64,000 bases of DNA, taken from Bryocella elongata. Its GTDB lineage: Bacteria > Acidobacteriota > Terriglobia > Terriglobales > Acidobacteriaceae. The stretch spans positions 496,001-560,000 of the forward strand of contig NZ_FNVA01000001.1 in assembly GCF_900108185.1 (NCBI RefSeq), in the 5' to 3' direction. Below, piece by piece: positions 1-64,000 of the stretch. Position numbers and translations under genes: made by a program. The notes under the pieces are model-generated. The model searched no databases. It had not been told where the DNA came from and worked only from the letters and a program-made list of their open reading frames with translations. The stretch's first letter is position 1, and each line of letters starts with the position of its first letter.

Positions 1-1
1 G

Positions 2-346
2 ATTCTGCGCAACACGTATGCGGGGATACGCGGAGTAGACCCGGTGTTGATCGATGTGGCCAACGCACTGGGCATGACGGGGTGGCAGCGATTGACGAAG
101 GTAGAACTGCCGCTGGCGGCAAGCGTGATCCTTGCGGGCCTACGGACGGCGACGGTGACCTGCGTGGGCGTGGCGACGATTGCGGCGGCGATCGGAGCGG
201 GCGGCCTGGGCGAGCTGATCTTCCGCGGCGTGGCGAGCGTGGACAATGGGCTGGTGCTGGCGGGAGCGGTGCCTGCGGCTCTGCTGGCGCTTTGTGCGGA
301 CGGGGTGCTGGGGCTGATCGAGAAGCGGATGGTGGTGAGGCGATGA
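2..346 (+). CDS. osmoprotectant (glycine betaine/choline-type) ABC transporter permease, 5'-truncated by the window edge
   Basis: The inner-membrane channel subunit of an importer for quaternary ammonium osmoprotectants. The frame is open from base 2, so the N-terminus lies outside the window. The visible part has the EAA loop that contacts the ATPase (ALGMTGWQRLTKVELPLA), then a hydrophobic helix (TCVGVATIAAAIGAGGLGELI) and a final membrane segment ending in RR. This C-terminal half matches OpuCB/YehW-type permeases. Its TGA overlaps the ATG of the next gene, and the substrate-binding lipoprotein follows that, so the three are one operon. The ATPase is presumably upstream. The family is clear; the exact substrate is inferred. 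Confidence 0.85.
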   Translation: MLRNTYAGIRGVDPVLIDVANALGMTGWQRLTKVELPLAASVILAGLRTATVTCVGVATIAAAIGAGGLGELIFRGVASVDNGLVLAGAVPAALLALCADGVLGLIEKRMVVRR

Positions 347-1161
347 GCCCGAGGGCATCGATCGACGAGACGCTGGAGAAACTTGGGCGGCCGGGCTTGT
401 CGGACGAGACGATCGTGCTGCTGACACATTTGCTGGCACAGCTTCACTTTCCTGATCTGCAGGTGGAGCTCGTGGCGAAGGAAGAGTTGAAGTTCACGAC
501 GCTGGACGGGGCTACACACCGGATGTACCTGACGAACATGCTGGTAGAGTGCAGGCGTGAGCCTGAGGATCGCGCAGCCATCGTGGACCGTTACGTGCGT
601 GTGATCGCGGGGCGCGACTCGGAAGGGGAAATGAACTCGCTGGAAAATCTGGTGACCTTGGTGCGGGACGCACAGTTTCTCGGCGTGGTCCAGCAGGAAT
701 CCCCGATTGCAGCGCGTCATCTGATCGCAGATCTTTGGCTGGTACTTGCGCGCGACGGAGCGGAGTCGGTGACAACCTTGAGTAAGAAGGATGCCGAAGC
801 ACTCTCGGAGGATTTTGAGGCGCTTTTCAAGCGGGGCGAAGAGAACGTCCTTGAGCTACTCGAAGGGCTAACCGCCAGGCCTTATAGTGCCTCCTGCTAC
901 ACGTTTGAGACCGAGAATGTGTTCTACCTCTCGAGTGTCGTTGCGATGGACTTCTTGTGGGATCAGGTCGGTGCGCTTGTGGAGGGCGATGTGGTGCTGG
1001 GCGTCCCTGCCAGGGACACGTTACTGTTCTGTGGGGCGAACGACCGGGCGGGGATCGCGGAGTTGCGCGCGGAGGTGGACTACGTGATCAAGAACGGACA
1101 CCACTTGGTGTCCGACACGCTGCTACGCCGTGTGAATGGTCAGTGGCAGGTGTTTTCGTGA
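343..1161 (+). CDS. DUF1444-like protein inside the osmoprotectant operon
   Basis: A 272-residue soluble protein with no signal peptide or membrane segment. The order of conserved blocks (an early YLTNML helix, a middle LIADLWLVLARDG strand, and a late VGVLPxRDTLLFCG-like strand before an alpha-helical tail) resembles DUF1444 (YtpQ) proteins, whose role is unknown. I recognise this from sequence flavour, so the family call is moderate. The ATG at 343 sits in an ATGA overlap with the permease stop, and the gene ends in a GTGA overlap with the binding protein. It is therefore translationally coupled on both sides. A regulatory or accessory role in the importer is possible but not shown. Confidence 0.6.
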   Translation: MSPRASIDETLEKLGRPGLSDETIVLLTHLLAQLHFPDLQVELVAKEELKFTTLDGATHRMYLTNMLVECRREPEDRAAIVDRYVRVIAGRDSEGEMNSLENLVTLVRDAQFLGVVQQESPIAARHLIADLWLVLARDGAESVTTLSKKDAEALSEDFEALFKRGEENVLELLEGLTARPYSASCYTFETENVFYLSSVVAMDFLWDQVGALVEGDVVLGVPARDTLLFCGANDRAGIAELRAEVDYVIKNGHHLVSDTLLRRVNGQWQVFS

Positions 1162-2129
1162 GGGCGCTGACTGGTGTGCTGGTATGTTGTTCGCTGCTGA
1201 CCTCCTGCGCTCCGCCGCGGTCGTCGCACATCGTGATTGGCTCGAAGAACTTCACCGAGCAGGCTGTGCTGGGCGAGTTGCTGGCGCAGGAGATTGAGGC
1301 TTCGGGCGGGGGGCCAGTGGAGCGCCGGTTCTGGCTGGCGGGGAGCTATTTGTGCCAGCAGGCGCTGGTGGCGGACCGGATCGATGCGTATCCGGAGTAC
1401 ACCGGGACGGCGCTGACGGCGATCCTGAAGCAGCCTTTGCCGAAGCCGGGCACGTGCGATGAGGCTTGTGTGCACGCCAAGGTCGGCGAGCTGTATGAGC
1501 AGCGGTACAAGGTGCGCGAGGGGCCGGGCCTGGGGTTCGAGGACACGTTTGCGATGGTGGTGCGGGCGGAGGATGCGCGGCGGTATGGGCTGAGGAAGAT
1601 CTCGGATGTGGCGAAGCTGCAGAGCGGAGAAGCAGGTCTCTCCACTGCGGCGGCAAAGGGCGCCGCCTCCGGTCGAGATGACACCTCTTCTTCGCATGGG
1701 AATGGGCACCCGCTGCGGCTGGGAGTGGGGTATGAGTTTGCGGAGCGGCCGGATGGGCTGCGCGGACTCAGCGCGGCGTATGGTCTGCACTTTGCCGATG
1801 CTCCGCGGACGATGGAGCTGGGGCTGCTGTATCGGGCGCTGGCGGAGCGGCAGGTGGACATCGTCGCCGGGAACTCGACCGACGCGGCGATTGCAGGGCT
1901 GGGCTTCGTGGTGCTGGAGGACGATCGGCACTACTTTCCGCCGTACGAGGCTGTGCCGTTGGTGCGGGAGGATTCCTTGGCGCGCTGGCCGCAGATTGGC
2001 GTCGCGATGGCTCGGCTGGCAGGCAAGGTGAGCGCGGAGGATATGCGGGCGATGAACCTTGCGGTGGAGGTGAAGCATCAGGATGTGGGGGACGTGGTGC
2101 GGGCGTTCCGCGCGGCGCATGGGTTGTAG
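1158..2129 (+). CDS. osmoprotectant ABC transporter substrate-binding lipoprotein
   Basis: Binds glycine betaine, choline or a similar compound outside the cytoplasmic membrane and delivers it to the permease. The GTG start at 1158 overlaps the previous stop and gives a lipoprotein signal (VCCSLLTSC, Cys at about residue 16). The family motif IGSKNFTEQ follows, then the YPEYTGTAL block and a C-terminal EVKHQDVGDVVRAF helix typical of OpuAC-like proteins (OpuCC/OsmF). Between SDVAKLQ and LRLGVGYEF there is an extra low-complexity stretch of about 29 residues, roughly residues 155-184, not expected in the family. Its DNA looks like a short dispersed repeat (1632-1684). Last gene of the operon; 102 bp separate it from the next coding start. 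Confidence 0.85.
   Translation: MRALTGVLVCCSLLTSCAPPRSSHIVIGSKNFTEQAVLGELLAQEIEASGGGPVERRFWLAGSYLCQQALVADRIDAYPEYTGTALTAILKQPLPKPGTCDEACVHAKVGELYEQRYKVREGPGLGFEDTFAMVVRAEDARRYGLRKISDVAKLQSGEAGLSTAAAKGAASGRDDTSSSHGNGHPLRLGVGYEFAERPDGLRGLSAAYGLHFADAPRTMELGLLYRALAERQVDIVAGNSTDAAIAGLGFVVLEDDRHYFPPYEAVPLVREDSLARWPQIGVAMARLAGKVSAEDMRAMNLAVEVKHQDVGDVVRAFRAAHGL
1632..1684 (+). repeat. in-frame GCAG...GACA palindromic repeat copy inside the binding-protein gene
   Basis: Begins with GCAGGTCTC, contains an inner inverted repeat (GGCGGC / GCCGCC), and ends GAGATGACACC. The outer arms GTCTC and GAGAT can pair with a G-T wobble. It shares its ends with the copies at 8552 and 16890 and is read in frame as AGLSTAAAKGAASGRDDT, which explains the extra residues in this protein. 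Direct observation; membership in one repeat family is inferred from the shared ends. Confidence 0.55.
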
Positions 2130-2185
2130 GGATTAGGCGGGAAGAAGAAGGAATGCTGATTGAGTGGTGAGTCTGGGGGTTGGAG

Positions 2186-2223
2186 CATTCAGTTGCCAGA
2201 TGCCAGTGTTCCAGATGCCAGTG
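2186..2223 (+). repeat. degenerate period-15 repeat, copy A
   Basis: CATTCAGTT is followed by two exact copies of CCAGATGCCAGTG (2196-2208 and 2211-2223) spaced by two bases, giving a 15-base period. A second, diverged copy with the same leader and period lies at 17818-17856. It ends 8 bases before the likely DinB start codon. Function unknown. Confidence 0.6.
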
Positions 2224-2231
2224 GAGGCGTG

Positions 2232-2747
2232 ATGGAGAGACCGGGTGTCGAGCCGTGGCTTCGTGGCACATTGACCGAGGTGGATCCTGTGTTGCGGGCG
2301 GTGCTGCATGCGTTGGAGTTGGCTCGCGAGGATGCGGGCCGGTGGGCGGATGATCTCAGCGATGCGGAGGTCCATGTGCGGCCCGCGGGATTGCCGAGTG
2401 TAGCGTTTCATCTGCGGCACATGGTGCGGTCGTTGGATCGGCTATTGACCTATGCCGAGGGGCGGCAGCTGGATGAGGCGCAGCTGGCGGCATTGAAGAC
2501 CGAGATGGACGATGCCGTTACGGCAGAGCAGGTGCGGACCGAGTTTGCGGCAGGACTCGCACAGGCGGAAGAGCGGGTGAGGGCGTTTTCTCCGGTGCAG
2601 TTTGCGGAGGCTCGTGGTGTGGGGCGCAAGCAGCTTCCGACGACGGTGGCGGGGCTGCTGGTGCATTGCGCCGACCACACGCAGAGGCACTCCGGGCAGA
2701 TGGTGACGACGGCCAAGGTGGTGCTCGCGGGGCGGGCCGGCAATTAG
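2232..2747 (+). CDS. DinB-like four-helix metal-binding protein
   Basis: A 171-residue protein of the DinB/YfiT helical superfamily. These proteins coordinate a metal with three histidines, and some act as thiol-dependent transferases; the role here is unknown. The visible motifs are FHLRHMVRSLDRLLTYAEG in the N-terminal half and HCADHTQRHSGQM near the C-terminus, which supplies the usual late histidines (HxxxHxxH spacing). The ATG at 2232 is preferred over an upstream TTG in the same frame because it begins just before the first conserved helix; no strong ribosome binding site decides it. The repeat at 2186-2223 forms its leader. Confidence 0.75.
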   Translation: MERPGVEPWLRGTLTEVDPVLRAVLHALELAREDAGRWADDLSDAEVHVRPAGLPSVAFHLRHMVRSLDRLLTYAEGRQLDEAQLAALKTEMDDAVTAEQVRTEFAAGLAQAEERVRAFSPVQFAEARGVGRKQLPTTVAGLLVHCADHTQRHSGQMVTTAKVVLAGRAGN

Positions 2748-2857
2748 GTCTGGGGGGCTTGAGCATGTGATACTTTTTGCTGGGCGCTGGGCTCCGGAAG
2801 GCTTCTGAGGGCAGTCGGATTGACCGCGTCGTGGGGGTATCTGCATTGGGCAAGAGC

Positions 2858-3412
2858 ATGGTCCCGAACCGCCTGTTCTTTACGAAGGGCGTCGGCAAGC
2901 ACAAGGAGCGCCTGACCAGTTTCGAGCTGGCGCTGCGTGACGCGGGCATCGCGGCACAGAACCTGGTGCGGGTGTCGTCGATCTTTCCGCCCAACTGCAA
3001 GCTGATTCCGCGCAAGGAAGGTGTGAAGTACCTGAATGCGGGCGAGGTGGTGTTTGCGGTGATTGCGGAGAATGCCACGCGGGAAGCTCATCGGCTCGTG
3101 GCCAGCTCCATCGGTGTGGCGATTCCGACCGACAAGGAGACCTACGGCTACCTGAGCGAGCACCACAGCTTCGGCGAGAGCGAAGACCAGGCCGGCGACT
3201 ACGCCGAGGAGCTTGCGGCGGAGATGCTTGCGACCACGCTGGATGTGGAGTTCGACGCCGAGAAGAGCTGGGACGAGAAGAAGGAGATCTACCGGATCTC
3301 GAACAAGATTGTGCGCACCGCCAATGTGACGCAGTCGGCGGTGGGCGACAAGAACGGCCGCTGGACGACGACGATCGCGGCGGCGATCATGCTCTTCGAC
3401 GATCCCGCGTGA
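2858..3412 (+). CDS. pdaD: pyruvoyl-dependent arginine decarboxylase
   Basis: Converts arginine to agmatine, the first step of the agmatine route to putrescine. The protein is made as a proenzyme that cleaves itself between two serines, turning the second into the pyruvoyl cofactor. The expected site is present: residues 36-46 read [11 protein letters not shown], with Ser40-Ser41. The N-terminal block [20 protein letters not shown] and the later [11 protein letters not shown]-like segment also match. At 184 residues it is about the family length. The ATG at 2858 has no strong ribosome binding site, and TTG 2846 or GTG 2831 in frame are alternatives. Agmatine is then handled by the deiminase at 8217 and the amidase at 3510. 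Confidence 0.9.
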
Positions 3413-3437
3413 CGCCTGCCGGATCATGAATGTTTGC

Positions 3438-3467
3438 GAAAGGCGCTGGCAGTCCGCAGCGCCTTTC
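3438..3467 (+). terminator. strong stem-loop between pdaD and the amidase gene
   Basis: Perfect 11-bp stem GAAAGGCGCTG / CAGCGCCTTTC with an 8-base loop (3449-3456), starting 25 bases after the pdaD stop. There is no long T run, so it may be a weak terminator, an attenuator, or an RNA-stability element setting the ratio of the two enzymes. Confidence 0.55.
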
Positions 3468-3509
3468 CCGTGTCTGAAGCATCTGTTTTAAGGAAAGGAA
3501 GTTGAAATC

Positions 3510-4433
3510 ATGGCAAAGACAAAGGTGGCAGTGATCCAGATGGCGTGTGAGCCGTCCGTGGACGCCAATCTTGCGAAGGCTGTAGCTCGTGTGCGTGAGG
3601 CCGCGGAGGCCGGAGCGAAGCTGATCTGCCTGCCGGAACTGTTCCGTGCGCAGTACTTCTGCCAGCGCGAGGACCACGCGCTGTTCGACGTGGCCGAGTC
3701 CATTCCGGGGCCTTCGACGGCGGCACTCAGCGAAGTCGTGCGGGAGCACAAGATCGTCGTGGTGGCGAGCCTGTTCGAGCGCCGCGCTCCGGGGCTGTAT
3801 CACAACACGGCGGCGATCCTGGACCACACCAGCGACAAGCCGGACAACATCATGGCGATCTACCGGAAGATGCATATCCCGGACGATCCGCTGTACTACG
3901 AGAAGTTCTACTTCACGCCGGGCGACCTGGGCTTCAGCTCGCAGCGCACCTCGGCGGGTCCGATTGGCACGCTGGTGTGCTGGGACCAGTGGTATCCCGA
4001 AGGGGCGCGCCTGACGGCGCTGCGTGGCGCGGAGACGCTGTTCTTCCCCACGGCGATTGGCTGGCACCCCTCGGAGAAGGAAGAGTTTGGCGAGCGGCAG
4101 TACGACGCGTGGCAGACGATCCAGCGCGCGCATGCCATTGCCAACGGTGTGTGGGTGTGCGCGGTGAACCGCGTGGGCCATGAGCAGGGCGATGTGGAGA
4201 TCAACGGAGAACTCCTCAAGGGACCGGAGGGCGCGGGGCTCGAATTCTGGGGTGGAAGCTTCATCGCCGACCCGTTCGGGAGGATCATCGCCAAGGCCTC
4301 GCACGACAAGGAAGAGATCCTGTACGCGGAGCTGGACTCGAAGGAAGTGGAGATCACGCGCCAGCACTGGCCGTTCCTCCGCGACCGCCGGATCGATGCG
4401 TACGAGGGGATCACGAAGCGGTTCCTCGACTAG
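3510..4433 (+). CDS. aguB: N-carbamoylputrescine amidase (nitrilase superfamily)
   Basis: Hydrolyses N-carbamoylputrescine to putrescine, CO2 and ammonia. The nitrilase-superfamily triad is visible: Glu43 in CLPELF, Lys120 in YRKMHIPDDP and Cys157 in LVCWDQWYPEG. The DPLYYEKFYFTPGD and late WGGSFIADPFG blocks are those of the AguB branch. The length (307 residues) is normal. The ATG at 3510 follows AAGGAAAGG with good spacing. It lies directly after the arginine decarboxylase, and the missing middle enzyme, agmatine deiminase, is at 8217-9326, so the assignment is backed by context. Confidence 0.92.
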   Translation: MAKTKVAVIQMACEPSVDANLAKAVARVREAAEAGAKLICLPELFRAQYFCQREDHALFDVAESIPGPSTAALSEVVREHKIVVVASLFERRAPGLYHNTAAILDHTSDKPDNIMAIYRKMHIPDDPLYYEKFYFTPGDLGFSSQRTSAGPIGTLVCWDQWYPEGARLTALRGAETLFFPTAIGWHPSEKEEFGERQYDAWQTIQRAHAIANGVWVCAVNRVGHEQGDVEINGELLKGPEGAGLEFWGGSFIADPFGRIIAKASHDKEEILYAELDSKEVEITRQHWPFLRDRRIDAYEGITKRFLD

Positions 4434-4455
4434 GTTCATGAGCTAGGATTTTCTT

Positions 4456-4956
4456 ATGCAGTTTCTTCTTTCGCTCCTGCTGGCACTTGTTCCGATGCAG
4501 GCTGCTCCGGCGGCCGATGCGACCGCGCCTCCTGCTGGCGCGGTCGTTGTCGCTACGGCAGTTGGCAGCGGGGTGCAGATCTACGCCTGCCAGGTGCAGG
4601 ATGGGCAGCCGCAGTGGGTCTTCCAGGCTCCGGCAGCGGACCTGTTCGACCCGCAGACGCGGCAGCACGTCGGGGTACACGCTGCCGGGCCAAGCTGGAC
4701 CTGGGCCGACGGCAGCGCGCTGGCGGGCACGGTGAAGGCGAAGCAGGCGTCGCCGGACGCTCATGCGATTCCGTGGCTGTTGGTCGAGGTGCATTCGACC
4801 GGGAGCGAGGGCGTGCTGAGCCACGTGGCGTGGGTGCGGCGGTCGGAGACGCAGGCAGGGCAGGCGCCGGCGACCGGATGCGATGCCTCGCAGGTGGGCA
4901 CGAAGCTCAACGTGCCCTACCAGGCGCTGTATACGTTCTATCGCGCGGCGCAGTAG
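4456..4956 (+). CDS. exported DUF3455 protein
   Basis: A 166-residue protein with a clear Sec signal peptide (QFLLSLLLALVPMQAAPAADA). The mature part matches DUF3455: GVQIYACQ near the start, then WVFQAPAADLFD, WTWADGSALAG, IPWLLVEV, and a C-terminal PYQALYTFYRA. The domain appears in secreted or periplasmic proteins of bacteria and fungi; its function is unknown. The gene begins 22 bp after the amidase stop, so it may be co-transcribed, but there is no functional link I can name. Confidence 0.8.
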   Translation: MQFLLSLLLALVPMQAAPAADATAPPAGAVVVATAVGSGVQIYACQVQDGQPQWVFQAPAADLFDPQTRQHVGVHAAGPSWTWADGSALAGTVKAKQASPDAHAIPWLLVEVHSTGSEGVLSHVAWVRRSETQAGQAPATGCDASQVGTKLNVPYQALYTFYRAAQ

Positions 4957-5040
4957 GGCGGGCGCAGTGCCGAGGTTGGGTTACGCCGCACACCTTCGTG
5001 CCATGGAATGCGTCTCCTGACTACCGTAGGGTCGAAGGTG

Positions 5041-6510
5041 ATGGAGAACGCCGAGACGAAGTCCACAGCCGCCAGTCCCCGCGCTACGGCGGGGATGCAG
5101 GCGTTTCTGCTGGCCATTGTGCTGGCGGCGCCGGCGCTGCGTTGTCTGCAGCATCCTTACGTTACGGACAATGACATCTGGTGGCACCTGGCGACGGGCG
5201 ACTGGATCCGCGCACATCATGCTGTGCCTCACGTCGAGATCTTCTCGCGTGGAATCGCGGGCTCGCCCTGGCACGCGTACAGCTGGCTCTTTGAGCTGCT
5301 GGTGTCGTTTCTCTTCAGTGCACTGGGGCTGCGAGGCATGGTGCTGCTTACTGCGGGGCTGACGGTGGCGATCGCGGCGGCGTTGTTCCTCATGATCCAC
5401 CGCATTCAGCCGGACTTCAGCGTGGCGGCGGTGCTGACGTTCGTAGCGGGCTTCAGCATGATCCACATGGAGACGCCGCGCCCGTGGCTGTTCAGCATCC
5501 TGGCGCTGGTGCTGGAGGTGGACCTGCTGCTGCGCTCGCGCCGTGATGGCAAGGCCGCTCGCCTGCTGTGGCTGCCGGTGATCTTTGCCGTGTGGGCGAA
5601 CGTGCACATCCAGTTTCTCGATGGGTTGGTGGTGCTGTTCCTTGCGTGTGTCGAGAGTATTGCAGGGCTGCGGGTCGAATCGCTGCGGACGAAGCTGAGG
5701 CCTGCGGTGTTGATTCCGTTCTCGGTGGCTACGTTGCTGGCGACGCTGGTGAACCCTTACGGCTGGAGGCTGTATCAGGACGCCTTCGCGCTCTCCACGC
5801 AGAGCGGCGTGATGTCGAAGATTGGCGAGCTGCAGGCGATCCCTTTCCGGGATGCGATTGACTTCTCCGCGCTGGGGCTGCTGCTGGTGGCGACGGTGGT
5901 GCTCACGTCGCAGGGGAAGTTGATCTCGCTCGAGGCCGCGTGGCTGGGCTTTGCTGCGCTGGTGGCGTTTCGCTCGCAGAGAGATGTGTGGGTGCTGGCG
6001 ATCATGGCATCGGTGGCGATCGCTTCCGTGCGGTTTGAGCGGAAGAAGGAGACCGCGCCGCTGCCGGGCTGGGGTGGTGTGGTGGCGCTCGGAATGGCGG
6101 TTCTTGCGATGGTTGCGGGTTTCGGCCTCTTCGACGTGAGCAATGCGAAGCTCGGGCAGCTACAGGCCAAGGAGCTGCCGGTGCACGCGGTGGAGTTTGT
6201 GGAGCAGAGCCACCTTGCGGGGCCTCTGTACAACGACTTCGGCTGGGGCGGATATCTGCTGTGGTCTCTGCGTCAGCCCGTAGCGATCGATGGGCGGGCG
6301 GCGCTCTATGGCGACCAGCGGATCGACCGTTCGGTGAGCACATGGGAGGGACGTCCGAACTGGGCGTCGGACCCGCAGCTGCAGTCGGCGGGCATGGTGG
6401 TCGGGCCGGTGAACTCGCCGCTCACACAGCTGTTGCGGACGGACGGGCGCTTCCGGCTGGGGTACGAAGACAAGCTGGCCGTGGTGTTTGTGGCGGTGTC
6501 GAAGCCTTAG
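5041..6510 (+). CDS. polytopic membrane protein, possibly GT-C-like; function unknown
   Basis: About 489 residues with roughly ten hydrophobic segments and a soluble C-terminal part of about 130 residues. The first extracytoplasmic loop carries TDNDIWWHLATGDWI, and the C-terminal part has YNDFGWGGYLLWSL and DGRAALYGD. An acidic motif in the first loop of a many-helix protein is what GT-C glycosyltransferases show, but this is only an analogy. I recognise the protein as a recurrent acidobacterial hypothetical. The start is uncertain: ATG 5041 is chosen because it gives a short cytoplasmic tail before the first helix; an upstream in-frame start at 5008 is possible. Confidence 0.6.
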   Translation: MENAETKSTAASPRATAGMQAFLLAIVLAAPALRCLQHPYVTDNDIWWHLATGDWIRAHHAVPHVEIFSRGIAGSPWHAYSWLFELLVSFLFSALGLRGMVLLTAGLTVAIAAALFLMIHRIQPDFSVAAVLTFVAGFSMIHMETPRPWLFSILALVLEVDLLLRSRRDGKAARLLWLPVIFAVWANVHIQFLDGLVVLFLACVESIAGLRVESLRTKLRPAVLIPFSVATLLATLVNPYGWRLYQDAFALSTQSGVMSKIGELQAIPFRDAIDFSALGLLLVATVVLTSQGKLISLEAAWLGFAALVAFRSQRDVWVLAIMASVAIASVRFERKKETAPLPGWGGVVALGMAVLAMVAGFGLFDVSNAKLGQLQAKELPVHAVEFVEQSHLAGPLYNDFGWGGYLLWSLRQPVAIDGRAALYGDQRIDRSVSTWEGRPNWASDPQLQSAGMVVGPVNSPLTQLLRTDGRFRLGYEDKLAVVFVAVSKP

Positions 6511-6678
6511 CCGGTGTCTCTGGAACGGGGTACCGCATCCCGGGAATCTGATATCTCGAAAATTCTTTAGGGAAACAATTTCCAAGAGCACGTCGTCTCC
6601 TGTACAAAGTTAGCGCTCGAGTTTTGTATCGCCTTGCGTCACCCGGCGCAGGTTCAGCGTTCTTCAGGAGAAGCCTCG

Positions 6679-8133
6679 ATGTACCGCAACCTCCGCAGTC
6701 TCGTTCCCGCCCTCGCGCTCAGCCTTCTTCCCGCGATGTTCGCCCAAGCTCAGGCTCCGATGAAGCCTTCCGTGACGGGCGCAGTCCCGCCGAAGACCTG
6801 GGTCGACAAAGATACCGGCCACCGTGTGTGGCGACTCACCGATGAGCCTGGTTCGTCGGGCTTCTACTTCAATGTGAATGCCTACACGCCGGACCTGAAG
6901 ACGATGGTCTACACGGCGCCGGACGGCATTCATGGCTACGATCTTGCGACGCATAAGGCATGGCTGATCGTGCCGAATCCTCCGCGGCCGGCGCCCGGTC
7001 ATGATGGCGATCCGATCGCACAGGGGTATGACTTCCGCTTTGGCAATGTGCATGCGATCATCGCCGGGCGCGTGACGAACTCGGTGTTTTACTCGCAGGC
7101 CGACCCGGCGACGCGCACGGTGACGCTGTATAAAGCGGACGTCTATACGAAGAAGGTGACGCGGCTGTGCGATCTTCCCAAGGGCATGAGCGTGGCGACG
7201 ATCAATGCCGACGAGACGCTGGGCGCCGGCACCATGAATGACAAGCAGGACACCTCGCAGGATTACGGCGCGCAGCGGCGGAATCCCGCGGGGCAGAGCG
7301 GGCCTCTGGTGCAGCCGCTGAACAAGGGCGAGATGATGGAGCAGCGGCTGGCGGCGCGGATTCCGCTGACGCTCTACACGATCGAGCTGACGACAGGGAA
7401 GCTGCATCCGCTGCTGCATTCGACTGACTGGGTCAATCATCTGCTGTTCTCGCCCACGGATCCCACGCTGCTGATGTACTGCCACGAAGGTCCATGGCAG
7501 AAGGTCGACCGCATCTGGATGATCCATACGGATGCGACGCACAACACGCTCATCCACAAGCGCCGCATCGCGATGGAGATTGCGGGGCATGAGTTCTGGG
7601 GCCTCGACGGCAAGACCATCTGGTATGACTGGCAGCCGATCAAGGGGCAGGACTTTTATCTGGCGGGTTATGACCTCGCGACGGGCAAGCGCACGGCGTT
7701 CCACATGGATCGCAATGACTGGTCGATCCACTTCAACCTGACGAAGGACCTCGACGTCTTTACCGGCGACGGTGGCGATGTGGGGCAGGTGGCGAAGGCT
7801 CCAGATGGAGAGTGGATCGAGCTCTTCCATCCACACACGCTGAACACGACCGGGGCTCTGAACGATCCGGACTTCTTCCAGCCGGGGTACTTTACGCCGG
7901 AGCACCTGGTGAACATGAAGTGGCACGACTACCACCTGGAGCCGAATGTACGCTTCTCGCCGGACAAGTCGCTGGTGATCTTCACCAGCAATATGTTTGG
8001 GCCGGCGTATGTGATTGCGGTGGAGACGGCAAAGGCTACCGATGTGAAGCCGGGCGAGCTGATTTCGACGCCGGAGCTGGCGTCGAAGTACAACCCGAAG
8101 GAGCCGACGGACACGCACGCGATCGCAAAGTAG
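6679..8133 (+). CDS. secreted oligogalacturonate lyase (PL22)
   Basis: Splits unsaturated or saturated digalacturonate from pectin breakdown by beta-elimination. A signal peptide (LVPALALSLLPAMFAQAQA) leads into a seven-bladed propeller. Family hallmarks are visible: DKDTGHRVWRLTDEPGSS at the start, CHEGPW, GHEFWGLDGKTIWYDWQ in the middle, and a C-terminal KWHDYHLEPNVRFSPD that carries metal-binding histidines. ATG 6679 follows AGGAG; upstream codons in the open frame are not needed. The 484-residue length is somewhat longer than cytoplasmic PL22 enzymes, consistent with export. With the esterase at 16926 it suggests pectin use. Confidence 0.85.
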   Translation: MYRNLRSLVPALALSLLPAMFAQAQAPMKPSVTGAVPPKTWVDKDTGHRVWRLTDEPGSSGFYFNVNAYTPDLKTMVYTAPDGIHGYDLATHKAWLIVPNPPRPAPGHDGDPIAQGYDFRFGNVHAIIAGRVTNSVFYSQADPATRTVTLYKADVYTKKVTRLCDLPKGMSVATINADETLGAGTMNDKQDTSQDYGAQRRNPAGQSGPLVQPLNKGEMMEQRLAARIPLTLYTIELTTGKLHPLLHSTDWVNHLLFSPTDPTLLMYCHEGPWQKVDRIWMIHTDATHNTLIHKRRIAMEIAGHEFWGLDGKTIWYDWQPIKGQDFYLAGYDLATGKRTAFHMDRNDWSIHFNLTKDLDVFTGDGGDVGQVAKAPDGEWIELFHPHTLNTTGALNDPDFFQPGYFTPEHLVNMKWHDYHLEPNVRFSPDKSLVIFTSNMFGPAYVIAVETAKATDVKPGELISTPELASKYNPKEPTDTHAIAK

Positions 8134-8158
8134 CGCGGACGTTTTTCAACCTTGTCAC

Positions 8159-8198
8159 AGACACGTAACGCGACGCAGCTGCGTCGCGTTACGTGTCT
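8159..8198. promoter_or_regulatory. 40-bp perfect palindrome between the lyase and agmatine deiminase genes
   Basis: Each arm is 20 bases (8159-8178 and 8179-8198) with no spacer; the left arm begins AGACACGTAACGCGACGCAG. It lies 25 bp after the lyase stop and 18 bp before the deiminase start. No T run follows on either strand, so it is not a standard intrinsic terminator. It could be a cruciform, a dyad operator, or a repeat element. Confidence 0.75.
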
Positions 8199-8216
8199 CT
8201 GCGAGAATAAGAAGGA

Positions 8217-9326
8217 ATGTGTGAGCCGAACGTAAATCGCTATCGCATGCCTGCCGAATGGGCGCCGCACTCTGCCACGTGGATCGCGTGGCCGCACAAT
8301 CCCGAGGATTGGCCCAGCAAATTTCAACCCATCCCCTGGGTCTATTGCGAGATCGTGCGGCATCTGTCCCGAGTTGAGGACGTTCACATTCTTGTGAATG
8401 ATGAGGCTGCGGAGAAGCGGGCTACAAACATGCTGCGGCGACAGGGTGCGAATCTTGCGCGGCTCCACTTCCACACCTGGCGCACCGATCGCGTGTGGCT
8501 GCGTGACTCAGGGCCGATCTTTGTGAAGAAGTGCGCTGAGGGCTCGGTGAAGCAGATCCTTCGCGACGCTCAGGATGACAAAGGCGAGGTCGCGCTGACG
8601 AACTGGAAGTTCAACGCATGGGCGAAGTATGACAACTGGCGCAACGACAATCTGATCCCAGGCCACGTTGAAAAGCTGTACGGTATGAAGGCGTTTGAGC
8701 CCAAGGTGACACTCGCCGATGGGACGGAGCATCGTTTGGTGCTGGAGGGCGGCTCGATCGACACCAATGGTGCGGGCGTGATGCTCACGACCGAAGAGTG
8801 TCTGCTGAGCGAGGTGCAACAGCGTAACCCGGGCGTCAGCAAGGGGCAGCTTGAGGCTGCGTTCGCGGAGTATCTTGGCATCGAGAAGGTGATCTGGCTC
8901 AACCGAGGCTGCGCAGGGGATGACACGCACGGCCACGTCGACGACATCTCGCGCTTCGTGGGTGAGAACACGATTCTGACCGCGGTGGAGAGCAATACGG
9001 CGGATGAGAATCATCTGCCTTTGGCCGAGAACCTCGAACGTCTCCATGAGGCGCGCAATCTCGAGGGCAAGGCATTCGAAGTGAAGACGCTGCCGATGCC
9101 CGCCCCCGTCGTCTTTGAGCAGCAGAGGCTGCCGGCAAGCTACGCCAACTTCTACGTTGCGAATGGCTTGGTGCTGGTGCCGACCTTCAACGATCCGAAT
9201 GATCGCATCGCGCTGAACACGATTGCGGAATGCTTCCCGGATCGCGTCGTGACAGGGATTCATTGCACGGACTTCATCTGGGGTCTGGGAGCTCTGCATT
9301 GCATGACACAGCAGCAGCCGGCGTAG
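8217..9326 (+). CDS. aguA: agmatine deiminase
   Basis: Converts agmatine to N-carbamoylputrescine and ammonia, linking pdaD (2858) and aguB (3510). Family motifs: MPAEWAPHSATWIAWPHN at residues 11-28, WLRDSGP (94-100), DDTHGHVDDISRF, and the nucleophile Cys362 in LGALHCMTQQ at the end. The length (369 residues) is slightly above normal because residues about 111-124 (KQILRDAQDDKGE region) are extra and coded by a dispersed repeat. The start is ambiguous: at ATG 8217 the AAGGA motif abuts the codon, while ATG 8247 (MPAEW) matches the usual N-terminus but has no clear ribosome binding site. Confidence 0.92.
   Translation: MCEPNVNRYRMPAEWAPHSATWIAWPHNPEDWPSKFQPIPWVYCEIVRHLSRVEDVHILVNDEAAEKRATNMLRRQGANLARLHFHTWRTDRVWLRDSGPIFVKKCAEGSVKQILRDAQDDKGEVALTNWKFNAWAKYDNWRNDNLIPGHVEKLYGMKAFEPKVTLADGTEHRLVLEGGSIDTNGAGVMLTTEECLLSEVQQRNPGVSKGQLEAAFAEYLGIEKVIWLNRGCAGDDTHGHVDDISRFVGENTILTAVESNTADENHLPLAENLERLHEARNLEGKAFEVKTLPMPAPVVFEQQRLPASYANFYVANGLVLVPTFNDPNDRIALNTIAECFPDRVVTGIHCTDFIWGLGALHCMTQQQPA
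8552..8580 (+). repeat. in-frame GCAG...GACA palindromic repeat copy inside aguA
   Basis: GCAG, then stem ATCCT (8556-8560), 11-base loop, stem AGGAT (8572-8576), then GACA. Read on the opposite strand it gives the peptide ILSVAKDL, the translated signature I know from short dispersed repeats in many bacterial genomes. In the gene's own frame it adds about 13 residues between the conserved DSGPIF and VALTNWKFNAW blocks. Confidence 0.65.
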
Positions 9327-9341
9327 TTTAAGGGAACCGGG

Positions 9342-9360
9342 GCTACGGAGATTCCGTAGC
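9342..9360 (+). promoter_or_regulatory. hairpin in the leader of the cytochrome P460 gene
   Basis: Perfect 8-bp stem GCTACGGA / TCCGTAGC with a 3-base loop, 15 bp after the aguA stop and 35 bp before the next start. A short GGGG / CCCC pair flanks it. No T run follows. It may be a terminator remnant or a leader structure. Confidence 0.4.
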
Positions 9361-9395
9361 AGGAGCATCGCCCCTACTGAAGGAGTCTTGTCTCG

Positions 9396-9995
9396 ATGCT
9401 CAAAGCTCTCGCAACCTGCAGTGGCCTTCTGCTTGCCGGTGGCCTCACGTTTCTGAATCCGGCAGCGAGCCCGGCTCCTTTCCCAAACGCTCCCGCATAC
9501 AGCGCCAAGGGAGCGCTTCTGACGCCGAAGAACTACCGTGAGTGGCAGTACCTGACGACGGGTGTCGACATGTCCTATGCGTCGACTACCGAGCCGCAGA
9601 ATCACATCTTCGACAATGTCTTCGTGAACCCGGAATCGTATGCGGAGTTCAAGCGGACTGGCACCTGGCCGGACAAGACGACGTTCATCCTGGAGGTGCG
9701 TGGCGCGGATAGTCCTGTGTCCATCAACAAGCGTGGGCACACGCAGTCGGCGCAGGTGCGTGGGCTTGAGATCCACGTGAAGGACAAGGGCGAGTGGAGC
9801 TTCTACGAGGGCGCTGCCGGCAAGGACGAGGCCGAGTTGCTGCCGAAGACCGCGGCTTGTTACAGCTGCCACGAGTCGCATGGTGCAGTTGCGACGACGT
9901 TTGTGCAGTTCTATCCCACGCTACTGCCCATCGCGACGGAGAAGAAGACGCTGTCCCCGGAGTACCTGAAGGAAAGTGCCGAGGCGAAGCCCTAG
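9396..9995 (+). CDS. exported cytochrome P460 family protein
   Basis: A periplasmic c-type haem protein of 199 residues. A signal peptide (ATCSGLLLAGGLTFLNPAASPA) precedes a P460 domain: a WQYLTTGVDMSY-like opening, VFVNPESYAEFKRTGTWPDKT, EIHVKDKGEWSFY, and a single haem site CYSCH at Cys155, Cys158 and His159. P460 proteins include hydroxylamine- and nitric-oxide-active enzymes, but many environmental members are uncharacterised. ATG 9396 follows GAAGGAG. There is no obvious nitrogen-oxide gene near it. Confidence 0.85.
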   Translation: MLKALATCSGLLLAGGLTFLNPAASPAPFPNAPAYSAKGALLTPKNYREWQYLTTGVDMSYASTTEPQNHIFDNVFVNPESYAEFKRTGTWPDKTTFILEVRGADSPVSINKRGHTQSAQVRGLEIHVKDKGEWSFYEGAAGKDEAELLPKTAACYSCHESHGAVATTFVQFYPTLLPIATEKKTLSPEYLKESAEAKP

Positions 9996-10087
9996 CGGGC
10001 GTAGACTCCGGCTGCCTGAGACAATGGAAGCAACGTCCAGCAATCAATAGCGACAAACTGACGAACTACCGGAGATTGAACCCCAGC

Positions 10088-10414
10088 ATGTCAGCGAAGT
10101 GGCCGCCCCCGCCAGATCTTGAGTCTATCCAGCAGCTTGTCCGCGAGGCGGATGTTGAAGGCCACATTGCCGATGGCGCGCCGCAGGACGAGTATGAGCC
10201 GGAGGAGGAAGAGCTGTTCACGGCGTTGTCGCCGAAGGAGACGGAGCATCTGACGACGACGCAGATTCTTCCTGTGTTGCTTGAGGTGTGGCGCAAGAGC
10301 TTCTCGCTGAGCGATGCAGAGCTTGCGGTGCGTGAGCCGAAGCTGAAGGAACTGGCGGCAACCATCGAACGGTTCTTCGGGCCGGATGCCGAGCCGCAGG
10401 TGCGCGGGGCATGA
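10088..10414 (+). CDS. small acidic protein of unknown function
   Basis: 108 residues with no signal peptide. It opens with a proline patch (KWPPPPDLESIQQLVREADVEG) and has a run of acidic residues (EYEPEEEELF), then a predicted helical C-terminal half. I do not recognise a family. Its TGA overlaps the ATG of the HD gene (ATGA), so the two are translationally coupled and probably work together. The ATG at 10088 is the first in-frame start after the P460 stop that fits; the open frame extends further upstream only over the P460 gene. Confidence 0.7.
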   Translation: MSAKWPPPPDLESIQQLVREADVEGHIADGAPQDEYEPEEEELFTALSPKETEHLTTTQILPVLLEVWRKSFSLSDAELAVREPKLKELAATIERFFGPDAEPQVRGA

Positions 10415-11052
10415 GCGCGACGAAGCAGGTCTCAACCAGGCCGCAGGGCTGGCGTGAGCTGCTGGTGCAGTATCTTCGCGAGCAGGCCAAGCCAGTGCAT
10501 AAATTCAGCCATCAGCCGCGGCTCTATATGTTGACGCAGCAGATTGCGAGGACGTTCGCCGCGGATGCCTACGATGATGACGTGGTTTTCGCCGCGGTGT
10601 ATCTGCATGACCTGGGAGTCTTCCTCGGGCATCGACCGGAGGATCCGGCTGCGCTCGCGCGGTGGGATAACGTGCGCTATGCCTGTGAGCAGGCGCCTGC
10701 AGTACTGGAACGCGTTGGGTTTCCGTTGGAGAAGGCGCCGGCGGTGGTCGCTTGCATCGCGCAGCACCTGCCCAAGAGCGAGCCGCAGACGTTGGAGGCG
10801 ACCGTCCTGCGGGATGCGGACATCCTGGAGCAGCTTGGAGCTATCGGTATCCTGCGCACTGTGACGAAGGTGGGCTGCGATACGCGTTTTCACACCTTTG
10901 AGGACGCACGGGTGAGCCTGCAGAAAGCGCTCGACACGTTACCAGGGAAGATCCGGCTGGAGGCTACGCGCGAGCTCGCGCGGCCGAAGATAGATGTGAT
11001 GCGGGAGTTTCTTGGGATGTTGAGCACAGAAGCAAAAGAGCACCTCGGCTGA
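10411..11052 (+). CDS. HD-domain phosphohydrolase-like protein
   Basis: A 213-residue soluble protein with an HD metal-dependent phosphohydrolase fold. The HD pair is His66-Asp67 in VYLHDLGVFLGH, and a later aspartate stands in LRDADILEQLGAIG. The upstream HKFSH segment supplies the first histidine. The substrate is unknown. Coupled by a 4-bp overlap to the small acidic gene before it. The stop codon lies inside an intrinsic terminator, so transcription ends here. Confidence 0.8.
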   Translation: MSATKQVSTRPQGWRELLVQYLREQAKPVHKFSHQPRLYMLTQQIARTFAADAYDDDVVFAAVYLHDLGVFLGHRPEDPAALARWDNVRYACEQAPAVLERVGFPLEKAPAVVACIAQHLPKSEPQTLEATVLRDADILEQLGAIGILRTVTKVGCDTRFHTFEDARVSLQKALDTLPGKIRLEATRELARPKIDVMREFLGMLSTEAKEHLG

Positions 11053-11063
11053 GGTGCTTTTTG
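11039..11063 (+). terminator. intrinsic terminator overlapping the HD gene stop
   Basis: Stem AGCACCTC (11039-11046) / GAGGTGCT (11051-11058), loop GGCT, followed by TTTTTG (the last stem base opens the T run). The TGA stop (11050-11052) sits at the loop's end. The hicA-like gene converges from the other side and ends 39 bp beyond. Confidence 0.85.
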
Positions 11064-11101
11064 TGGCTTGGATGAATGGTGCGCAACTCGGAAAGCATCA
11101 T

Positions 11102-11341
11102 TCAAAGGTCGCGCAACACATCTTCGCGTGAGAGGCCTTTATGATGAGCTACATCGTCGAGAAGGTCCTGAAAGGTGCCCGAGCGGAGGGGTTTATGCGC
11201 CGGGATCGAGAGAGTTCTTCGTGACGGCGTCTCTGTCCGCACGATGATGTGGCTTCCAGTCTGACGCAACTCAACGAAGTGCCATCGGCGGATCAGATGG
11301 TTTGCGAAATCTATTCCGTTGACGCTTCGAGGGACCTTCAC
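11102..11341 (-). CDS. hicA: HicA-like toxin (mRNA interferase family)
   Basis: A 79-residue protein of the HicA/YcfA family, small RNA-cleaving toxins with a double-stranded RNA-binding fold. The active-site region reads QTGSHIIVRT, with the conserved Gly-Ser-His, followed by LSIPAHKPLRSGTFQDLLDD, the usual HKxLxxGTLxxIL pattern, and a DVLRDL end. It begins with GTG, overlapping the stop of the HicB-like gene (GTGA). Antitoxin first, toxin second is a normal arrangement for this type. Whether it is active cannot be judged from sequence. Confidence 0.82.
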   Translation of the reverse strand: MKVPRSVNGIDFANHLIRRWHFVELRQTGSHIIVRTETPSRRTLSIPAHKPLRSGTFQDLLDDVAHHKGLSREDVLRDL

Positions 11342-11550
11342 GCGACGGCCAGGACTTCGCTGTGCACGAGTTCAAGTCGAATCTGTTCGGGAAGCTCTTC
11401 TGCGGTGTCATAGTAACCGCGCGTCGCATCCAGAACCATCTCTCGAAGCTCTTCCCAGGTGTCACCCTGTGTGATGATCCCCTCGCCCACGGCCTTTGCG
11501 CAATAGCCGCCGTCACTTTCCTGAGTCACGTGAAAGACGAGTTCCTTCAT
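11338..11550 (-). CDS. hicB: HicB-like antitoxin
   Basis: A 70-residue protein with the HicB/UPF0150 core: FHVTQESDGGYCAKAVGEGI, then TQGDTWEELREMVLDATRGYY, ending in a short beta strand. It neutralises the HicA-like toxin coded immediately downstream with a 4-bp overlap. There is no C-terminal helix-turn-helix or ribbon-helix-helix extension, so autoregulation by direct DNA binding is not evident. ATG 11550 is chosen because it starts at the first conserved strand (MKELVFHV); the frame is open for 13 more codons upstream. Confidence 0.82.
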   Translation of the reverse strand: MKELVFHVTQESDGGYCAKAVGEGIITQGDTWEELREMVLDATRGYYDTAEELPEQIRLELVHSEVLAVA

Positions 11551-11629
11551 GGAGTCAGAGTACGCCGCAACCTGCGACGTTTCAACCACGCATCGTGGTC
11601 AATGGCGCACGGCGATCGACGATGCAAGC

Positions 11630-12388
11630 TTAGCGCGAGAGGAAGTCCTTGACCTTCTGCACGAAGACGTCGCGGCCCATGTCGCTGATGGCCTCGGTGA
11701 GGGGCAGACCCTTGGGGCAGGCTACGACGCAGTTCTGCGCGAAGCCGCACTCCTGGATGCCGCCGTCGCCGGCGAGGGCGCGGAGACGATCTTCCTTGAG
11801 CACGGAGCCTGCGGGATCGAGGTTGAAGAGCTTGGCCTGCGCGATGGTGGCAGCGCCGACGAAGCCGGTCTCCTCGTTGAACTGCGGGCAGACCTCCATG
11901 CAGCAGCAGCAGGAGATGCAGTTGGAGAGCGGGTAGCGCTCTTCCTGGATCTGCGGCGCCTGCTTGGCGCCCTGGCCGAGGTCGTAGGTGCCGTCGATGG
12001 GAACCCAGGCCTTGACGGCCTTGAGGTTCTCGAAGAGGACCGAGCGATCGACGGAGAGGTCGCGGACGACGGGGAACTTGGAGAGCGGAGCGAGGGTGAT
12101 GGTGTCGCCCGAGCCCATGAGCTTGTCCACCAGCGCGGAGCAGGCCATCATCGCCTTGCCGTTGATGAGCATCGCGCAGGAGCCGCAGATCTCCTCGAGG
12201 CAGTTCGAGTCGTAGGTGATCGGGGTCGTCTCTTTGCCGCTGACGTCCACGGGATTGAGCGCGATCTCTCCGAGCAGCGAGGTGATGTTCATGTTCGGGC
12301 GATAGGGAATCTCAAAGCGCTCGGTGACAGAAGGCTGGTCCGGGGCGGACTGGCGCTTGATCTCGACCTTGATCGACTTGGGAGGCAT
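11630..12388 (-). CDS. sdhB: succinate dehydrogenase/fumarate reductase iron-sulfur subunit
   Basis: Carries electrons from the flavoprotein subunit to the membrane anchor through three clusters. The 2Fe-2S site is NCLEEICGSCAM with a later MMAC; the 4Fe-4S site is CISCCCCMEVCP, with two extra cysteines; the 3Fe-4S site is CGFAQNCVVACPKG. The KAWVPIDGTYDLG segment is that of the Bacillus-type (non-classical) enzyme. 252 residues; ATG 12388 follows AAAGGAG. The flavoprotein and anchor genes are not next to it: the gene upstream on this strand is an unrelated hypothetical and secA. They may lie elsewhere in the genome. Confidence 0.93.
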   Translation of the reverse strand: MPPKSIKVEIKRQSAPDQPSVTERFEIPYRPNMNITSLLGEIALNPVDVSGKETTPITYDSNCLEEICGSCAMLINGKAMMACSALVDKLMGSGDTITLAPLSKFPVVRDLSVDRSVLFENLKAVKAWVPIDGTYDLGQGAKQAPQIQEERYPLSNCISCCCCMEVCPQFNEETGFVGAATIAQAKLFNLDPAGSVLKEDRLRALAGDGGIQECGFAQNCVVACPKGLPLTEAISDMGRDVFVQKVKDFLSR

Positions 12389-12509
12389 GCGGGCTCCTTT
12401 TTAGCAAGACAATCATAGCGCGGGCGCGAAGGCGCTGGCCCCGGTTACCGGGCGTGTTGTTCCATTATCGGGCGGAGGGCATTTCGGGACGGGATGTCGG
12501 TGAGTGGTC

Positions 12510-13250
12510 CTAGGCGAGGTTGCGAGTGATGAAGACCGGATAGCCCAAGAGATCGTGTACTCGTCGTTCTTGGCCGTCAAATCGATAGCATTGTTCGTCG
12601 CTCATGTAGCGAGGCATGTACAGCGTGGTAATTGACCGCTCGTCACCGACGGTAGCTCCTAGTGACCGCAGTTTGTCTGTCGGATGCGCGTAGCTACCTC
12701 GCCCAAGCGGCTCCCATTCTTCTCCCAACCACGGAGAGAGGACATCTTCACCCCTCCACAGGTTGGTAAGAGCTTGAAGAGCGGATCGGCCCGAGTACAT
12801 TGAGGTTTGTGCCCGATCGTCCAGCCAAATCTCAGTGAGATATAGAAAGGAGCCTTTCCAGTCCCATCGCTCCGAAGTGTAGACAGTCGGGTCTGGGTCC
12901 GAAACCCAGACCGCCATGCCTTCGGCGCCTAATGCACTCTTCACGTCCTTCGTGGGCAAAATGACCTTTCGCGCTGTCGTTTCCTCGAGAATGAAGCCCC
13001 TGGGAGCAGGTTGTTCAATAGGCCGTGTCCCGAAAAGGAGCCCCTTTCGCAGCAGGGCTCCCAACAGAAATTCGACCTTCTCGTGATCATTGAGAGACCG
13101 AGCGTTATCTTCCTCCCCTAATTCGACCTTTGGTCCGGATAGCGAAAGCGACCACTTCTTAGAACGTTTTGAGGTGGCGTTTTTGGGAAGCGCCAACTGG
13201 TCCACGAGCGAGTCAATCCGATTTCGGTCAATGTATAGGTAGTCGCGCAT
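12510..13250 (-). CDS. unknown protein directly behind secA, composition unlike its neighbours
   Basis: A 246-residue soluble protein beginning MRDYLYIDRNRIDSLVDQLA. The start is placed at ATG 13250, 7 bp after the secA stop codon; the frame stays open upstream only within secA. The opening (an acidic strand, then xDxNRxxSLxxQL) recalls DUF6414-like proteins, but I cannot confirm this. Later segments are rich in Trp (WDWKGSFLYLTEIWLDD, LTNLWRGEDVLSPWLGEEW). Counting 12781-12900 by hand gives 67 G/C of 120, about 56%, against clearly higher values in secA. This suggests a recently acquired gene. No signal peptide or membrane segment. Confidence 0.65.
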   Translation of the reverse strand: MRDYLYIDRNRIDSLVDQLALPKNATSKRSKKWSLSLSGPKVELGEEDNARSLNDHEKVEFLLGALLRKGLLFGTRPIEQPAPRGFILEETTARKVILPTKDVKSALGAEGMAVWVSDPDPTVYTSERWDWKGSFLYLTEIWLDDRAQTSMYSGRSALQALTNLWRGEDVLSPWLGEEWEPLGRGSYAHPTDKLRSLGATVGDERSITTLYMPRYMSDEQCYRFDGQERRVHDLLGYPVFITRNLA

Positions 13251-13257
13251 AGCGATG

Positions 13258-16407
<3,150 letters not shown>

Positions 16408-16512
16408 TCAGGCTCAGCGCGCAGGGGCGGTAGTCAGGCAATGCAGATTTGGATGCGTCTGCGGCGAAGTTCAGGCAGGACGCGAGACGAAGAGACCTGG
16501 ACGTCCCGGAGG

Positions 16513-16821
16513 CTAGAGGCTGCTGCCGGTCACGGCGTGCAGCCGTGCCGAGTGGGCGGCAGAGGCAGCCATGGGGTGCGTGGCAGCCAGAGGCACGCTT
16601 GTGTCCGGTGCGAGCGCTGTGGTCAGGGGCTCGCGAGGCTCGAAGTCGATGGGGGCGGCATCCCGGGTCTGCGTCGTGCGCTGCGCGAGCAGCATGTGGA
16701 TGCAGTGGGTAGGAACCGGGGTGGAGCCAGCGCGCGGAGACGAGGCCTCCGCCGTGCCGAGGGCGGCAAGGAGCAGGAGCAGCCCAGCGAGATGGCGAGC
16801 GCGCAGACGCATCACGGACAT
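16513..16821 (-). CDS. small exported protein immediately upstream of secA
   Basis: About 102 residues. The N-terminus is a strong Sec signal (RARHLAGLLLLLAALGTAEA) and the rest is Ala/Pro/Thr/Ser/His-rich with no recognised domain, ending HAVTGSSL. ATG 16821 (MSVMRL) or ATG 16812 (MRLRAR) are possible starts. It lies 105 bp upstream of secA on the same strand, the position occupied by the secretion monitor secM in enterobacteria. No SecM-type arrest motif is visible. Both the protein and the parallel with secM are inference from position, length and signal peptide; it could equally be a cell-envelope protein of its own. Confidence 0.55.
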   Translation of the reverse strand: MSVMRLRARHLAGLLLLLAALGTAEASSPRAGSTPVPTHCIHMLLAQRTTQTRDAAPIDFEPREPLTTALAPDTSVPLAATHPMAASAAHSARLHAVTGSSL

Positions 16822-16889
16822 TTTAGACGATGCGCTCAAGCTTGAGTGAAGAAGAAGCAGGTATTGGGGTGCCACGAAAATCGCAAGAC

Positions 16890-16912
16890 GCAGATTCCCC
16901 TCGGGAATGACA
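16890..16912 (+). repeat. intergenic GCAG...GACA palindromic repeat copy
   Basis: GCAG, stem ATTCCC, loop CTC, stem GGGAAT, then GACA. The wider stretch 16858-16924 reads on the minus strand as FLFVIPEGNLRLA, another peptide typical of translated dispersed repeats. It lies just after the esterase stop and within 70 bp upstream of the small exported protein, so it is probably part of its leader. Confidence 0.65.
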
Positions 16913-16925
16913 AAGAGAAATGGCT

Positions 16926-17804
16926 TTACCGTCCGGCCATATACGCGGCCAAGGGCGAGTGGGCGTCGCGGAGCGCCTGGGCGACGCACTTGGCGTTGAT
17001 CTCGGCACCCTCGGAGCTGGTGTGGGTGTGATCCACGGGAAAGAGGGCGGCGGTCTTCTCCGGGCCCAGCGATTCGAAGATGTAGGCGGCGAGGTCGCTC
17101 CAGTAGATGAGAGGGATCTGCTCCTGGGCGGCAATCTGCTGCTCATAGCCGGTGTAGCCCATGTCGCGCTCGATGCGCGGCTTGCCGGAGGCGTCGGGCT
17201 TCCAGATGTTGCGGACTGTGAGGGTTAGGAGGATCGGATGCGCGCCCTTGGCCTTTGCCTCGTCGATCATCTTGCGCAGGTACCAGCCGTAGGTGTGCAC
17301 GGTCTCGGTCTTTCCGGCGAGCGCACCGGCGGTCTGGGGGACGTCCTGGCTTTCGTCGCCGACGCCCTTAAGGGAGCCGCGGGGCTTGGCGCCGCCGAGG
17401 TCGCCGCCGTCGTTGTGGCCCATCTGAAGGAGGACGTAGTCACCGGACTTCATCTCGTCGAGGACCTTCTGCCAGTGACCTTCGTTGATGTAGGTGCGGG
17501 AGGAGCGGCCGGCGATGGCACGGTTCGCGACGTTGACGCGCGAGGTGTCGAAGAGGTGCGCGAAGTGGTCGCCCCAGCCGAGGTCGGCGTTGTTGCGCGC
17601 GGTGGAGTCGCCGACGATGAAGATTGTCGGGAGCGCCGGGTTCAGCGGGGCGTCGTGGTGCGCCGCAGATTGCGTGGGCGTGTCGGGGGGACGGTCTGGA
17701 ACATGTTCGGGGCTTTGCGCTGAGGCAATGCCAATTACGAGCGGGGAGAGCAGCAGAGCAGCGCGGAAATCAGGACGGGACGGCGCATGGGGGAAGGCTA
17801 TCAC
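16926..17804 (-). CDS. SGNH/GDSL esterase, rhamnogalacturonan acetylesterase-like (CE12)
   Basis: Removes acetyl groups from rhamnogalacturonan or a related pectic sugar chain outside the cytoplasm. Block I is IFIVGDSTA with the catalytic Ser; NRAIAGRSSRTY and LLQMGHNDGG are blocks II and III; PVDHTHTSSEGAEINA carries the catalytic Asp and His. Length 292. The annotated start is a GTG at 17804, which gives a poor signal peptide (FPHAPSRPDF before the hydrophobic LLLSPLVIGIASA). An ATG at 17788 in another frame gives MRRPVLISALL, a far better signal N-region, so the signal sequence may be frameshifted. Confidence 0.8.
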   Translation of the reverse strand: MIAFPHAPSRPDFRAALLLSPLVIGIASAQSPEHVPDRPPDTPTQSAAHHDAPLNPALPTIFIVGDSTARNNADLGWGDHFAHLFDTSRVNVANRAIAGRSSRTYINEGHWQKVLDEMKSGDYVLLQMGHNDGGDLGGAKPRGSLKGVGDESQDVPQTAGALAGKTETVHTYGWYLRKMIDEAKAKGAHPILLTLTVRNIWKPDASGKPRIERDMGYTGYEQQIAAQEQIPLIYWSDLAAYIFESLGPEKTAALFPVDHTHTSSEGAEINAKCVAQALRDAHSPLAAYMAGR

Positions 17805-17817
17805 TGGAGGGTAGAGC

Positions 17818-17856
17818 CATTCAGTTTTCCAGATGACAGTGATCCAGATTCCAGAG
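17818..17856 (+). repeat. degenerate period-15 repeat, copy B
   Basis: CATTCAGTTTT, then CCAGATGACAGTG and CCAGATTCCAGAG with a 2-base spacer (15-base period). Matches copy A at 2186-2223 in leader, unit and spacing. Lies in the 58-bp gap between the TIGR03435 gene stop and the esterase start. Confidence 0.6.
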
Positions 17857-17862
17857 TTCGGC

Positions 17863-18675
17863 TTAGTTTGACGAGGGCTGGACGGCGTGGTCGATGACGA
17901 GCGCGTTGATGGGCCCGCGTGCGGCGACCAGCTTCAGGCCGAGCTGCTGCTGCAATGCCGTGAAGAGTGGGGGCGAAGGTGCATCGGGTGAAGCGACAGG
18001 GACTTCGCCACCAAACTGTGTCTCGTCGGGCGACCAGGTGAGGTCGAAGTCATAGCGTGCGGTGAGGCCCGTCTTGTCGGTCACAGGGCGGTCGAGCATG
18101 GCTCGCTGCAGCATGAAGACGAAGTCCTGCATGGTGGCGTTGCGCGCCGGGAGGACGAGCTTTGCGGGCGGGTAGACGGTGGTGATGAGCTTGGGAGCTT
18201 CGTCGGCGGGAGCGGTGCTTTCCTTCAGCTTCGGTCCACCGCGGGCGACCTGCAGCTCGTACAGGGCGAACTCGCGCGACTGGCGATGGAAGGTGAGCTG
18301 GAACTGGTCGGCGAGCAGCTTGCGGAGCATGGCCATCTGCTCGACGCGGTTGGGCTGCACGGTCCCGGGAGTGATGGCGACGATGTCGAAGTGAGCGGAG
18401 TCGATCCAGTCGGGGCCGCCGGAGATGGTGCGGGTGTTGAGGTCATAGGCCGCGGCGATGAGCAGCGGCAGGGTGTAGTCCTTGGCGATCCAGCGGTGCT
18501 GGTCCTCCATGCGGAAGTAACGGCCACCCTTGGGGTCGTGGTCGACCAGCTTCACGGTGGCGACCTCAAAGGCTTCGAATTTAGGACGTGGCGGGGTCTG
18601 GGCCTGCGCCACCGAGGCCGCCAGAACGGTTGCCACTGCCGCGACGTACCGTATCTTTGTCAGGTGCCGAATCAT
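17863..18675 (-). CDS. TIGR03435 family exported protein
   Basis: A 270-residue exported protein of the TIGR03435 family, which occurs in large paralogous numbers in Acidobacteria; function unknown. A signal peptide ends VAASVAQAQT. Family features: FEVATVKLVD, the GGPDWIDSAHFDIVA block, LRKLLADQFQLTFHRQSREFALYELQVARGGPKLKES, VTDKTGLTARYDFDLTWSP, and LFTALQQQLGLKLVAARGPINALVIDHAVQPS. ATG 18675 follows AGGAGGC. It is the best taxonomic marker in the window. Confidence 0.93.
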   Translation of the reverse strand: MIRHLTKIRYVAAVATVLAASVAQAQTPPRPKFEAFEVATVKLVDHDPKGGRYFRMEDQHRWIAKDYTLPLLIAAAYDLNTRTISGGPDWIDSAHFDIVAITPGTVQPNRVEQMAMLRKLLADQFQLTFHRQSREFALYELQVARGGPKLKESTAPADEAPKLITTVYPPAKLVLPARNATMQDFVFMLQRAMLDRPVTDKTGLTARYDFDLTWSPDETQFGGEVPVASPDAPSPPLFTALQQQLGLKLVAARGPINALVIDHAVQPSSN

Positions 18676-18804
18676 CGTCTTTGCCTCCTGCTGGCTTTTT
18701 TGCAAAACGGGGGATGGGGATTGGACACTCCAGGAGGCGAGATGTCATCCGTGGGCGCTGATAGGATGCGGACTGTAGTTCGAGCTGTTTGGACGGGGAG
18801 TGGA

Positions 18805-20199
18805 ATGATCTTGGTTCGACGTTATGCAATTGCCTTGGCCGGCGTGATGACCATGGCTGCCGCCGCGCAGCAGGGAACGTGGGTGGTGAAGCCCGAGTGG
18901 GTGCACGCGCATGAGGATTACCTCGCCAGCGATGCGATGCATGGGCGAGGTTCCGCGACTCACGATGAAGAGATCACAGCGACCTACGTGGCCAGCGAGT
19001 TCGAGTCCTACGGGCTGAAGTTTGCGCCGGGCATGACGGGCTATATTCAGCGCGGCGAGGTAATTGCGCCGGAGCTCGACGGGAAGGCAACGGTTAAGGC
19101 TGGCAACACGGTTTTGAGCGAGGGCTCGGACTTTGACCTGTTGATGTCGTCGACGGCCAATGTGAGCGGCCCGCTGGTGCGTGTCGACGCGGCGCAGGTC
19201 AAGGGCGCGAAGTTCGAGCGGGGATCGGTGGTGTTGCTGACCGGAGCGGACGGCCCTGACCAAGTGTTTGACGGGCTATCGGCGCTGCGGCGTGCTGGAG
19301 CTGCGGCGATCCTGGTGGTTGAAACGCCTGGAACTACGCAGGTATACGGGATGATGGGCCGCAAGACGCGGACGCCAATCCGGCTAGCGGAGTCGGAGAT
19401 GCGTCGCGGGGGCAGCAACGTGGCGATCGTTCACGCTGCTGCGGCGAAGACGCTGGAAGCGGTTGGAGCGGGGTCCGTGGTGTCGCTGAACGTGACGGTA
19501 TTGCCGGTGAAGGAACCTCGGTACACCTATAACGCCATCGGCTATCTGCCGGGCAGCGACCCGAAGGCCGGCACCATCCTGCTGAGTGCGCATCTCGATC
19601 ATCTGGGCATTGGACGGCCGGTGAATGGGGATGCGATCTATAACGGCGCCAACGACGATGCTGCTGGGACGACCGCGGTGATGGAGCTGGCGCATGCGCT
19701 GGGCGCAGGCAAGCAGCTCAAGCGCAGTGTGCTGTTCATCTGCTATGGCGCGGAGGAGGCAGGGGAACTGGGTTCGCAGTACTTCGGGATGCACCCTGTG
19801 GTGCCGCTCAAGGACCTCGTCACCGACCTCGAGTTCGAGATGGTGGGCAACCAGGACCCGAAGATGCCGAAGGGTGTGCTCCTGCTGACTGGATGGGAGC
19901 GGTCGAACCTGGGGCCGACCCTGGCGCAGCATGGAGCGCTGCTGGGGGCGGATCCGTATCCCGAGCAGCACTTCTTCGAGCGCTCGGACAACTACCAGCT
20001 GGCGTTGAAAGGGATCGTGGCGCACACTGCTGCTGGATGGGGCACGGTGCCGACGTATCATCAGCCGAACGACGACCTGGCGCACCTGGACTTCGCTTTT
20101 ATGACCGCGGCGATCCAGTCGCTGGTTGAACCTGTTCGCTGGCTGGCCGATTCGGACTTCAAGCCCGCGTGGGTCTCCGGCGGCCAACCGAAGCCCTGA
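18805..20199 (+). CDS. exported M28-family zinc peptidase with PA insert
   Basis: A 464-residue exported aminopeptidase-like protein. A signal peptide (YAIALAGVMTMAAAAQ) is followed by a protease-associated domain at about residues 100-220, then the M28 catalytic domain. Zinc ligands and catalytic residues are visible: His and Asp in SAHLDHLG and NGANDDAAGT, the catalytic Glu pair in CYGAEEAGELGS, and a late His in VPTYHQPNDDL. The ATG at 18805 follows GGGGAG. Divergent from the TIGR03435 gene, with 129 bp between starts. Confidence 0.88.
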   Translation: MILVRRYAIALAGVMTMAAAAQQGTWVVKPEWVHAHEDYLASDAMHGRGSATHDEEITATYVASEFESYGLKFAPGMTGYIQRGEVIAPELDGKATVKAGNTVLSEGSDFDLLMSSTANVSGPLVRVDAAQVKGAKFERGSVVLLTGADGPDQVFDGLSALRRAGAAAILVVETPGTTQVYGMMGRKTRTPIRLAESEMRRGGSNVAIVHAAAAKTLEAVGAGSVVSLNVTVLPVKEPRYTYNAIGYLPGSDPKAGTILLSAHLDHLGIGRPVNGDAIYNGANDDAAGTTAVMELAHALGAGKQLKRSVLFICYGAEEAGELGSQYFGMHPVVPLKDLVTDLEFEMVGNQDPKMPKGVLLLTGWERSNLGPTLAQHGALLGADPYPEQHFFERSDNYQLALKGIVAHTAAGWGTVPTYHQPNDDLAHLDFAFMTAAIQSLVEPVRWLADSDFKPAWVSGGQPKP

Positions 20200-20245
20200 T
20201 TTTTCACACCCGGCCCCGATATCGAAGCAGCAGATGAGGTGAAGG

Positions 20246-20620
20246 ATGAACGCAACAGGCAATCCGTTTGTGCATCTTGAGCTGAACTCCGCAGACCCGG
20301 CGAAGGCGAAGGCCTTCTACGGCGAGCTCTTTGGATGGGAGTTCACGGACAACGACATGGGGCCGATGGGGATCTACTCGACCTTCAAGCCGAGTGATGG
20401 GCCCGGTGGTGGTCTGGCGAGCATGCCTGGAGGAAATCCCGGCTGGCTTGCTTACATCGGGGTTGCCGATGTGAAGGCCGCCACGGAGAAGGCGAAGGAG
20501 CTCGGAGCGACGATCCACGTCGGGCCGCACGAGATCCCGAACGTCGGCTGGATGACGATCATGTCGGATCCGGCTGGGGCGGCGATCGCGATCTTTCAGC
20601 CGATGACGCCGCAGGGGTAG
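20246..20620 (+). CDS. VOC-family (glyoxalase-fold) protein
   Basis: A 124-residue single-module VOC protein. It opens FVHLELNSADPAKAKAFYGELFGWEF and ends IMSDPAGAAIAIFQP. Proteins of this kind form metal-binding dimers and include lyases, dioxygenases and resistance proteins; the substrate cannot be told. ATG 20246 follows GAGGTGAAGG. Confidence 0.85.
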   Translation: MNATGNPFVHLELNSADPAKAKAFYGELFGWEFTDNDMGPMGIYSTFKPSDGPGGGLASMPGGNPGWLAYIGVADVKAATEKAKELGATIHVGPHEIPNVGWMTIMSDPAGAAIAIFQPMTPQG

Positions 20621-20698
20621 AGCGGGGCCGCAAGCAAGTTGCGCTTCCACGGAGCTGGCTCTCGCGTATGCTGACGCCAGCACCTCGGAGGTTTCGAC

Positions 20699-22081
20699 CT
20701 GCCCGACGCGTCACTTTCCCCTGAACCTGCCCTCGAGCGAGCGCTGTCGCAGGCGCGATGGCGTCTCCTGCCTCTTCTGTCGCTGGGCTATATCGCTGCG
20801 TATCTCGACCGCGTGAACATCAGCTTCGCGCAGGAGCCGATGAGCCATGCGCTGGGGCTTACGGCGGAGACCTATGGTCTCGGCGCCGGGCTCTTCTTCG
20901 TGAGCTACGCGCTGTTCGAGATCCCGTCGAATGCTTTGCTGCTGCGCTTTGGCGCGCGGCGCTGGCTCGCGCGGATCATGCTGACGTGGGGCCTGATGGC
21001 CATGGCGATGGCTACCGTGCATTCGTCGACGAGCTTCTACTCCATGCGCATGCTGCTGGGCATTGCCGAGGCGGGCTACTTTCCGGGAGTGATCTTCTAC
21101 CTGTCGCTGTGGTTTCCGGCGCGGGAGCGGGCGCGGGCGATCAGCCTGTTTTACCTCGGGTTGCCGCTGAGCAACGTCGTGATGGGCGCGGCGGCGGGGA
21201 CGCTGCTGAGGCTGAGCGGGACGCTGCACCTCGCTGGTTGGCAATGGCTGTTCCTCGTCGAGGGACTGCCTGCGGTGCTGATCAGTCTGGCCGTGTTCGC
21301 ATTGCTGCCGGACGATCCCCACGACGCGAAGTGGCTGGCCCCCGAGGAGCGGAACGCTCTCCTGGAGCACCTGCAGGGGGAGGCTTCCGGCCTTGGAGCG
21401 GCGGCGCACGGTGGCTGGCGGCTTGCACTCCGTAGTCCGATGACATGGCTGCTTGGGGGCGGTTACTTCCTGATGCTTGGAGCCAACTACGGGTTGTCGT
21501 TCTCACTGCCCGCGATGCTGGCGCAGGCGACGGGGCTGTCGTCGACTGCGGTGGGTTCGCTGGTGGTATGGATCGGTGTTGCGGGTGCGTCGCTGATGCT
21601 GCTCAACGGCATTCACTCGGATCGCAATGGCGAGCGTCGATGGCACATCGTGGCGCCGCTGCTGATCATGGGCGCTCTGCTGCTGCTTGCCGGCGGTGGG
21701 CTCCGATTGCACGGCTGGCTGGCGGCCCTGGCGCTGGGGGCGGGCGTTGCTGCCTACTCGAGCTTCCAGGGACCGATGCTCTCGCTGCCGATCACGATCT
21801 TTTCGGGTGAGGCGGCAGCCGTGGGGATGGCTGCGATCAACATGTGCGGCATCGCCGGAGGGTTTGTCTTTCCATACCTGATGGGATGGCTGCGGGAGCG
21901 GACTGGAGGGTATGCGGCGGGTGTGTCGGTGCTGGCCGTGCCCTGCGCGCTGGCCGCAGTCATCATCGCGGTTCTGCTGAAGCCCTCGAGCCGGCCTCAG
22001 CAGAACGCGATCGCGGACGAACCTAGTTCGCTGGAGGAGTGGTTCCCGGACGTTGCCCCTGATGCAGAAGGTGGTAGCTGA
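20699..22081 (+). CDS. MFS transporter, anion:cation symporter type, with CTG start
   Basis: A twelve-helix importer of the ACS branch, which takes up organic acids such as sugar acids and hydroxy acids. Helix 1 with its family motif RLLPLLSLGYIAAYLDRVN is coded upstream of every in-frame ATG, GTG or TTG that could follow the preceding stop (20672). The only plausible start is CTG 20699, placed 6 bases after GGAGGT (20687-20692). Starting at GTG 20813 instead would cut helix 1. Further motifs: FEIPSNALLLRFGARRW, GIAEAGYFPGVIFYLSLWFP and a C-terminal acidic tail. The 3' end overlaps the convergent gene by 59 bp. 460 residues. Confidence 0.85.
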   Translation: MPDASLSPEPALERALSQARWRLLPLLSLGYIAAYLDRVNISFAQEPMSHALGLTAETYGLGAGLFFVSYALFEIPSNALLLRFGARRWLARIMLTWGLMAMAMATVHSSTSFYSMRMLLGIAEAGYFPGVIFYLSLWFPARERARAISLFYLGLPLSNVVMGAAAGTLLRLSGTLHLAGWQWLFLVEGLPAVLISLAVFALLPDDPHDAKWLAPEERNALLEHLQGEASGLGAAAHGGWRLALRSPMTWLLGGGYFLMLGANYGLSFSLPAMLAQATGLSSTAVGSLVVWIGVAGASLMLLNGIHSDRNGERRWHIVAPLLIMGALLLLAGGGLRLHGWLAALALGAGVAAYSSFQGPMLSLPITIFSGEAAAVGMAAINMCGIAGGFVFPYLMGWLRERTGGYAAGVSVLAVPCALAAVIIAVLLKPSSRPQQNAIADEPSSLEEWFPDVAPDAEGGS

Positions 22082-22847
22082 TGTCGGGCCAGAACTCCTT
22101 GAAGACGAAGGTGGCGGCATCGATGCCGACGTTCACTCCCCACTGGTCCATCGTGTTGGAGACCGTGCGCTCGCGGCTTGGGTAGTAGAGATTCGAGATT
22201 CCCGCGGCGGCTCCGGCGCCAACGACTTCGCCGTAGTTGAAGCTGCGACCGTCGCTGTCGGTGCGCGTAACGACGACTCGGCTCACAGCGTAGCCGGCGC
22301 GCTTTATGAAGCCTCCGTGGCCCATCGTGTAGAACCGGGTGTCTTCATGCGTGATCGCCGGGACGACGAACTCGACCATGTAGTTTTCCGACGTCTGATC
22401 GACGACGGAGTGCCACAGGTAGCGTCCATAGCCAACGCCGCCCTTGCCGAACTCAGGGTACTTGGTGGTGCCGTAGGAGTAGGCGGCAACCACCACCGGG
22501 AGAACGATCGAAGAGTAATCGAAGGAGTCCTCGCTGGCGGTCACGAACTTGTCCTTCACTGTCTGGGGCGGAAGCTTTTCGTCCGTGGTGGCTGCGCGGA
22601 AGTTGGGCAGGATCCCGAGGATGCGCTTGGTCTGGCCGTTGCTGTGTTGCGTCGAACTGACCTGGGCCGGGGCGGAAGAGCTCTGGGACGTGGAGCTGGA
22701 GCTTTGCGGCGCTGGGGCATCCGGAAGCACGTCATCGTTCTGCATCGAAGCGTAGCCGCTTGGGGTTACGGCGAGGGCGAAGAGCAGAACCGAAGCTCCA
22801 AGGGTAATTCTGCGGCGCTGGGCACACCTCTCCGATGATTGCTGCAT
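22023..22847 (-). CDS. exported conserved hypothetical (acidobacterial type)
   Basis: A 274-residue exported protein: a signal peptide (LGASVLLFALAVTPSGYA), then a Ser/Gln-rich linker (SSSSTSQSSSAPAQVSS), then a conserved part starting RILGILPNFRAA. It has repeated Gly/Tyr-rich short segments (YSYGTTKYPEFGKGGVGYGR, FYTMGHGGFIKRAGYAVSR) that look like outer-membrane strands or an amphipathic shell. I know similar proteins only as acidobacterial hypotheticals. ATG 22847 follows AGGAAA with a 7-base spacer. Its last 59 bp overlap the MFS gene tail. Confidence 0.65.
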   Translation of the reverse strand: MQQSSERCAQRRRITLGASVLLFALAVTPSGYASMQNDDVLPDAPAPQSSSSTSQSSSAPAQVSSTQHSNGQTKRILGILPNFRAATTDEKLPPQTVKDKFVTASEDSFDYSSIVLPVVVAAYSYGTTKYPEFGKGGVGYGRYLWHSVVDQTSENYMVEFVVPAITHEDTRFYTMGHGGFIKRAGYAVSRVVVTRTDSDGRSFNYGEVVGAGAAAGISNLYYPSRERTVSNTMDQWGVNVGIDAATFVFKEFWPDISYHLLHQGQRPGTTPPAN

Positions 22848-23088
22848 GGGGCGATTTCCTGTGGCGCGGGCTGAATGATGCAATAGGTCTCTCCTGGCTT
22901 TCAAGTCGATAGGAACACAAGCGTTTCAGGGACGGTACCCCCGATGGTGTGGCGCTTTCGGGATTCCTATTAAGACGCAGACTGAACACAGACGATTCTT
23001 CCTCCCGCGAGTATTCTCGTAGGGAACGAGCTGATGCTGCCCGGCGAACCCCGGTCGAGAGGCAGGCGAGAGAGGAATCTGGCTGACG

Positions 23089-24492
23089 ATGAGTGATGTT
23101 GCAGTGGCCTACGCCAACGAGCATGGAGAGCGGTTTATCGAGGAACTGAAGGACCTGTTGCGCATTCCTTCGATCTCCACGGACCCGGAGCGGGCCGGCG
23201 ATGTTCGTCGTGCCGCTGAGTTTGTTGCGGAGGGCCTGCGGTCGGCCGGTCTGGAGCATGTGCACCTGATCGAAACGGATAGCGCTGTGCCCCGCGCGAG
23301 CGGCCATGCGCATCCCCTGGTCTACGCGGACTGGCTGCATGCGGGTGCGGACAAGCCCACGATCCTCTGCTACGGCCACTACGATGTGCAGCCGCCCGAT
23401 CCTCTGGACGAGTGGAACTCCCCGCCGTTCGAGCCTACCGAGCGGGATGGCAACATCTACGCTCGTGGCGCGGTCGACGACAAGGGCCAGATGTGGATGC
23501 ACGTGAAGGCGCTCGAGTCGCTGCTGAAGGGGACGGGCAGCCTGCCGGTCAACATCCGCGTGATTGTGGAGGGCGAGGAAGAGGTTGGCGGCGAGGGGAT
23601 TGCCTCTTTCGTCGGCCACCACGGCGGCCTGTTGAAGGCGGACGCAGCGCTGGTGAGCGACACCGAGATGTTCGCTCCCGATCTCCCGACCTTGTGCGTT
23701 GGCCTGCGTGGCATGATCTATACCGAGCTCGAGGTGCGCGGCCCGATGACCGACCTGCACTCGGGTATGTACGGCGGTGCTGCGCCGAACCCGTTCGTGG
23801 CACTGGCGCAGATGATCGCGCAGATGAAACGCAGCGACGGTCACATCGCGATTCCAGGCTTCTACGACGGCATTGAGAGCCCCAGTAAGGCCGAGCTGAC
23901 GGCGTGGCGTTCGCTGCCGTTCGATGAGGAGCACTACCGCAAGACGGAGGTCGGCTCGACGGCGCTCGATGGCGAGCAGGCATTCTCGGTACTGGAGCGG
24001 ACGTGGTCGCGGCCCACGATGGATGTGCATGGTGTGGTGGGTGGCTTCACGGGCGCCGGCGCGAAGACGGTCATTCCTGCGAAGGCAACGGCGAAGGTGA
24101 GCTTCCGCCTCGTCCCGGGGATGAAGCCGGAGGCGACGTTCGCGAAGTACAAGGCCTTCGTGGAGTTGATCACGCCGCGCGGCATCCAGGCGGAGGTGCG
24201 GTTGATCCACTCGGGCGAACCGATCGTGATCTCGACGGATAACTCGTACATCCACGCTGCGGCTGAGGCGATGGAGGAGGTCTGGGGCAAGAAGACGGTC
24301 TACGTTCGCGGCGGCGGGTCGATTCCGATTGTTGGGGACTTCGTGCGTCAGCTTGGTATTCCGGCAGTCCTGATGGGCTTTGGCCTACCGGACGATAATC
24401 TGCATGCTCCGAACGAGAAGTTCCACATCGCCAACTTTCACAAGGGCATTGAGTCCATCGTGCGGTTCTTCGAGATTGTAGGAAAGGTCTAG
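23089..24492 (+). CDS. M20-family dipeptidase
   Basis: A 467-residue cytoplasmic metallopeptidase that hydrolyses dipeptides. The metal-binding motifs are CYGHYDVQPPDP (His, Asp), ARGAVDDKGQMWMH, EGEEEVGGEG (catalytic Glu), and a late PNEKFHIANF. The inserted dimerisation domain lies between about residues 205 and 360. ATG 23089. The next gene, mobA, starts 6 bp after its stop. Confidence 0.9.
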   Translation: MSDVAVAYANEHGERFIEELKDLLRIPSISTDPERAGDVRRAAEFVAEGLRSAGLEHVHLIETDSAVPRASGHAHPLVYADWLHAGADKPTILCYGHYDVQPPDPLDEWNSPPFEPTERDGNIYARGAVDDKGQMWMHVKALESLLKGTGSLPVNIRVIVEGEEEVGGEGIASFVGHHGGLLKADAALVSDTEMFAPDLPTLCVGLRGMIYTELEVRGPMTDLHSGMYGGAAPNPFVALAQMIAQMKRSDGHIAIPGFYDGIESPSKAELTAWRSLPFDEEHYRKTEVGSTALDGEQAFSVLERTWSRPTMDVHGVVGGFTGAGAKTVIPAKATAKVSFRLVPGMKPEATFAKYKAFVELITPRGIQAEVRLIHSGEPIVISTDNSYIHAAAEAMEEVWGKKTVYVRGGGSIPIVGDFVRQLGIPAVLMGFGLPDDNLHAPNEKFHIANFHKGIESIVRFFEIVGKV

Positions 24493-24498
24493 ATCGCA

Positions 24499-25143
24499 AT
24501 GCTGGAACTCCTTCCGATCACGGGATTTGTCCTTGCCGGAGGGAGAAGCTCCCGCATGGGTCGGGACAAGGCGCTGCTCGAACTCGATGGCCGGACGCTG
24601 ACGGAGATCGCCATCGGAAAGCTGCGGGAGTTCTGCGCCGAGGTTGCGGTTGCCGGCAGCCGTGAGGATCTGTCCGGCCTGGCGAGGGTGGTGCCGGATC
24701 TCCGGCCCGGACTGGGGCCGGCTGCCGCCGTCGAGGCTGGGCTTTCCGCCAGCACCCAGCCCTGGGCGTTGTTTGTGCCGGTCGACGCTCCGATCGTTCC
24801 CGTGGAGCTGCTGCAGCAGTGGGCAGAGCTGGTGCTGCGGACGGAGGCGAAGGGGAGCTACCTGAGCGTCGTCGGGCAGGTACAGCCAGCGTTCATCCTG
24901 CTTCGGAAGGAACTGGGAGCTCGGATCGGGGAGATGGTCGGGGCAGGGGAGCTGCGGCTTTTGCGGCTGTGGCTTCGGCTCGACGTGATGCTTGGGCCGG
25001 GATCGCTGCTGGCGGTCGAGGCAGAGACGCTCCCTTGTACCCGTGGATGGACGTCGACCGAGGTCGCTAACGTCTTCGCCAACATCAATACGCCGGAAGA
25101 CTGGAATTCCCTGGCAACCCGTCTCGGTCAGCAGAATCAATAG
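24499..25143 (+). CDS. mobA: molybdenum cofactor guanylyltransferase-like protein
   Basis: Adds a nucleotide (GMP, or CMP in the MocA branch) to molybdopterin. The nucleotide-binding signature GFVLAGGRSSRMGRDKALLELDG is complete, followed by VVPDLRPGLGPAAAVEAGL and FVPVDAPIVP, the metal-binding Asp motif. The C-terminus ends NINTPEDW, as in MobA. 214 residues. The start lies 6 bp behind the dipeptidase. In this window it could serve the molybdenum hydroxylase at 40-44 kb, which would normally need the cytosine form, so a MocA-like specificity is also possible. Confidence 0.85.
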   Translation: MLELLPITGFVLAGGRSSRMGRDKALLELDGRTLTEIAIGKLREFCAEVAVAGSREDLSGLARVVPDLRPGLGPAAAVEAGLSASTQPWALFVPVDAPIVPVELLQQWAELVLRTEAKGSYLSVVGQVQPAFILLRKELGARIGEMVGAGELRLLRLWLRLDVMLGPGSLLAVEAETLPCTRGWTSTEVANVFANINTPEDWNSLATRLGQQNQ

Positions 25144-25216
25144 CAATCAGAACCATTGATATCAGTTTGATGACGAGGCTATTCCCCCTGTCACAAACCT
25201 CGGGGATACTTGATTC

Positions 25217-26329
25217 ATGGCGGCACACGAAGAAGATCCGAATCGGCCGGACCCGCACCAGGACCCCATGCATCCGGGCGACCCTTTGACCAGCGATGCG
25301 CAGTTGGAGAAGCGCGTCGCGGACACTCACGGGCTTCCGGGCGACGAGATGACGGCGCTGGAGCGCATGGAAGCGGAGATTGAGCCGCTGGTCGAGAACG
25401 TATCGCCGGACCTGGCTCCAGCCGTCGAGGAGTTCATGGCCGAGACGGCCCTGGCGAACGAGGCCGAGAGCGCTGCCGTCGCGGACGACTCGCAATTTTC
25501 AGGCACGGCCGGTCTGGAAGGGGCGTCCTTCGCGACTGCGGAGGTTGGACCTTACATCTCGTTCCAGCATGTATGCAAGTCGTTTGGCGACTTTGTCGTA
25601 CTCAAGGATGTCAGCTTCTTCGTCAATCCTGGGGAGACCTTATGCATCCTGGGGCGAAGCGGGGTTGGGAAGAGCGTCTCGCTACAGATCATCATGGGCT
25701 TTCTGAAGCCGGACAGCGGAACGGTTCTCGTCGCAGGACAGGAGATCGCTGGTCTGACCGAACGGGAGATGCAGCAGGTTCGGCAGAAAGTGACGATGGT
25801 CTTCCAGAGCGGGGCGCTGTTCGATTCGATCACGGTTGGAGAAAATGTCGCGTTTCCCCTGCGCGAGCGGGGGGACATGCGCGAGGACCAGATCCTGCTG
25901 GTGGTCCGTGGCTTGCTGGAGATGGTGGGTGTCGCCGGCATGGAGGATCATCTGCCGTCGGACCTGTCCACGGGGATGAAGCGGTCGGTGGCGATTGCGA
26001 GGGCGCTCGCAGCTCAGCCCAGCGCCGTTCTGTACGACGAGCCGACGACGATGGTCGACCCGCTCATGGGCAATCTGCTGTGCGAGCTGATCCAACGGCT
26101 GAAGACGCAGCTGCATCTCACGAGCATCGTTGTCACACACGATATGCGTTTCGCGGAGAAGCTGGCCGATCGGGTGGTTTTTCTGCATGAGGGGCGTGCC
26201 AGATTCTTTGGAACCATGGAGGAGATGCGGGCCAGCGACGACCCCATCCTCTGCGAGTTCCTCGCCATGGATGAGCTTGTGCTCCCGGGGCGGCCGATGC
26301 CCGAGGCGCCGGTGGAAAAAGCTCTGTAA
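25217..26329 (+). CDS. Mla-like ABC transporter ATPase with an acidic N-terminal extension
   Basis: The ATPase of a lipid-type (MlaFEDB or Mkl) ABC system. Residues from about 115 form a normal ABC domain: LGRSGVGKS (Walker A), QSGALFDSITVGENVAFPL, LSTGMKRSVAIARALA (signature) and AVLYDEPTTMVDP (Walker B). The first 110 or so residues are an acidic and Pro-rich extension (NRPDPHQDPMHPGDP, MEAEIEPLVENVSPDL) not present in MlaF. The permease and MCE partners are not adjacent, so they must be elsewhere. 370 residues; ATG 25217. Confidence 0.85.
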   Translation: MAAHEEDPNRPDPHQDPMHPGDPLTSDAQLEKRVADTHGLPGDEMTALERMEAEIEPLVENVSPDLAPAVEEFMAETALANEAESAAVADDSQFSGTAGLEGASFATAEVGPYISFQHVCKSFGDFVVLKDVSFFVNPGETLCILGRSGVGKSVSLQIIMGFLKPDSGTVLVAGQEIAGLTEREMQQVRQKVTMVFQSGALFDSITVGENVAFPLRERGDMREDQILLVVRGLLEMVGVAGMEDHLPSDLSTGMKRSVAIARALAAQPSAVLYDEPTTMVDPLMGNLLCELIQRLKTQLHLTSIVVTHDMRFAEKLADRVVFLHEGRARFFGTMEEMRASDDPILCEFLAMDELVLPGRPMPEAPVEKAL

Positions 26330-26460
26330 GTCTAGATATTGCAACGCTTGCAAATTTGCTAGGATGCGGGTGCGGAGAAGGCTACACTACAGAAACCCCC
26401 TCGATTGATTCTCCAAGGACGCAGAGCACAGAACGAACTCATGAATTCTGGACGACCTGG

Positions 26461-27963
26461 ATGACGACACCGGACTATCTGGAGCAAGTTGTGGTTTCGA
26501 ATGTGCGGCGAAGAGCCGGCGGAAGTGCGCGTCGTTCCAGCACTTTGGACTCTCTGCCCGTTGGGAATCTGATTTGGGCCACGCTGGATTTTCTCAGCGT
26601 CATCATTGCCGGGCTGATCGCGTTTCGCGTCTATCTCCCTCCCACGACTCCTGACTCGAACCGTGTCATCCTGCGGCATCTGGAGCGCGCCGCCCCCCTC
26701 GGCTCGCTGGTCTTTCTCTTTATCTTTGGGGTGTACCTGCTTATTTTCGCGCGCGTCTATGGCCTGTACAGAGCGACAGAGACGCGGAGCGGGCTCAGTG
26801 AAGCTCGCCTTACGCTGCAAGCCACGCTTACCGCAGGGCTGCTGATTTGCGGGACTCTCTATCTCACGAAGATGTCGGCTGTTTCGCGTGTCGTGGTGGT
26901 GATCACGGTATTCCTTACGGGCATCATGCTGGTGGGGCGCAGGGCAGTATGGCGCAGGGTGCGGGAGCGCCGCTACCTCCAGGGCAAAGAAGTTCGGAAT
27001 GTGCTCATCGTGGGCAACGGTCGCGTTGGGCACGCACTCCGGAACCACCTGGAATCGCTTCCTCATATGGGCTTTCGCTTCAAGGGGTTTATCTCACTGG
27101 ACAAAAGCGAGGACGGGCCGCAGCAGCAGGTACTGGGCGACGTAGAACACTGTGTGGCTCTCGCGCGGTCGCTGTTTGTCGACGAGATTTACTTTTCGAC
27201 GCCGGCTGATAAGCAGACCGTGTTGACGGTCGTTGAGGATGCGCGCGCTACGGGCATCGATGTTCGCGTCGTTCCGGATCTTTACGATGGCCTCGCATGG
27301 AACGCTCCGATTGAGTACGTTGGGCAGTTTCCCACGATCCCGCTGCACCGCCGCGACTTCCCACGCGGGGCCTTCATTCTGAAGCGCATCATGGATGTGA
27401 TCCTGTCGGGTGCAGCGTTGACTGCGGTTGCCCCCGTGATGCTGGCGATCGCAGTCATCATCAAGCGCGACTCGAAGGGGCCCGTTTTTTACAAAGCTGC
27501 TCGCATCGGACGGAAAGGACGCCACTTCAGCTGTTACAAGTTCCGCACCATGGTGATGAATGCGGACAAGCTGAAAGCCGACCTGATGAAGCAGAACGAA
27601 CGGGATGGCATCCTCTTCAAGATGTCCAACGATCCGCGCATCACGAAGATCGGCGCGAAGCTGCGGAAGTATTCGCTGGATGAACTGCCGCAGTTCTTCA
27701 ACGTGCTCCTGGGAGATATGAGCCTGGTTGGACCACGTCCACCGCTTGCGAGCGAGGTCGAGCAGTATGACGTGGAGCACCTTCGCCGGCTCGACGTGCT
27801 GCCTGGCATCACGGGCCTGTGGCAGGTGGAGGCACGGCAGGATCCTTCGTTTGACAGCTACATTTCGCTCGACACGGCTTACGTTGAGAACTGGAACCTG
27901 TGGCTCGATCTGCGCATCCTGGCTCGCACGGTCACCGTGGTTCTTGGTGGAACAGGAAGCTAG
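26461..27963 (+). CDS. polyprenyl-phosphate sugar-1-phosphate transferase (WcaJ/PssY type)
   Basis: Starts an exopolysaccharide or O-antigen-like repeat unit by moving a sugar-1-phosphate to a lipid carrier in the cytoplasmic membrane. About four N-terminal membrane helices come first, then a CoA-binding-like Rossmann region (NVLIVGNGRVGHALRNHLES), one more membrane segment (IMDVILSGAALTAVAPVMLA) and the C-terminal transferase domain with KRDSKGPVFYKAARIGRKG, YKFRTMVMNADK, KYSLDELPQFFNVLLGDMSLVGPRPP and LPGITGLWQV. ATG 26461 is the first ATG; the frame is open further up to 26356. 500 residues. No other polysaccharide genes adjoin it. Confidence 0.88.
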   Translation: MTTPDYLEQVVVSNVRRRAGGSARRSSTLDSLPVGNLIWATLDFLSVIIAGLIAFRVYLPPTTPDSNRVILRHLERAAPLGSLVFLFIFGVYLLIFARVYGLYRATETRSGLSEARLTLQATLTAGLLICGTLYLTKMSAVSRVVVVITVFLTGIMLVGRRAVWRRVRERRYLQGKEVRNVLIVGNGRVGHALRNHLESLPHMGFRFKGFISLDKSEDGPQQQVLGDVEHCVALARSLFVDEIYFSTPADKQTVLTVVEDARATGIDVRVVPDLYDGLAWNAPIEYVGQFPTIPLHRRDFPRGAFILKRIMDVILSGAALTAVAPVMLAIAVIIKRDSKGPVFYKAARIGRKGRHFSCYKFRTMVMNADKLKADLMKQNERDGILFKMSNDPRITKIGAKLRKYSLDELPQFFNVLLGDMSLVGPRPPLASEVEQYDVEHLRRLDVLPGITGLWQVEARQDPSFDSYISLDTAYVENWNLWLDLRILARTVTVVLGGTGS

Positions 27964-28082
27964 AGGTATTGGGGCAGTCGCATTATCGGCCGTTGCGAGT
28001 CTTCGCTGCGCCCTTTCTTTGTCCGCGCTGCTTTAGGGGAGGCGTCAGACCTGCGGTTGTTCTCACGACCGGGTAAACTGAA

Positions 28083-29768
28083 GTGGTGCGGATCGCTCTG
28101 GCGCAAATCAACCCTACGGTTGGCGACTTCTCCGGCAACCTGACCAAGATCTCGGAGTACATCGAGCGCGCGGCGGCGCTCGGTGCGGAACTCGTGATGT
28201 TTCCCGAGCTCGCAACTTGTGGCTATTTTCCTGCCGACCTGCTGGAAAAAGAGGTCTTCCTGCAGCGAAGTGAAGAGACGCTGGCGCAGGTCGCTGAGCT
28301 GACGCGCGGGCCTTCGCGTCCAGCGGTGCTCATTGGCTCCCCCATGCGCTGCGATACGCCCGGGGCCAAGGGCGCACGGAATGTAGCTGCGGTGCTTGAG
28401 GGCGGGGATGTTCGCTTCGTGCAGCAGAAGCGGCTATTGCCGTTTTACGACGTCTTTGACGAGCAGCGTTACTTCGAACCTGCGGAGCGCCAGTCGCTCA
28501 CGGTCATCAAGGGGCATGCGGTTGCGATTACGATCTGCGAAGACGCCTGGAACGACAAGATGTTCTGGCCGCGTCAGACCTACAGGATCGATCCCGTAGA
28601 GGATCTGATGAAGCAGTGGGGTGCGCTGCCACAGCCTTTGAGCGACGATCGGCTCATCGTGAACATCTCCGCGTCACCGTACTGGCATGGCAAGGTCGAG
28701 GTGCGGCAGCGGATGATCGGCGCGCTAGCCAAGCGGCATCACGCGGCCATGGTGATGGTGAACCAGGTTGGCGCCAACGATAGCCTGGTCTTCGACGGAA
28801 GCTCGTTTGCGGTGAACGCCGAAGGCGAAGTTGTTCGGACCGCGAAGAGCTTTGCCGAGGATCTCGTGGTCTTCGATACGGTTGCGGATACGCAGGCTTT
28901 GCCCCTGGAGCACGGAGCCGATATCGAGACCGAGCGCACCTGGAATGCGCTGGTGCTGGGCACGCGGGACTACGTGCGCAAGTGCGGCTTTTCGAAGGCC
29001 GTCATCGGCCTCAGCGGTGGCATCGACTCTGCGATTGTGGCGGCGGTTGCTGTCGCGGCATTGGGCAAGGAGAACGTGCAGGGCATCGGCATGCCCAGCG
29101 AGTTCTCGTCCACGGGTTCCATCACAGATGCGGAAAAGCTGGCGAAGAACCTGGACATCGCTTTCACCGTCTTACCCATCAAGCAGATCTTCACGCAGTT
29201 CACGGACGTGCTGGAGCCGTTCTTTGCGGGCACGAACTTCGGGCTTGCGGAGGAGAACATCCAGCCGCGTGTGCGTGGTGCGTTGTTGATGGGCGTAAGC
29301 AACAAGACGGGAGCGCTGGTGCTGACCACCGGCAACAAGAGCGAGATGGCTTGCGGCTATTGCACGCTTTATGGCGACATGGTCGGAGCCCTGGCGGTGA
29401 TTGCGGACGTCTACAAGACAGAGGTCTATCGCATCGCACGCTGGCTCAATCGTGAGCACGAGGTGATCCCCGAGGACACGATTACCAAGCCTCCTTCGGC
29501 CGAGCTGCGGCCGGGGCAGAAGGACACAGACTCGCTGCCACCGTATGAGGTGCTCGATCCGATCCTGCGCGCGTACATTGAAGACTACGCAGGCGCGGAA
29601 GAGATCGCTGCAGCGCAGCATGTGGACCTGGAGCTTGTTCGCCGGGTGATTCGCCTGGTGGAGATCAGCGAGTACAAGCGGCAGCAGGCTGCGCCTGTCC
29701 TCAAGGTTTCGAGGAAGTCGTTCGGCATGGGCCGCAGGTTTCCGATTGCGGCTCGCCGCGAAGTTTGA
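28083..29768 (+). CDS. nadE: glutamine-dependent NAD+ synthetase
   Basis: Makes NAD+ from deamido-NAD+ using glutamine-derived ammonia. The N-terminal nitrilase-type glutaminase carries its Glu (FPELATCGYFPADLL), Lys (QKRLLPFYDVFDE) and Cys (ITICEDAWND). The C-terminal synthetase has the PP-loop GLSGGIDSAIVAAVA, TTGNKSEMACGY, and ITKPPSAELRPGQKDTDSLPPY. 561 residues. It starts with GTG 28083 (a second GTG is the next codon); the ribosome binding site is weak. Confidence 0.95.
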   Translation: MVRIALAQINPTVGDFSGNLTKISEYIERAAALGAELVMFPELATCGYFPADLLEKEVFLQRSEETLAQVAELTRGPSRPAVLIGSPMRCDTPGAKGARNVAAVLEGGDVRFVQQKRLLPFYDVFDEQRYFEPAERQSLTVIKGHAVAITICEDAWNDKMFWPRQTYRIDPVEDLMKQWGALPQPLSDDRLIVNISASPYWHGKVEVRQRMIGALAKRHHAAMVMVNQVGANDSLVFDGSSFAVNAEGEVVRTAKSFAEDLVVFDTVADTQALPLEHGADIETERTWNALVLGTRDYVRKCGFSKAVIGLSGGIDSAIVAAVAVAALGKENVQGIGMPSEFSSTGSITDAEKLAKNLDIAFTVLPIKQIFTQFTDVLEPFFAGTNFGLAEENIQPRVRGALLMGVSNKTGALVLTTGNKSEMACGYCTLYGDMVGALAVIADVYKTEVYRIARWLNREHEVIPEDTITKPPSAELRPGQKDTDSLPPYEVLDPILRAYIEDYAGAEEIAAAQHVDLELVRRVIRLVEISEYKRQQAAPVLKVSRKSFGMGRRFPIAARREV

Positions 29769-29815
29769 ATGTAGTTCGAAGGCCGGAGCAAAGCGGCCCA
29801 GGAGAGAGCAACCGA

Positions 29816-30799
29816 GTGAAGATGATGTGGCGAGCAACAATGGCGATGGCAATGGCGATCTCCGCGTGTGGTGTAACTCTGGCGCAGACTCCCGTTGCCC
29901 CGACTCCGCAGCCCGGCGCTGCGACGACGACGTTTCCGGAGCCGAACCCGAAGAACTTTACGGTCGCCTCGCCATCTCGCGATGAGGTCAATGACTTCCT
30001 CAAAGCTCTGTGGGGTTATGACGAGAACCGCATCTGGAGCGTGGCTGCTGTCCTGAAGACGACGGCGCCGGGTGTGGCGAAGGTTGTCGTTCTCGTCGGC
30101 GATAAGTCACAGCCCGGCAAGGTTCAGCAGTCGGACTTCTATACGCTTCCTGATGGAAAGCACGCGTTCGCCGGTCAGGTGGTTGAGTTTGGCTCCAAGC
30201 CCTGGGCCGACAATCGCAAGGTGCTGATGGAGCAGGCAACCGGTCCGGCACGAGGCGCGAAGTCCAAGGAGCTTGAGCTTGTCGAGTTCGCCGACCTGCA
30301 GTGCCCGCACTGCAAGGATGCCCAGGACACGATGAACAACCTGGCGAGCGACTTCCCGCAGGCTCACATTGTCTTTGAGAATCTCCCGCTGGAGATTCAT
30401 CCGTATGCGTTTCGCGCGGCCGCGGAAGGCCTCTGCGTGCGCAAGGCGAAGGGTGATGAAGCTTTCTTCACCTATGCCAACACCGTATTCACCAAGCAGG
30501 ATTCGCTGACACCGCAGCTGGTAGATCAGACTCTTGCGACGGCTGTGGCGGCTGCTGGTGGCGATCCTGTCGCTGCTGCCGCTTGCGCGAAGACGCCGGA
30601 GATCGCGGCCGAAATCAAAGCTTCGACGAAGCTCTCCGACGATCTCGGTGTCGATCAGACCCCGATGCTGGCAGTGAACGGTCACCTGTTGCCGGTGACA
30701 GCGATTCCGTACGAGACGCTGAAGAGGATGATCGTCTGGCAGGCGAAACAGGACGGTATCGACCTGCCGCTGCAACCTTCGCTCTCGACGTTGAAGTAG
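29816..30799 (+). CDS. exported DsbA-like thioredoxin-fold protein
   Basis: A 327-residue exported thiol-disulfide protein. GTG 29816 follows CAGGAGAG and gives a signal peptide (MWRATMAMAMAISACGVTLAQ). An N-terminal domain of about 130 residues (NPKNFTVASPSRDEVNDFL...) precedes the DsbA-like fold with the active site FADLQCPHCK, then a helical insert and the cis-Pro region VDQTPMLAVNGHLLPV. The CPHC dipeptide is that of DsbA oxidases, but family members with this architecture vary. The gene is followed by an unusual AAGTG-rich inverted repeat. Confidence 0.82.
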   Translation: MKMMWRATMAMAMAISACGVTLAQTPVAPTPQPGAATTTFPEPNPKNFTVASPSRDEVNDFLKALWGYDENRIWSVAAVLKTTAPGVAKVVVLVGDKSQPGKVQQSDFYTLPDGKHAFAGQVVEFGSKPWADNRKVLMEQATGPARGAKSKELELVEFADLQCPHCKDAQDTMNNLASDFPQAHIVFENLPLEIHPYAFRAAAEGLCVRKAKGDEAFFTYANTVFTKQDSLTPQLVDQTLATAVAAAGGDPVAAAACAKTPEIAAEIKASTKLSDDLGVDQTPMLAVNGHLLPVTAIPYETLKRMIVWQAKQDGIDLPLQPSLSTLK

Positions 30800-30811
30800 A
30801 AGAGCCGTGGA

Positions 30812-30894
30812 AAGTGATAAGTGGTGGGTGACAAGTGGTGGGTGACAAGTGCTGGGCACGAAGCCTTTCACTTTTCACTTACCACTTTTCACTT
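30812..30894. repeat. AAGTG-rich inverted repeat between convergent genes
   Basis: A 26-base left arm (30812-30837) and 26-base right arm (30869-30894) are complementary at 22 positions. Inside, GTGGTGGGTGACAA is repeated exactly in tandem (30821-30834, 30835-30848). It lies between the stop codons of the DsbA-like gene (+) and lutC (-), so it may act as a two-way terminator or be a repeat element. Confidence 0.7.
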
Positions 30895-30903
30895 AACGCT
30901 CTT

Positions 30904-31542
30904 CTAAGAGACCAGGATCACCGTCAGGCTGCGTGGCCCGTGTACGCCGCGGATGCGCACCATCTCGATGTCACTGGTGGCCGAAGGTCCGGAGATTGTG
31001 GTGATGGGCTTCGTCGCGTTGGCTGTGACCGCAGCGAGTGCTTCGGGAAGCACGCTGTAGACCTGGCTGCGACGCACAATGCAGATGTGGTGATCGGGGA
31101 GCAACGTGATCACGCGACGTCCCTGCGTGCCCCCATGCACGAGGAAGATCGTGCCGGTGGAGGCGACCGCAGCCTCACAGGTGGTGATGACCGTCTTTTC
31201 GGCATCGAGTGTTACATGCGAGAGGTTCTCGTCTAAGGTGATCGCGATGCTTGTGGGCAGCCACTCCTGCGGGAAGCCTGCGGGGGCTAGCAGCGCTGTC
31301 TCCTGCGCCTTGGTCATCGACTGCGCGACGGCGCCTGCGATCTCTGAATCAGAGGCGACCTGGATCACTTCGGTGTCGTAGTCGACGAGGCGATCGATGA
31401 ACAGTTCGATGGTCTCGTGCTCGTTCATGGAGGTCGTGCGTGTGTAGGTGCGCTCGATCTTGCCATGACCGTTGGCGGGGTCGGAGGCCCGCACATGCAA
31501 TGCGCCCTGGATGCGGGCGAGGATCTCTTCGCGGGCAGTCAT
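30904..31542 (-). CDS. lutC: lactate utilization protein LutC (LUD domain)
   Basis: The third subunit of the LutABC iron-sulfur L-lactate oxidase. About 212 residues with a single LUD domain; motifs include TCEAAVASTGTIFL, RRVITLLPDHHICIV and a C-terminal GPSATSDIEMVRIRGVHGP. ATG 31542 overlaps the LutB stop by one base, which fits coupling; the open frame upstream is inside lutB. The gene is the last of lutA-lutB-lutC on the minus strand. Confidence 0.9.
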   Translation of the reverse strand: MTAREEILARIQGALHVRASDPANGHGKIERTYTRTTSMNEHETIELFIDRLVDYDTEVIQVASDSEIAGAVAQSMTKAQETALLAPAGFPQEWLPTSIAITLDENLSHVTLDAEKTVITTCEAAVASTGTIFLVHGGTQGRRVITLLPDHHICIVRRSQVYSVLPEALAAVTANATKPITTISGPSATSDIEMVRIRGVHGPRSLTVILVS

Positions 31543-33038
31543 CAGTTCGCGCCTCCCTGACTCATGTTGCTCTTCGGCGACCACGTAGTGTTGTTGCGGG
31601 ACTTCCACCAGTCGCGGAAGCTATGCGAGGGGATGGGCTTGAGGTCGCGTGTGGCAGTCCAGCCGCCGGCCATGCCGGGCAGGTTGGTGAGCAGGCCCTT
31701 GCGCTCGAAGGCGAGTTGCCCGATGCGTGCGAGGCGTTGCGAGGCCTCGTAACGGCGCTCGCTGCGGAAGATGGTGGCTGCCGCCTGCATGGCGATGTTC
31801 TCTACGCCCAGCTTGCCTTTGAGGGTCTTCTGGTCTTCGCGCACGACGCGCCCACGCAGGTGGATGAGCACCTCGGGAATGTTGATCTTCACCGGGCAGA
31901 CTTCGTAGCAGGCGCCGCAGAGTGTGGAGGCGTAGGGCAGCGAGCGTGAGTGCTCGAGGCTCTGTAGCTGAGGCGACAGGATCGCGCCGATGGGACCGGA
32001 GTAGATGGAACCGTAGGCGTGGCCGCCGGTTTCGCGATAGACCGGGCATGCGTTGAGGCACGCGGCGCAGCGGATGCACTGCAGGGTCTCGCGCTCCATC
32101 TCGTCTTCGAGCAGCTTGGTGCGGCCGTTGTCGAGCAGGATGACGTGGAAGTGCTGCGGTCCATCGCCGGGTGTGACGCCGGTCCAGAGGGAGTTGTACG
32201 GGTTCATGCGCTCGCCGGTGGCCGACCGGGGAAGCGTCTGCAGGAAGACTTCGAGATCGCCGAAGCTGGGGATGACCTTCTCGATGCCGACGAGGGTGAT
32301 GAGCACCTCGGGCAGCGTGAGGCACATGCGGCCGTTGCCTTCGCTCTCGACGACGCAGACCGAGCCGGTGTCGGCGATGGCGAAGTTGGCGCCGCTGACG
32401 GCGATCTTCGTGCGCAGGAATCGCTCGCGGAGATACTTGCGGGCGGCGGCGGTGAGGTCCTCCGGCTGGTCTGTTAATTCAGGTTGAGCCATGGAGGCTC
32501 GAAATATGTCGCGGATCTCGGTGCGGTTCTTGTGCAGCGCGGGAACGACGATGTGCGAGGGCTCATCCTTGCCGAGCTGCACAATCATGTCGGCGAGGTC
32601 GGTCTCGATGGGCACGATGCCTTCGCGCTCCAGGGCGTGGTTCATCTGGATCTCATCGGAGGTCATGGTCTTGACCTTGATGACCTCTACGGGCGCCGTC
32701 GAATCCTTTGGAGTATAGGTGCGGATGAGGTTGATCGCGATGGAGTTGGCTTCATCGGCGTCGCGGGCCCAGTGCACCTTGCCGCCGGCTCGCTCGCAGT
32801 TACGGACGAACTCTTCCAGATAATGATCGAGGTGCGCGAGGGTGTGCTGCTTGATGGCAGCGCCTGCGGAGCGCAGCGACTCCCAGTCGGGCATCTCTTC
32901 CACGCGCAGGGCGCGCTTGTTGCGGATGGTCGTTGTTGCGCGGCGGACGTTGGCGCGGAGCTGGTTGTTTTCGAGCGCCTTGTGCGCGGCGATGGGGAAG
33001 GCGGGAGCCTTGGCGGCCTTGCCGACACGGATGCTCAT
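31542..33038 (-). CDS. lutB: lactate utilization iron-sulfur protein LutB
   Basis: A 498-residue electron-transfer subunit of the L-lactate-oxidising LutABC complex. An N-terminal LUD-like half contains GANFAIADTGSVCVVESEGNGRM-like core residues; the C-terminal half has two ferredoxin-type sites, CIRCAACLNACPVYRETGGH and CGACYEVCPVKINIP. The length and order are those of Bacillus LutB. ATG 33038 overlaps the LutA stop by four bases. Confidence 0.93.
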   Translation of the reverse strand: MSIRVGKAAKAPAFPIAAHKALENNQLRANVRRATTTIRNKRALRVEEMPDWESLRSAGAAIKQHTLAHLDHYLEEFVRNCERAGGKVHWARDADEANSIAINLIRTYTPKDSTAPVEVIKVKTMTSDEIQMNHALEREGIVPIETDLADMIVQLGKDEPSHIVVPALHKNRTEIRDIFRASMAQPELTDQPEDLTAAARKYLRERFLRTKIAVSGANFAIADTGSVCVVESEGNGRMCLTLPEVLITLVGIEKVIPSFGDLEVFLQTLPRSATGERMNPYNSLWTGVTPGDGPQHFHVILLDNGRTKLLEDEMERETLQCIRCAACLNACPVYRETGGHAYGSIYSGPIGAILSPQLQSLEHSRSLPYASTLCGACYEVCPVKINIPEVLIHLRGRVVREDQKTLKGKLGVENIAMQAAATIFRSERRYEASQRLARIGQLAFERKGLLTNLPGMAGGWTATRDLKPIPSHSFRDWWKSRNNTTWSPKSNMSQGGAN

Positions 33039-33784
33039 GCGTTGCCTCCAGCGAGTCCTTTGACAGAGTTGAGGATCTCGGCGATGTGTACCGTCCGCAC
33101 GCTGGAGCCGTCGCGATGCAGGCCGCCCCAGATGTTCATCAGGCAGCTATTGTCGAGTGAGGTGACGACGTCGGCCTTCGTCTCGATGACGCAGGCCTTC
33201 TTCTCGGCGAGCATGGCGGTGGAGACGTCCATGTTCTTCACCGCGAAGGTGCCACCGAAGCCGCAGCATTGCTCGCGATTAGGCAGCTCGATCAGGTTGA
33301 GGCCGTCTACGGCTCGTAGCAGCGTCAAAGGCTCTTCGCGGATGTTGAGCATGCGCAGCGAATGGCAGGAGGGATGGTAGGTGACGCTGTGCGGGAAGTG
33401 CGCGCCCACGTCGGTGACCTTGAGCTTCTTCGTCAGCAGCTCGCTGAACTCGAAGACACGTGGCAGCAGGGCCTGGACCTCGGCGAGCAGCCTGGGATCG
33501 TCTTCGTTGCGCGCGATCAGCTCGTAGTGTTCGCGCATCATCGCGACGCAGGAGGCGGAAGGCACGCAGACGGTCTCGGCGTCGCGGAAGAGCTCGACGA
33601 AGCGCCGCACGAGTGGGACGGCCTCACCGTGATAGCCGGTGTTGTAGTGCATCTGGCCGCAGCAGGTCTGCGCGAGAGGGAACTCGACGGTGTGGCCGAG
33701 GCGCTCCAGCAGCTCTGTGACGGCGATGCCCGTCTGCGGAAAGAGCGTGTCGTTGTAGCAGGCGACGAAGAGCGCGATGCGCAG
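33035..33784 (-). CDS. lutA: lactate utilization protein LutA, CTG start
   Basis: A 249-residue (Fe-S)-binding subunit with two CCG-type cysteine regions: QTCCGQMHYNTGYHGEA and NREQCCGFGGTFAVKN, plus CVPSASCVAMMR and YHPSCHSLR. The conserved N-terminus RIALFVACYNDTLFPQTG is coded upstream of the first in-frame ATG (33652), with no ATG, GTG or TTG before the in-frame stop further up. CTG 33784 stands exactly where LutA proteins begin, 9 bases after GGGAGG, so I take it as the start. First gene of the lut operon. Confidence 0.88.
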   Translation of the reverse strand: MRIALFVACYNDTLFPQTGIAVTELLERLGHTVEFPLAQTCCGQMHYNTGYHGEAVPLVRRFVELFRDAETVCVPSASCVAMMREHYELIARNEDDPRLLAEVQALLPRVFEFSELLTKKLKVTDVGAHFPHSVTYHPSCHSLRMLNIREEPLTLLRAVDGLNLIELPNREQCCGFGGTFAVKNMDVSTAMLAEKKACVIETKADVVTSLDNSCLMNIWGGLHRDGSSVRTVHIAEILNSVKGLAGGNA

Positions 33785-33930
33785 CGGAGTAGGCCTCCCG
33801 TTGAAGTACCCGCGCGCAGTCAGGCCGGAGACCAGAGCTGACTGCGCGGGGCTTGCACTCAGAGGGTATCAGCCGCATGGCGGCGGACGCAGCCTCGATG
33901 TGCGTTGAGCGCACGCTTCGGGCGGCACCG

Positions 33931-35412
33931 CTAGATGTAGGCTTCGCTGTAGTTGTCCGTGTAGGCTCCCTGTTCCGGGGACCAGGACGTGTCGGGTATG
34001 TGCTGGATGGTCCGGTTGGCGGCGGCCAGGTCGTCCATCACCGAGCGCAGCGCGTCATAGCAGACCGGGTCCAGCTTCATCGGGATGTCGCGATCCATGA
34101 TGCCCTGGATCTGCGCGGGCGAAAGGCCTGCGCGATAGGGCCGGTCTTCGGAGAGAGCACCGTAGATGTCCGCCACGGCCAGGAGGCGCGATTCGAGGGA
34201 GAGGTCTTCGGCGCGGAGCCGGTTGGGGTAGCCGCTGCCATCGAGCTTTTCGTGATGCTCCCCCGCGAGCACCGCGATCTCCTGGAACGCGTCGATGTGG
34301 CCGAGGATCTCCTGGCTCATGCGGGGGTGGGACTTGACCAGCGTGAACTCCTCGTCGGTCAGCCTGGTGGGCTTGTCGAGGATGGTGTTCGAGATGCCCA
34401 GCTTGCCGACGTCGTGGAGCAGGGCCGCGCGGCGGAGCACCTGCATACGTTGCGGGCTGAGGCCCAGGGTGTTGCCGATGGCCATGGCCGCGTCCATGAC
34501 TCCGACGGAGTGCCGGAAGGTAAACGGCGACTTTGCATCCACGACCCAGGCGAAGGTCTCGCAGAGGTTGTCGATGTCCGGGGCGGAGAGGATGGTCTGG
34601 CCTCCGGGATGCGCTTGCAGGATCGCGGCCTTGGCCTGCTCGATAGGATCGCTGGCGCGGCAGTGCTGGAAGAGCCAGTCGCGTTTGTGGAGCGATTGGG
34701 CGGCCCGCACCAGTGAGGGATCATACCAGCGGCCGGCGCGCTCCTTCAGCGAATCGATCGCAGCCTGCTCGCCGCGCTCCATGCCAAATGCGTCGAGATG
34801 CTGGGCCACGAGCATCAGTCGCGAGATCAGCGGGATGTCGTGCTTTTTGAGTCCGTCGGGATATCCGCCACCGTCCCAGTGCTCGTCGAGGTGCCGCACA
34901 CCGAGCACGACCGGGTTGGGCAGGCCGAGCTTGCGCACGATCGTCGCTCCGCGGTCACAGCGGATCTCGATGACCTGGCGATTGTTGGTCTGCTGCGTGA
35001 TCGCCATCCTGGCGAGCCGTGCGGCTTTGCGCCAGGCGGGCGCTCCGGGAAGAACCTCCTTCCAGAGCATCTTCATCGTGGCCGGATCCTGGATCGATTT
35101 CGTCCAGTCGCTGAGCTTAGCTCCGGCCTTGATGGCGCGATCGTCGCCGCCGACGATGGCGCAGAAACGCGCCGAGTTGCTGCTGCAACCGACATCCTTC
35201 AGCAGTGAGGCATGGTAGAGATCCGGCAGGTCATAACGGGAGACGCCAGCCTCCAGCGCGATGCGCATGCCAAGCAGGCTGCAACGGATCGCGTGGCCCG
35301 GGACCGCGCCTTCGGTCAGATCCAATGCAAACGAGAGTGCGACGAGGATCTCCTGGAGCGTTGGATCCTTGGTCACCTCCATTTTGAGGACCGCTGAAGT
35401 CGGCTGCCGCAT
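33931..35412 (-). CDS. HD-GYP-domain protein (putative cyclic-di-GMP phosphodiesterase), tandem degenerate domain
   Basis: A 493-residue cytoplasmic protein. The C-terminal half (from about residue 275) is a full HD-GYP domain: RRAALLHDVGKLGI, EHHEKLDGSGYPNRL, AVADIYGALSEDRPYR. The N-terminal half is a second, decayed HD-GYP-like domain with LLKDVGC instead of HDVG and HLDEHWDGGGYPDGL instead of the usual HHExxDGxGYP. The active half probably degrades cyclic di-GMP; the first may sense a ligand. ATG 35412 or ATG 35382 could start it. The 146-bp gap to lutA separates the two. Confidence 0.85.
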   Translation of the reverse strand: MRQPTSAVLKMEVTKDPTLQEILVALSFALDLTEGAVPGHAIRCSLLGMRIALEAGVSRYDLPDLYHASLLKDVGCSSNSARFCAIVGGDDRAIKAGAKLSDWTKSIQDPATMKMLWKEVLPGAPAWRKAARLARMAITQQTNNRQVIEIRCDRGATIVRKLGLPNPVVLGVRHLDEHWDGGGYPDGLKKHDIPLISRLMLVAQHLDAFGMERGEQAAIDSLKERAGRWYDPSLVRAAQSLHKRDWLFQHCRASDPIEQAKAAILQAHPGGQTILSAPDIDNLCETFAWVVDAKSPFTFRHSVGVMDAAMAIGNTLGLSPQRMQVLRRAALLHDVGKLGISNTILDKPTRLTDEEFTLVKSHPRMSQEILGHIDAFQEIAVLAGEHHEKLDGSGYPNRLRAEDLSLESRLLAVADIYGALSEDRPYRAGLSPAQIQGIMDRDIPMKLDPVCYDALRSVMDDLAAANRTIQHIPDTSWSPEQGAYTDNYSEAYI

Positions 35413-35436
35413 GTCGTTCTAGGCCTTTCGTGCGTT

Positions 35437-36771
35437 CTAGAAGCTGTAACGCGTGGTGAGGGTTACCGACTGCAGCAGCAGCCGGACCTTGCTGTTGTCG
35501 TACTCGGTGGAGAGGATGCCGCTCTTGCCGACTGACTCCGAGGCGGGGAACTGCAGTGAATAGGCGAGGTCAGTGCGCAGACGACCATGCGTCCAACCGC
35601 CACCGACGCCCAGAGAGTTCTGCAGGATTGCCGCCGTCATGGGCAGCAGCGTCGAGGAGGGCACGGGGTTGGTCATGAAGCTGTATCCGGCGCGAAGCGT
35701 CGTGCTCTCGCTTATCGGCGACTCGACTCCAATGTGCAGGGCTGTCTGATTGTTCCAGTACAGAGGTACGGCATCCAGAAGGGTGCTGCTGCCCACGACG
35801 CTGTTGATGACTGCGTTGGTGCCTCCGGTTAACGCCACCGGGAGTTGCTGAAACGCCTGACCCCAGACGACGAAATCACCCTCCGCCTGCCACAGGAGCC
35901 TCGGACTCTGACGCCAGGCGAATCCCGTATCGAAGGCCTGGGGCAGTTTGTTGAGCACCTGCGCCTGGTAGTGGAAGGTGGGGTCTGCGGAGACGCCCAG
36001 CGCGGTGAAGAGCGCCGAAGCCGAGCCGTTGGCGTCACCATGCGTATGGATCGTCGTTTCGCTCTTCCAGGCGAGACCCACGCGCAGCCGCGAATTGGGC
36101 TGCCATTGGACACCGGCGTTGCCGTTCCAGCCGTAGCCGTGGGTGCCAAGATCGAGCAGCACCTTCAACCCGGCCAGTTGCGGCTGTTGCTGGAAGATAT
36201 AGGGCGCGTTGAGATTGTTCTGGTTGTAGACGACACCGAGCACAGCTCCGGCAGACCACTTCGGCCCGAAGGTATGCGCCACACCGACAGAGGTGCGCAC
36301 GGCGATGATCTCGTCCTCATTGGTCTGCAGGCCGTAGCTCACGCCGGCGGTGCCCGGGGCATCGACATAGCGCCAGTTGGCACGCATCAGGATCTCAGGG
36401 GTAAATCCAACGGAGACGTCCCAGCCATGATCCCCCACCGGTCTTACGAACGCGCCGTAAGGCATCGCACCGACCACGCCGGACATGCGCCCGTTCGTGT
36501 TGGCGGAGTTCTGGAATGAGCCGGAGCCGAAGACTCCGATGGCTCCGCCCTCCAGTACTGGGACATGAATACCGGTAAGACCGGCGGGATTGCTCTCAAT
36601 GGCGTCGATGGGGCTGCCCTGGTCGGCGACCTGGGCACCACCGCGTGCCTCCGCTGCGGCACTGAGACCGTGGCCCAGGGATGAGGACTGACTCCAGACG
36701 GGAAGGCTCACTGCCCCAATTGCCGCTAGCAAGACGAAAGACAATGCTGCAAGACGACGGATGCTCATCAT
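35437..36771 (-). CDS. FadL/OmpP1-type outer membrane channel
   Basis: A 444-residue outer-membrane beta-barrel for uptake of long-chain fatty acids or other hydrophobic compounds. A signal peptide (LSFVLLAAIGAVSLPVWSQS) is followed by the FadL opening AAEARGGAQVADQGSPIDAIESNPAGLTGI, in shape like the NPAGL motif of the family, and the protein ends in TTRYSF with the terminal Phe typical of barrels. It starts with ATG 36771 (MM), next to an open 733-bp region. It may share transcription with the HD-GYP gene (24 bp apart). Confidence 0.82.
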   Translation of the reverse strand: MMSIRRLAALSFVLLAAIGAVSLPVWSQSSSLGHGLSAAAEARGGAQVADQGSPIDAIESNPAGLTGIHVPVLEGGAIGVFGSGSFQNSANTNGRMSGVVGAMPYGAFVRPVGDHGWDVSVGFTPEILMRANWRYVDAPGTAGVSYGLQTNEDEIIAVRTSVGVAHTFGPKWSAGAVLGVVYNQNNLNAPYIFQQQPQLAGLKVLLDLGTHGYGWNGNAGVQWQPNSRLRVGLAWKSETTIHTHGDANGSASALFTALGVSADPTFHYQAQVLNKLPQAFDTGFAWRQSPRLLWQAEGDFVVWGQAFQQLPVALTGGTNAVINSVVGSSTLLDAVPLYWNNQTALHIGVESPISESTTLRAGYSFMTNPVPSSTLLPMTAAILQNSLGVGGGWTHGRLRTDLAYSLQFPASESVGKSGILSTEYDNSKVRLLLQSVTLTTRYSF

Positions 36772-37504
36772 GTGTTCCCTTCGCGACGCGGGCTTTCCGC
36801 CTTCCGGCAGGAAGTGGGCTCGGCATACCGCTCGCAGCGAATCACTTTGAATGGGACCGGAGAGCGCGGCTTAGTCCCTCTAACGATATTTGGGGTGATA
36901 TCACGAAGACTCCATGGCCCATCGGAGTCAGCGGGTGTCCTATCGGGGGAACCTTATACGGTTACGGAAGTGGGAGAACGCCCCTGTTGAGCCGGTCAAC
37001 AAAGCATCGTCCTCCACGATGCAAGTTCCGGCGAATCAGCGACCGAGGCGTTGCTGTGAACGCGACAACCTTCGCCAGAGCAAAATCGAGGATCACCGGA
37101 AGTGGCGCAGGCCGAGGTAGCACGGTTTGGATGCGGGGCAGGAACAGACCACCGGAGAGGGCTGCGCAGCATCGCAATGCGCTCCCCAGGAGCCGTCGGG
37201 CGGTCCGCGCTTCCTCATCAAGAGAAAGCGCGGCATGGATCGCGAGATGCTAAGGCTGCTCCAAGTCTTTTTTTTGCTGCGCCCTATCTTCGTTACGCCG
37301 CTCGATGGAGGATCCCCGGCATTACTCAAATGGGGGAGGCATGATGCGTCAGGCGAACCTAGGCTGATGGAGCGTGGCGAGTTACTGCTGCTGCGGGCTT
37401 CGAATCACGTGCTCCCAGGTAGGTGAAGTTCTTCGAGCAGGAGTTTCACTGGCCCTATCCAGAGCTTCGCCCGGCCGAGTAAAGAGGGAGAAGCCGATGC
37501 TCAT
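36772..37504. other. 733-bp stretch without a convincing gene
   Basis: The only open frames here are short or arginine-rich with no family resemblance. It contains a 7-bp perfect hairpin GCATCGT-CCTCC-ACGATGC (37004-37022), an interrupted dyad GATAT...ATATC (36893-36910) and GACTCC...GGAGTC near 36908-36929. It holds the leader of the FadL-like gene at its left end. It may be worn-out gene debris; I see no transposase fragment. Confidence 0.5.
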
Positions 37505-38512
37505 TTACTGCACGGGTATCACGGTTGCTGCGACTGCCCCTGGTAACGGATCAACCGGGAGATGCGATCTGAAGCCGATGGCATTCCTGGCAATCCCGAA
37601 TCGATGCATCTTTGAGATCAGAGTCGTGCGCGGAATACCGAGCTTTGCAGCAGCTCCGCGCCTGCCGCCCACGAGCCACCCCGTCTCATGCAGTATTCGC
37701 AGAATATATTGCTTTTCCATGTCGTCCAGGGTCCCGGACTCGGCGGTCTGCGATTTCTGGGCGAGCTTGCGCATATCGGATTCGCGCGGCGTGAGGACGT
37801 CCCCTTGACTGACGATGACGGCACGCTCGATGAAGTTTTGAAGCTCGCGGATGTTCCCGGGCCAATGGTATTGACGAAGCGCGTGAAGCAGCGGATCCGG
37901 CAATCGTAGTGTTGTCTTTCCCTGTGCTCGCGCACACTCGCGCAGGAAGTGGAGAGATAGTTCTTGAATATCTTCGCGGCGCTCTCGCAGCGGAGGAAGA
38001 GAGATGGGGAAGACATTCAAACGGTAAAACAGATCAGCCCGAAAGAGCCCCTTCTCGACCATCGCCGCAAGATCGCGATTGGTCGCGGCGATGACACGGG
38101 TATTGGTTCGAATGCTGCGTGGGCTACCAAGTCGCTCGAAGCATTTTTCCTGAAGCGCTCGCAGGAGCTTGGGTTGTATATCCAGGGGCATGTCGCCGAT
38201 CTCGTCGAGAAAGAGGGAGCCTCCGTCTGCTGCGAGGATACGGCCGGTGGTCTGTTGGACAGCACCGGTGAACGCGCCGCGCTCGTGCCCAAAGAGCTCA
38301 CTTTCAAAGAGGGTCGCTGGTACCGCGGCGCAGTTCAGTGCAACATAGGGTCCGCGGCTGCGTGTGCTGGCCGCGTGGATAGCTCTCGCGATCACTTCTT
38401 TTCCCGTGCCGGTCTCGCCATGCAGCAGCACAGAGCATTCAGTAGGAGCTGCTGCCCGCACGTCCGCAAGGACTTCCTGAAATCGAGGACTGGAACCTAT
38501 CGGAATGCTCAT
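37505..38512 (-). CDS. sigma-54 activator without a sensor domain
   Basis: A 335-residue bacterial enhancer-binding protein that uses ATP to open sigma-54 promoters. The AAA+ core has Walker [10 protein letters not shown], the sigma-54 contact loop GAFTGA, Walker [11 protein letters not shown] and the arginine-finger region [23 protein letters not shown] Fis-type helix-turn-helix sits at the end ([24 protein letters not shown]). There is no N-terminal receiver, GAF or PAS domain, so its signal input must come through expression or partner proteins. ATG 38512 follows GAGGGA. Target unknown; the molybdenum hydroxylase operon lies 600 bp upstream on the same strand. Confidence 0.9.
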
Positions 38513-39118
38513 GTCTTTCCCTCTTGAAGTGTGCGGTGTCACGATACGGGGATGGCGCATGGCCGCCGCCCAAGTCGGTAACCTGGATGAGATCTTATTG
38601 AGCGGTAGCCGTCGATCTCATCTATCGAGTGATCCATGTATGAGCAGCCATAGTTGAACTGACGGAGAGGATCGATGTTGGCATGGAAGAGCCGGCGCGT
38701 GGGAGCCGTCGTTTGTCCGTCTTGCGGCTGTTCTTTTCTGGAAATTCGCAGTAAGTGCAGAGTGGGAGCTTTTAACATAAGCTCGCTGAGTAAGTCACTT
38801 TATCGTCCCATCTCCTAGCGGGTGTAGCGAGCCTCGATCGAATGAAATGCGCATTACCCATTTGGGCAACTTGATTTCGAACGGCCAGACAGATGCGAAG
38901 GCCGCCATGGGGCAGCGCACGGAGATGTGAGATATGCGTAGTAACTATTAGAGGGAATCGTCAGATGCAATCATCTCGCCAGCCTTCTTTCACGGGGGAG
39001 AAGGCTCGCCGCCATTGCCCATGGGATGGCATGTCGTTTGCGATGGTCGCACGAGTGGGCTCGTGGCCATGACGATTCGCTCGGTCTTTGCCGTCTTATC
39101 GAAGGGCAGGGCCGTCCG
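38513..39118. other. 606-bp region upstream of the sigma-54 activator, mostly non-coding
   Basis: Between the activator start and the end of the amidohydrolase gene. Apart from a possible small gene at 38675-38818 on the plus strand I see no protein-coding signal. A partial dyad, GAGATC...GATCTC-like (38589-38618, around TCATCTATCGAGTGATC), lies in it. No sigma-54 promoter (GG-N10-GC) was found by eye. Confidence 0.4.
38675..38818 (+). CDS. possible 47-residue zinc-ribbon-like small protein
   Basis: ATG 38675 stands 4 bases after a strong GGAGAGG. The frame reads MLAWKSRRVGAVVCPSCGCS and continues to TAG 38816. Residues 14-19 are CPSCGC, half of a zinc ribbon, with one more Cys at residue 28. 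The good ribosome binding site is the main argument; the size and lack of homology knowledge keep it doubtful. Confidence 0.3.
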   Translation: MLAWKSRRVGAVVCPSCGCSFLEIRSKCRVGAFNISSLSKSLYRPIS

Positions 39119-40132
39119 CTAGAAAGCGAGCTTCAGAACGCGTTCGGCATTGCCGTGAGCGATTCGATGCAGGTCTGCCGGAGGGATCGACAAACTCTGG
39201 AGAAAGCGTGCCCCCGCAAGATTCGTGCGATAGGGATAGTCGACCGAGTACATCAGGCGGTCTGCTCCGATGACGTCCATGGCGCAGCGAAAGGGAGCGG
39301 CCGTGAAGTAGCCGCTGGTGGTGATATAGAAGTGGTTCAGGAAGTACTCAGTGATGGTCCGATCGAGGCCCGTTACTGATTGCGGGAGGCCATCCTGCGC
39401 GCGCAGGAGCGAGAAGGGAAGGTCTTCTCCCATGTGGCCGATGATGACCTTCAGTCGGGGAAAGCGATCAAAGGTGCCGGCGAGGATGAGGCGCAGGCAG
39501 TGCATCCCAAGTTCAGCGTGCCAGCCCCAGGCTGCGGTCGAAAGGAAGTACGCGCTCTTTTCAGGCAGATTGCTGAAGTAAGCTTCGCGCACAACCGGCG
39601 AAGGGGGCGTGGGATGGATGTAGACGGGCACATCCAGTGCTTCCGCGGCTTCGAAGATGGGATAGTAGCGCGGGTCGTCGAGGAACGTGCCTCCCTCGGT
39701 CCCATTCAGAAAGGCGCCGACGCAACGAAGGCGTTCGACGCCGCGCTCAAGTTCCTTTGCAGCCTCATCGGGTTGGTGCAGGGCAAGGCTGGCAAACATG
39801 CGAAGACGCGTTGGGTGTCGCTCCGTAGCGGCAAAGGCTGCATCGTTGGCTTCGCGCACCAGTGCCGTGGCGTCGGAAGGCGCGAGGCTTTCCTGTCCTG
39901 AGGCAGCGATGGAAAGCACTTGAATATCGATGCCCCCCTCATCCATCGCATCGATCCGCTGTTGATCGAGATCAAGGAGGCGTGCTTCCAGCGCCGGCCC
40001 CGTGGCGAGAGCCGGAAGAAAAGGCCGGGTCGCGCGAAGGAGCCCCGGCGTGGTGAAGTGTTCTTCCAGCGTGATGAGTCGAAGCTTCGTCGACTCCCCG
40101 ATGCCTGAGTTCTGTTCGATGGTGAGAGGCAT
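39119..40132 (-). CDS. amidohydrolase-2 family protein, resorcylate/hydroxybenzoate decarboxylase type
   Basis: A 337-residue metal enzyme of the ACMSD/gamma-resorcylate decarboxylase branch, which removes CO2 from aromatic acids without oxygen. The opening motif is ITLEEHF (Glu-x-His as in gamma-resorcylate decarboxylase, rather than HxH); then VYIHPTPPSP, IGHMGEDLPF and MYSVDYPY provide the other metal and catalytic residues. ATG 40132 follows AAGGAG. The gene starts 10 bp after the FAD subunit gene of the molybdenum hydroxylase and closes that operon. Product oxidation to an acid by the hydroxylase would make its substrate, which is inference. Confidence 0.8.
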   Translation of the reverse strand: MPLTIEQNSGIGESTKLRLITLEEHFTTPGLLRATRPFLPALATGPALEARLLDLDQQRIDAMDEGGIDIQVLSIAASGQESLAPSDATALVREANDAAFAATERHPTRLRMFASLALHQPDEAAKELERGVERLRCVGAFLNGTEGGTFLDDPRYYPIFEAAEALDVPVYIHPTPPSPVVREAYFSNLPEKSAYFLSTAAWGWHAELGMHCLRLILAGTFDRFPRLKVIIGHMGEDLPFSLLRAQDGLPQSVTGLDRTITEYFLNHFYITTSGYFTAAPFRCAMDVIGADRLMYSVDYPYRTNLAGARFLQSLSIPPADLHRIAHGNAERVLKLAF

Positions 40133-40142
40133 GTTCCGCTCC

Positions 40143-41138
40143 TTACTTTGTCTGAGGGCCGTTGCTGGCAAGGGTCAGCGCGCGGACGATGCTGTGTTTC
40201 CCCAAGTCGACTTTGAAGGCATTCTGGCTCAGTGGCTGTGCGCCTCGCATCGCGATCTCCGCGGCGTCTCGAAAGGCTTCGAACGATGGAGTTCTGCCGA
40301 TCAGGCTCGCCTCAGCATCGGGAACCCTCCAGGGCATCGGGGCGACCCCGCCCATCGCCAGGCCGGCCTTTCGAATGACGCCACCTTCGAGTTCGAGTCC
40401 GGCAGCAACCGAGACGAGGGCAAAGGCATAGCTGTGCCGATCGCGGACCTTCAGGTACCACGCAGTAGCGCCGAACGCGGAAGGAGGCTACTCGATACCC
40501 AGAATCAACTCCGCCGGCAGCAGCGTGTTATCGAGGTCGGGTTGATCCCCGGGAGCGCGGAAGAAGCTTCGCAGGGGAACGGCTCTGGTTCCATCAGGGC
40601 CTTGTACGTGAACGATGGCGTCGAGGATGGCGAGGGCTACGGCCATGTCGGAAGGATGAATGGCGACGCATTGGGCGCTTGTTCCGAAGAGTGCGTGCTC
40701 GCGATTGAATCCGTCCAGCGCCGCGCAGCCGGAGCCGGGTTCGCGCTTGTTACAGGACTTGAAGGCGACCTCGGCAAAGTAGGGGCACCGCGTCCTCTGG
40801 AGCAGGTTTCCCCCCGCGGTAGCCATGTTGCGAATTTGTGTTGTAGCTCCGCTGAGAATGGCCTGCGACACGACGGGATATTGTGTTCGGATCAGCGGAT
40901 GATTTGCGATGGCGCTGTTGGAGACTCTCGCCTGGATCATCACTCCTCGACCCGGTAGAGAGAGGATCTCGTTCAACCCAAGACGTCGAAGGTCAACCAG
41001 TTTGCGCGGTGTTTCCGCGCCATCTTTCATCAGGTCGATCAGGTTGGTTCCCCCGGCAAGATACTTTCCTCCGGACGAAACGGCCGTTCGAATGGCATCT
41101 TCAATGGTGCTTGCGTGCGTAAACTCGAAGGACTTCAT
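40143..41138 (-). pseudogene. molybdenum hydroxylase FAD-binding (medium) subunit interrupted by an in-frame TAG
   Basis: The frame runs from ATG 41138 to the stop at 40143 as 332 codons in one phase, with a TAG at 40490-40488. Before it the protein matches the FAD-binding PaoB/YagS family (YLAGGTNLIDLMKDG, ATAGGNLLQRTRCPYF, SCNKREPGSGCAAL with its Fe-S cysteines) and ends LILGIE. After it the same frame continues [20 protein letters not shown] and on to the C-terminal [16 protein letters not shown], as expected of the complete protein. One codon is therefore changed to a stop. It could be a real nonsense mutation, a sequencing error, or a read-through site. Confidence 0.85.
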
Positions 41139-41710
41139 GCTCGCCCCCTCTGGTCGGCAGCGCGAACTGCAGCAACGATGTTCGCGTACGCTCCACAGCG
41201 GCAGATATTGCCGGCCATGCGTTCGCGGACCTCGTGCTCTGTTAGCTCGAGTTGACCCGTAAGGACTGCCTCTCGAGTGGTCTCAAACGACACCATGCTG
41301 AGGTCGCCGCGGGCATGCTCTGCGAGCATGGCATGGGCCGACGATATCTGCCCTGGCGTGCAATAGCCGCATTGAAAGCCATCGTGTTCCAGGAAACACT
41401 GTTGCAGCGAACTCAACTCAGCGCCATCGGCGAGACCCTCGATTGTGAGTACGTCAGAGCCATCGATGGATGCCGCCAGGGTGAGGCAGCTGACGACGCG
41501 CTCTCCATTGACCGAGACGGTGCATGCTCCGCACAGTCCGTGATCGCAGCCCTTCTTGGTTCCAGGCTTGTTGAGCCGCTCGCGTAACAAATCCAGGAGC
41601 GTTGTACGTATGTCAATCTCGAGTGACCGAGTCTCCCCGTTGATGTTGAGAGTCAATGGAAAGGTCGGAAGGGAAGCGCTCGCTTGCTCTTGCGAATGGT
41701 CGGGCATCAT
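41135..41710 (-). CDS. molybdenum hydroxylase 2Fe-2S (small) subunit
   Basis: A 191-residue electron-transfer subunit of the xanthine oxidase family. The N-terminal plant-type ferredoxin site is CDHGLCGACTVSVNGERVVSC; the C-terminal site is CGYCTPGQ with CRCGAYANI. It has no twin-arginine signal, unlike E. coli PaoA, so the complex is probably cytoplasmic. Overlaps both neighbours by 4 bp. Confidence 0.93.
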   Translation of the reverse strand: MMPDHSQEQASASLPTFPLTLNINGETRSLEIDIRTTLLDLLRERLNKPGTKKGCDHGLCGACTVSVNGERVVSCLTLAASIDGSDVLTIEGLADGAELSSLQQCFLEHDGFQCGYCTPGQISSAHAMLAEHARGDLSMVSFETTREAVLTGQLELTEHEVRERMAGNICRCGAYANIVAAVRAADQRGRA

Positions 41711-44013
41711 ACGGCCTCCATGTGTGGCGTTGACTCTGGGAACGGTTTCATCAGCTGTTCCAACATGATGGGTAGATCGCGCAGTCGCTTGCCTGTGGCA
41801 TGGAAGATGGCATTCGCGATGGCAGCCGGAACGCCGCAGGCCCCGATCTCACCAATGCCGCGGACGCCGATAGGATCCAGCGCGTAGTCCGGCTTGTCGA
41901 TAAAGCTGATGTCGAAGTCAGGCCGGTCCGCATGAGTGGGGAGGTAGTATTCGCCGATGAGCAGCGAGGTCTTCGCATCGTAGGGAACTTGTTCGAGCAG
42001 TGCCATGCCGAGTCCGAACGTGATCCCCCCCATAATCTGATTCCGAGCGAGCTTGGGATTCAGAACTCGTCCGCAGTCGAAGACTGCGACCCACTTCGTG
42101 ACCGTGGCACGGCCGATCTCTTCGTCGACCTCAACCTCGCAGAAGTGAGCACCGAAGGACTGGAAGGCGAATTTCTCCTGATCTCCTGCATCGCTTTGAA
42201 CGTCGAAGGTCAGGGCATGCTCAACCGTGGTGGTGTCGAAGGTCCTGAGCAACTCCCACAGGCCCACACTGAAGCCATCGGCGCTATGAACCACGCCTGC
42301 AGTGATGGTGAGCGCGGCCGGATCGTGCGAGTGAAAGGGAGATGCAGCATCGCTGATGACAAGCTGCTTGACTCTCTGCTGCCATTCCATCGCAGCCTTG
42401 TATACAGCCGAACCCACGGTGGCGGTCGTCTGAGATGCGCCGCTGTATGGGGCGTCAGGGAAGAATGAATCTCCGGATGCAAATGAGACGCGTTCCATCG
42501 GGAGGCCACAGGCGTCGGCCGCTACCTGCGACATCACGGTTCGCACACCATTCCCCACCTCATGCGTTGCGGAGGCGAACTCGACACCTCGCTCGACGTT
42601 GGTGATGACGCGGCATCCAGCAGGCATGCGGCGTCCGGGATAGGTGGCAGTCGCCATGCCCCACCCGATCTGGACACCATCGCGCGTCATGGAGCGTGGC
42701 GCCATTGTTCTCTTTTCCCATCCAAACTTTTTTCGGCCTTGCTCGTAACACTCAAGCAGATGCTTGGTGGACCATGTCTTGCCGTTGGTCTGATCGATGT
42801 CCGCGTGATTCAAGACGCGGAGTTGCACTGGATCCATGCCAGCGGAGTAGGCCAGTTCATCCATGGCGGATTCAAGTGCGAACAGGCCCGGCGCCTCGCC
42901 GGGACCGCGCATGAAACACGGAGTTGGGGCGTTGATGCGAGCCACTTGGTGCGAAACCGCCAAACGAGGAGAGTGATAAAGAAAACGAGTGGAGAGCCCG
43001 GCCGGTTCGCAGAAGTGCGCCACGGTGGAGGTTTCTGTCAGAGTGTGATGTTCGCTTCCCTCAATCAGTCCGCCTTCGAACGCCGATAACTGGATTCGTT
43101 GTTTCGTTCTTGGGCGATGACCAGTGGAGGAGAACATCTGGTCCCTCGTAAGCACCAGCTTTACCGGGCGCTGTAGTTCGCGCGCCGCGACCGCTGTTAG
43201 GGCCACGTGCATCCACAGGAAGCTCTTGGAGCCAAATGCTCCACCTACCAAGGGAGAGAGAATGCGTATGTCGGCCTCGGGAATTCCGAGATAGCCGGCG
43301 AGAGCTTTTCTCTCGCCCGCTATCCAGCGTGTACTGTCGTGGACTGTGAGCTTGCCTTCTTCCCAGAACGCGATTGTTGATGCGAGCTCGATGGGGTAAT
43401 GCGCATTCACCGGGGTGGTATAGGTGGAGTCCACCTGGAACGTCGATGGAGATGCTTCGGCTGGCCCTCGGTGGTCCTGCAGCTTCTCTTCGGTCAACTT
43501 CACAAAGTGGTCCGGGAGATAACTGCCATGCCGGATTTGACCGTTTTTCTCGTCGGCTGGAACAGGCTGCGAGAGCACCTCTTCAGCGCTCAGTTGTGGC
43601 GCGGCTTCCACGTACTCGAGTGAGAAGAGCGACACACCGTCGGTCGCATTCTCGGGACTGTTTGCAACGACCATTGCGAGGTGCTGCCCGACATGCTGCA
43701 CACTCAGATCCGATAGCGGCGGCCGACGCTCGAGAGGCAGGTCGAAGGTCAGGTCGCGTGACAGGACATTCAGCGGAGGGCAATTGAGCGGGGTGAGCAC
43801 GAAGAGGACGCCAGGCGCCCGCGATGCACGCTCTGCACTTGTGCGCAGGCTCTCCGCTTCAACGCGTCCGTTGGGTATCTCCGACTGTACCAGTGCGGCG
43901 TAGGCAAGGTTCGGGAAGTGGAAGTCTGCGGAATAGAGCGCGCTCCCGGTTACCTTCGCGTGTCCTTCAACGCGGTTGACCTCCTTACCGACAGACGATT
44001 CTTCCGGCGCCAT
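41707..44013 (-). CDS. molybdenum hydroxylase molybdopterin-binding (large) subunit
   Basis: A 768-residue catalytic subunit of the aldehyde/xanthine oxidoreductase family (PaoC/YagR-like). It opens GKEVNRVEGHAKVTGSALYSADF, has the aldehyde-oxidase a/b hammerhead, VGGAFGSKSFLWMH (cofactor-binding), FMRGPGEAPG, and the C-terminal GVRGIGEIGACGVPAAIANAI with the conserved Glu of the active site. ATG 44013 is 87 bp from the palindrome at 44101-44124. First gene of the operon. Confidence 0.92.
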   Translation of the reverse strand: MAPEESSVGKEVNRVEGHAKVTGSALYSADFHFPNLAYAALVQSEIPNGRVEAESLRTSAERASRAPGVLFVLTPLNCPPLNVLSRDLTFDLPLERRPPLSDLSVQHVGQHLAMVVANSPENATDGVSLFSLEYVEAAPQLSAEEVLSQPVPADEKNGQIRHGSYLPDHFVKLTEEKLQDHRGPAEASPSTFQVDSTYTTPVNAHYPIELASTIAFWEEGKLTVHDSTRWIAGERKALAGYLGIPEADIRILSPLVGGAFGSKSFLWMHVALTAVAARELQRPVKLVLTRDQMFSSTGHRPRTKQRIQLSAFEGGLIEGSEHHTLTETSTVAHFCEPAGLSTRFLYHSPRLAVSHQVARINAPTPCFMRGPGEAPGLFALESAMDELAYSAGMDPVQLRVLNHADIDQTNGKTWSTKHLLECYEQGRKKFGWEKRTMAPRSMTRDGVQIGWGMATATYPGRRMPAGCRVITNVERGVEFASATHEVGNGVRTVMSQVAADACGLPMERVSFASGDSFFPDAPYSGASQTTATVGSAVYKAAMEWQQRVKQLVISDAASPFHSHDPAALTITAGVVHSADGFSVGLWELLRTFDTTTVEHALTFDVQSDAGDQEKFAFQSFGAHFCEVEVDEEIGRATVTKWVAVFDCGRVLNPKLARNQIMGGITFGLGMALLEQVPYDAKTSLLIGEYYLPTHADRPDFDISFIDKPDYALDPIGVRGIGEIGACGVPAAIANAIFHATGKRLRDLPIMLEQLMKPFPESTPHMEAV

Positions 44014-44361
44014 GATGTCACTCCAATCCGAGGTCGCTTTGCGACCGTTTCAACAATAGCGTCACGACGCGGAGTGCGCAGCACACCTTGGAGGTCTATC
44101 CACACTACCCGTACGGGTAGTGTGAGGTGTCGATGAATTAGGGACGGAAAGAGCATTTAAGAGGAGTTACTCATCATCATTGTTTGGAGCCGAACCGTGC
44201 GAGCAAGGCAGCGTTCCAAGGTGTTTCCTCGGCGACAGATGACTACTGGTCGACGCGAAGACACGCGATATGGTTTGAAGCATTCGATTTTTTCGCGAAA
44301 CCTACGAGTTCATGGAGCGGCACGTCAATTGCAGTGCTCTGTCATCAGGAGGAATTACCTA
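44014..44361. other. 348-bp divergent promoter region with a 24-bp palindrome
   Basis: Between the starts of the molybdenum hydroxylase large subunit (-) and the DUF4136 gene (+). It contains the dyad at 44101-44124 and, directly before ATG 44362, the strong ribosome binding site AGGAGG (44347-44352). No gene is evident in the rest. Confidence 0.6.
44101..44124. promoter_or_regulatory. 24-bp perfect palindrome, likely operator
   Basis: CACACTACCC / GGGTAGTGTG around a central GTAC; the core is TACCC-GTAC-GGGTA. It lies 87 bp upstream of the large-subunit ATG (minus strand) and 237 bp upstream of the DUF4136 ATG (plus strand). A related TACCC-GGAA-GGGTA stands at 56150-56163 in front of the response regulator gene. 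It looks like the binding site of a dimeric regulator. Confidence 0.7.
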
Positions 44362-44889
44362 ATGAAGCACAAGCTCTCGGTCTTCTTGCTCGCGGCCGCG
44401 CTGCTGAGTGGCAGTGCATGCATCCAGGCTCAGGCCAGGACGGACTATGACCATCAAACGAACTTCAACTCCTACAAGACGTATACCTGGCTGCAGGTGC
44501 AGTCGGGCAACCCTCTTTGGGACGACCGAATCAAGGCGGACGTTGATGGACAACTCGCAGCGAAGGGTTGGATCAAGGTCGACTCGAATGGAGATGCTTC
44601 GGTGAGTGCGTTCCGGAGTACACATGATCAACGCACACTTCAGACGTTCTACGATGGCTTCGGCGGGGGCTGGCGCTGGCGCGGATTTGGAGAGGACGAT
44701 GGGATGTCGACCACAACGACGATTGTGACGAAGGTCGGCAATGTCGTCATCGACATCTTCGATGGTCATACGAAGAAGCTTGTGTGGCGAGGCGTCGACA
44801 GGAATGATCTCTCCTCGAACCCGGACAAGAACATCGGGAAGCTGTCGAAGGACATGAGCCGCATGTTTAAGAACTTTCCGCCGAAGTAG
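44362..44889 (+). CDS. exported DUF4136 protein
   Basis: A 175-residue exported protein with a signal peptide (LSVFLLAAALLSGSACIQAQA) and a DUF4136 domain: TDYDHQTNFNSYKTYTWLQ at the start, DDRIKADVDGQLAAKGW, GNVVIDIFDGHTKKLVWRG, and a C-terminal DMSRMFKNFPPK. Such proteins are periplasmic or lipoproteins in Bacteroidota, Proteobacteria and Acidobacteria; function unknown. Its Cys is not in a good lipobox. ATG 44362 has an excellent ribosome binding site. Confidence 0.9.
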   Translation: MKHKLSVFLLAAALLSGSACIQAQARTDYDHQTNFNSYKTYTWLQVQSGNPLWDDRIKADVDGQLAAKGWIKVDSNGDASVSAFRSTHDQRTLQTFYDGFGGGWRWRGFGEDDGMSTTTTIVTKVGNVVIDIFDGHTKKLVWRGVDRNDLSSNPDKNIGKLSKDMSRMFKNFPPK

Positions 44890-45218
44890 GGCACAAGCAT
44901 CCCAGCGTACGTGTACCCGCTTCGGTCAGTACCTGGCATGTCGCTGTGCCGACACTGTGTCGTAGGCGCGCCCTCGTGAAGCGCTGGCGGCGCGAAGCGA
45001 AACCTTCCCACCAACCTCGCTGCTGTCGCTGCAACTCTCGGCAAACCGCTAACGGTACGCACATTTGCTCAAGGTTAAGGCAGTAACGAGGCCCTGACAG
45101 AACCACGCAGTTTGGCGCGAAGAATGCAGAGGTAATACGCAGGACGACCCCAGGGTGTCCGATCGTTGCCGACTTTCGACAGCTGCGATCCAATCTCGAA
45201 AACACGAAAGGTCATACG
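44890..45218. other. 329-bp intergenic region upstream of the bicupin gene
   Basis: No gene seen. A weak promoter candidate is TTTGGC (45111-45116) with TAATAC (45133-45138), 16 bp apart, ending 80 bp upstream of the start. AAAGG at 45207-45211 is the likely ribosome binding site. Confidence 0.35.
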
Positions 45219-46481
45219 ATGATGGAACACGAAAACGATGAGCTCCCAGTGGTGGATGCCAGTCGCAGAAGCTTTCTTGGCCGGAGCTCTGTAGCTCTGG
45301 CTGCTGCTGCACTTACTGGGTTGAGCGTCCACGCCCAGACGAAGACGAGCATCGAAAAGGGCGAGCATGATCATTCCTTGAGTGACCCAGGGCAGGAGAA
45401 CAAGGGGCTGCTTGCACTGAACCCGAACTCCAACACGCCTCCGCCTACCGACCATGGCAGCGTAGCTCCTCTCTGGTACTCGTTTGACCTGGTAAAGAAG
45501 CGCGTTGAAGAGGGCGGCTGGACGCACGAGGTGACCGAGCGCGTTCTGCCGTCGTCGCGGGATATCGCAGGTGTCAACATGCGGCTTACCGCCGGCAGCT
45601 ATCGCGAGATGCATTGGCATACCGCCGATGAGTGGGCTTACGTTCTCTATGGCAAGGCACGCGTCACTGTCATGCAGCCAGACGGGAACATTTTCATCGG
45701 CGATGTCGAGGAGGGTGATCTCTGGATCTTCCCGGCGGGGCATCCGCACTCCATCCAGGGCCTCGGACCCGATGGCACGGAGTTTCTGCTGGTCTTCAAC
45801 CAGGGGGCGTTCTCCGAAGATGGGACGATGCTGCTTTCAGAGTGGATCGCTCACACGCCCCCAGAGGTGCTGACGAAGAACACGGGGCTGGATGCGAGCG
45901 TCTTTGCCAAGGCCCCCGAAGCGCCGTTGTATATCTTCCCTGGCAAGGTGCCTCCCGCGCTTTCCGTGGACAAGGCAGAGATCGGCGGAGAGGCCGTTGC
46001 CGCGCATCAGCAGTACACGTTCAAGCTCAAGTCCATGGAGCCGACCAAGTCGTCCAAGGGAGGCGAGGTGAGGATCGTGGATTCGAAGAACTTTCCCACA
46101 TCCAAGAAAATTGCGGCAGCTCTGGTGACGGTGAAGCCTGGAGGTCTGCGTGAACTGCATTGGCATCCTCATGCATCCGAGTGGCAGTTTTACATCGCGG
46201 GCAAGGGGCGGATGACTGTCTTCTTCCCGGTCGACAATGCACGTACGGTCGACTTCAACGCAAATGACGTGGGGTACGTTCCCAGCAATGCTCCCCACTA
46301 CATCGAAAACACGGGCGATACGGATCTGGTGTTCCTCGAGACCTTTGCGGCCGACGAGTTCCTCGATGTTTCTCTCAATCAGTGGCTCCGAAGGGTTCCG
46401 AGTGAGATGTTGAAGGCGCACCTTAACATCGACAAGGAGACAGCGATGAAGATACCTGCAGAGAACCTTGGGGTGATCTAA
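45219..46481 (+). CDS. Tat-exported bicupin, oxalate decarboxylase family
   Basis: A 420-residue double-cupin metal enzyme that probably converts oxalate to formate and CO2 with manganese. It begins with a twin-arginine signal (SRRSFLGRS followed by AALTGLSVHAQ). Cupin 1 has MHWHTADEWAYVLYG and later HPHSIQG; cupin 2 has LHWHPHASEWQFYIAG and PHYIENTG. The loop corresponding to the catalytic lid of OxdC reads FSEDGT, keeping the Glu where the Bacillus enzyme has SENS. That favours decarboxylase over oxidase, but is not proof. ATG 45219 (MM). Confidence 0.88.
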   Translation: MMEHENDELPVVDASRRSFLGRSSVALAAAALTGLSVHAQTKTSIEKGEHDHSLSDPGQENKGLLALNPNSNTPPPTDHGSVAPLWYSFDLVKKRVEEGGWTHEVTERVLPSSRDIAGVNMRLTAGSYREMHWHTADEWAYVLYGKARVTVMQPDGNIFIGDVEEGDLWIFPAGHPHSIQGLGPDGTEFLLVFNQGAFSEDGTMLLSEWIAHTPPEVLTKNTGLDASVFAKAPEAPLYIFPGKVPPALSVDKAEIGGEAVAAHQQYTFKLKSMEPTKSSKGGEVRIVDSKNFPTSKKIAAALVTVKPGGLRELHWHPHASEWQFYIAGKGRMTVFFPVDNARTVDFNANDVGYVPSNAPHYIENTGDTDLVFLETFAADEFLDVSLNQWLRRVPSEMLKAHLNIDKETAMKIPAENLGVI

Positions 46482-46530
46482 GTACGCAGATACACGGGCA
46501 AGATACATTCTCTGAAACACGGTCGTTCTG

Positions 46531-46560
46531 CGCGGAGTCCTTTGTGGACTCCGCGTTTTA
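46531..46560 (+). terminator. intrinsic terminator of the bicupin gene
   Basis: Perfect 10-bp stem CGCGGAGTCC / GGACTCCGCG with loop TTTGT, followed by TTTTA. It starts 50 bp after the bicupin stop. Confidence 0.9.
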
Positions 46561-46717
46561 TGGAAGGAGCCCGGTATCGGAAGTATCTTGAGAGATAAGG
46601 AACACTGTTGCTGGAGAGCAAGACCCAGTGGCATACATCGGCGTTATTGCCGTGAAGGAGACACCTCGGAGGCGGTCCGAGGGCGAAGGTCTCGGTAGGA
46701 GGTTGCGTTGTATTCGG

Positions 46718-48718
46718 TTAGCGCGGGCTCAGCGTCGTATCTATAGTGATGCCGTTGTCAATGAGCGTTGCCCCCGTCGCGCGCTGGAGGGCGCTCTTGG
46801 CTTTGGCATAGACCCCAAGCGCGCTCACCTCCGCGGACCGCGCCTCAGCAACACCACTCTGATACTGCAGCACCTCATAGGCCGTCGCCACACCAGCCTC
46901 GAACTTTGCCTGCTGGACGTCGAGAGCTTCTTCCTGGAGCCGGCGTGCTTCAACCGCGGCATGGTAGCTCTCGCTTGCCTGCTGCATCGCAATGTAGGCG
47001 TTGCCCACCTGGAGACGCACCTGGCTGCGCAGCTGCTGCACACGAACTTCGCTTTGCCGATATTGAATGTCGTCTCGTGCTGCATCGGCCCTGGCAATCC
47101 TGTTACGCACCGGGATGCTGACTTGCGCTCCTACCGTGTAATCGGGGAAGTCTCTTCTGAATATCTGCCCGAGTACCGATCCGTAGCCGCCGACGAGATT
47201 CGATGGCGGAGCGGTCGAGGTTGTTCCCGAGGACGCTACGAGGTTCGCACTGACCGTGCCGGCTCCACCGTTGTTCTGCATGGAGGCGATGAGGTTGAAC
47301 TCTGGAAGAAGCGCGTTGCGTGATCCGGTCAGCGCAGCCCGGGAGCTTTGTTCCTGCGCTTCAGCCAATGCAAGGTCGGGTCGCTGTTTCATGGCCGAAT
47401 CCAACAGGTCGGCAAGTTGCGGGGTTTGGTCTGCTACTGGAGGTGCGATCTGTGTGAGTGCGTCGATCGATGCGCTGGCAACCGAGGAGTCCGATATCCC
47501 CTTGCGGGTCAGCACCTCCTTGAGCAGAAGCTCTTGTTGCAAGACCAGTCCCTGGGCATTGATGAGAGCCTGGCGATTGCTCGCCACCTGGGCCATGGCC
47601 GAGGTCAGATCAACGGGAGCCTGTGTCCCGAGATCTACTTCGTTCTTCGTATCCTGATTGAGCCGCTCTGCAGCCAGCAACGATTCGTGCTTGACGCGAA
47701 GGTCCTGCTGGAGACTCACAAGATCCCAATAGAGACGCGTGACGTCCGAGATTGTAGCGATCAGCTGTTGCCTGAAGACATCGGCCTCAATGCTGCTCTC
47801 GCTCTTTGCGATCGAGATGAAGCGCCGGTTGACATGGATGCCGAAGCCCCGGAGCAGAGGCTGCACCACGCTGACATTCAGCGAGCCGCTGACGAACGGA
47901 TTCAGGTTGAGCCGCGTGGAAGCTTCATTGAGCCGATTGCCCTGGAGCGAGGCACTCAATACGGTGCCCGTTGAGAAGCCCTGAGAATAGAGCGCTGAGC
48001 CACCCAGGGTGTGGCTCGAGAAGTAGTTCGATCCCGTAGAGAAGGCATCTGACTGGGGATAGACGGTTTGGGACAAGGCGACATTCGCGCTTACGGAGGG
48101 ATCAAATGCGGGAATACCGGATCCGGCGGAGTATGGGGTCGCACTCAGGATGGAAAGATCGCTCTGCGTGCCAGTGATGGTAGCGAGATCCGCAGAACTG
48201 CTGGGAAGTTGCACGACTGGTGTGTAGCCTCCTACAGCTGTGAGAAGTGGCTCTCCTGGACCTCCTTCGCCAGAGGGAAGCTCGCTGATCGAGGTTGGCA
48301 CGCCACGAAGCTGGCCTCCACCTTTGGCACGCAGGATCTCGGTTTCGGCGACAGCCAGGTCATATCGACGCAACTCTACATCGAAGTTGTTCTCGATGGC
48401 GAGTTGGATTGCGTCCTGAAGTGTCAGCTGAAGCTTGCCATCTCGGATCAGTCTTGCCACGCGGTCCGAGTTACCCGCGCGCGATGGCTGGGCGACGGGA
48501 GTCCTGTAGTCGGAGAACAACCAGTTCAGTCTGCCTGCTGTTCGAAAGTCGATCTTCGGTGCGCCGGCCACGGTCGATGGGGATTGGTCCATTCGGTTCT
48601 GCGCGTAAGCGAGAGGAGCGAATGCGAGTAGCCCGTAGAGCAGAGCGGTGCTCACCGGGCGGCCGTGAACAGACCTGTCCAATCTCCTTTTTCGCCGGGC
48701 GTTCCTTGAGGTCTTCAT
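46718..48718 (-). CDS. TolC-family outer membrane factor
   Basis: The outer-membrane tunnel of a tripartite efflux pump; 666 residues, longer than TolC because of an extended N-terminal region. A basic N-terminus (RNARRKRRLDRSVHGR) precedes the signal sequence ending APLAYAQ. Two outer-membrane efflux repeats follow: LQLTLQDAIQLAIENNFDVEL with its partner coiled coil, and RPDLALAEAQEQSSRAAL with NAYIAMQQASESYHAAVEARR. ATG 48718 follows GGGAGAG. Third gene of the RND operon, 13 bp after the adaptor. Confidence 0.9.
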   Translation of the reverse strand: MKTSRNARRKRRLDRSVHGRPVSTALLYGLLAFAPLAYAQNRMDQSPSTVAGAPKIDFRTAGRLNWLFSDYRTPVAQPSRAGNSDRVARLIRDGKLQLTLQDAIQLAIENNFDVELRRYDLAVAETEILRAKGGGQLRGVPTSISELPSGEGGPGEPLLTAVGGYTPVVQLPSSSADLATITGTQSDLSILSATPYSAGSGIPAFDPSVSANVALSQTVYPQSDAFSTGSNYFSSHTLGGSALYSQGFSTGTVLSASLQGNRLNEASTRLNLNPFVSGSLNVSVVQPLLRGFGIHVNRRFISIAKSESSIEADVFRQQLIATISDVTRLYWDLVSLQQDLRVKHESLLAAERLNQDTKNEVDLGTQAPVDLTSAMAQVASNRQALINAQGLVLQQELLLKEVLTRKGISDSSVASASIDALTQIAPPVADQTPQLADLLDSAMKQRPDLALAEAQEQSSRAALTGSRNALLPEFNLIASMQNNGGAGTVSANLVASSGTTSTAPPSNLVGGYGSVLGQIFRRDFPDYTVGAQVSIPVRNRIARADAARDDIQYRQSEVRVQQLRSQVRLQVGNAYIAMQQASESYHAAVEARRLQEEALDVQQAKFEAGVATAYEVLQYQSGVAEARSAEVSALGVYAKAKSALQRATGATLIDNGITIDTTLSPR

Positions 48719-48731
48719 CGTTCTTCTCTCC

Positions 48732-50102
48732 CTAATGATTGACTGCCATTCCACGTGCAGGCGGAACTTCGACTCGTGAGTTGCCCGATGACGTGGTGGA
48801 TGCAGCCGCAAGGCTTCCCGAGGCCTGCTTCAGGGACACCGGGTTCACCTTCGCGCCTTCCGCCGTAGTGTCGTTGGGATTCACGATCACGGACTCTCCC
48901 ACGCCGAGGCCAGAGACGATCTCGATCTGAGGACCGTAGTCGTGGCCGACAACGACCTTTCGAAATCTGACCGTGTGCTGGTCATCAACCACCGCTACCG
49001 TTGTGCCCGCTGCGCGGAAGACAAGCGCCTCGCTGGGGATCAGGATGGAGGACACGGTACGAGGCAAGCTAAATGTGACCGTCGCATACATGCCAGGGAG
49101 AAGCTTTCCATCGCGGTTATCGAGATCGACCTCCGTTAGCAGGGTGCGAGTGTTCAGGTCCAATGAACCTGAGGTCCGAGTGATGGTTCCGTGGAACGTG
49201 TGTCCTGGGAACTGAACGAAGGTGAGATCAGCTGCATCTCCCACATGAATCGATGGAGCGTTGATCTGTGGCACATCGATGAAGGTGCGCAGTGTGTCTG
49301 TCTTCGCGACCCGGAAGAGCAGGGTGTCCGTTGCCGTGACCAGAGCGCCTTCATCGACGTTGCGCTGCGTGATGACCCCAGCGAAGGGCGCACGCACGAT
49401 CTCGAAGCTCTGAAGCTCGCGATAGTGATCCAGGTTTGCGGCGTTCGCTCCGACGCTGTTGGTCGCCGCTGCGACGCTGGCGGTGGCGACGCTGACGGCT
49501 GCAACTTGCGCGCTGTAGGCAAACTGATAGTTGTCGTTTGCCTGCCGCGACACAGCGCCGCGCTTCACCAGTGCGGCCCATCGCTCCGCCGTGATGCCCG
49601 CGATACCTGCGTTCGCCCTTGCCTGTTCGAGGGCCGCGCTACTCTGCGCCAGGGTCGACTGACTCTGCTCATAAAGCGCTTTGGCCTGCTGGACCTGCTG
49701 GTCGAGTTCCGGTGTTTCAATCACGCCAATGACCTGGCCTGCACGGACCAGGTCACCGATGTCGACCAGGCGCCGCTTCAGGTACCCGTCGGCCCTGGCG
49801 AGGATGGGTGCCTCCGTGATCGGGGACATGGTGCCGGATAACTGCACCGAGACAAACGGTGGCGATGCCTGGGCAGGCGTGACGAAGACGTTGGCGGACG
49901 TGGCGGCCTGCTCATGTGCCTGTGAGCGCAGTTCGTGGCTGAGGAAGAGCCTGGGCACTGTACCCACACAGATCAATGCGATGACCGCGCAAACAGCAAG
50001 GAGGAGGAAGACCTTGCGGCGCGTGCCATGGGATGGAAGGCCCGGCACCGTGGAGGCTGATTCGTTCGCGGGGAGCTTGTGCACTTCATTTTCGTGAGTC
50101 AT
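48732..50102 (-). CDS. RND efflux periplasmic adaptor (membrane fusion protein)
   Basis: Bridges the RND pump to the TolC-like tunnel; 456 residues. One N-terminal membrane anchor (KVFLLLAVCAVIALICVGTV) is followed by a lipoyl half-motif (GYLKRRLVDIGDLVRAGQVIGVIETPELDQQVQQ, split here for length), a coiled coil rich in Ala and Gln, then AGVITQRNVDEGALVT and a C-terminal beta-barrel part. ATG 50102 follows GAGGAT; ATG 50126 in frame is possible. Lies 70 bp after the pump gene. Confidence 0.9.
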   Translation of the reverse strand: MTHENEVHKLPANESASTVPGLPSHGTRRKVFLLLAVCAVIALICVGTVPRLFLSHELRSQAHEQAATSANVFVTPAQASPPFVSVQLSGTMSPITEAPILARADGYLKRRLVDIGDLVRAGQVIGVIETPELDQQVQQAKALYEQSQSTLAQSSAALEQARANAGIAGITAERWAALVKRGAVSRQANDNYQFAYSAQVAAVSVATASVAAATNSVGANAANLDHYRELQSFEIVRAPFAGVITQRNVDEGALVTATDTLLFRVAKTDTLRTFIDVPQINAPSIHVGDAADLTFVQFPGHTFHGTITRTSGSLDLNTRTLLTEVDLDNRDGKLLPGMYATVTFSLPRTVSSILIPSEALVFRAAGTTVAVVDDQHTVRFRKVVVGHDYGPQIEIVSGLGVGESVIVNPNDTTAEGAKVNPVSLKQASGSLAAASTTSSGNSRVEVPPARGMAVNH

Positions 50103-50172
50103 TGGCAGATCCTCGACCACCGACATGGGATGGTTTGACGGGGCGTATTACGCATCGATCGCGTCGATAGCG

Positions 50173-53100
50173 TCATGGCGCGAGGCCTTCCGCTTCTGCT
50201 TCGATCAATTTTTCGAAGTTCACGGGCGGGGTCGTACGCAGATAGCTATAGACGACAGGCACAAACAGGAGGTTTGAGACGGTGACGAAGAGCAGGCCTC
50301 CGATCACGGCGCGCCCGAGCGGTGCGTTTTGCTCCCCGCCCTGCCCGAAGGCAAGCGCCATCGGCAGCATGCCGAGGATCATTGCGGTGGCCGTCATGAT
50401 GACGGGGCGCATGCGTACATGGCCTGCCGATACTGCCGCTTCGAGCGGAAGTTTTCCGGCGGTCTGCTCATCGTTGGCGAAGGTGACGACGAGGATGGCA
50501 TTGGACGTAGCAACACCGATGGTCATGAGCGTGCCCATGAGCGAAGGAACGCTGAGTGTCGTCCGGGTGAGGAATAGCATCCACAGGATGCCGGCGAGCG
50601 CAGACGGGATGGTAGAGAGAACGATCAGAGGATCGACCCAGGATTGGAAGTTCACCGCCATCAGCAGGTACACGAGCATCATGGCGCACAGGATGCCGAT
50701 CCCCAATCGCGTGAAGGAGTCGTTCATCGTTTGCACCTGGCCGCGCAAGGTGATGGTGGAACCGCCAGGAAGCTGAGCCCTGTGCCTCTGAATGATCTCT
50801 TGAACAGCCGATGCGACGCTGCCGAGATCCCGGCGATCGGGAGTCACCAGCACGTCATACACCGGTCGGATGGAGTAATGGTCGATCGCCTCCAAAGAGA
50901 CGCTGCGTTGGAATGTGGCCAGGTTTCCCAGCAGCTCCGTGGAGTTATTGACCGCACCCGGATTTCCGTATGCCAGGGATCCACCACTCGGAGCCTGCAA
51001 TGTCCCCGCTCTGGGCACCGCCGTGTATGGAGAGCCTGAAGATGAGGTAATGGGCGTTTGTGAGAGATCCGACATCGAGTCGAGCTTGTACTGGGGTGTC
51101 TGCACCAGAATGGGGTAGCTGACACCGTTCTTTGGATCGACCCATTGATTGGGTGAAAGCTGACCACTCGCGCTCAACGAGACGAGCATGCTGCCAACAA
51201 CGTCCCGCTGTGTGAGGCCGGCCTGTTGCGCCTTCACGCGATCGACGGCAACGTCTACTTCGGGGTAGTTAGGTTCCTGGAAGACATTCACGTCAGTTGT
51301 TCCGGGGAGGCGTGAGATATCGTCACGGATGGCCTTGGCAATCTTGTAGTCGCCATCGTTATCGCGCCCCCCGACCTGTACGTCGATCGGAGCCGCCAGG
51401 CCAAAGTTGAGAATCTGAGTGGTGATGTCGGCGGGTTGAAAGAACTCGACGCAATCCGGAAACTTCTTGCGCAGCATGTTGCGGATCAGGGGCTCATACG
51501 CAGCGCTCGGTTGCCCATCTTTCATCGCAATGAGGATGTCGCCATCACCATCGCCGACGGTGGCGGTATCGCTGAACGCAAGGTTGATGCCACTGGCCGG
51601 AAGTCCGATGTTATCGAGGATGGTGTCCAGCTTGTCTGCGGGGATGATCTTTCGAATCTCGCCCTCGACGTTGCCGAAAAGGACCTCCGTCTCTTCGATC
51701 CTGGTCCCGGCAGGAGCGCGAAGGTGAAGCCGAATCTCCCCCGCATCCACCGACGGAAAGAAGTCGCGGCCAACAACCAGTACAAGGAGCAGTGACGCAA
51801 GGACGATCGCGCCATAGATCGCAATGAAGGATGCTCGATGTTGTGTGCACCATCGAAGGAGCTCCAGGTACTTTCCGCGGCCTTCCTCGAAGCGATGGTT
51901 GAAGGCCTTGTGCGTCTTCCATATCCGTCCGTCTCCAGGACGAGCAGGAGCATCTTCTGGCCGCTCGATGCGTGGAACCTCCGGCTTCATCAGGTAGTGC
52001 ATCAGCGTTGGCACAAGCGTCCGCGTGAGGAAGTACGAAGTCAGCATGGCGAAGACGACTGCCATCGCCAGCGGCGTGAAGAGGAACTTCGCGGCGCCTG
52101 ATAGAAGGAAGACGGGGATGAACACAATGCAGATGCTGAGCGTTGCAATCAACGTCGGTGTGGCGATCTCTTCGGCTCCGTCGAGGATTGCCTTTACGAT
52201 TGGCTTCTTCATCGCGATATTGCGATTGGTGTTTTCGATCTCCACGGTGGCGTCATCGACGAGAATTCCGACCGCCAGTGCCAAACCGCCGAGCGTCATG
52301 ACATTGATCGTCTCTCCCAACGTGTGGAGGATGAGGATGGACGAAAGGATGGACAGCGGGATGGAGATGCAGACGATCATCGTGCTACGCAGGCTGCCAA
52401 GGAACAGCAGGATCATCACGCCGGTCAGCGCGGCGGCGATGCTGGCTTCGCGAACGACATCACTTACCGCAGCGCGCACAAAGACAGATTGATCGAATAT
52501 GGGTTTGATTTGCAGGGTCTTTGGCAGGCCCGCAAGGATGAGCGGCAGACGCTCTCGTACGTTGCTCACGATGGAGAGCGTCGAGGTTGAGCCGTTTTTG
52601 AGAACCGTAAGCAGAGCACCGCGCTGTCCATCCTGCCGAACGATGTTCGTCTGCACCTGGAACCCGTCGCGGACGTGCGCGACATCCTTGAGATACACCG
52701 TCGCGCCGTCGATCGACTTGACGGGGATCATGTTGAATTCCTGAACTACGCTCGGGCTGCTGTTCGTCCTCACCAGATATTCCTTCGTGCCCATCTTGAT
52801 CGTGCCGGCCGGCAGGATGGGGCTCTGGTTCGTGAGGGCACTCGAGATGTCCGACGCGGAGACGCGGTAGGCGTACATGGCCTGCGGGTTCGCATCGACC
52901 ATGATGGACCGAGTCTTTCCTCCATACGGAAGCGGAACCGCGGCTCCGGGTACGCTTGAAAGATCGACGCGAATAAAGTTTTGGGCGTAGTCCGCGAGCT
53001 GCTGCTCGGTGAGGGTATTGCTGTCGATTCCAAGTTGCAGAATGGGCACGCTCGAGGCGTCATATTTCACGATCAGCGGTGGAAACGTTCCGGGAGGGAA

Positions 53101-53460
53101 CTGCCGCAGCAATGTCTGGCTGACCGCAGTCACCTGGGCAACGCCCATCTCAACATTCGCCGTCGGCTGAAAGTACACCCGGATGACGGCCACGCCCGCA
53201 TAGGATCGGGACTCGATGTGCTCGATATCGTTCACGGTCGTGGTCATGGCGCGTTCGGAGATGGTAACGATGCGGTTCGCCATGTCGTCGGGTGAGATCC
53301 CGTTGTACGTCCAGATAACGCTGACCACCGGGATATTGATTGGCGGGAAGATGTCGATCGGCATTGTGAACACAGAGCTGATCCCCAGACCCGCGATCAG
53401 GAGCGACATCACGATGAAGGTGTAGGGGCGCTGAAGCGCGACGCGCACGAGCCACATCAT
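50173..53460 (-). CDS. RND (HAE1-type) efflux pump
   Basis: The proton-driven inner-membrane pump, 1095 residues with the usual twelve helices and two large periplasmic loops. Helix 1 is YTFIVMSLLIAGLGI, followed by MPIDIFPPINIPVVSVIW. The proton-relay segment LGGLALAVGILVDDATVEIENTNRN carries the paired Asp; GVATSNAILVVTFANDEQ is its counterpart in the second half. The start is ATG 53460 or 53457 after GGGAG; the open frame further up codes no membrane feature. HAE1 pumps carry drugs, solvents or other hydrophobic compounds. The multicopper oxidase lies 409 bp upstream, but the pump lacks features that would mark a copper exporter. Confidence 0.93.
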   Translation of the reverse strand: MMWLVRVALQRPYTFIVMSLLIAGLGISSVFTMPIDIFPPINIPVVSVIWTYNGISPDDMANRIVTISERAMTTTVNDIEHIESRSYAGVAVIRVYFQPTANVEMGVAQVTAVSQTLLRQFPPGTFPPLIVKYDASSVPILQLGIDSNTLTEQQLADYAQNFIRVDLSSVPGAAVPLPYGGKTRSIMVDANPQAMYAYRVSASDISSALTNQSPILPAGTIKMGTKEYLVRTNSSPSVVQEFNMIPVKSIDGATVYLKDVAHVRDGFQVQTNIVRQDGQRGALLTVLKNGSTSTLSIVSNVRERLPLILAGLPKTLQIKPIFDQSVFVRAAVSDVVREASIAAALTGVMILLFLGSLRSTMIVCISIPLSILSSILILHTLGETINVMTLGGLALAVGILVDDATVEIENTNRNIAMKKPIVKAILDGAEEIATPTLIATLSICIVFIPVFLLSGAAKFLFTPLAMAVVFAMLTSYFLTRTLVPTLMHYLMKPEVPRIERPEDAPARPGDGRIWKTHKAFNHRFEEGRGKYLELLRWCTQHRASFIAIYGAIVLASLLLVLVVGRDFFPSVDAGEIRLHLRAPAGTRIEETEVLFGNVEGEIRKIIPADKLDTILDNIGLPASGINLAFSDTATVGDGDGDILIAMKDGQPSAAYEPLIRNMLRKKFPDCVEFFQPADITTQILNFGLAAPIDVQVGGRDNDGDYKIAKAIRDDISRLPGTTDVNVFQEPNYPEVDVAVDRVKAQQAGLTQRDVVGSMLVSLSASGQLSPNQWVDPKNGVSYPILVQTPQYKLDSMSDLSQTPITSSSGSPYTAVPRAGTLQAPSGGSLAYGNPGAVNNSTELLGNLATFQRSVSLEAIDHYSIRPVYDVLVTPDRRDLGSVASAVQEIIQRHRAQLPGGSTITLRGQVQTMNDSFTRLGIGILCAMMLVYLLMAVNFQSWVDPLIVLSTIPSALAGILWMLFLTRTTLSVPSLMGTLMTIGVATSNAILVVTFANDEQTAGKLPLEAAVSAGHVRMRPVIMTATAMILGMLPMALAFGQGGEQNAPLGRAVIGGLLFVTVSNLLFVPVVYSYLRTTPPVNFEKLIEAEAEGLAP

Positions 53461-53869
53461 GAGGGCACGCTCCCGAGGGAGGTGCACATGCGTGCGCCTC
53501 GATGTGAGCTCGCCAATCGATCGAAGCAAAAGCCTGGCAACATGTCCGGGTCCTCTGCACAAGGCGAATGCAATTGGCATGCCACGCGAAAGCTGGCAAA
53601 TCCGCTGGTATTCGCGGATCGGAGTGTCGAGTGGGCGACAGTTTTCGCAGAGTGTCGGCTCAAAGACACAGACGAGAGAGCCGTGTAGCTGTCTGCGCTG
53701 TCTCAAAGAGGCAGGCGAATGCGTTCGTCGTCCGCGGCAGGGTCTCGGGCGGAAGGTGATGTCGCTTGGAGTCGATCAGGGCAGGATGGTGTCTGAACGC
53801 GTGGCCGTGGGCTCGGAGAAGCCTGATGGAAGCTTTCTCATGGGGTAACGAAGCGCCGCGCTATGCCGC
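53461..53869. other. 409-bp gap between the multicopper oxidase and RND genes
   Basis: One plus-strand open frame (53459-53848) covers it, but it is rich in Arg, Cys and Ser with no ribosome binding site or family resemblance, so I treat it as chance. The promoter of the RND operon is presumably here. No terminator hairpin with a T run is obvious. Confidence 0.4.
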
Positions 53870-55384
53870 TCACTGAAAGAGGATCTTCGCCATCATTCCC
53901 TTGTCTTCGTGCTTCAGAAGGTGGCAGTGAAATACCGACATGCCGCGAATGATCGGATCAGTGAAATCCATGATCAGATCGAGAGTCTGCTGCGGCTTCA
54001 GGTTGACGGTGTCCAGCCATTCCGGGTTCTCGATCAAGCGGCCGTCTTCGCTGTACGTAAGAAAATGGACCTGGTGGATATGAAAGGGATGGACTTCATG
54101 GGTGTCATTCCTCACACGCCAGTGGACATAGTCTCCGATCGAGACCGTGGTCATGGGGCCATCCGTGGGGCTGTACTTTTTCCCATTGATGTAGAAGCCG
54201 TGCTGATCCTCAGTGAAGTCCACCGTGAAGGCAGGTTCGCTACCTTCGAGCTGCTTCGTCATGGCTGCGGAGAGCTGCACAGCCACCGGCTTGGAATGTC
54301 CCGCACGGATATTCGCTGAAACCTGCGTGCGAGGTGCTGCGCTTGTCTCGTCGAGGTCAGCCACGACGAACTCGGGATTCGGGTCGCCGTCTGGTCCCGT
54401 GTCCACGCAAAGACTTCGCAGAGAGGCTTTGCCCGGCGACTCCGGGCCCACAACGATCGCTTCCACGCGTCCTGCCGGAGGGAGCAGAACATGCTGCAGT
54501 TGCCTGGTCGGATGGTTGGGATGGTGGTAGCCCAGGGGCATGCCATCGAAAGCCACGACCGTCATCGAACCGCCGTCTATGGTTAGATCCGCATACAGAT
54601 CGGGAGACGCGTTGACGATGCGCCAGAACTGCTTCTCTCCTGCTGCAATGCCGATTCTTGGGCGCAGGACACCGTTGATCGTGAAGAGCCGCTCGAGCGG
54701 ACCGGTGGCTTCGCCGCATTTCTCTTTCGAGACGTCCGACGCCTCAACCAGAGTCTCTGACCGAGCATCGCCCGGCGTCAGTTGCACGTCGCGCAGGATA
54801 AGGATCTGCTCTTTCAGGCTGCGTATCTCAGGGACATATCGGTCGATGCCTTCCACGACGATAGCGCCTGACATCCCATCCAAAGCCTGCTGATAACTCT
54901 CTCCGTGCGGGTGCGTGTGATACCAGTAGAGCCCGGATGGCTGATTCTCCGGCACGTCGACGGTATACCGAAGGGACTCACCAGGCATCGACATCATCGA
55001 GATCACATCGTCCTGCGGTCTGTTGGGCGATACATGAAGACCATGAAAGTGCAGATTGCTCATATTCGTGCATGGGCCATCTACGCAGGTTTCGGTGGAG
55101 TGCGCCGACATTCGGTTCCTGTAAACCAGGCGGATCTTCGAGCCGGGATTCACCCGAATGATTGGAGGGACCTCCTGGCCGGCGTATAAGAATGCCCCCT
55201 GACCCGTCGATGCATCGTTGATGGCGCTGAGAGTGAATGGAGAGGAGACGGCCGGTGGGACGGGGAGCAGGGTCCCGACGGGTACTGCTACCGTTTGCGC
55301 TGCGAGGGAGGTTGTTCCAGCGATCAAGGCCGCTGCCGCAAGCCGAAGGGCTGTTCTCTCCTGCAGGATTGAGGGACCAGACAT
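53870..55384 (-). CDS. exported multicopper oxidase
   Basis: A 504-residue laccase-like enzyme that oxidises phenols, metals or other donors with oxygen. The signal peptide is ALRLAAAALIAGTTSLAAQ. The four copper-binding motifs are present: LHFHGLHV, YWYHTHPHGE, HPFHIHQVHF and FHCHLLKHEDKGMM, the last with the type-1 Cys, flanking His and a Met axial ligand. There are no methionine-rich inserts like those of CueO. ATG 55384 is preferred; the frame is open 22 codons further up. A UBP zinc-finger gene lies 88 bp upstream in the same direction. Confidence 0.9.
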   Translation of the reverse strand: MSGPSILQERTALRLAAAALIAGTTSLAAQTVAVPVGTLLPVPPAVSSPFTLSAINDASTGQGAFLYAGQEVPPIIRVNPGSKIRLVYRNRMSAHSTETCVDGPCTNMSNLHFHGLHVSPNRPQDDVISMMSMPGESLRYTVDVPENQPSGLYWYHTHPHGESYQQALDGMSGAIVVEGIDRYVPEIRSLKEQILILRDVQLTPGDARSETLVEASDVSKEKCGEATGPLERLFTINGVLRPRIGIAAGEKQFWRIVNASPDLYADLTIDGGSMTVVAFDGMPLGYHHPNHPTRQLQHVLLPPAGRVEAIVVGPESPGKASLRSLCVDTGPDGDPNPEFVVADLDETSAAPRTQVSANIRAGHSKPVAVQLSAAMTKQLEGSEPAFTVDFTEDQHGFYINGKKYSPTDGPMTTVSIGDYVHWRVRNDTHEVHPFHIHQVHFLTYSEDGRLIENPEWLDTVNLKPQQTLDLIMDFTDPIIRGMSVFHCHLLKHEDKGMMAKILFQ

Positions 55385-55472
55385 CGTTACTCTCTTTCCA
55401 GAAACCTTCGAGTTGCCGCACCGGCGTATGACAGCCAGGTCTCGTTGCACTTTGCCTGGCTACCATTTGGAT

Positions 55473-55814
55473 CTACGGGTTCAACAGATCCTGCCAGTTG
55501 CGTGGCACTCGTCCGCGCGGACCCGGTGTTGGTTGAGAACGGGGATGAGACTGCGGTGGCGCCAGGGCAGGGCCATCAAATTGGGCTTGCGTCTCAAAGT
55601 TCCAGAACCAGTTCTCGCCCGGCTCGAAGCTGCGAATCACTGGATGCCCCGTATGCTCGAAGTGTTTTGTGGCATGTTGGCCAGGGGAGTTGTCGCAACA
55701 ACCGATGTGGCCACATTCAGCGCAGCGGCGGAGATGAAACCACCACGTTCCTGCTCTCTCGCACTCGACACAACCTGGACCGCTCGGAACTGCAGCGGGC
55801 TTGATGCCTCTCAT
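55473..55814 (-). CDS. UBP-type zinc-finger protein
   Basis: A 113-residue protein with a zinc finger of the kind that binds the free C-terminus of ubiquitin in eukaryotic deubiquitinases. The pattern is GCVECERAGTWWFHLRRCAE, then CGHIGCCDNSPGQHATKHF and TGHPVIRSFEPGENWFWNF, with its Cys and His ligands intact. The canonical WCY segment is WFWNF here. The tail (about 30 residues) is Pro-rich. ATG 55814 begins MRGIKPA. Such stand-alone bacterial proteins are widespread but of unknown role. Confidence 0.85.
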   Translation of the reverse strand: MRGIKPAAVPSGPGCVECERAGTWWFHLRRCAECGHIGCCDNSPGQHATKHFEHTGHPVIRSFEPGENWFWNFETQAQFDGPALAPPQSHPRSQPTPGPRGRVPRNWQDLLNP

Positions 55815-56236
55815 AGCTTCGCTCCTGTACTCGGGATGCTCTTGATAAGGACCGCAGTTTCCATCGTCGTGATGAACGCTCACGAAGATCGCTAGTACTC
55901 ATCTTGGTCTGAACTCCGGCGCGGGTTCGCCCGGGGCTTTCGCGCTCAGTCTAGTGGTCATTCGCAGGTGAGGGAAGCCCCCTTTCTGGCGGAAGGCGGT
56001 TACCTCATTCGAGTACCTCCGCGGGGACTCACGTGAGGAGATGAGTCGATCTGTGCCGCGTAGCCACGGAGGCGCCGCCTGGTCGCCCCGACACCTTGTT
56101 GGTAGACGTCAAGCGCGGAAGGCCGTTTACGGGCGGAGCCTGCAGTCAATACCCGGAAGGGTAAGGCGTATTGCGCCCGCCCCTGCGATCCTTAAGAGTG
56201 CCTCAGACTCTCTTTGGCGACGGAAAGGTCCGAACC
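55815..56236. other. 422-bp divergent region upstream of the response regulator
   Basis: Between the UBP zinc-finger start (-) and the response regulator start (+). It contains CTCACGTGAG (56028-56037), TACCC-GGAA-GGGTA (56150-56163) and, around it, CAATAC...GTATTG (56147-56173). AAAGG at 56223-56227 is the ribosome binding site of the regulator. No gene seen. Confidence 0.5.
56150..56163. promoter_or_regulatory. TACCC-N4-GGGTA dyad upstream of the response regulator
   Basis: TACCC (56150-56154), GGAA, GGGTA (56159-56163), framed by CAATAC and GTATTG. It lies 73 bp upstream of the regulator's ATG and shares its half-site and spacing with the palindrome at 44101-44124. NarL-type regulators bind TAC-rich inverted heptamers, though with a different length, so autoregulation is a reasonable guess. 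Confidence 0.45.
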
Positions 56237-56875
56237 ATGCATGAAACTCTCCTGAAGGCCATTCGTGTCATGACGGTCGATGATCACCATGTCTTCCGCG
56301 AGGGGATCGGTGCTATGCTCGCCACGCAGAAAGATATGGAACTCGTGGCAGAGGCTTCAACGGGCGAGCAGGCCGTTGAGTTGTACGCTGAGCACAAGCC
56401 TGACATCACGCTGATGGACCTTCGTCTTCCTGGCATCAACGGCATTGACGCGATGTTGCTGATCCGCGAACGCTTTCCTCGGGCGAGGATGATCGTCCTG
56501 ACCACGTATAAGGGCGATGTGCAGGCCTTGCGTGCGCTGAAGGCGGGCGCTGCTGGATATCTGCTGAAGAGCATGTTGCGTGTGTATATGCTGGATACGA
56601 TTCGAGCGGTCCACGCTGGCCAAAAGCGCATTCCTCCCGAGATCGCAGCAGAGATGGCCGAATACGCCGCTGACGATTCTTTGACCACGCGCGAGGTGCA
56701 GGTGCTGAAGAGTGTCGCTGCCGGCAACGCGAATAAGATGATTGCGGACCGGCTAAACATCAGCGAGGACACCGTGAAGGCCCATATGAAGAACATCCTG
56801 TCGAAACTGGGCGCTAATGATCGAACGCATGCCGTGACGATCGCTGCGCGCAGGGGATTTCTCGATCTCAACTAG
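56237..56875 (+). CDS. NarL/LuxR-type response regulator
   Basis: A 212-residue two-component regulator. The receiver domain has the acidic pair VDDHHVF (15-21), phospho-acceptor Asp61 in TLMDLRLPG, VLTTYKG and LLKSML with the conserved Lys. The output domain has a LuxR-type helix-turn-helix: LTTREVQVLKSVAAG, IADRLNISEDTVKAHMKNIL. ATG 56237 follows AAAGG. Its partner could be the HisKA_3 sensor kinase at 61158. Its stop overlaps the convergent gene by 4 bp. Confidence 0.92.
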   Translation: MHETLLKAIRVMTVDDHHVFREGIGAMLATQKDMELVAEASTGEQAVELYAEHKPDITLMDLRLPGINGIDAMLLIRERFPRARMIVLTTYKGDVQALRALKAGAAGYLLKSMLRVYMLDTIRAVHAGQKRIPPEIAAEMAEYAADDSLTTREVQVLKSVAAGNANKMIADRLNISEDTVKAHMKNILSKLGANDRTHAVTIAARRGFLDLN

Positions 56876-58548
56876 ACCGGCGGCTGAGGGGGCGCTGCAG
56901 ACAGATCCCGCAGATATGCATGGATGTCCGCGACTACCACCGAACCCTCGCCAACGCCCGATGCAACGCGCTTGACGGAGCCGGATCGAACATCGCCGAC
57001 TGCGAAGATTCCCGGTCTGGATGTCCGGTAGGGTCCGTGTCCGTGCGCCTGGTCTCCGGCTCCTGTGGTGATGAAGCCCTTGGCATCGAGATTCACACAG
57101 TGACCCAGCCATTCCGTGCAGGGCTCCGCGCCGATCATGACGAAGATGTTCCGTATGGCATGGGTCTCCTCTTCGCCGGTCGTGCGGTCGCGCCATGTAA
57201 GGCCGGTGAGATGAGTATCTCCCTTGAGAGAGACGATCTCAGTGCTTGCGTGCAGGGTGATATGGCGGCTATTCACAATGCGATGGACGAGGTACTCGGA
57301 CATGGTCGCGGCCAGTTCAGGGCCGCGAATGAGAATGTGGACGTGCCTAGCGTAACTCGCGAGATACACGGCCGCCTGCCCCGCGGAGTTTCCTCCACCC
57401 ACGACAACAACGTCCTGCTCGGCGCAGAGCCGCGCTTCGATCGCAGTCGCGGAATAGTGGATCCCGTCCATCTCATAGCGCTCGTAGTTGGGTAAAGACA
57501 GCTTCCGATAGCGCGCCCCGGAAGCAACGACGATTGTCCTCGCGACTAGCCGCGTTCCTCCTTGTAGCGTGATGCCGAAAGGATCGGTACTGCACTCAAC
57601 ACCGGTAACGTTCCGTGAGACGGCGAGCCTGGCGCCGAACTTCTGAGCCTGCGTCTGTGCTCTGGCCGCGAGTTCCATCCCGGAGATGCCAGAAGGGAAG
57701 CCAAGGTAGTTTTCGATGCGAGAACTCGTCCCCGCCTGGCCGCCGGGAGCATTGCCTTCGATCACCACGGTCTTTAGACCTTCTGACGCGGCATAGACGG
57801 CGGCGGCAAGGCCCGCAGGGCCAGCGCCGACCACGGCTACGTCATAGATGGTCTCGGAGCCGATCTCCTCGGCTATCCCCAGTGCGTCGCCGAGTTCCGG
57901 GATGGAGGGATTGCGGTACACCGTTTGTCCTGAAATGACGACCGGAAGATCCTGAGAGCGGAGCTTAAAGGACTGGACGATACCTTCAGCCGAGGAATCG
58001 AGTTCCGTGTCGACCAATCGGTAGGGATAGCTGTTTCTCGAGAGGAAATTCTGAATGCGCAGCGTGTCGACGCCCCGCCCGGAGCCGAGCACGACAACGC
58101 CACCCATCATGTGCTGGATCAGTCCGAGACGCCTGAGCACCACCGCGCGCATGATGATGTCGCTGATGTCCGTCTCTCCGGAAACATACTCACGAAACTG
58201 CTCGCGCTCGATCTTCAGCACGTCAGTCTCCGTGGCAGCGCGAGCGCCGACCAGCGCTTCCCGATAGCTGAACAGATCGAGTTCGCCGGTAAACTCGCGT
58301 TCTTTGTGGATCGTGATGACCGATTCGCGCCCGTCATCGGAGGGGCCGGTGATCAGCACGCTGCCGCGCAGAACGATAAGGAAATCGACGCCACGTGTTC
58401 CTCGATCGTAGATGATTGTGCCGGCACGGTAGTGTTCGACCGTGCCGTACGGGAGGCTACGGTCGACCATCTCCTGGGTAAGCTGCGGGAAGACGAGGTC
58501 ATGCTGGGCATAAGCGTCAGCTTCCGACAGGATGTCACGATTGTTCAC
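56872..58548 (-). CDS. cNMP-binding domain fused to a thioredoxin-reductase-like flavoprotein lacking CxxC
   Basis: A 558-residue fusion. Residues about 25-145 form a cyclic-nucleotide-binding domain (GTIIYDRGTRGVDFLIVLRG, FTGELDLFS). A short thioredoxin-fold-like linker region follows (about 150-225: VVLGSGRGVDTLRIQNFLSR). Then the FAD domain (VAVVGAGPAGLAAAVYAASEG, APGGQAGTSSRIENYLGFP) and the NADPH domain (VVVVGGGNSAGQAAVYLASY). Where thioredoxin reductases have CATC just before that NADPH motif, this protein reads ATAIEARLCAEQ, so no dithiol is present. It cannot reduce thioredoxin in the standard way. ATG 58548. Confidence 0.88.
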   Translation of the reverse strand: MNNRDILSEADAYAQHDLVFPQLTQEMVDRSLPYGTVEHYRAGTIIYDRGTRGVDFLIVLRGSVLITGPSDDGRESVITIHKEREFTGELDLFSYREALVGARAATETDVLKIEREQFREYVSGETDISDIIMRAVVLRRLGLIQHMMGGVVVLGSGRGVDTLRIQNFLSRNSYPYRLVDTELDSSAEGIVQSFKLRSQDLPVVISGQTVYRNPSIPELGDALGIAEEIGSETIYDVAVVGAGPAGLAAAVYAASEGLKTVVIEGNAPGGQAGTSSRIENYLGFPSGISGMELAARAQTQAQKFGARLAVSRNVTGVECSTDPFGITLQGGTRLVARTIVVASGARYRKLSLPNYERYEMDGIHYSATAIEARLCAEQDVVVVGGGNSAGQAAVYLASYARHVHILIRGPELAATMSEYLVHRIVNSRHITLHASTEIVSLKGDTHLTGLTWRDRTTGEEETHAIRNIFVMIGAEPCTEWLGHCVNLDAKGFITTGAGDQAHGHGPYRTSRPGIFAVGDVRSGSVKRVASGVGEGSVVVADIHAYLRDLSAAPPQPPV

Positions 58549-58574
58549 GATCCCACCACTCCTGCGGCCTGTAC

Positions 58575-58600
58575 CTCGAATCGGCTAAGTCCGAATCGAG
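58575..58600. promoter_or_regulatory. near-perfect inverted repeat upstream of the cNMP/flavoprotein gene
   Basis: CTCGAATCGG (58575-58584), spacer CTAAGT, CCGAATCGAG (58591-58600); 9 of 10 positions pair. It starts 27 bp upstream of the ATG at 58548 on the minus strand, a suitable place for a repressor site. Confidence 0.5.
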
Positions 58601-58704
58601 CTGGCCACATGACCAGAGTCTCGGCGAAGCCAGGAGTCGACGCGACCCCAAGGGGAGCGTCGCTGGAGTAGCTCGTTAGGGTGATGACGGCAATGACACG
58701 GCCT

Positions 58705-59496
58705 TTACACAACGCTTCGAATCAATCCGCCCTCGGCGCGGAACGTGGCGCCGTTCGATGCTGAAGATAGCGGGCTGGCCACGTAGGCCACGAGGTGTGC
58801 GACCTCGTCCGCGGCAATGAGACGCTGCAGCAGGGACGATTGCCGATGCCTTGCGAAGAACTCTTTTTCCACCTCTTCGATCGGCGCACCGGGATCAGTC
58901 GCCACCGAACGCAGGAACTGTTCGATGTTCGCGGATTGAGTCGGTCCAGGCAGGACCGTATTCACCGTCACTTTCGTGCCCCTGGTCGTCTCCGCAAGTC
59001 CACGGGAAATTGCAAGCTGCGCGGTCTTCGTCATGCCGTAGTGGATCATGTCGGGTGGGGTCATCACGGCCGATTCGCTGGAGATGAAGATGATGCGGCC
59101 GTTGTCGCGCTGAATCATCCCGGGCAGATAGTGCCGTGCCGTCCGAACTCCGCTGAGCACATTGACCTCAAACAGGTTCAACCAGTCTGCGTCGGGAATG
59201 TCTTCGAACTTCTTTGCCTCATAGATCCCGAGGTTGTTGATGAGGATGTCGGTCTGCGGGACAGCCCGGAAAAGGGCTTCGACTCCAGCGGCACTGCCCA
59301 CGTCAGCGATCACGCCGGTGACCTTGGCATTGGGCATCTCAGCTTGCAACTGTGCTGCCACGGTATGCACGCTCTCTGAGCGTCCCGTGATAACGACATC
59401 CACGCCTTCTGCTGCGAGCTGCCTTGCAATAGCCAGACCGATTCCTGCTGTTCCACCTGTGACGATTCCATGCGAGCCTGCGAGCTTCAGATCCAT
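58705..59496 (-). CDS. SDR-family oxidoreductase
   Basis: A 263-residue classical short-chain dehydrogenase. Cofactor motif TGGTAGIG (13-20), structural NNLG, catalytic Ser in ISSESAV, and HYGMTK with the catalytic Tyr and Lys. Arg in ITGRSE after the second strand favours NADP(H). The substrate is unknown. ATG 59496 follows CAGGAG. Lies between the flavoprotein fusion and the FAD monooxygenase, all on the minus strand. Confidence 0.9.
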   Translation of the reverse strand: MDLKLAGSHGIVTGGTAGIGLAIARQLAAEGVDVVITGRSESVHTVAAQLQAEMPNAKVTGVIADVGSAAGVEALFRAVPQTDILINNLGIYEAKKFEDIPDADWLNLFEVNVLSGVRTARHYLPGMIQRDNGRIIFISSESAVMTPPDMIHYGMTKTAQLAISRGLAETTRGTKVTVNTVLPGPTQSANIEQFLRSVATDPGAPIEEVEKEFFARHRQSSLLQRLIAADEVAHLVAYVASPLSSASNGATFRAEGGLIRSVV

Positions 59497-59622
59497 GTGT
59501 CGATCTCCTGTTTCGTATGATTCATGAACCTTCGGATGCGATGCGCGCTGTCTTGACGATCGTGACACTGCGAAGGGGCTCGTTATGTGGGCGAATCCTG
59601 GTCAACTCAACCGAATGTGCCA

Positions 59623-60744
59623 CTAGTAGCGCGGAAAGCCAGAGCCCAGGCGTCGTCCGTACTGCGCGATCTTTCGTCCTATGGGGAGACGAATCTGCTC
59701 GTACGCCAGCAGAGCTTCGGGCACAGTCTCGTGAGAACGCAGGGCATCCCGCAGGGCCATGGCATCTCCTGCGGCCTTCGATACTCCCATTGCTGTGTGC
59801 GGCCGCACGACGAAAGCCGCATCGCCGAGGAGGGCGACACGGCTGCGGACCATTCGCGGCGTCTCATAGTCGAAGATTCCTTGAACGAATGGCGCGGCCT
59901 CCGCGACCAGCACATCACTGAGCACATCGGGGAGGTCGCGCCGCGCACTCTCACGTAGCTCGTGAAGAGTGACAGAGGAGAGGCCACCAGGCGGAGCCGA
60001 ATAGGTGAGCTGATCTCCGGCTTCGGAGGCCAATGCGTCCTGGAAGCGCTGCTGCGTCAGCGATCGATACCAGACCCAGTTGTATCTACGCTGGCCAGGT
60101 TCGATGCTTCCATCCGCCCCCGCGACCAGATATCCGAGAAACTGCATCCCAGGCGCGTCGTAGAACACGAAGCGACCACTGAGCAGTGCTGCGCTCCGCT
60201 GCGGCAGTTTCAGTTCGGACGCAAGCCCGCGAAATGCGGCGTATCCGGCATAGACGGGCTTCGTCTCCGGAGCTACAAATTCGCGCACATTCGAGCCTAT
60301 GCCATCGGCACCAATGATCAGGTCAGCTTCTACCGGCGGGTCATTCGCAAAGTGCAGCGTCGCGGTGTCTTCACTGTCCTCAACGCGTTGAACGAGAGCG
60401 CCGGCATGATACCGGAGGGCTTCGATCTCCTGCCGGAAGGCGCGGTAAAGAAGATCCCACGACATCTGTCCCTGCGGTGTGTGTGCGGCTCCGAGAACAT
60501 CTCCTGTGCGATCGAGGAAGATGCGTTCCTTCGCTATGACAAGGGAATCGAGAACATCCGCTCGTCCGATCTCCTGAAGGACCTCCGAGACTTCGCTCTG
60601 TGGCACCAGGCCCGCGCCTTTGCCATCCAGACCGCGCTTTGACCGTTCATGAACGGTGACCCGCCATCCGTCACGTTGCAGCAAGGCAGCGGCAAAGAGG
60701 CCGCCGACCGATCCTCCCGCAATACTCACACGGCCTGGCGTCAT
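59623..60744 (-). CDS. FAD-dependent aromatic hydroxylase-like monooxygenase
   Basis: A 373-residue single-component flavoprotein monooxygenase (PHBH fold). FAD motifs: SIAGGSVGGLFAAALLQRDG at the start, ADLIIGADGIGSNVRE (DG motif) and VALLGDAAFVVRPHTAMGVS (GD motif). The substrate may be an aromatic acid or a quinone-like molecule; it cannot be told. ATG 60744 follows GGGAG. The inverted repeat at 60841-60860 lies in its upstream region. SDR and monooxygenase may form one unit with a 126-bp gap. Confidence 0.88.
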   Translation of the reverse strand: MTPGRVSIAGGSVGGLFAAALLQRDGWRVTVHERSKRGLDGKGAGLVPQSEVSEVLQEIGRADVLDSLVIAKERIFLDRTGDVLGAAHTPQGQMSWDLLYRAFRQEIEALRYHAGALVQRVEDSEDTATLHFANDPPVEADLIIGADGIGSNVREFVAPETKPVYAGYAAFRGLASELKLPQRSAALLSGRFVFYDAPGMQFLGYLVAGADGSIEPGQRRYNWVWYRSLTQQRFQDALASEAGDQLTYSAPPGGLSSVTLHELRESARRDLPDVLSDVLVAEAAPFVQGIFDYETPRMVRSRVALLGDAAFVVRPHTAMGVSKAAGDAMALRDALRSHETVPEALLAYEQIRLPIGRKIAQYGRRLGSGFPRY

Positions 60745-61157
60745 CGTTGCGTTGCTCCCATTGCTATCTGCAATAGCCCATCCATACCGTAGTTTCTCTT
60801 GTCCTCTGACCCATGTCGCACTCCTTCCAGGCTGGTGCGTGATCACCTGATGGGGTGATCTCTTGGCCGTCGGCTGTGCGGGGCTAGCCCACGATCTGGC
60901 AAGCAGGCAAATCGGCAACGGGAACCTGGATATGCCACGCGACGACACTCCGCCGGGAAGTTTCTGTCCGTACCGAACAACACCGACTCTGGTCCAGACT
61001 CGGAGTATCGAAGCTGGCCAGATTGAACGCGATCGCCTGCGATCTCGCCTCCTGGAGCACACTCAGGAAGAGGGTAGGTTGAGGTTAGACTCGAATGATG
61101 GCCCCGGGCGCAGCAGTGCAAGTGATCCTGGCTCCCTCCAAGCTTGGGGTCGCGCGG
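60745..61157. other. 413-bp divergent region between the monooxygenase and the sensor kinase
   Basis: It holds the dyad at 60841-60860. The overlapping open frames on both strands are of low quality, rich in Arg, Pro and Ser. The kinase frame may begin within it, at ATG 61095. Confidence 0.4.
60841..60860. promoter_or_regulatory. inverted repeat GATCACC-N6-GGTGATC, possible operator
   Basis: Perfect 7-bp arms (60841-60847 and 60854-60860), 96 bp upstream of the monooxygenase start. Size and spacing suit a GntR- or TetR-type site; no regulator gene of those families is adjacent. Confidence 0.45.
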
Positions 61158-64000
61158 ATGACACGAGATAAAGAAGAGTTTGTCGAAGTTATCCGAAGTG
61201 GCCTCGGGCGTCTCGGAGGCAAGCTCCAGAGCAGCGGCGGCCCGAGTGCATGGGTGCTCCTGATCCTCGTTCTCTTTGCTGGTAGCTCCGTGTCCTTCGG
61301 AGCATCGCAGGTTCCGCCGTCACAGCCGGCCGGCAGCTCTCCTCAAGCCGTGCCCGAGCCTGCAATCTCGGAGTCGACGCACACATTCTGGTCGCGGCGT
61401 GATGGAGCTCCGGGGGGCATCAGTTCGCTCGCCCAGACCCGCGATGGATACCTGTGGATTGGCTCTACCCTTGGCCTCTATCGATTCGATGGTCTGCACT
61501 TTGCGTCCTTTCCCTTCAACGCCTCTGACCCGCCCATGCCGTCTCTTTACGTGAGCTCCGTTGCCGCGGATCTTGATGGTGGTCTGTGGGTCTCGTTCCG
61601 CAATCCCGCGATTCTTCACCTCTGCGCGGACGGCACGCGCGTGACGTACCTTCCACGCGATGGTTTGATCGCGGACATGATGGATAAGGTGATCCCGAGG
61701 CCCGATGGCCGCGTCTTTGCTTTCGGTGGAGGCAAGCTCTTTCAGTTGGTGGGAAGCCGATGGGTCAACTTTGGCGGCAATCATGGCCTGTCTGCTTCCG
61801 GAGGAGTCTTCAGCGTCTTCTTTGATCGCGACGACAACATATGGATTGGCCGAGACAAGAAGCTGGTGGTCTTACGCAAGGGTGCTGAACGCTTCGAAGA
61901 GGCGCCGGTGCCGGTCCACTACGTCAGCTCAATGGTGCAGAGCCGCAAGGGCGAGCTGTGGATCGCGGACGCCTGGCGCTCCATCAGGCCCATATCCGAT
62001 GTGTCTTCGAAGGGCGTTCTGGCACTCAACAGCCGAGCCGAGATGATGGTGGACTCCAAAGACAACCTCTGGGTCGCACAGGCCGATCAGGGGCTTTCGC
62101 GAATTATGAGCATCTCCAGCGATACGCCCGTTCACAAAGTCGAGCACGCCGTGCCGGATGAGATCAGCGCGATGGGCACGAATGCTCTGCTGGAAGATCG
62201 CGAAGGAAACATCTGGCTTGGGACCGATAGGGGACTGGACCGTTTTCAGCAGACCACGTTCACCAAGTTCCGCGGGGTATCGATGCAGTACTTTCCGTCG
62301 CTGGTGGCTACTGACGATGGTGCCGTTTGGATCAACTCCCGCGGATCCCCACTCATGCGCGTGAAGGATGGCGTCACCACTTTCGTCGGAGGTCCGGTGA
62401 ATACGGGGCCACTGGCGAAGATGCGTTCCGGAGATCTTTGCTTCGTGGATGCGACGCGGTACGTGCTGCAGTGTTATGGTTCGGCAGGCTTCAAGGAAAC
62501 CCCACTCGATCCCATCATGGATCACGTGCCGCCGCTGTCGATGACGGCCGACTCCGACGATACGTTGCTCGCGTCTTTCATCGGCAAGGGGCTCTGGCGT
62601 TATCACGATGCGCACTGGGACAGGGTCACCGATAAGGCCGTTCCTAACGACTCCGACGCCTGGGGCATGCTCGTAGACTCCAGCGGCCGGTTGTGGCTTG
62701 GATATAACGACCACCAGATTGTCGAGCGGCACGATGGACGCTACGAGACAATCCCCATCGAAGGTGGCCCGTGGAGCAACACGATTACGTTCTACGAAGC
62801 GGCGAATACCATCTGGGCAGGCGGGGCGCATGGTCTCTGCTTTCTGCACGACGGCAGGATGATCGTCGTGCATCCGTTTGAGGCCGACCTCTTTCGTGGC
62901 ACCTCCGGCATCGTCGAGGATCGTGGAGGCAATCTGTGGCTCAACGCCGCTGCCGGAGCTTTACGCATTCCCGCGAGCGAGGTGCGGCAGCTTCTACTGC
63001 AGCCGGATCATCTCACCAAGGCCGATGTCTTTGATGACAATGACGGACTCACGGGGCAGCCGACGCAGTCCAAGCGAACGCCGTCAGCCATCGTGGACAA
63101 GAGCGGCGTCCTGTGGCTCGCAACCGCCGGCGGAGTCTTCAGCCTCGATCCTTCGAAGGCCCTGCAGCCGCGTTCTGCGCCCATCGTTCTGCTCGAGAGC
63201 GTATCCATCAATGGCGTTGATGCTGTCCCCGCGCGCGGCCCCTCGGGTATGGTTGTCACGGCAAGCTCAACCGATTTTCATGAGCTGGCCATCAGTTACA
63301 TCGGCATTCAGCTCTCTGCGCCTGAGCGCGTCTACTATCGCTACCGGCTCATTGGGGAATCCAATGCATGGGAAGACGCGGGGCAGCGCAGGCAGGCCTT
63401 CTACACGCACCTGAGACCCGGCACGTATCGCTTCGAAGTGAGCGCAAGCAATGGCCGGGAGTGGAGCACACTTGCGATCCCGTTGTTGATCCAGGTGCCG
63501 CCCGCCTTTTACCAGACGTCGTGGTTCTTTCTTTTCTGCATTGGTGCGGTGGCCGCTTTGCTTTGGATCGCCTATCGCATTCGCGTCAACTTCCTCTGCC
63601 GGCAGGTGTCGATGCGAATCAATGCACAGACCTCCGAACGCCTCAACGTCTCGCGCGACCTGCATGACACCCTCCTGCAGGGGATGCAGGGTCTGATCCT
63701 AAGCTTCCACGCGCTGTCGGAGAACCCAAGTCTCGCAGACGACGTGAGAGGAACGATCCTCGCCGTCGGCGATCGTGCCGAGGCAGTCCTGGAGGAAGGG
63801 CGCGAGAAGATCCGCGCACTCCGCTTCGAGAGCCTGACGAACCGTAGTCTCGTGCGGGAGATTGAGCGATTCTCGGAGCGCTTTCTGGGGGAGGATCTCG
63901 CGGATTTCGAACTGGTGGTTACGGGCCACGAGCGCGATCTCGCTCCGCTTGTCTATGAGGAGATCTGCTTTATCTGCCGTGAGGCTATCAGTAACGCCTT
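61158..64000 (+). CDS. propeller-type sensor histidine kinase, 3'-truncated by the window end
   Basis: A membrane sensor of a two-component system, at least 947 residues here. A signal-anchor (WVLLILVLFAGSSVSFGAS) is followed by two-component regulator propeller repeats with the usual DGYLWIGSTLGLYRFDG, DNIWIGRDKKL, GNIWLGTDRGLDRF, SGVLWLATAGGVF pattern, then a Y_Y_Y domain (YYRYRLIGESNAWEDAGQRR), a membrane helix (FFLFCIGAVAALLWIAYRI) and a HisKA_3 dimerisation domain with the phospho-His in SRDLHDTLLQGMQG. The ATPase domain begins just before the cut (EEICFICREAISNA). The start is ATG 61158 or in-frame ATG 61095. The LuxR-type regulator at 56237 is a likely partner. Confidence 0.9.
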   Translation, partial: MTRDKEEFVEVIRSGLGRLGGKLQSSGGPSAWVLLILVLFAGSSVSFGASQVPPSQPAGSSPQAVPEPAISESTHTFWSRRDGAPGGISSLAQTRDGYLWIGSTLGLYRFDGLHFASFPFNASDPPMPSLYVSSVAADLDGGLWVSFRNPAILHLCADGTRVTYLPRDGLIADMMDKVIPRPDGRVFAFGGGKLFQLVGSRWVNFGGNHGLSASGGVFSVFFDRDDNIWIGRDKKLVVLRKGAERFEEAPVPVHYVSSMVQSRKGELWIADAWRSIRPISDVSSKGVLALNSRAEMMVDSKDNLWVAQADQGLSRIMSISSDTPVHKVEHAVPDEISAMGTNALLEDREGNIWLGTDRGLDRFQQTTFTKFRGVSMQYFPSLVATDDGAVWINSRGSPLMRVKDGVTTFVGGPVNTGPLAKMRSGDLCFVDATRYVLQCYGSAGFKETPLDPIMDHVPPLSMTADSDDTLLASFIGKGLWRYHDAHWDRVTDKAVPNDSDAWGMLVDSSGRLWLGYNDHQIVERHDGRYETIPIEGGPWSNTITFYEAANTIWAGGAHGLCFLHDGRMIVVHPFEADLFRGTSGIVEDRGGNLWLNAAAGALRIPASEVRQLLLQPDHLTKADVFDDNDGLTGQPTQSKRTPSAIVDKSGVLWLATAGGVFSLDPSKALQPRSAPIVLLESVSINGVDAVPARGPSGMVVTASSTDFHELAISYIGIQLSAPERVYYRYRLIGESNAWEDAGQRRQAFYTHLRPGTYRFEVSASNGREWSTLAIPLLIQVPPAFYQTSWFFLFCIGAVAALLWIAYRIRVNFLCRQVSMRINAQTSERLNVSRDLHDTLLQGMQGLILSFHALSENPSLADDVRGTILAVGDRAEAVLEEGREKIRALRFESLTNRSLVREIERFSERFLGEDLADFELVVTGHERDLAPLVYEEICFICREAISNA

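Follow-up and report, generated by a model that had tools for sequence, protein, structure and literature searches.

Introduction

That a palindromic repeat can become part of a protein is already known, from the in-frame REPs of Di Nocera et al. 2013 and from the Rickettsia palindromic elements. As far as the accessible text of the former article goes, CGTC and GTAG REPs are mostly intergenic and some of them lie in frame in open reading frames (PMC3733652). In-frame REPs are frequent there in DNA-repair and RNA-related genes, and the intragenic targets include UvrA, UvrD, DNA ligase, a photoreactivating enzyme, RNA helicases and tRNA synthetases (PMC3733652). The same text describes CGTC REPs with a stem of 8-9 bp, a loop of 4-5 nt and an unpaired tail that is mostly CCA; the CGTC tag is often TGTC, and a CCTC variant also occurs (PMC3733652). 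In the sections available, CGTC repeats are described as not associated with transposase genes and are assigned to five named phyla, Acidobacteria not being among them, and the acidobacterial tyrosine transposases that are named, including that of Granulicella mallensis, are classed with those flanked by long TIRs and not with REPs (PMC3733652). Granulicella aggregans is listed with many REP-like sequences in the available part of another study (PMC12306157). Rickettsia palindromic elements are described, in the accessible text, as elements of about 150 bp that have entered unrelated genes in frame, adding a peptide to the product (PMC10969869).

Here we describe a shorter repeat in a stretch of acidobacterial DNA of 64,000 nt (the window). 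A sequence-only reading of the window had claimed that a dispersed repeat adds protein sequence to an agmatine deiminase, which the alignment of homologues and a structure model now support. What was then one case is now one of 25 in the genus.

Results

The gene at 8217-9326 of the forward strand encodes an agmatine deiminase-like protein of 369 amino acids (PAD_porph family), based on profile and PDB matches. The product matched PF04371 above the cut-off and over the full profile (383.1 bits, residues 10-368, profile positions 1-321 of 321). The NCBIfam equivalog TIGR03380 (244.1 bits, cut-off 381.8) and a second NCBIfam agmatine deiminase model (251.6 bits, cut-off 483) both scored below their cut-offs, and agmatine deiminase-like is therefore a safer name than the agmatine deiminase of the first reading, of which the family assignment stands. 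Chlorobium 1xkn was the closest PDB entry both by sequence and by fold. Cys362 (codon 9300-9302, forward strand), which we take to be the catalytic residue, was invariant in an alignment of 30 sequences; this and the full-length PF04371 match fit an otherwise intact enzyme. The gene is still under constraint, with dN of 0.10-0.14 and dS of at least 1.48 in seven comparisons, in two of which dS was saturated. Between the upstream open reading frame, which ends at 8133, and this gene there is a perfect 40-nt palindrome at 8159-8198 (AGACACGTAACGCGACGCAG and its complement).

A copy of a dispersed repeat, AAGCAG-ATCCTTCGCGACGCTCAGGATGAC-AA, was located at 8550-8581 of the forward strand, where it encodes K112-D121 (KQILRDAQDD). 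Its 24-nt core (8556-8579, forward strand) was found to be an imperfect palindrome by pattern search and folding, and contains a variable loop codon, GAC (Asp117), at 8565-8567 of the same strand. The core was present once in the window within 3 mismatches, and 100 shuffled versions of the window gave no match to its pattern, by which a chance match to ATCCTTCGCGACGCTCAGGATGAC was rejected. In the whole genome 12 copies were found at up to 3 mismatches, while a reversed control pattern gave no match. The window copy agrees with the genome-wide pattern at each fixed position and has the family flanks on both sides. The ends of the repeat were set by flank positions -6 to -1 (conserved in 68-96% of 180 copies), +24 (68%) and +25 (74%); as the AAGCAG and AA flanks recur beyond the searched core, the repeat covers about 8550-8581 or residues K112-D121, and its conserved stretch is about 32-34 nt in the 180 copies. 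The insert had earlier been placed at about residues 111-124, a span that does contain the repeat and is too wide. The repeat is in frame in the 369-residue open reading frame, which is intact across the site. Its reverse strand reads VILSVAKDL, as the peptide ILSVAKDL recognised from the sequence had indicated.

Folding of the window copy gave 5 bp, a 2x2 mismatch, 2 bp and a 3-nt loop, with no more stability than shuffled sequences (z 0.00 and 0.11). Another shape was obtained when two further copies were folded as DNA, and with RNA rules the shape of the window copy was found in 6 of the 12 copies of this genome. The hairpin first proposed thus holds as a foldable imperfect palindrome, but a weak one, and a stable hairpin as the explanation of the insert was unsupported.

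Next to the repeat, the protein has a probably older loop extension (KCAEGSV, residues 105-111, 8529-8549 of the forward strand). The congener G005 has KYAEGSVK and no repeat, the same site reading KKYAEGSVK-NAASE in G005 and KKCAEGSVK-QILRDAQDDKGE in the window. As G005 carries the extension without the repeat, the loop was probably longer already when the repeat arrived, judging from this sequence comparison. Two further deiminase homologues (L117 and L151) have AEGSVK or ANGSVK in the loop and no repeat, resembling the window and G005.

For the site as a whole we aligned 85 sequences: the window protein, the best 80 of 167 relatives and four congeners. The repeat was present in the window sequence only, both by exact pattern and by eye, and a conserved ancestral insert was rejected for the aligned homologues. 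All the 84 homologues are acidobacterial by their records or by kinship, two of them carrying other names (L108, L144), and 1xkn aligned with a 12-residue gap at 108-119; the occurrence of the same insert in distant homologues, which would have refuted the first reading, was not seen in these sequences. Loop length as counted ranged from 7 to 26 residues and was 8 residues in 45 of the 85 sequences, the AEGSVK extension of L117 falling outside the counted columns. In the alignment the window gene shows a net gain of 21 nt relative to G005 and of 24 nt relative to G022, less than the length of the repeat (about 32 nt). With congeners at a dS of about 1.5 as the nearest strains for comparison, both the date of the event and its breakpoints are uncertain. 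An AlphaFold model built on 30 sequences had a mean pLDDT of 85.5, with a mean of 54 for block 111-120, which was predicted as a low-confidence helix or turn between the conserved strands 101-105 and 125-128. According to the model, the repeat occupies a length-variable turn between these two strands.

Of 28 genomes of the genus, 18 contain copies within one mismatch; summed over genomes these amount to 222, of which 182 distinct copies were analysed. A copy was called genic from the codon statistics of its flanks and then a Pfam match of the open reading frame. By this procedure 25 of the 182 copies were found in frame within Pfam-matched genes and 148 gave no genic signal; nine candidates lacking a Pfam match had been set aside before the count (L199, L204, L211, L221, L296, L298, L323, L329, L341). 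Five of the 25 (L226, L236, L307, L314, L349) are weaker cases, as their matches above the curated cut-off all fall on the same side of the repeat; the 20 that remain comprise 12 in frame +0, 6 in the CHPERSEG frame and 2 in the VILSEAKDL frame. In the window's genome 5 of 8 copies within one mismatch are genic, in comparison to 20 of 174 analysed elsewhere in the genus (Fisher 0.0014). In G001 none of 24 copies was verified as genic.

The Pfam-matched targets included Ddl, TilS, MnmG, a Der-like GTPase, UvrA, UvrD, MutS2, Pol IV, DNA ligase, RNR, a photolyase-related protein, a class I tRNA synthetase with a Leu-type editing domain, aldehyde dehydrogenase, PIG-L and Lhr helicase, the latter in G014, G015, G016 (twice) and G017. 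The five genic copies of the window's genome lie in the deiminase-like gene, D-Ala-D-Ala ligase, an ATP-dependent DNA ligase, a GluQRS-like protein (tRNA-synt_1c) and a tandem aldehyde dehydrogenase. When 26 Ddl sequences of congeners (one of them partial) were aligned, none showed the repeat peptide that its Ddl carries. In one turn of Lhr the repeat lies in opposite orientations in G014 and G016, and these copies are therefore separate events; in a C-terminal turn of Lhr it is found in G015 and G017 in different frames. TilS and the tandem aldehyde dehydrogenase each have site and frame in common between two genomes, which could be due to common descent, and in Der and MnmG the sites differ. 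The proteins with an in-frame repeat appear to tolerate an added short peptide.

Some other features were observed in these targets. Two copies in G016 (L257 and L258), about 3 kb apart, apparently belong to a single Lhr gene. The Lhr helicase of G014 (L081) also contains VISTGAQRSGET, presumably from a second dispersed repeat family. A GluQRS-like protein of G005 (L384) has another repeat-like peptide, GSVILSGARSADSKDPSG, in the loop where L382 carries the repeat.

The 25 genic copies were distributed unevenly over the reading frames. Two of the six frames of the consensus repeat contain a stop. Fifteen copies were in frame +0 (EKQ-[V/I]LRSAQDD-N), eight in the opposite-strand CHPERSEG frame, two in VILSEAKDL and none in RSFAxLRMT. 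The hydrophobic frames thus account for 2 of 25 (binomial 1e-5, assuming that the four open frames are equally likely). For six frame +0 copies (L003, L075, L229, L258, L314, L343) the codon statistics favoured the opposite frame, and L333 was scored in the opposite frame only; all seven were assigned to frame +0 because that open reading frame had a Pfam match. The opposite-frame open reading frames of L314, L333 and L343, scanned against Pfam, matched no family.

In frame +0 the loop codon was polar in all 15 copies, with Ser in 14 and Asp in the window, whereas the 148 other copies had 13 Ser and 22 polar codons in total (Fisher 1.6e-11). Frame +0 copies with curated domains on both sides were polar in 12 of 12 (Fisher 1.4e-9), and adding the four Pfam-less frame +0 candidates that had been set aside (L204 Cys, L296 Ser, L323 Phe, L341 Tyr) gave 16 of 19 (Fisher 1.7e-9); since the copies are related, all these p-values, and the binomial one for the frames, are too strong and indicate a strong trend rather than exact probabilities. 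In the CHPERSEG frame, in which the variable base is a third-position base, the Ser-type variant occurred in 1 of 8. The polar bias in frame +0 and its absence where the base is in third position suggest filtering at the protein level.

Across the phylum, exact copies were found in 12 of 149 genomes drawn, the window's own included. Outside the genus there were 45 copies in six genomes and one genic case, with a Ser loop, in a LeuRS-like gene (L419). Seven of the eight Ser-loop copies outside the genus fall beyond recognised genes, so a Ser loop alone is no predictor of a genic place; these copies neither contradict the genic pattern nor add much to it. The loci outside the genus L073, L074, L088-L091 and L101 were excluded from the 182. 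Of these, L101 (G056) is a HemW-like protein (Radical_SAM, HemN_C) that starts with MKKPEEKQEQILRSAQDDS, an N-terminal copy that may precede the true start.

Y1_Tnp genes were present in 24 of 31 genomes searched, with 61 matches. At the 21 of these loci examined, including all three of the window's genome, about 1.5 kb on each side contained a single repeat copy at up to 4 mismatches (L184, 2 mismatches). A RAYT as the mobiliser was not found at these 21 loci.

Discussion

The explanation that we consider highly probable as a whole is that the repeat is a short palindromic element, dispersed in Granulicella and its relatives, which inserted in a turn of the deiminase-like protein that was already extended and variable in length. 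The insert would have persisted because it kept the frame, brought no stop and contributed a short polar peptide at a place in the fold that can accommodate additional residues. Many other genes would have received the element in the same way, for the most part in one of two reading frames, and selection at the protein level may then have removed hydrophobic frames and loop variants. That the element arrived by transposition and that the insert is neutral is what we infer, as is selection as the cause of the bias in frame and loop codon.

The variable base changes the amino acid in one frame, as a second-position base, and is a third-position base in another, which allows selection on the peptide to be told apart from selection on the hairpin of the DNA. 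It is possible, if doubtful, that the Ser-type loop subfamily has become adapted to translation, as a selfish repeat with a main reading frame that encodes a benign soluble tag (EKQ-VLRSAQDD-N). If so, this subfamily could spread into the coding regions of core genes, from which other variants are removed.

The insert might instead be functional, its peptide or hairpin RNA being used in folding, partner binding or mRNA control and kept by positive selection. This would fit the finding that Lhr, TilS and the tandem aldehyde dehydrogenase carry copies in the same turns across different genomes, and that many of the targets act on nucleic acids. Yet the host proteins are unrelated and are entered in several frames and on both strands, the aligned homologues of the window gene do without the repeat, the model has low confidence at the segment and the hairpin is not unusually stable, and we regard a function as improbable.

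Very improbable, in our judgement, is growth of the loop by local duplication or drift followed by gene conversion from another copy, which would have given it the repeat sequence. Loop length does vary without the repeat, and G005 shares the flanking KKYAEGSVK extension, but the window copy fits the genome-wide pattern at all fixed positions, with family flanks on both sides. Chance resemblance or an assembly error, to which the occurrence of this insert in a single genome could point, is hardly credible given the empty shuffles, the intact frame and the further genes of the genus in which this family occurs in frame.

This free-living soil genus offers a test case for how short repeats turn into protein sequence. 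In the open-access literature six encoded peptides had no hit, and we found no description of the element among the papers listed for its DNA strings or topic; as far as these searches show, what is added to a known phenomenon is the element itself, its occurrence in Acidobacteria and a loop codon that depends on the frame.

Like the CGTC and GTAG REPs, as far as the accessible text describes them, the present repeat is short, palindromic and mostly intergenic, with some copies in frame and a similar list of targets; from this similarity the question arises why such inserts are retained in genes for nucleic-acid enzymes. Its reverse strand starts with TTGTC in the window, in agreement with the common TGTC variant of the CGTC tag, and a T precedes GTC in 68% of 180 copies; GTC itself is found in 99% by construction, as it is part of the search pattern. 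The complementary AT of CGTC REPs at stem positions 1 and 2 is present in the window copy, whereas 61% of copies have G at position 0, which makes their first stem pair A with C. The stem is 5+2 bp with mismatches and a 3-nt loop, in comparison to 8-9 bp and 4-5 nt in CGTC REPs, and the tail is CTGCTT and not mostly CCA. The lack of association with transposase genes agrees with CGTC REPs for Y1_Tnp, in the 21 of 61 matches examined. RAYT-linked REPs are likewise dispersed short imperfect palindromes, and Y1_Tnp genes exist in the genus, but the flanking of a cognate Y1 transposase gene by copies, as in a REPtron, was not seen at the same 21 of 61 matches. Rickettsia palindromic elements, going by the available description and not by sequence, resemble the present repeat in being palindromic, in frame in unrelated genes and peptide-adding, and differ in length (about 150 bp against about 32-34 nt) and phylum. 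The present repeat is an acidobacterial example of such elements, CGTC-like but outside the definition of CGTC REPs.
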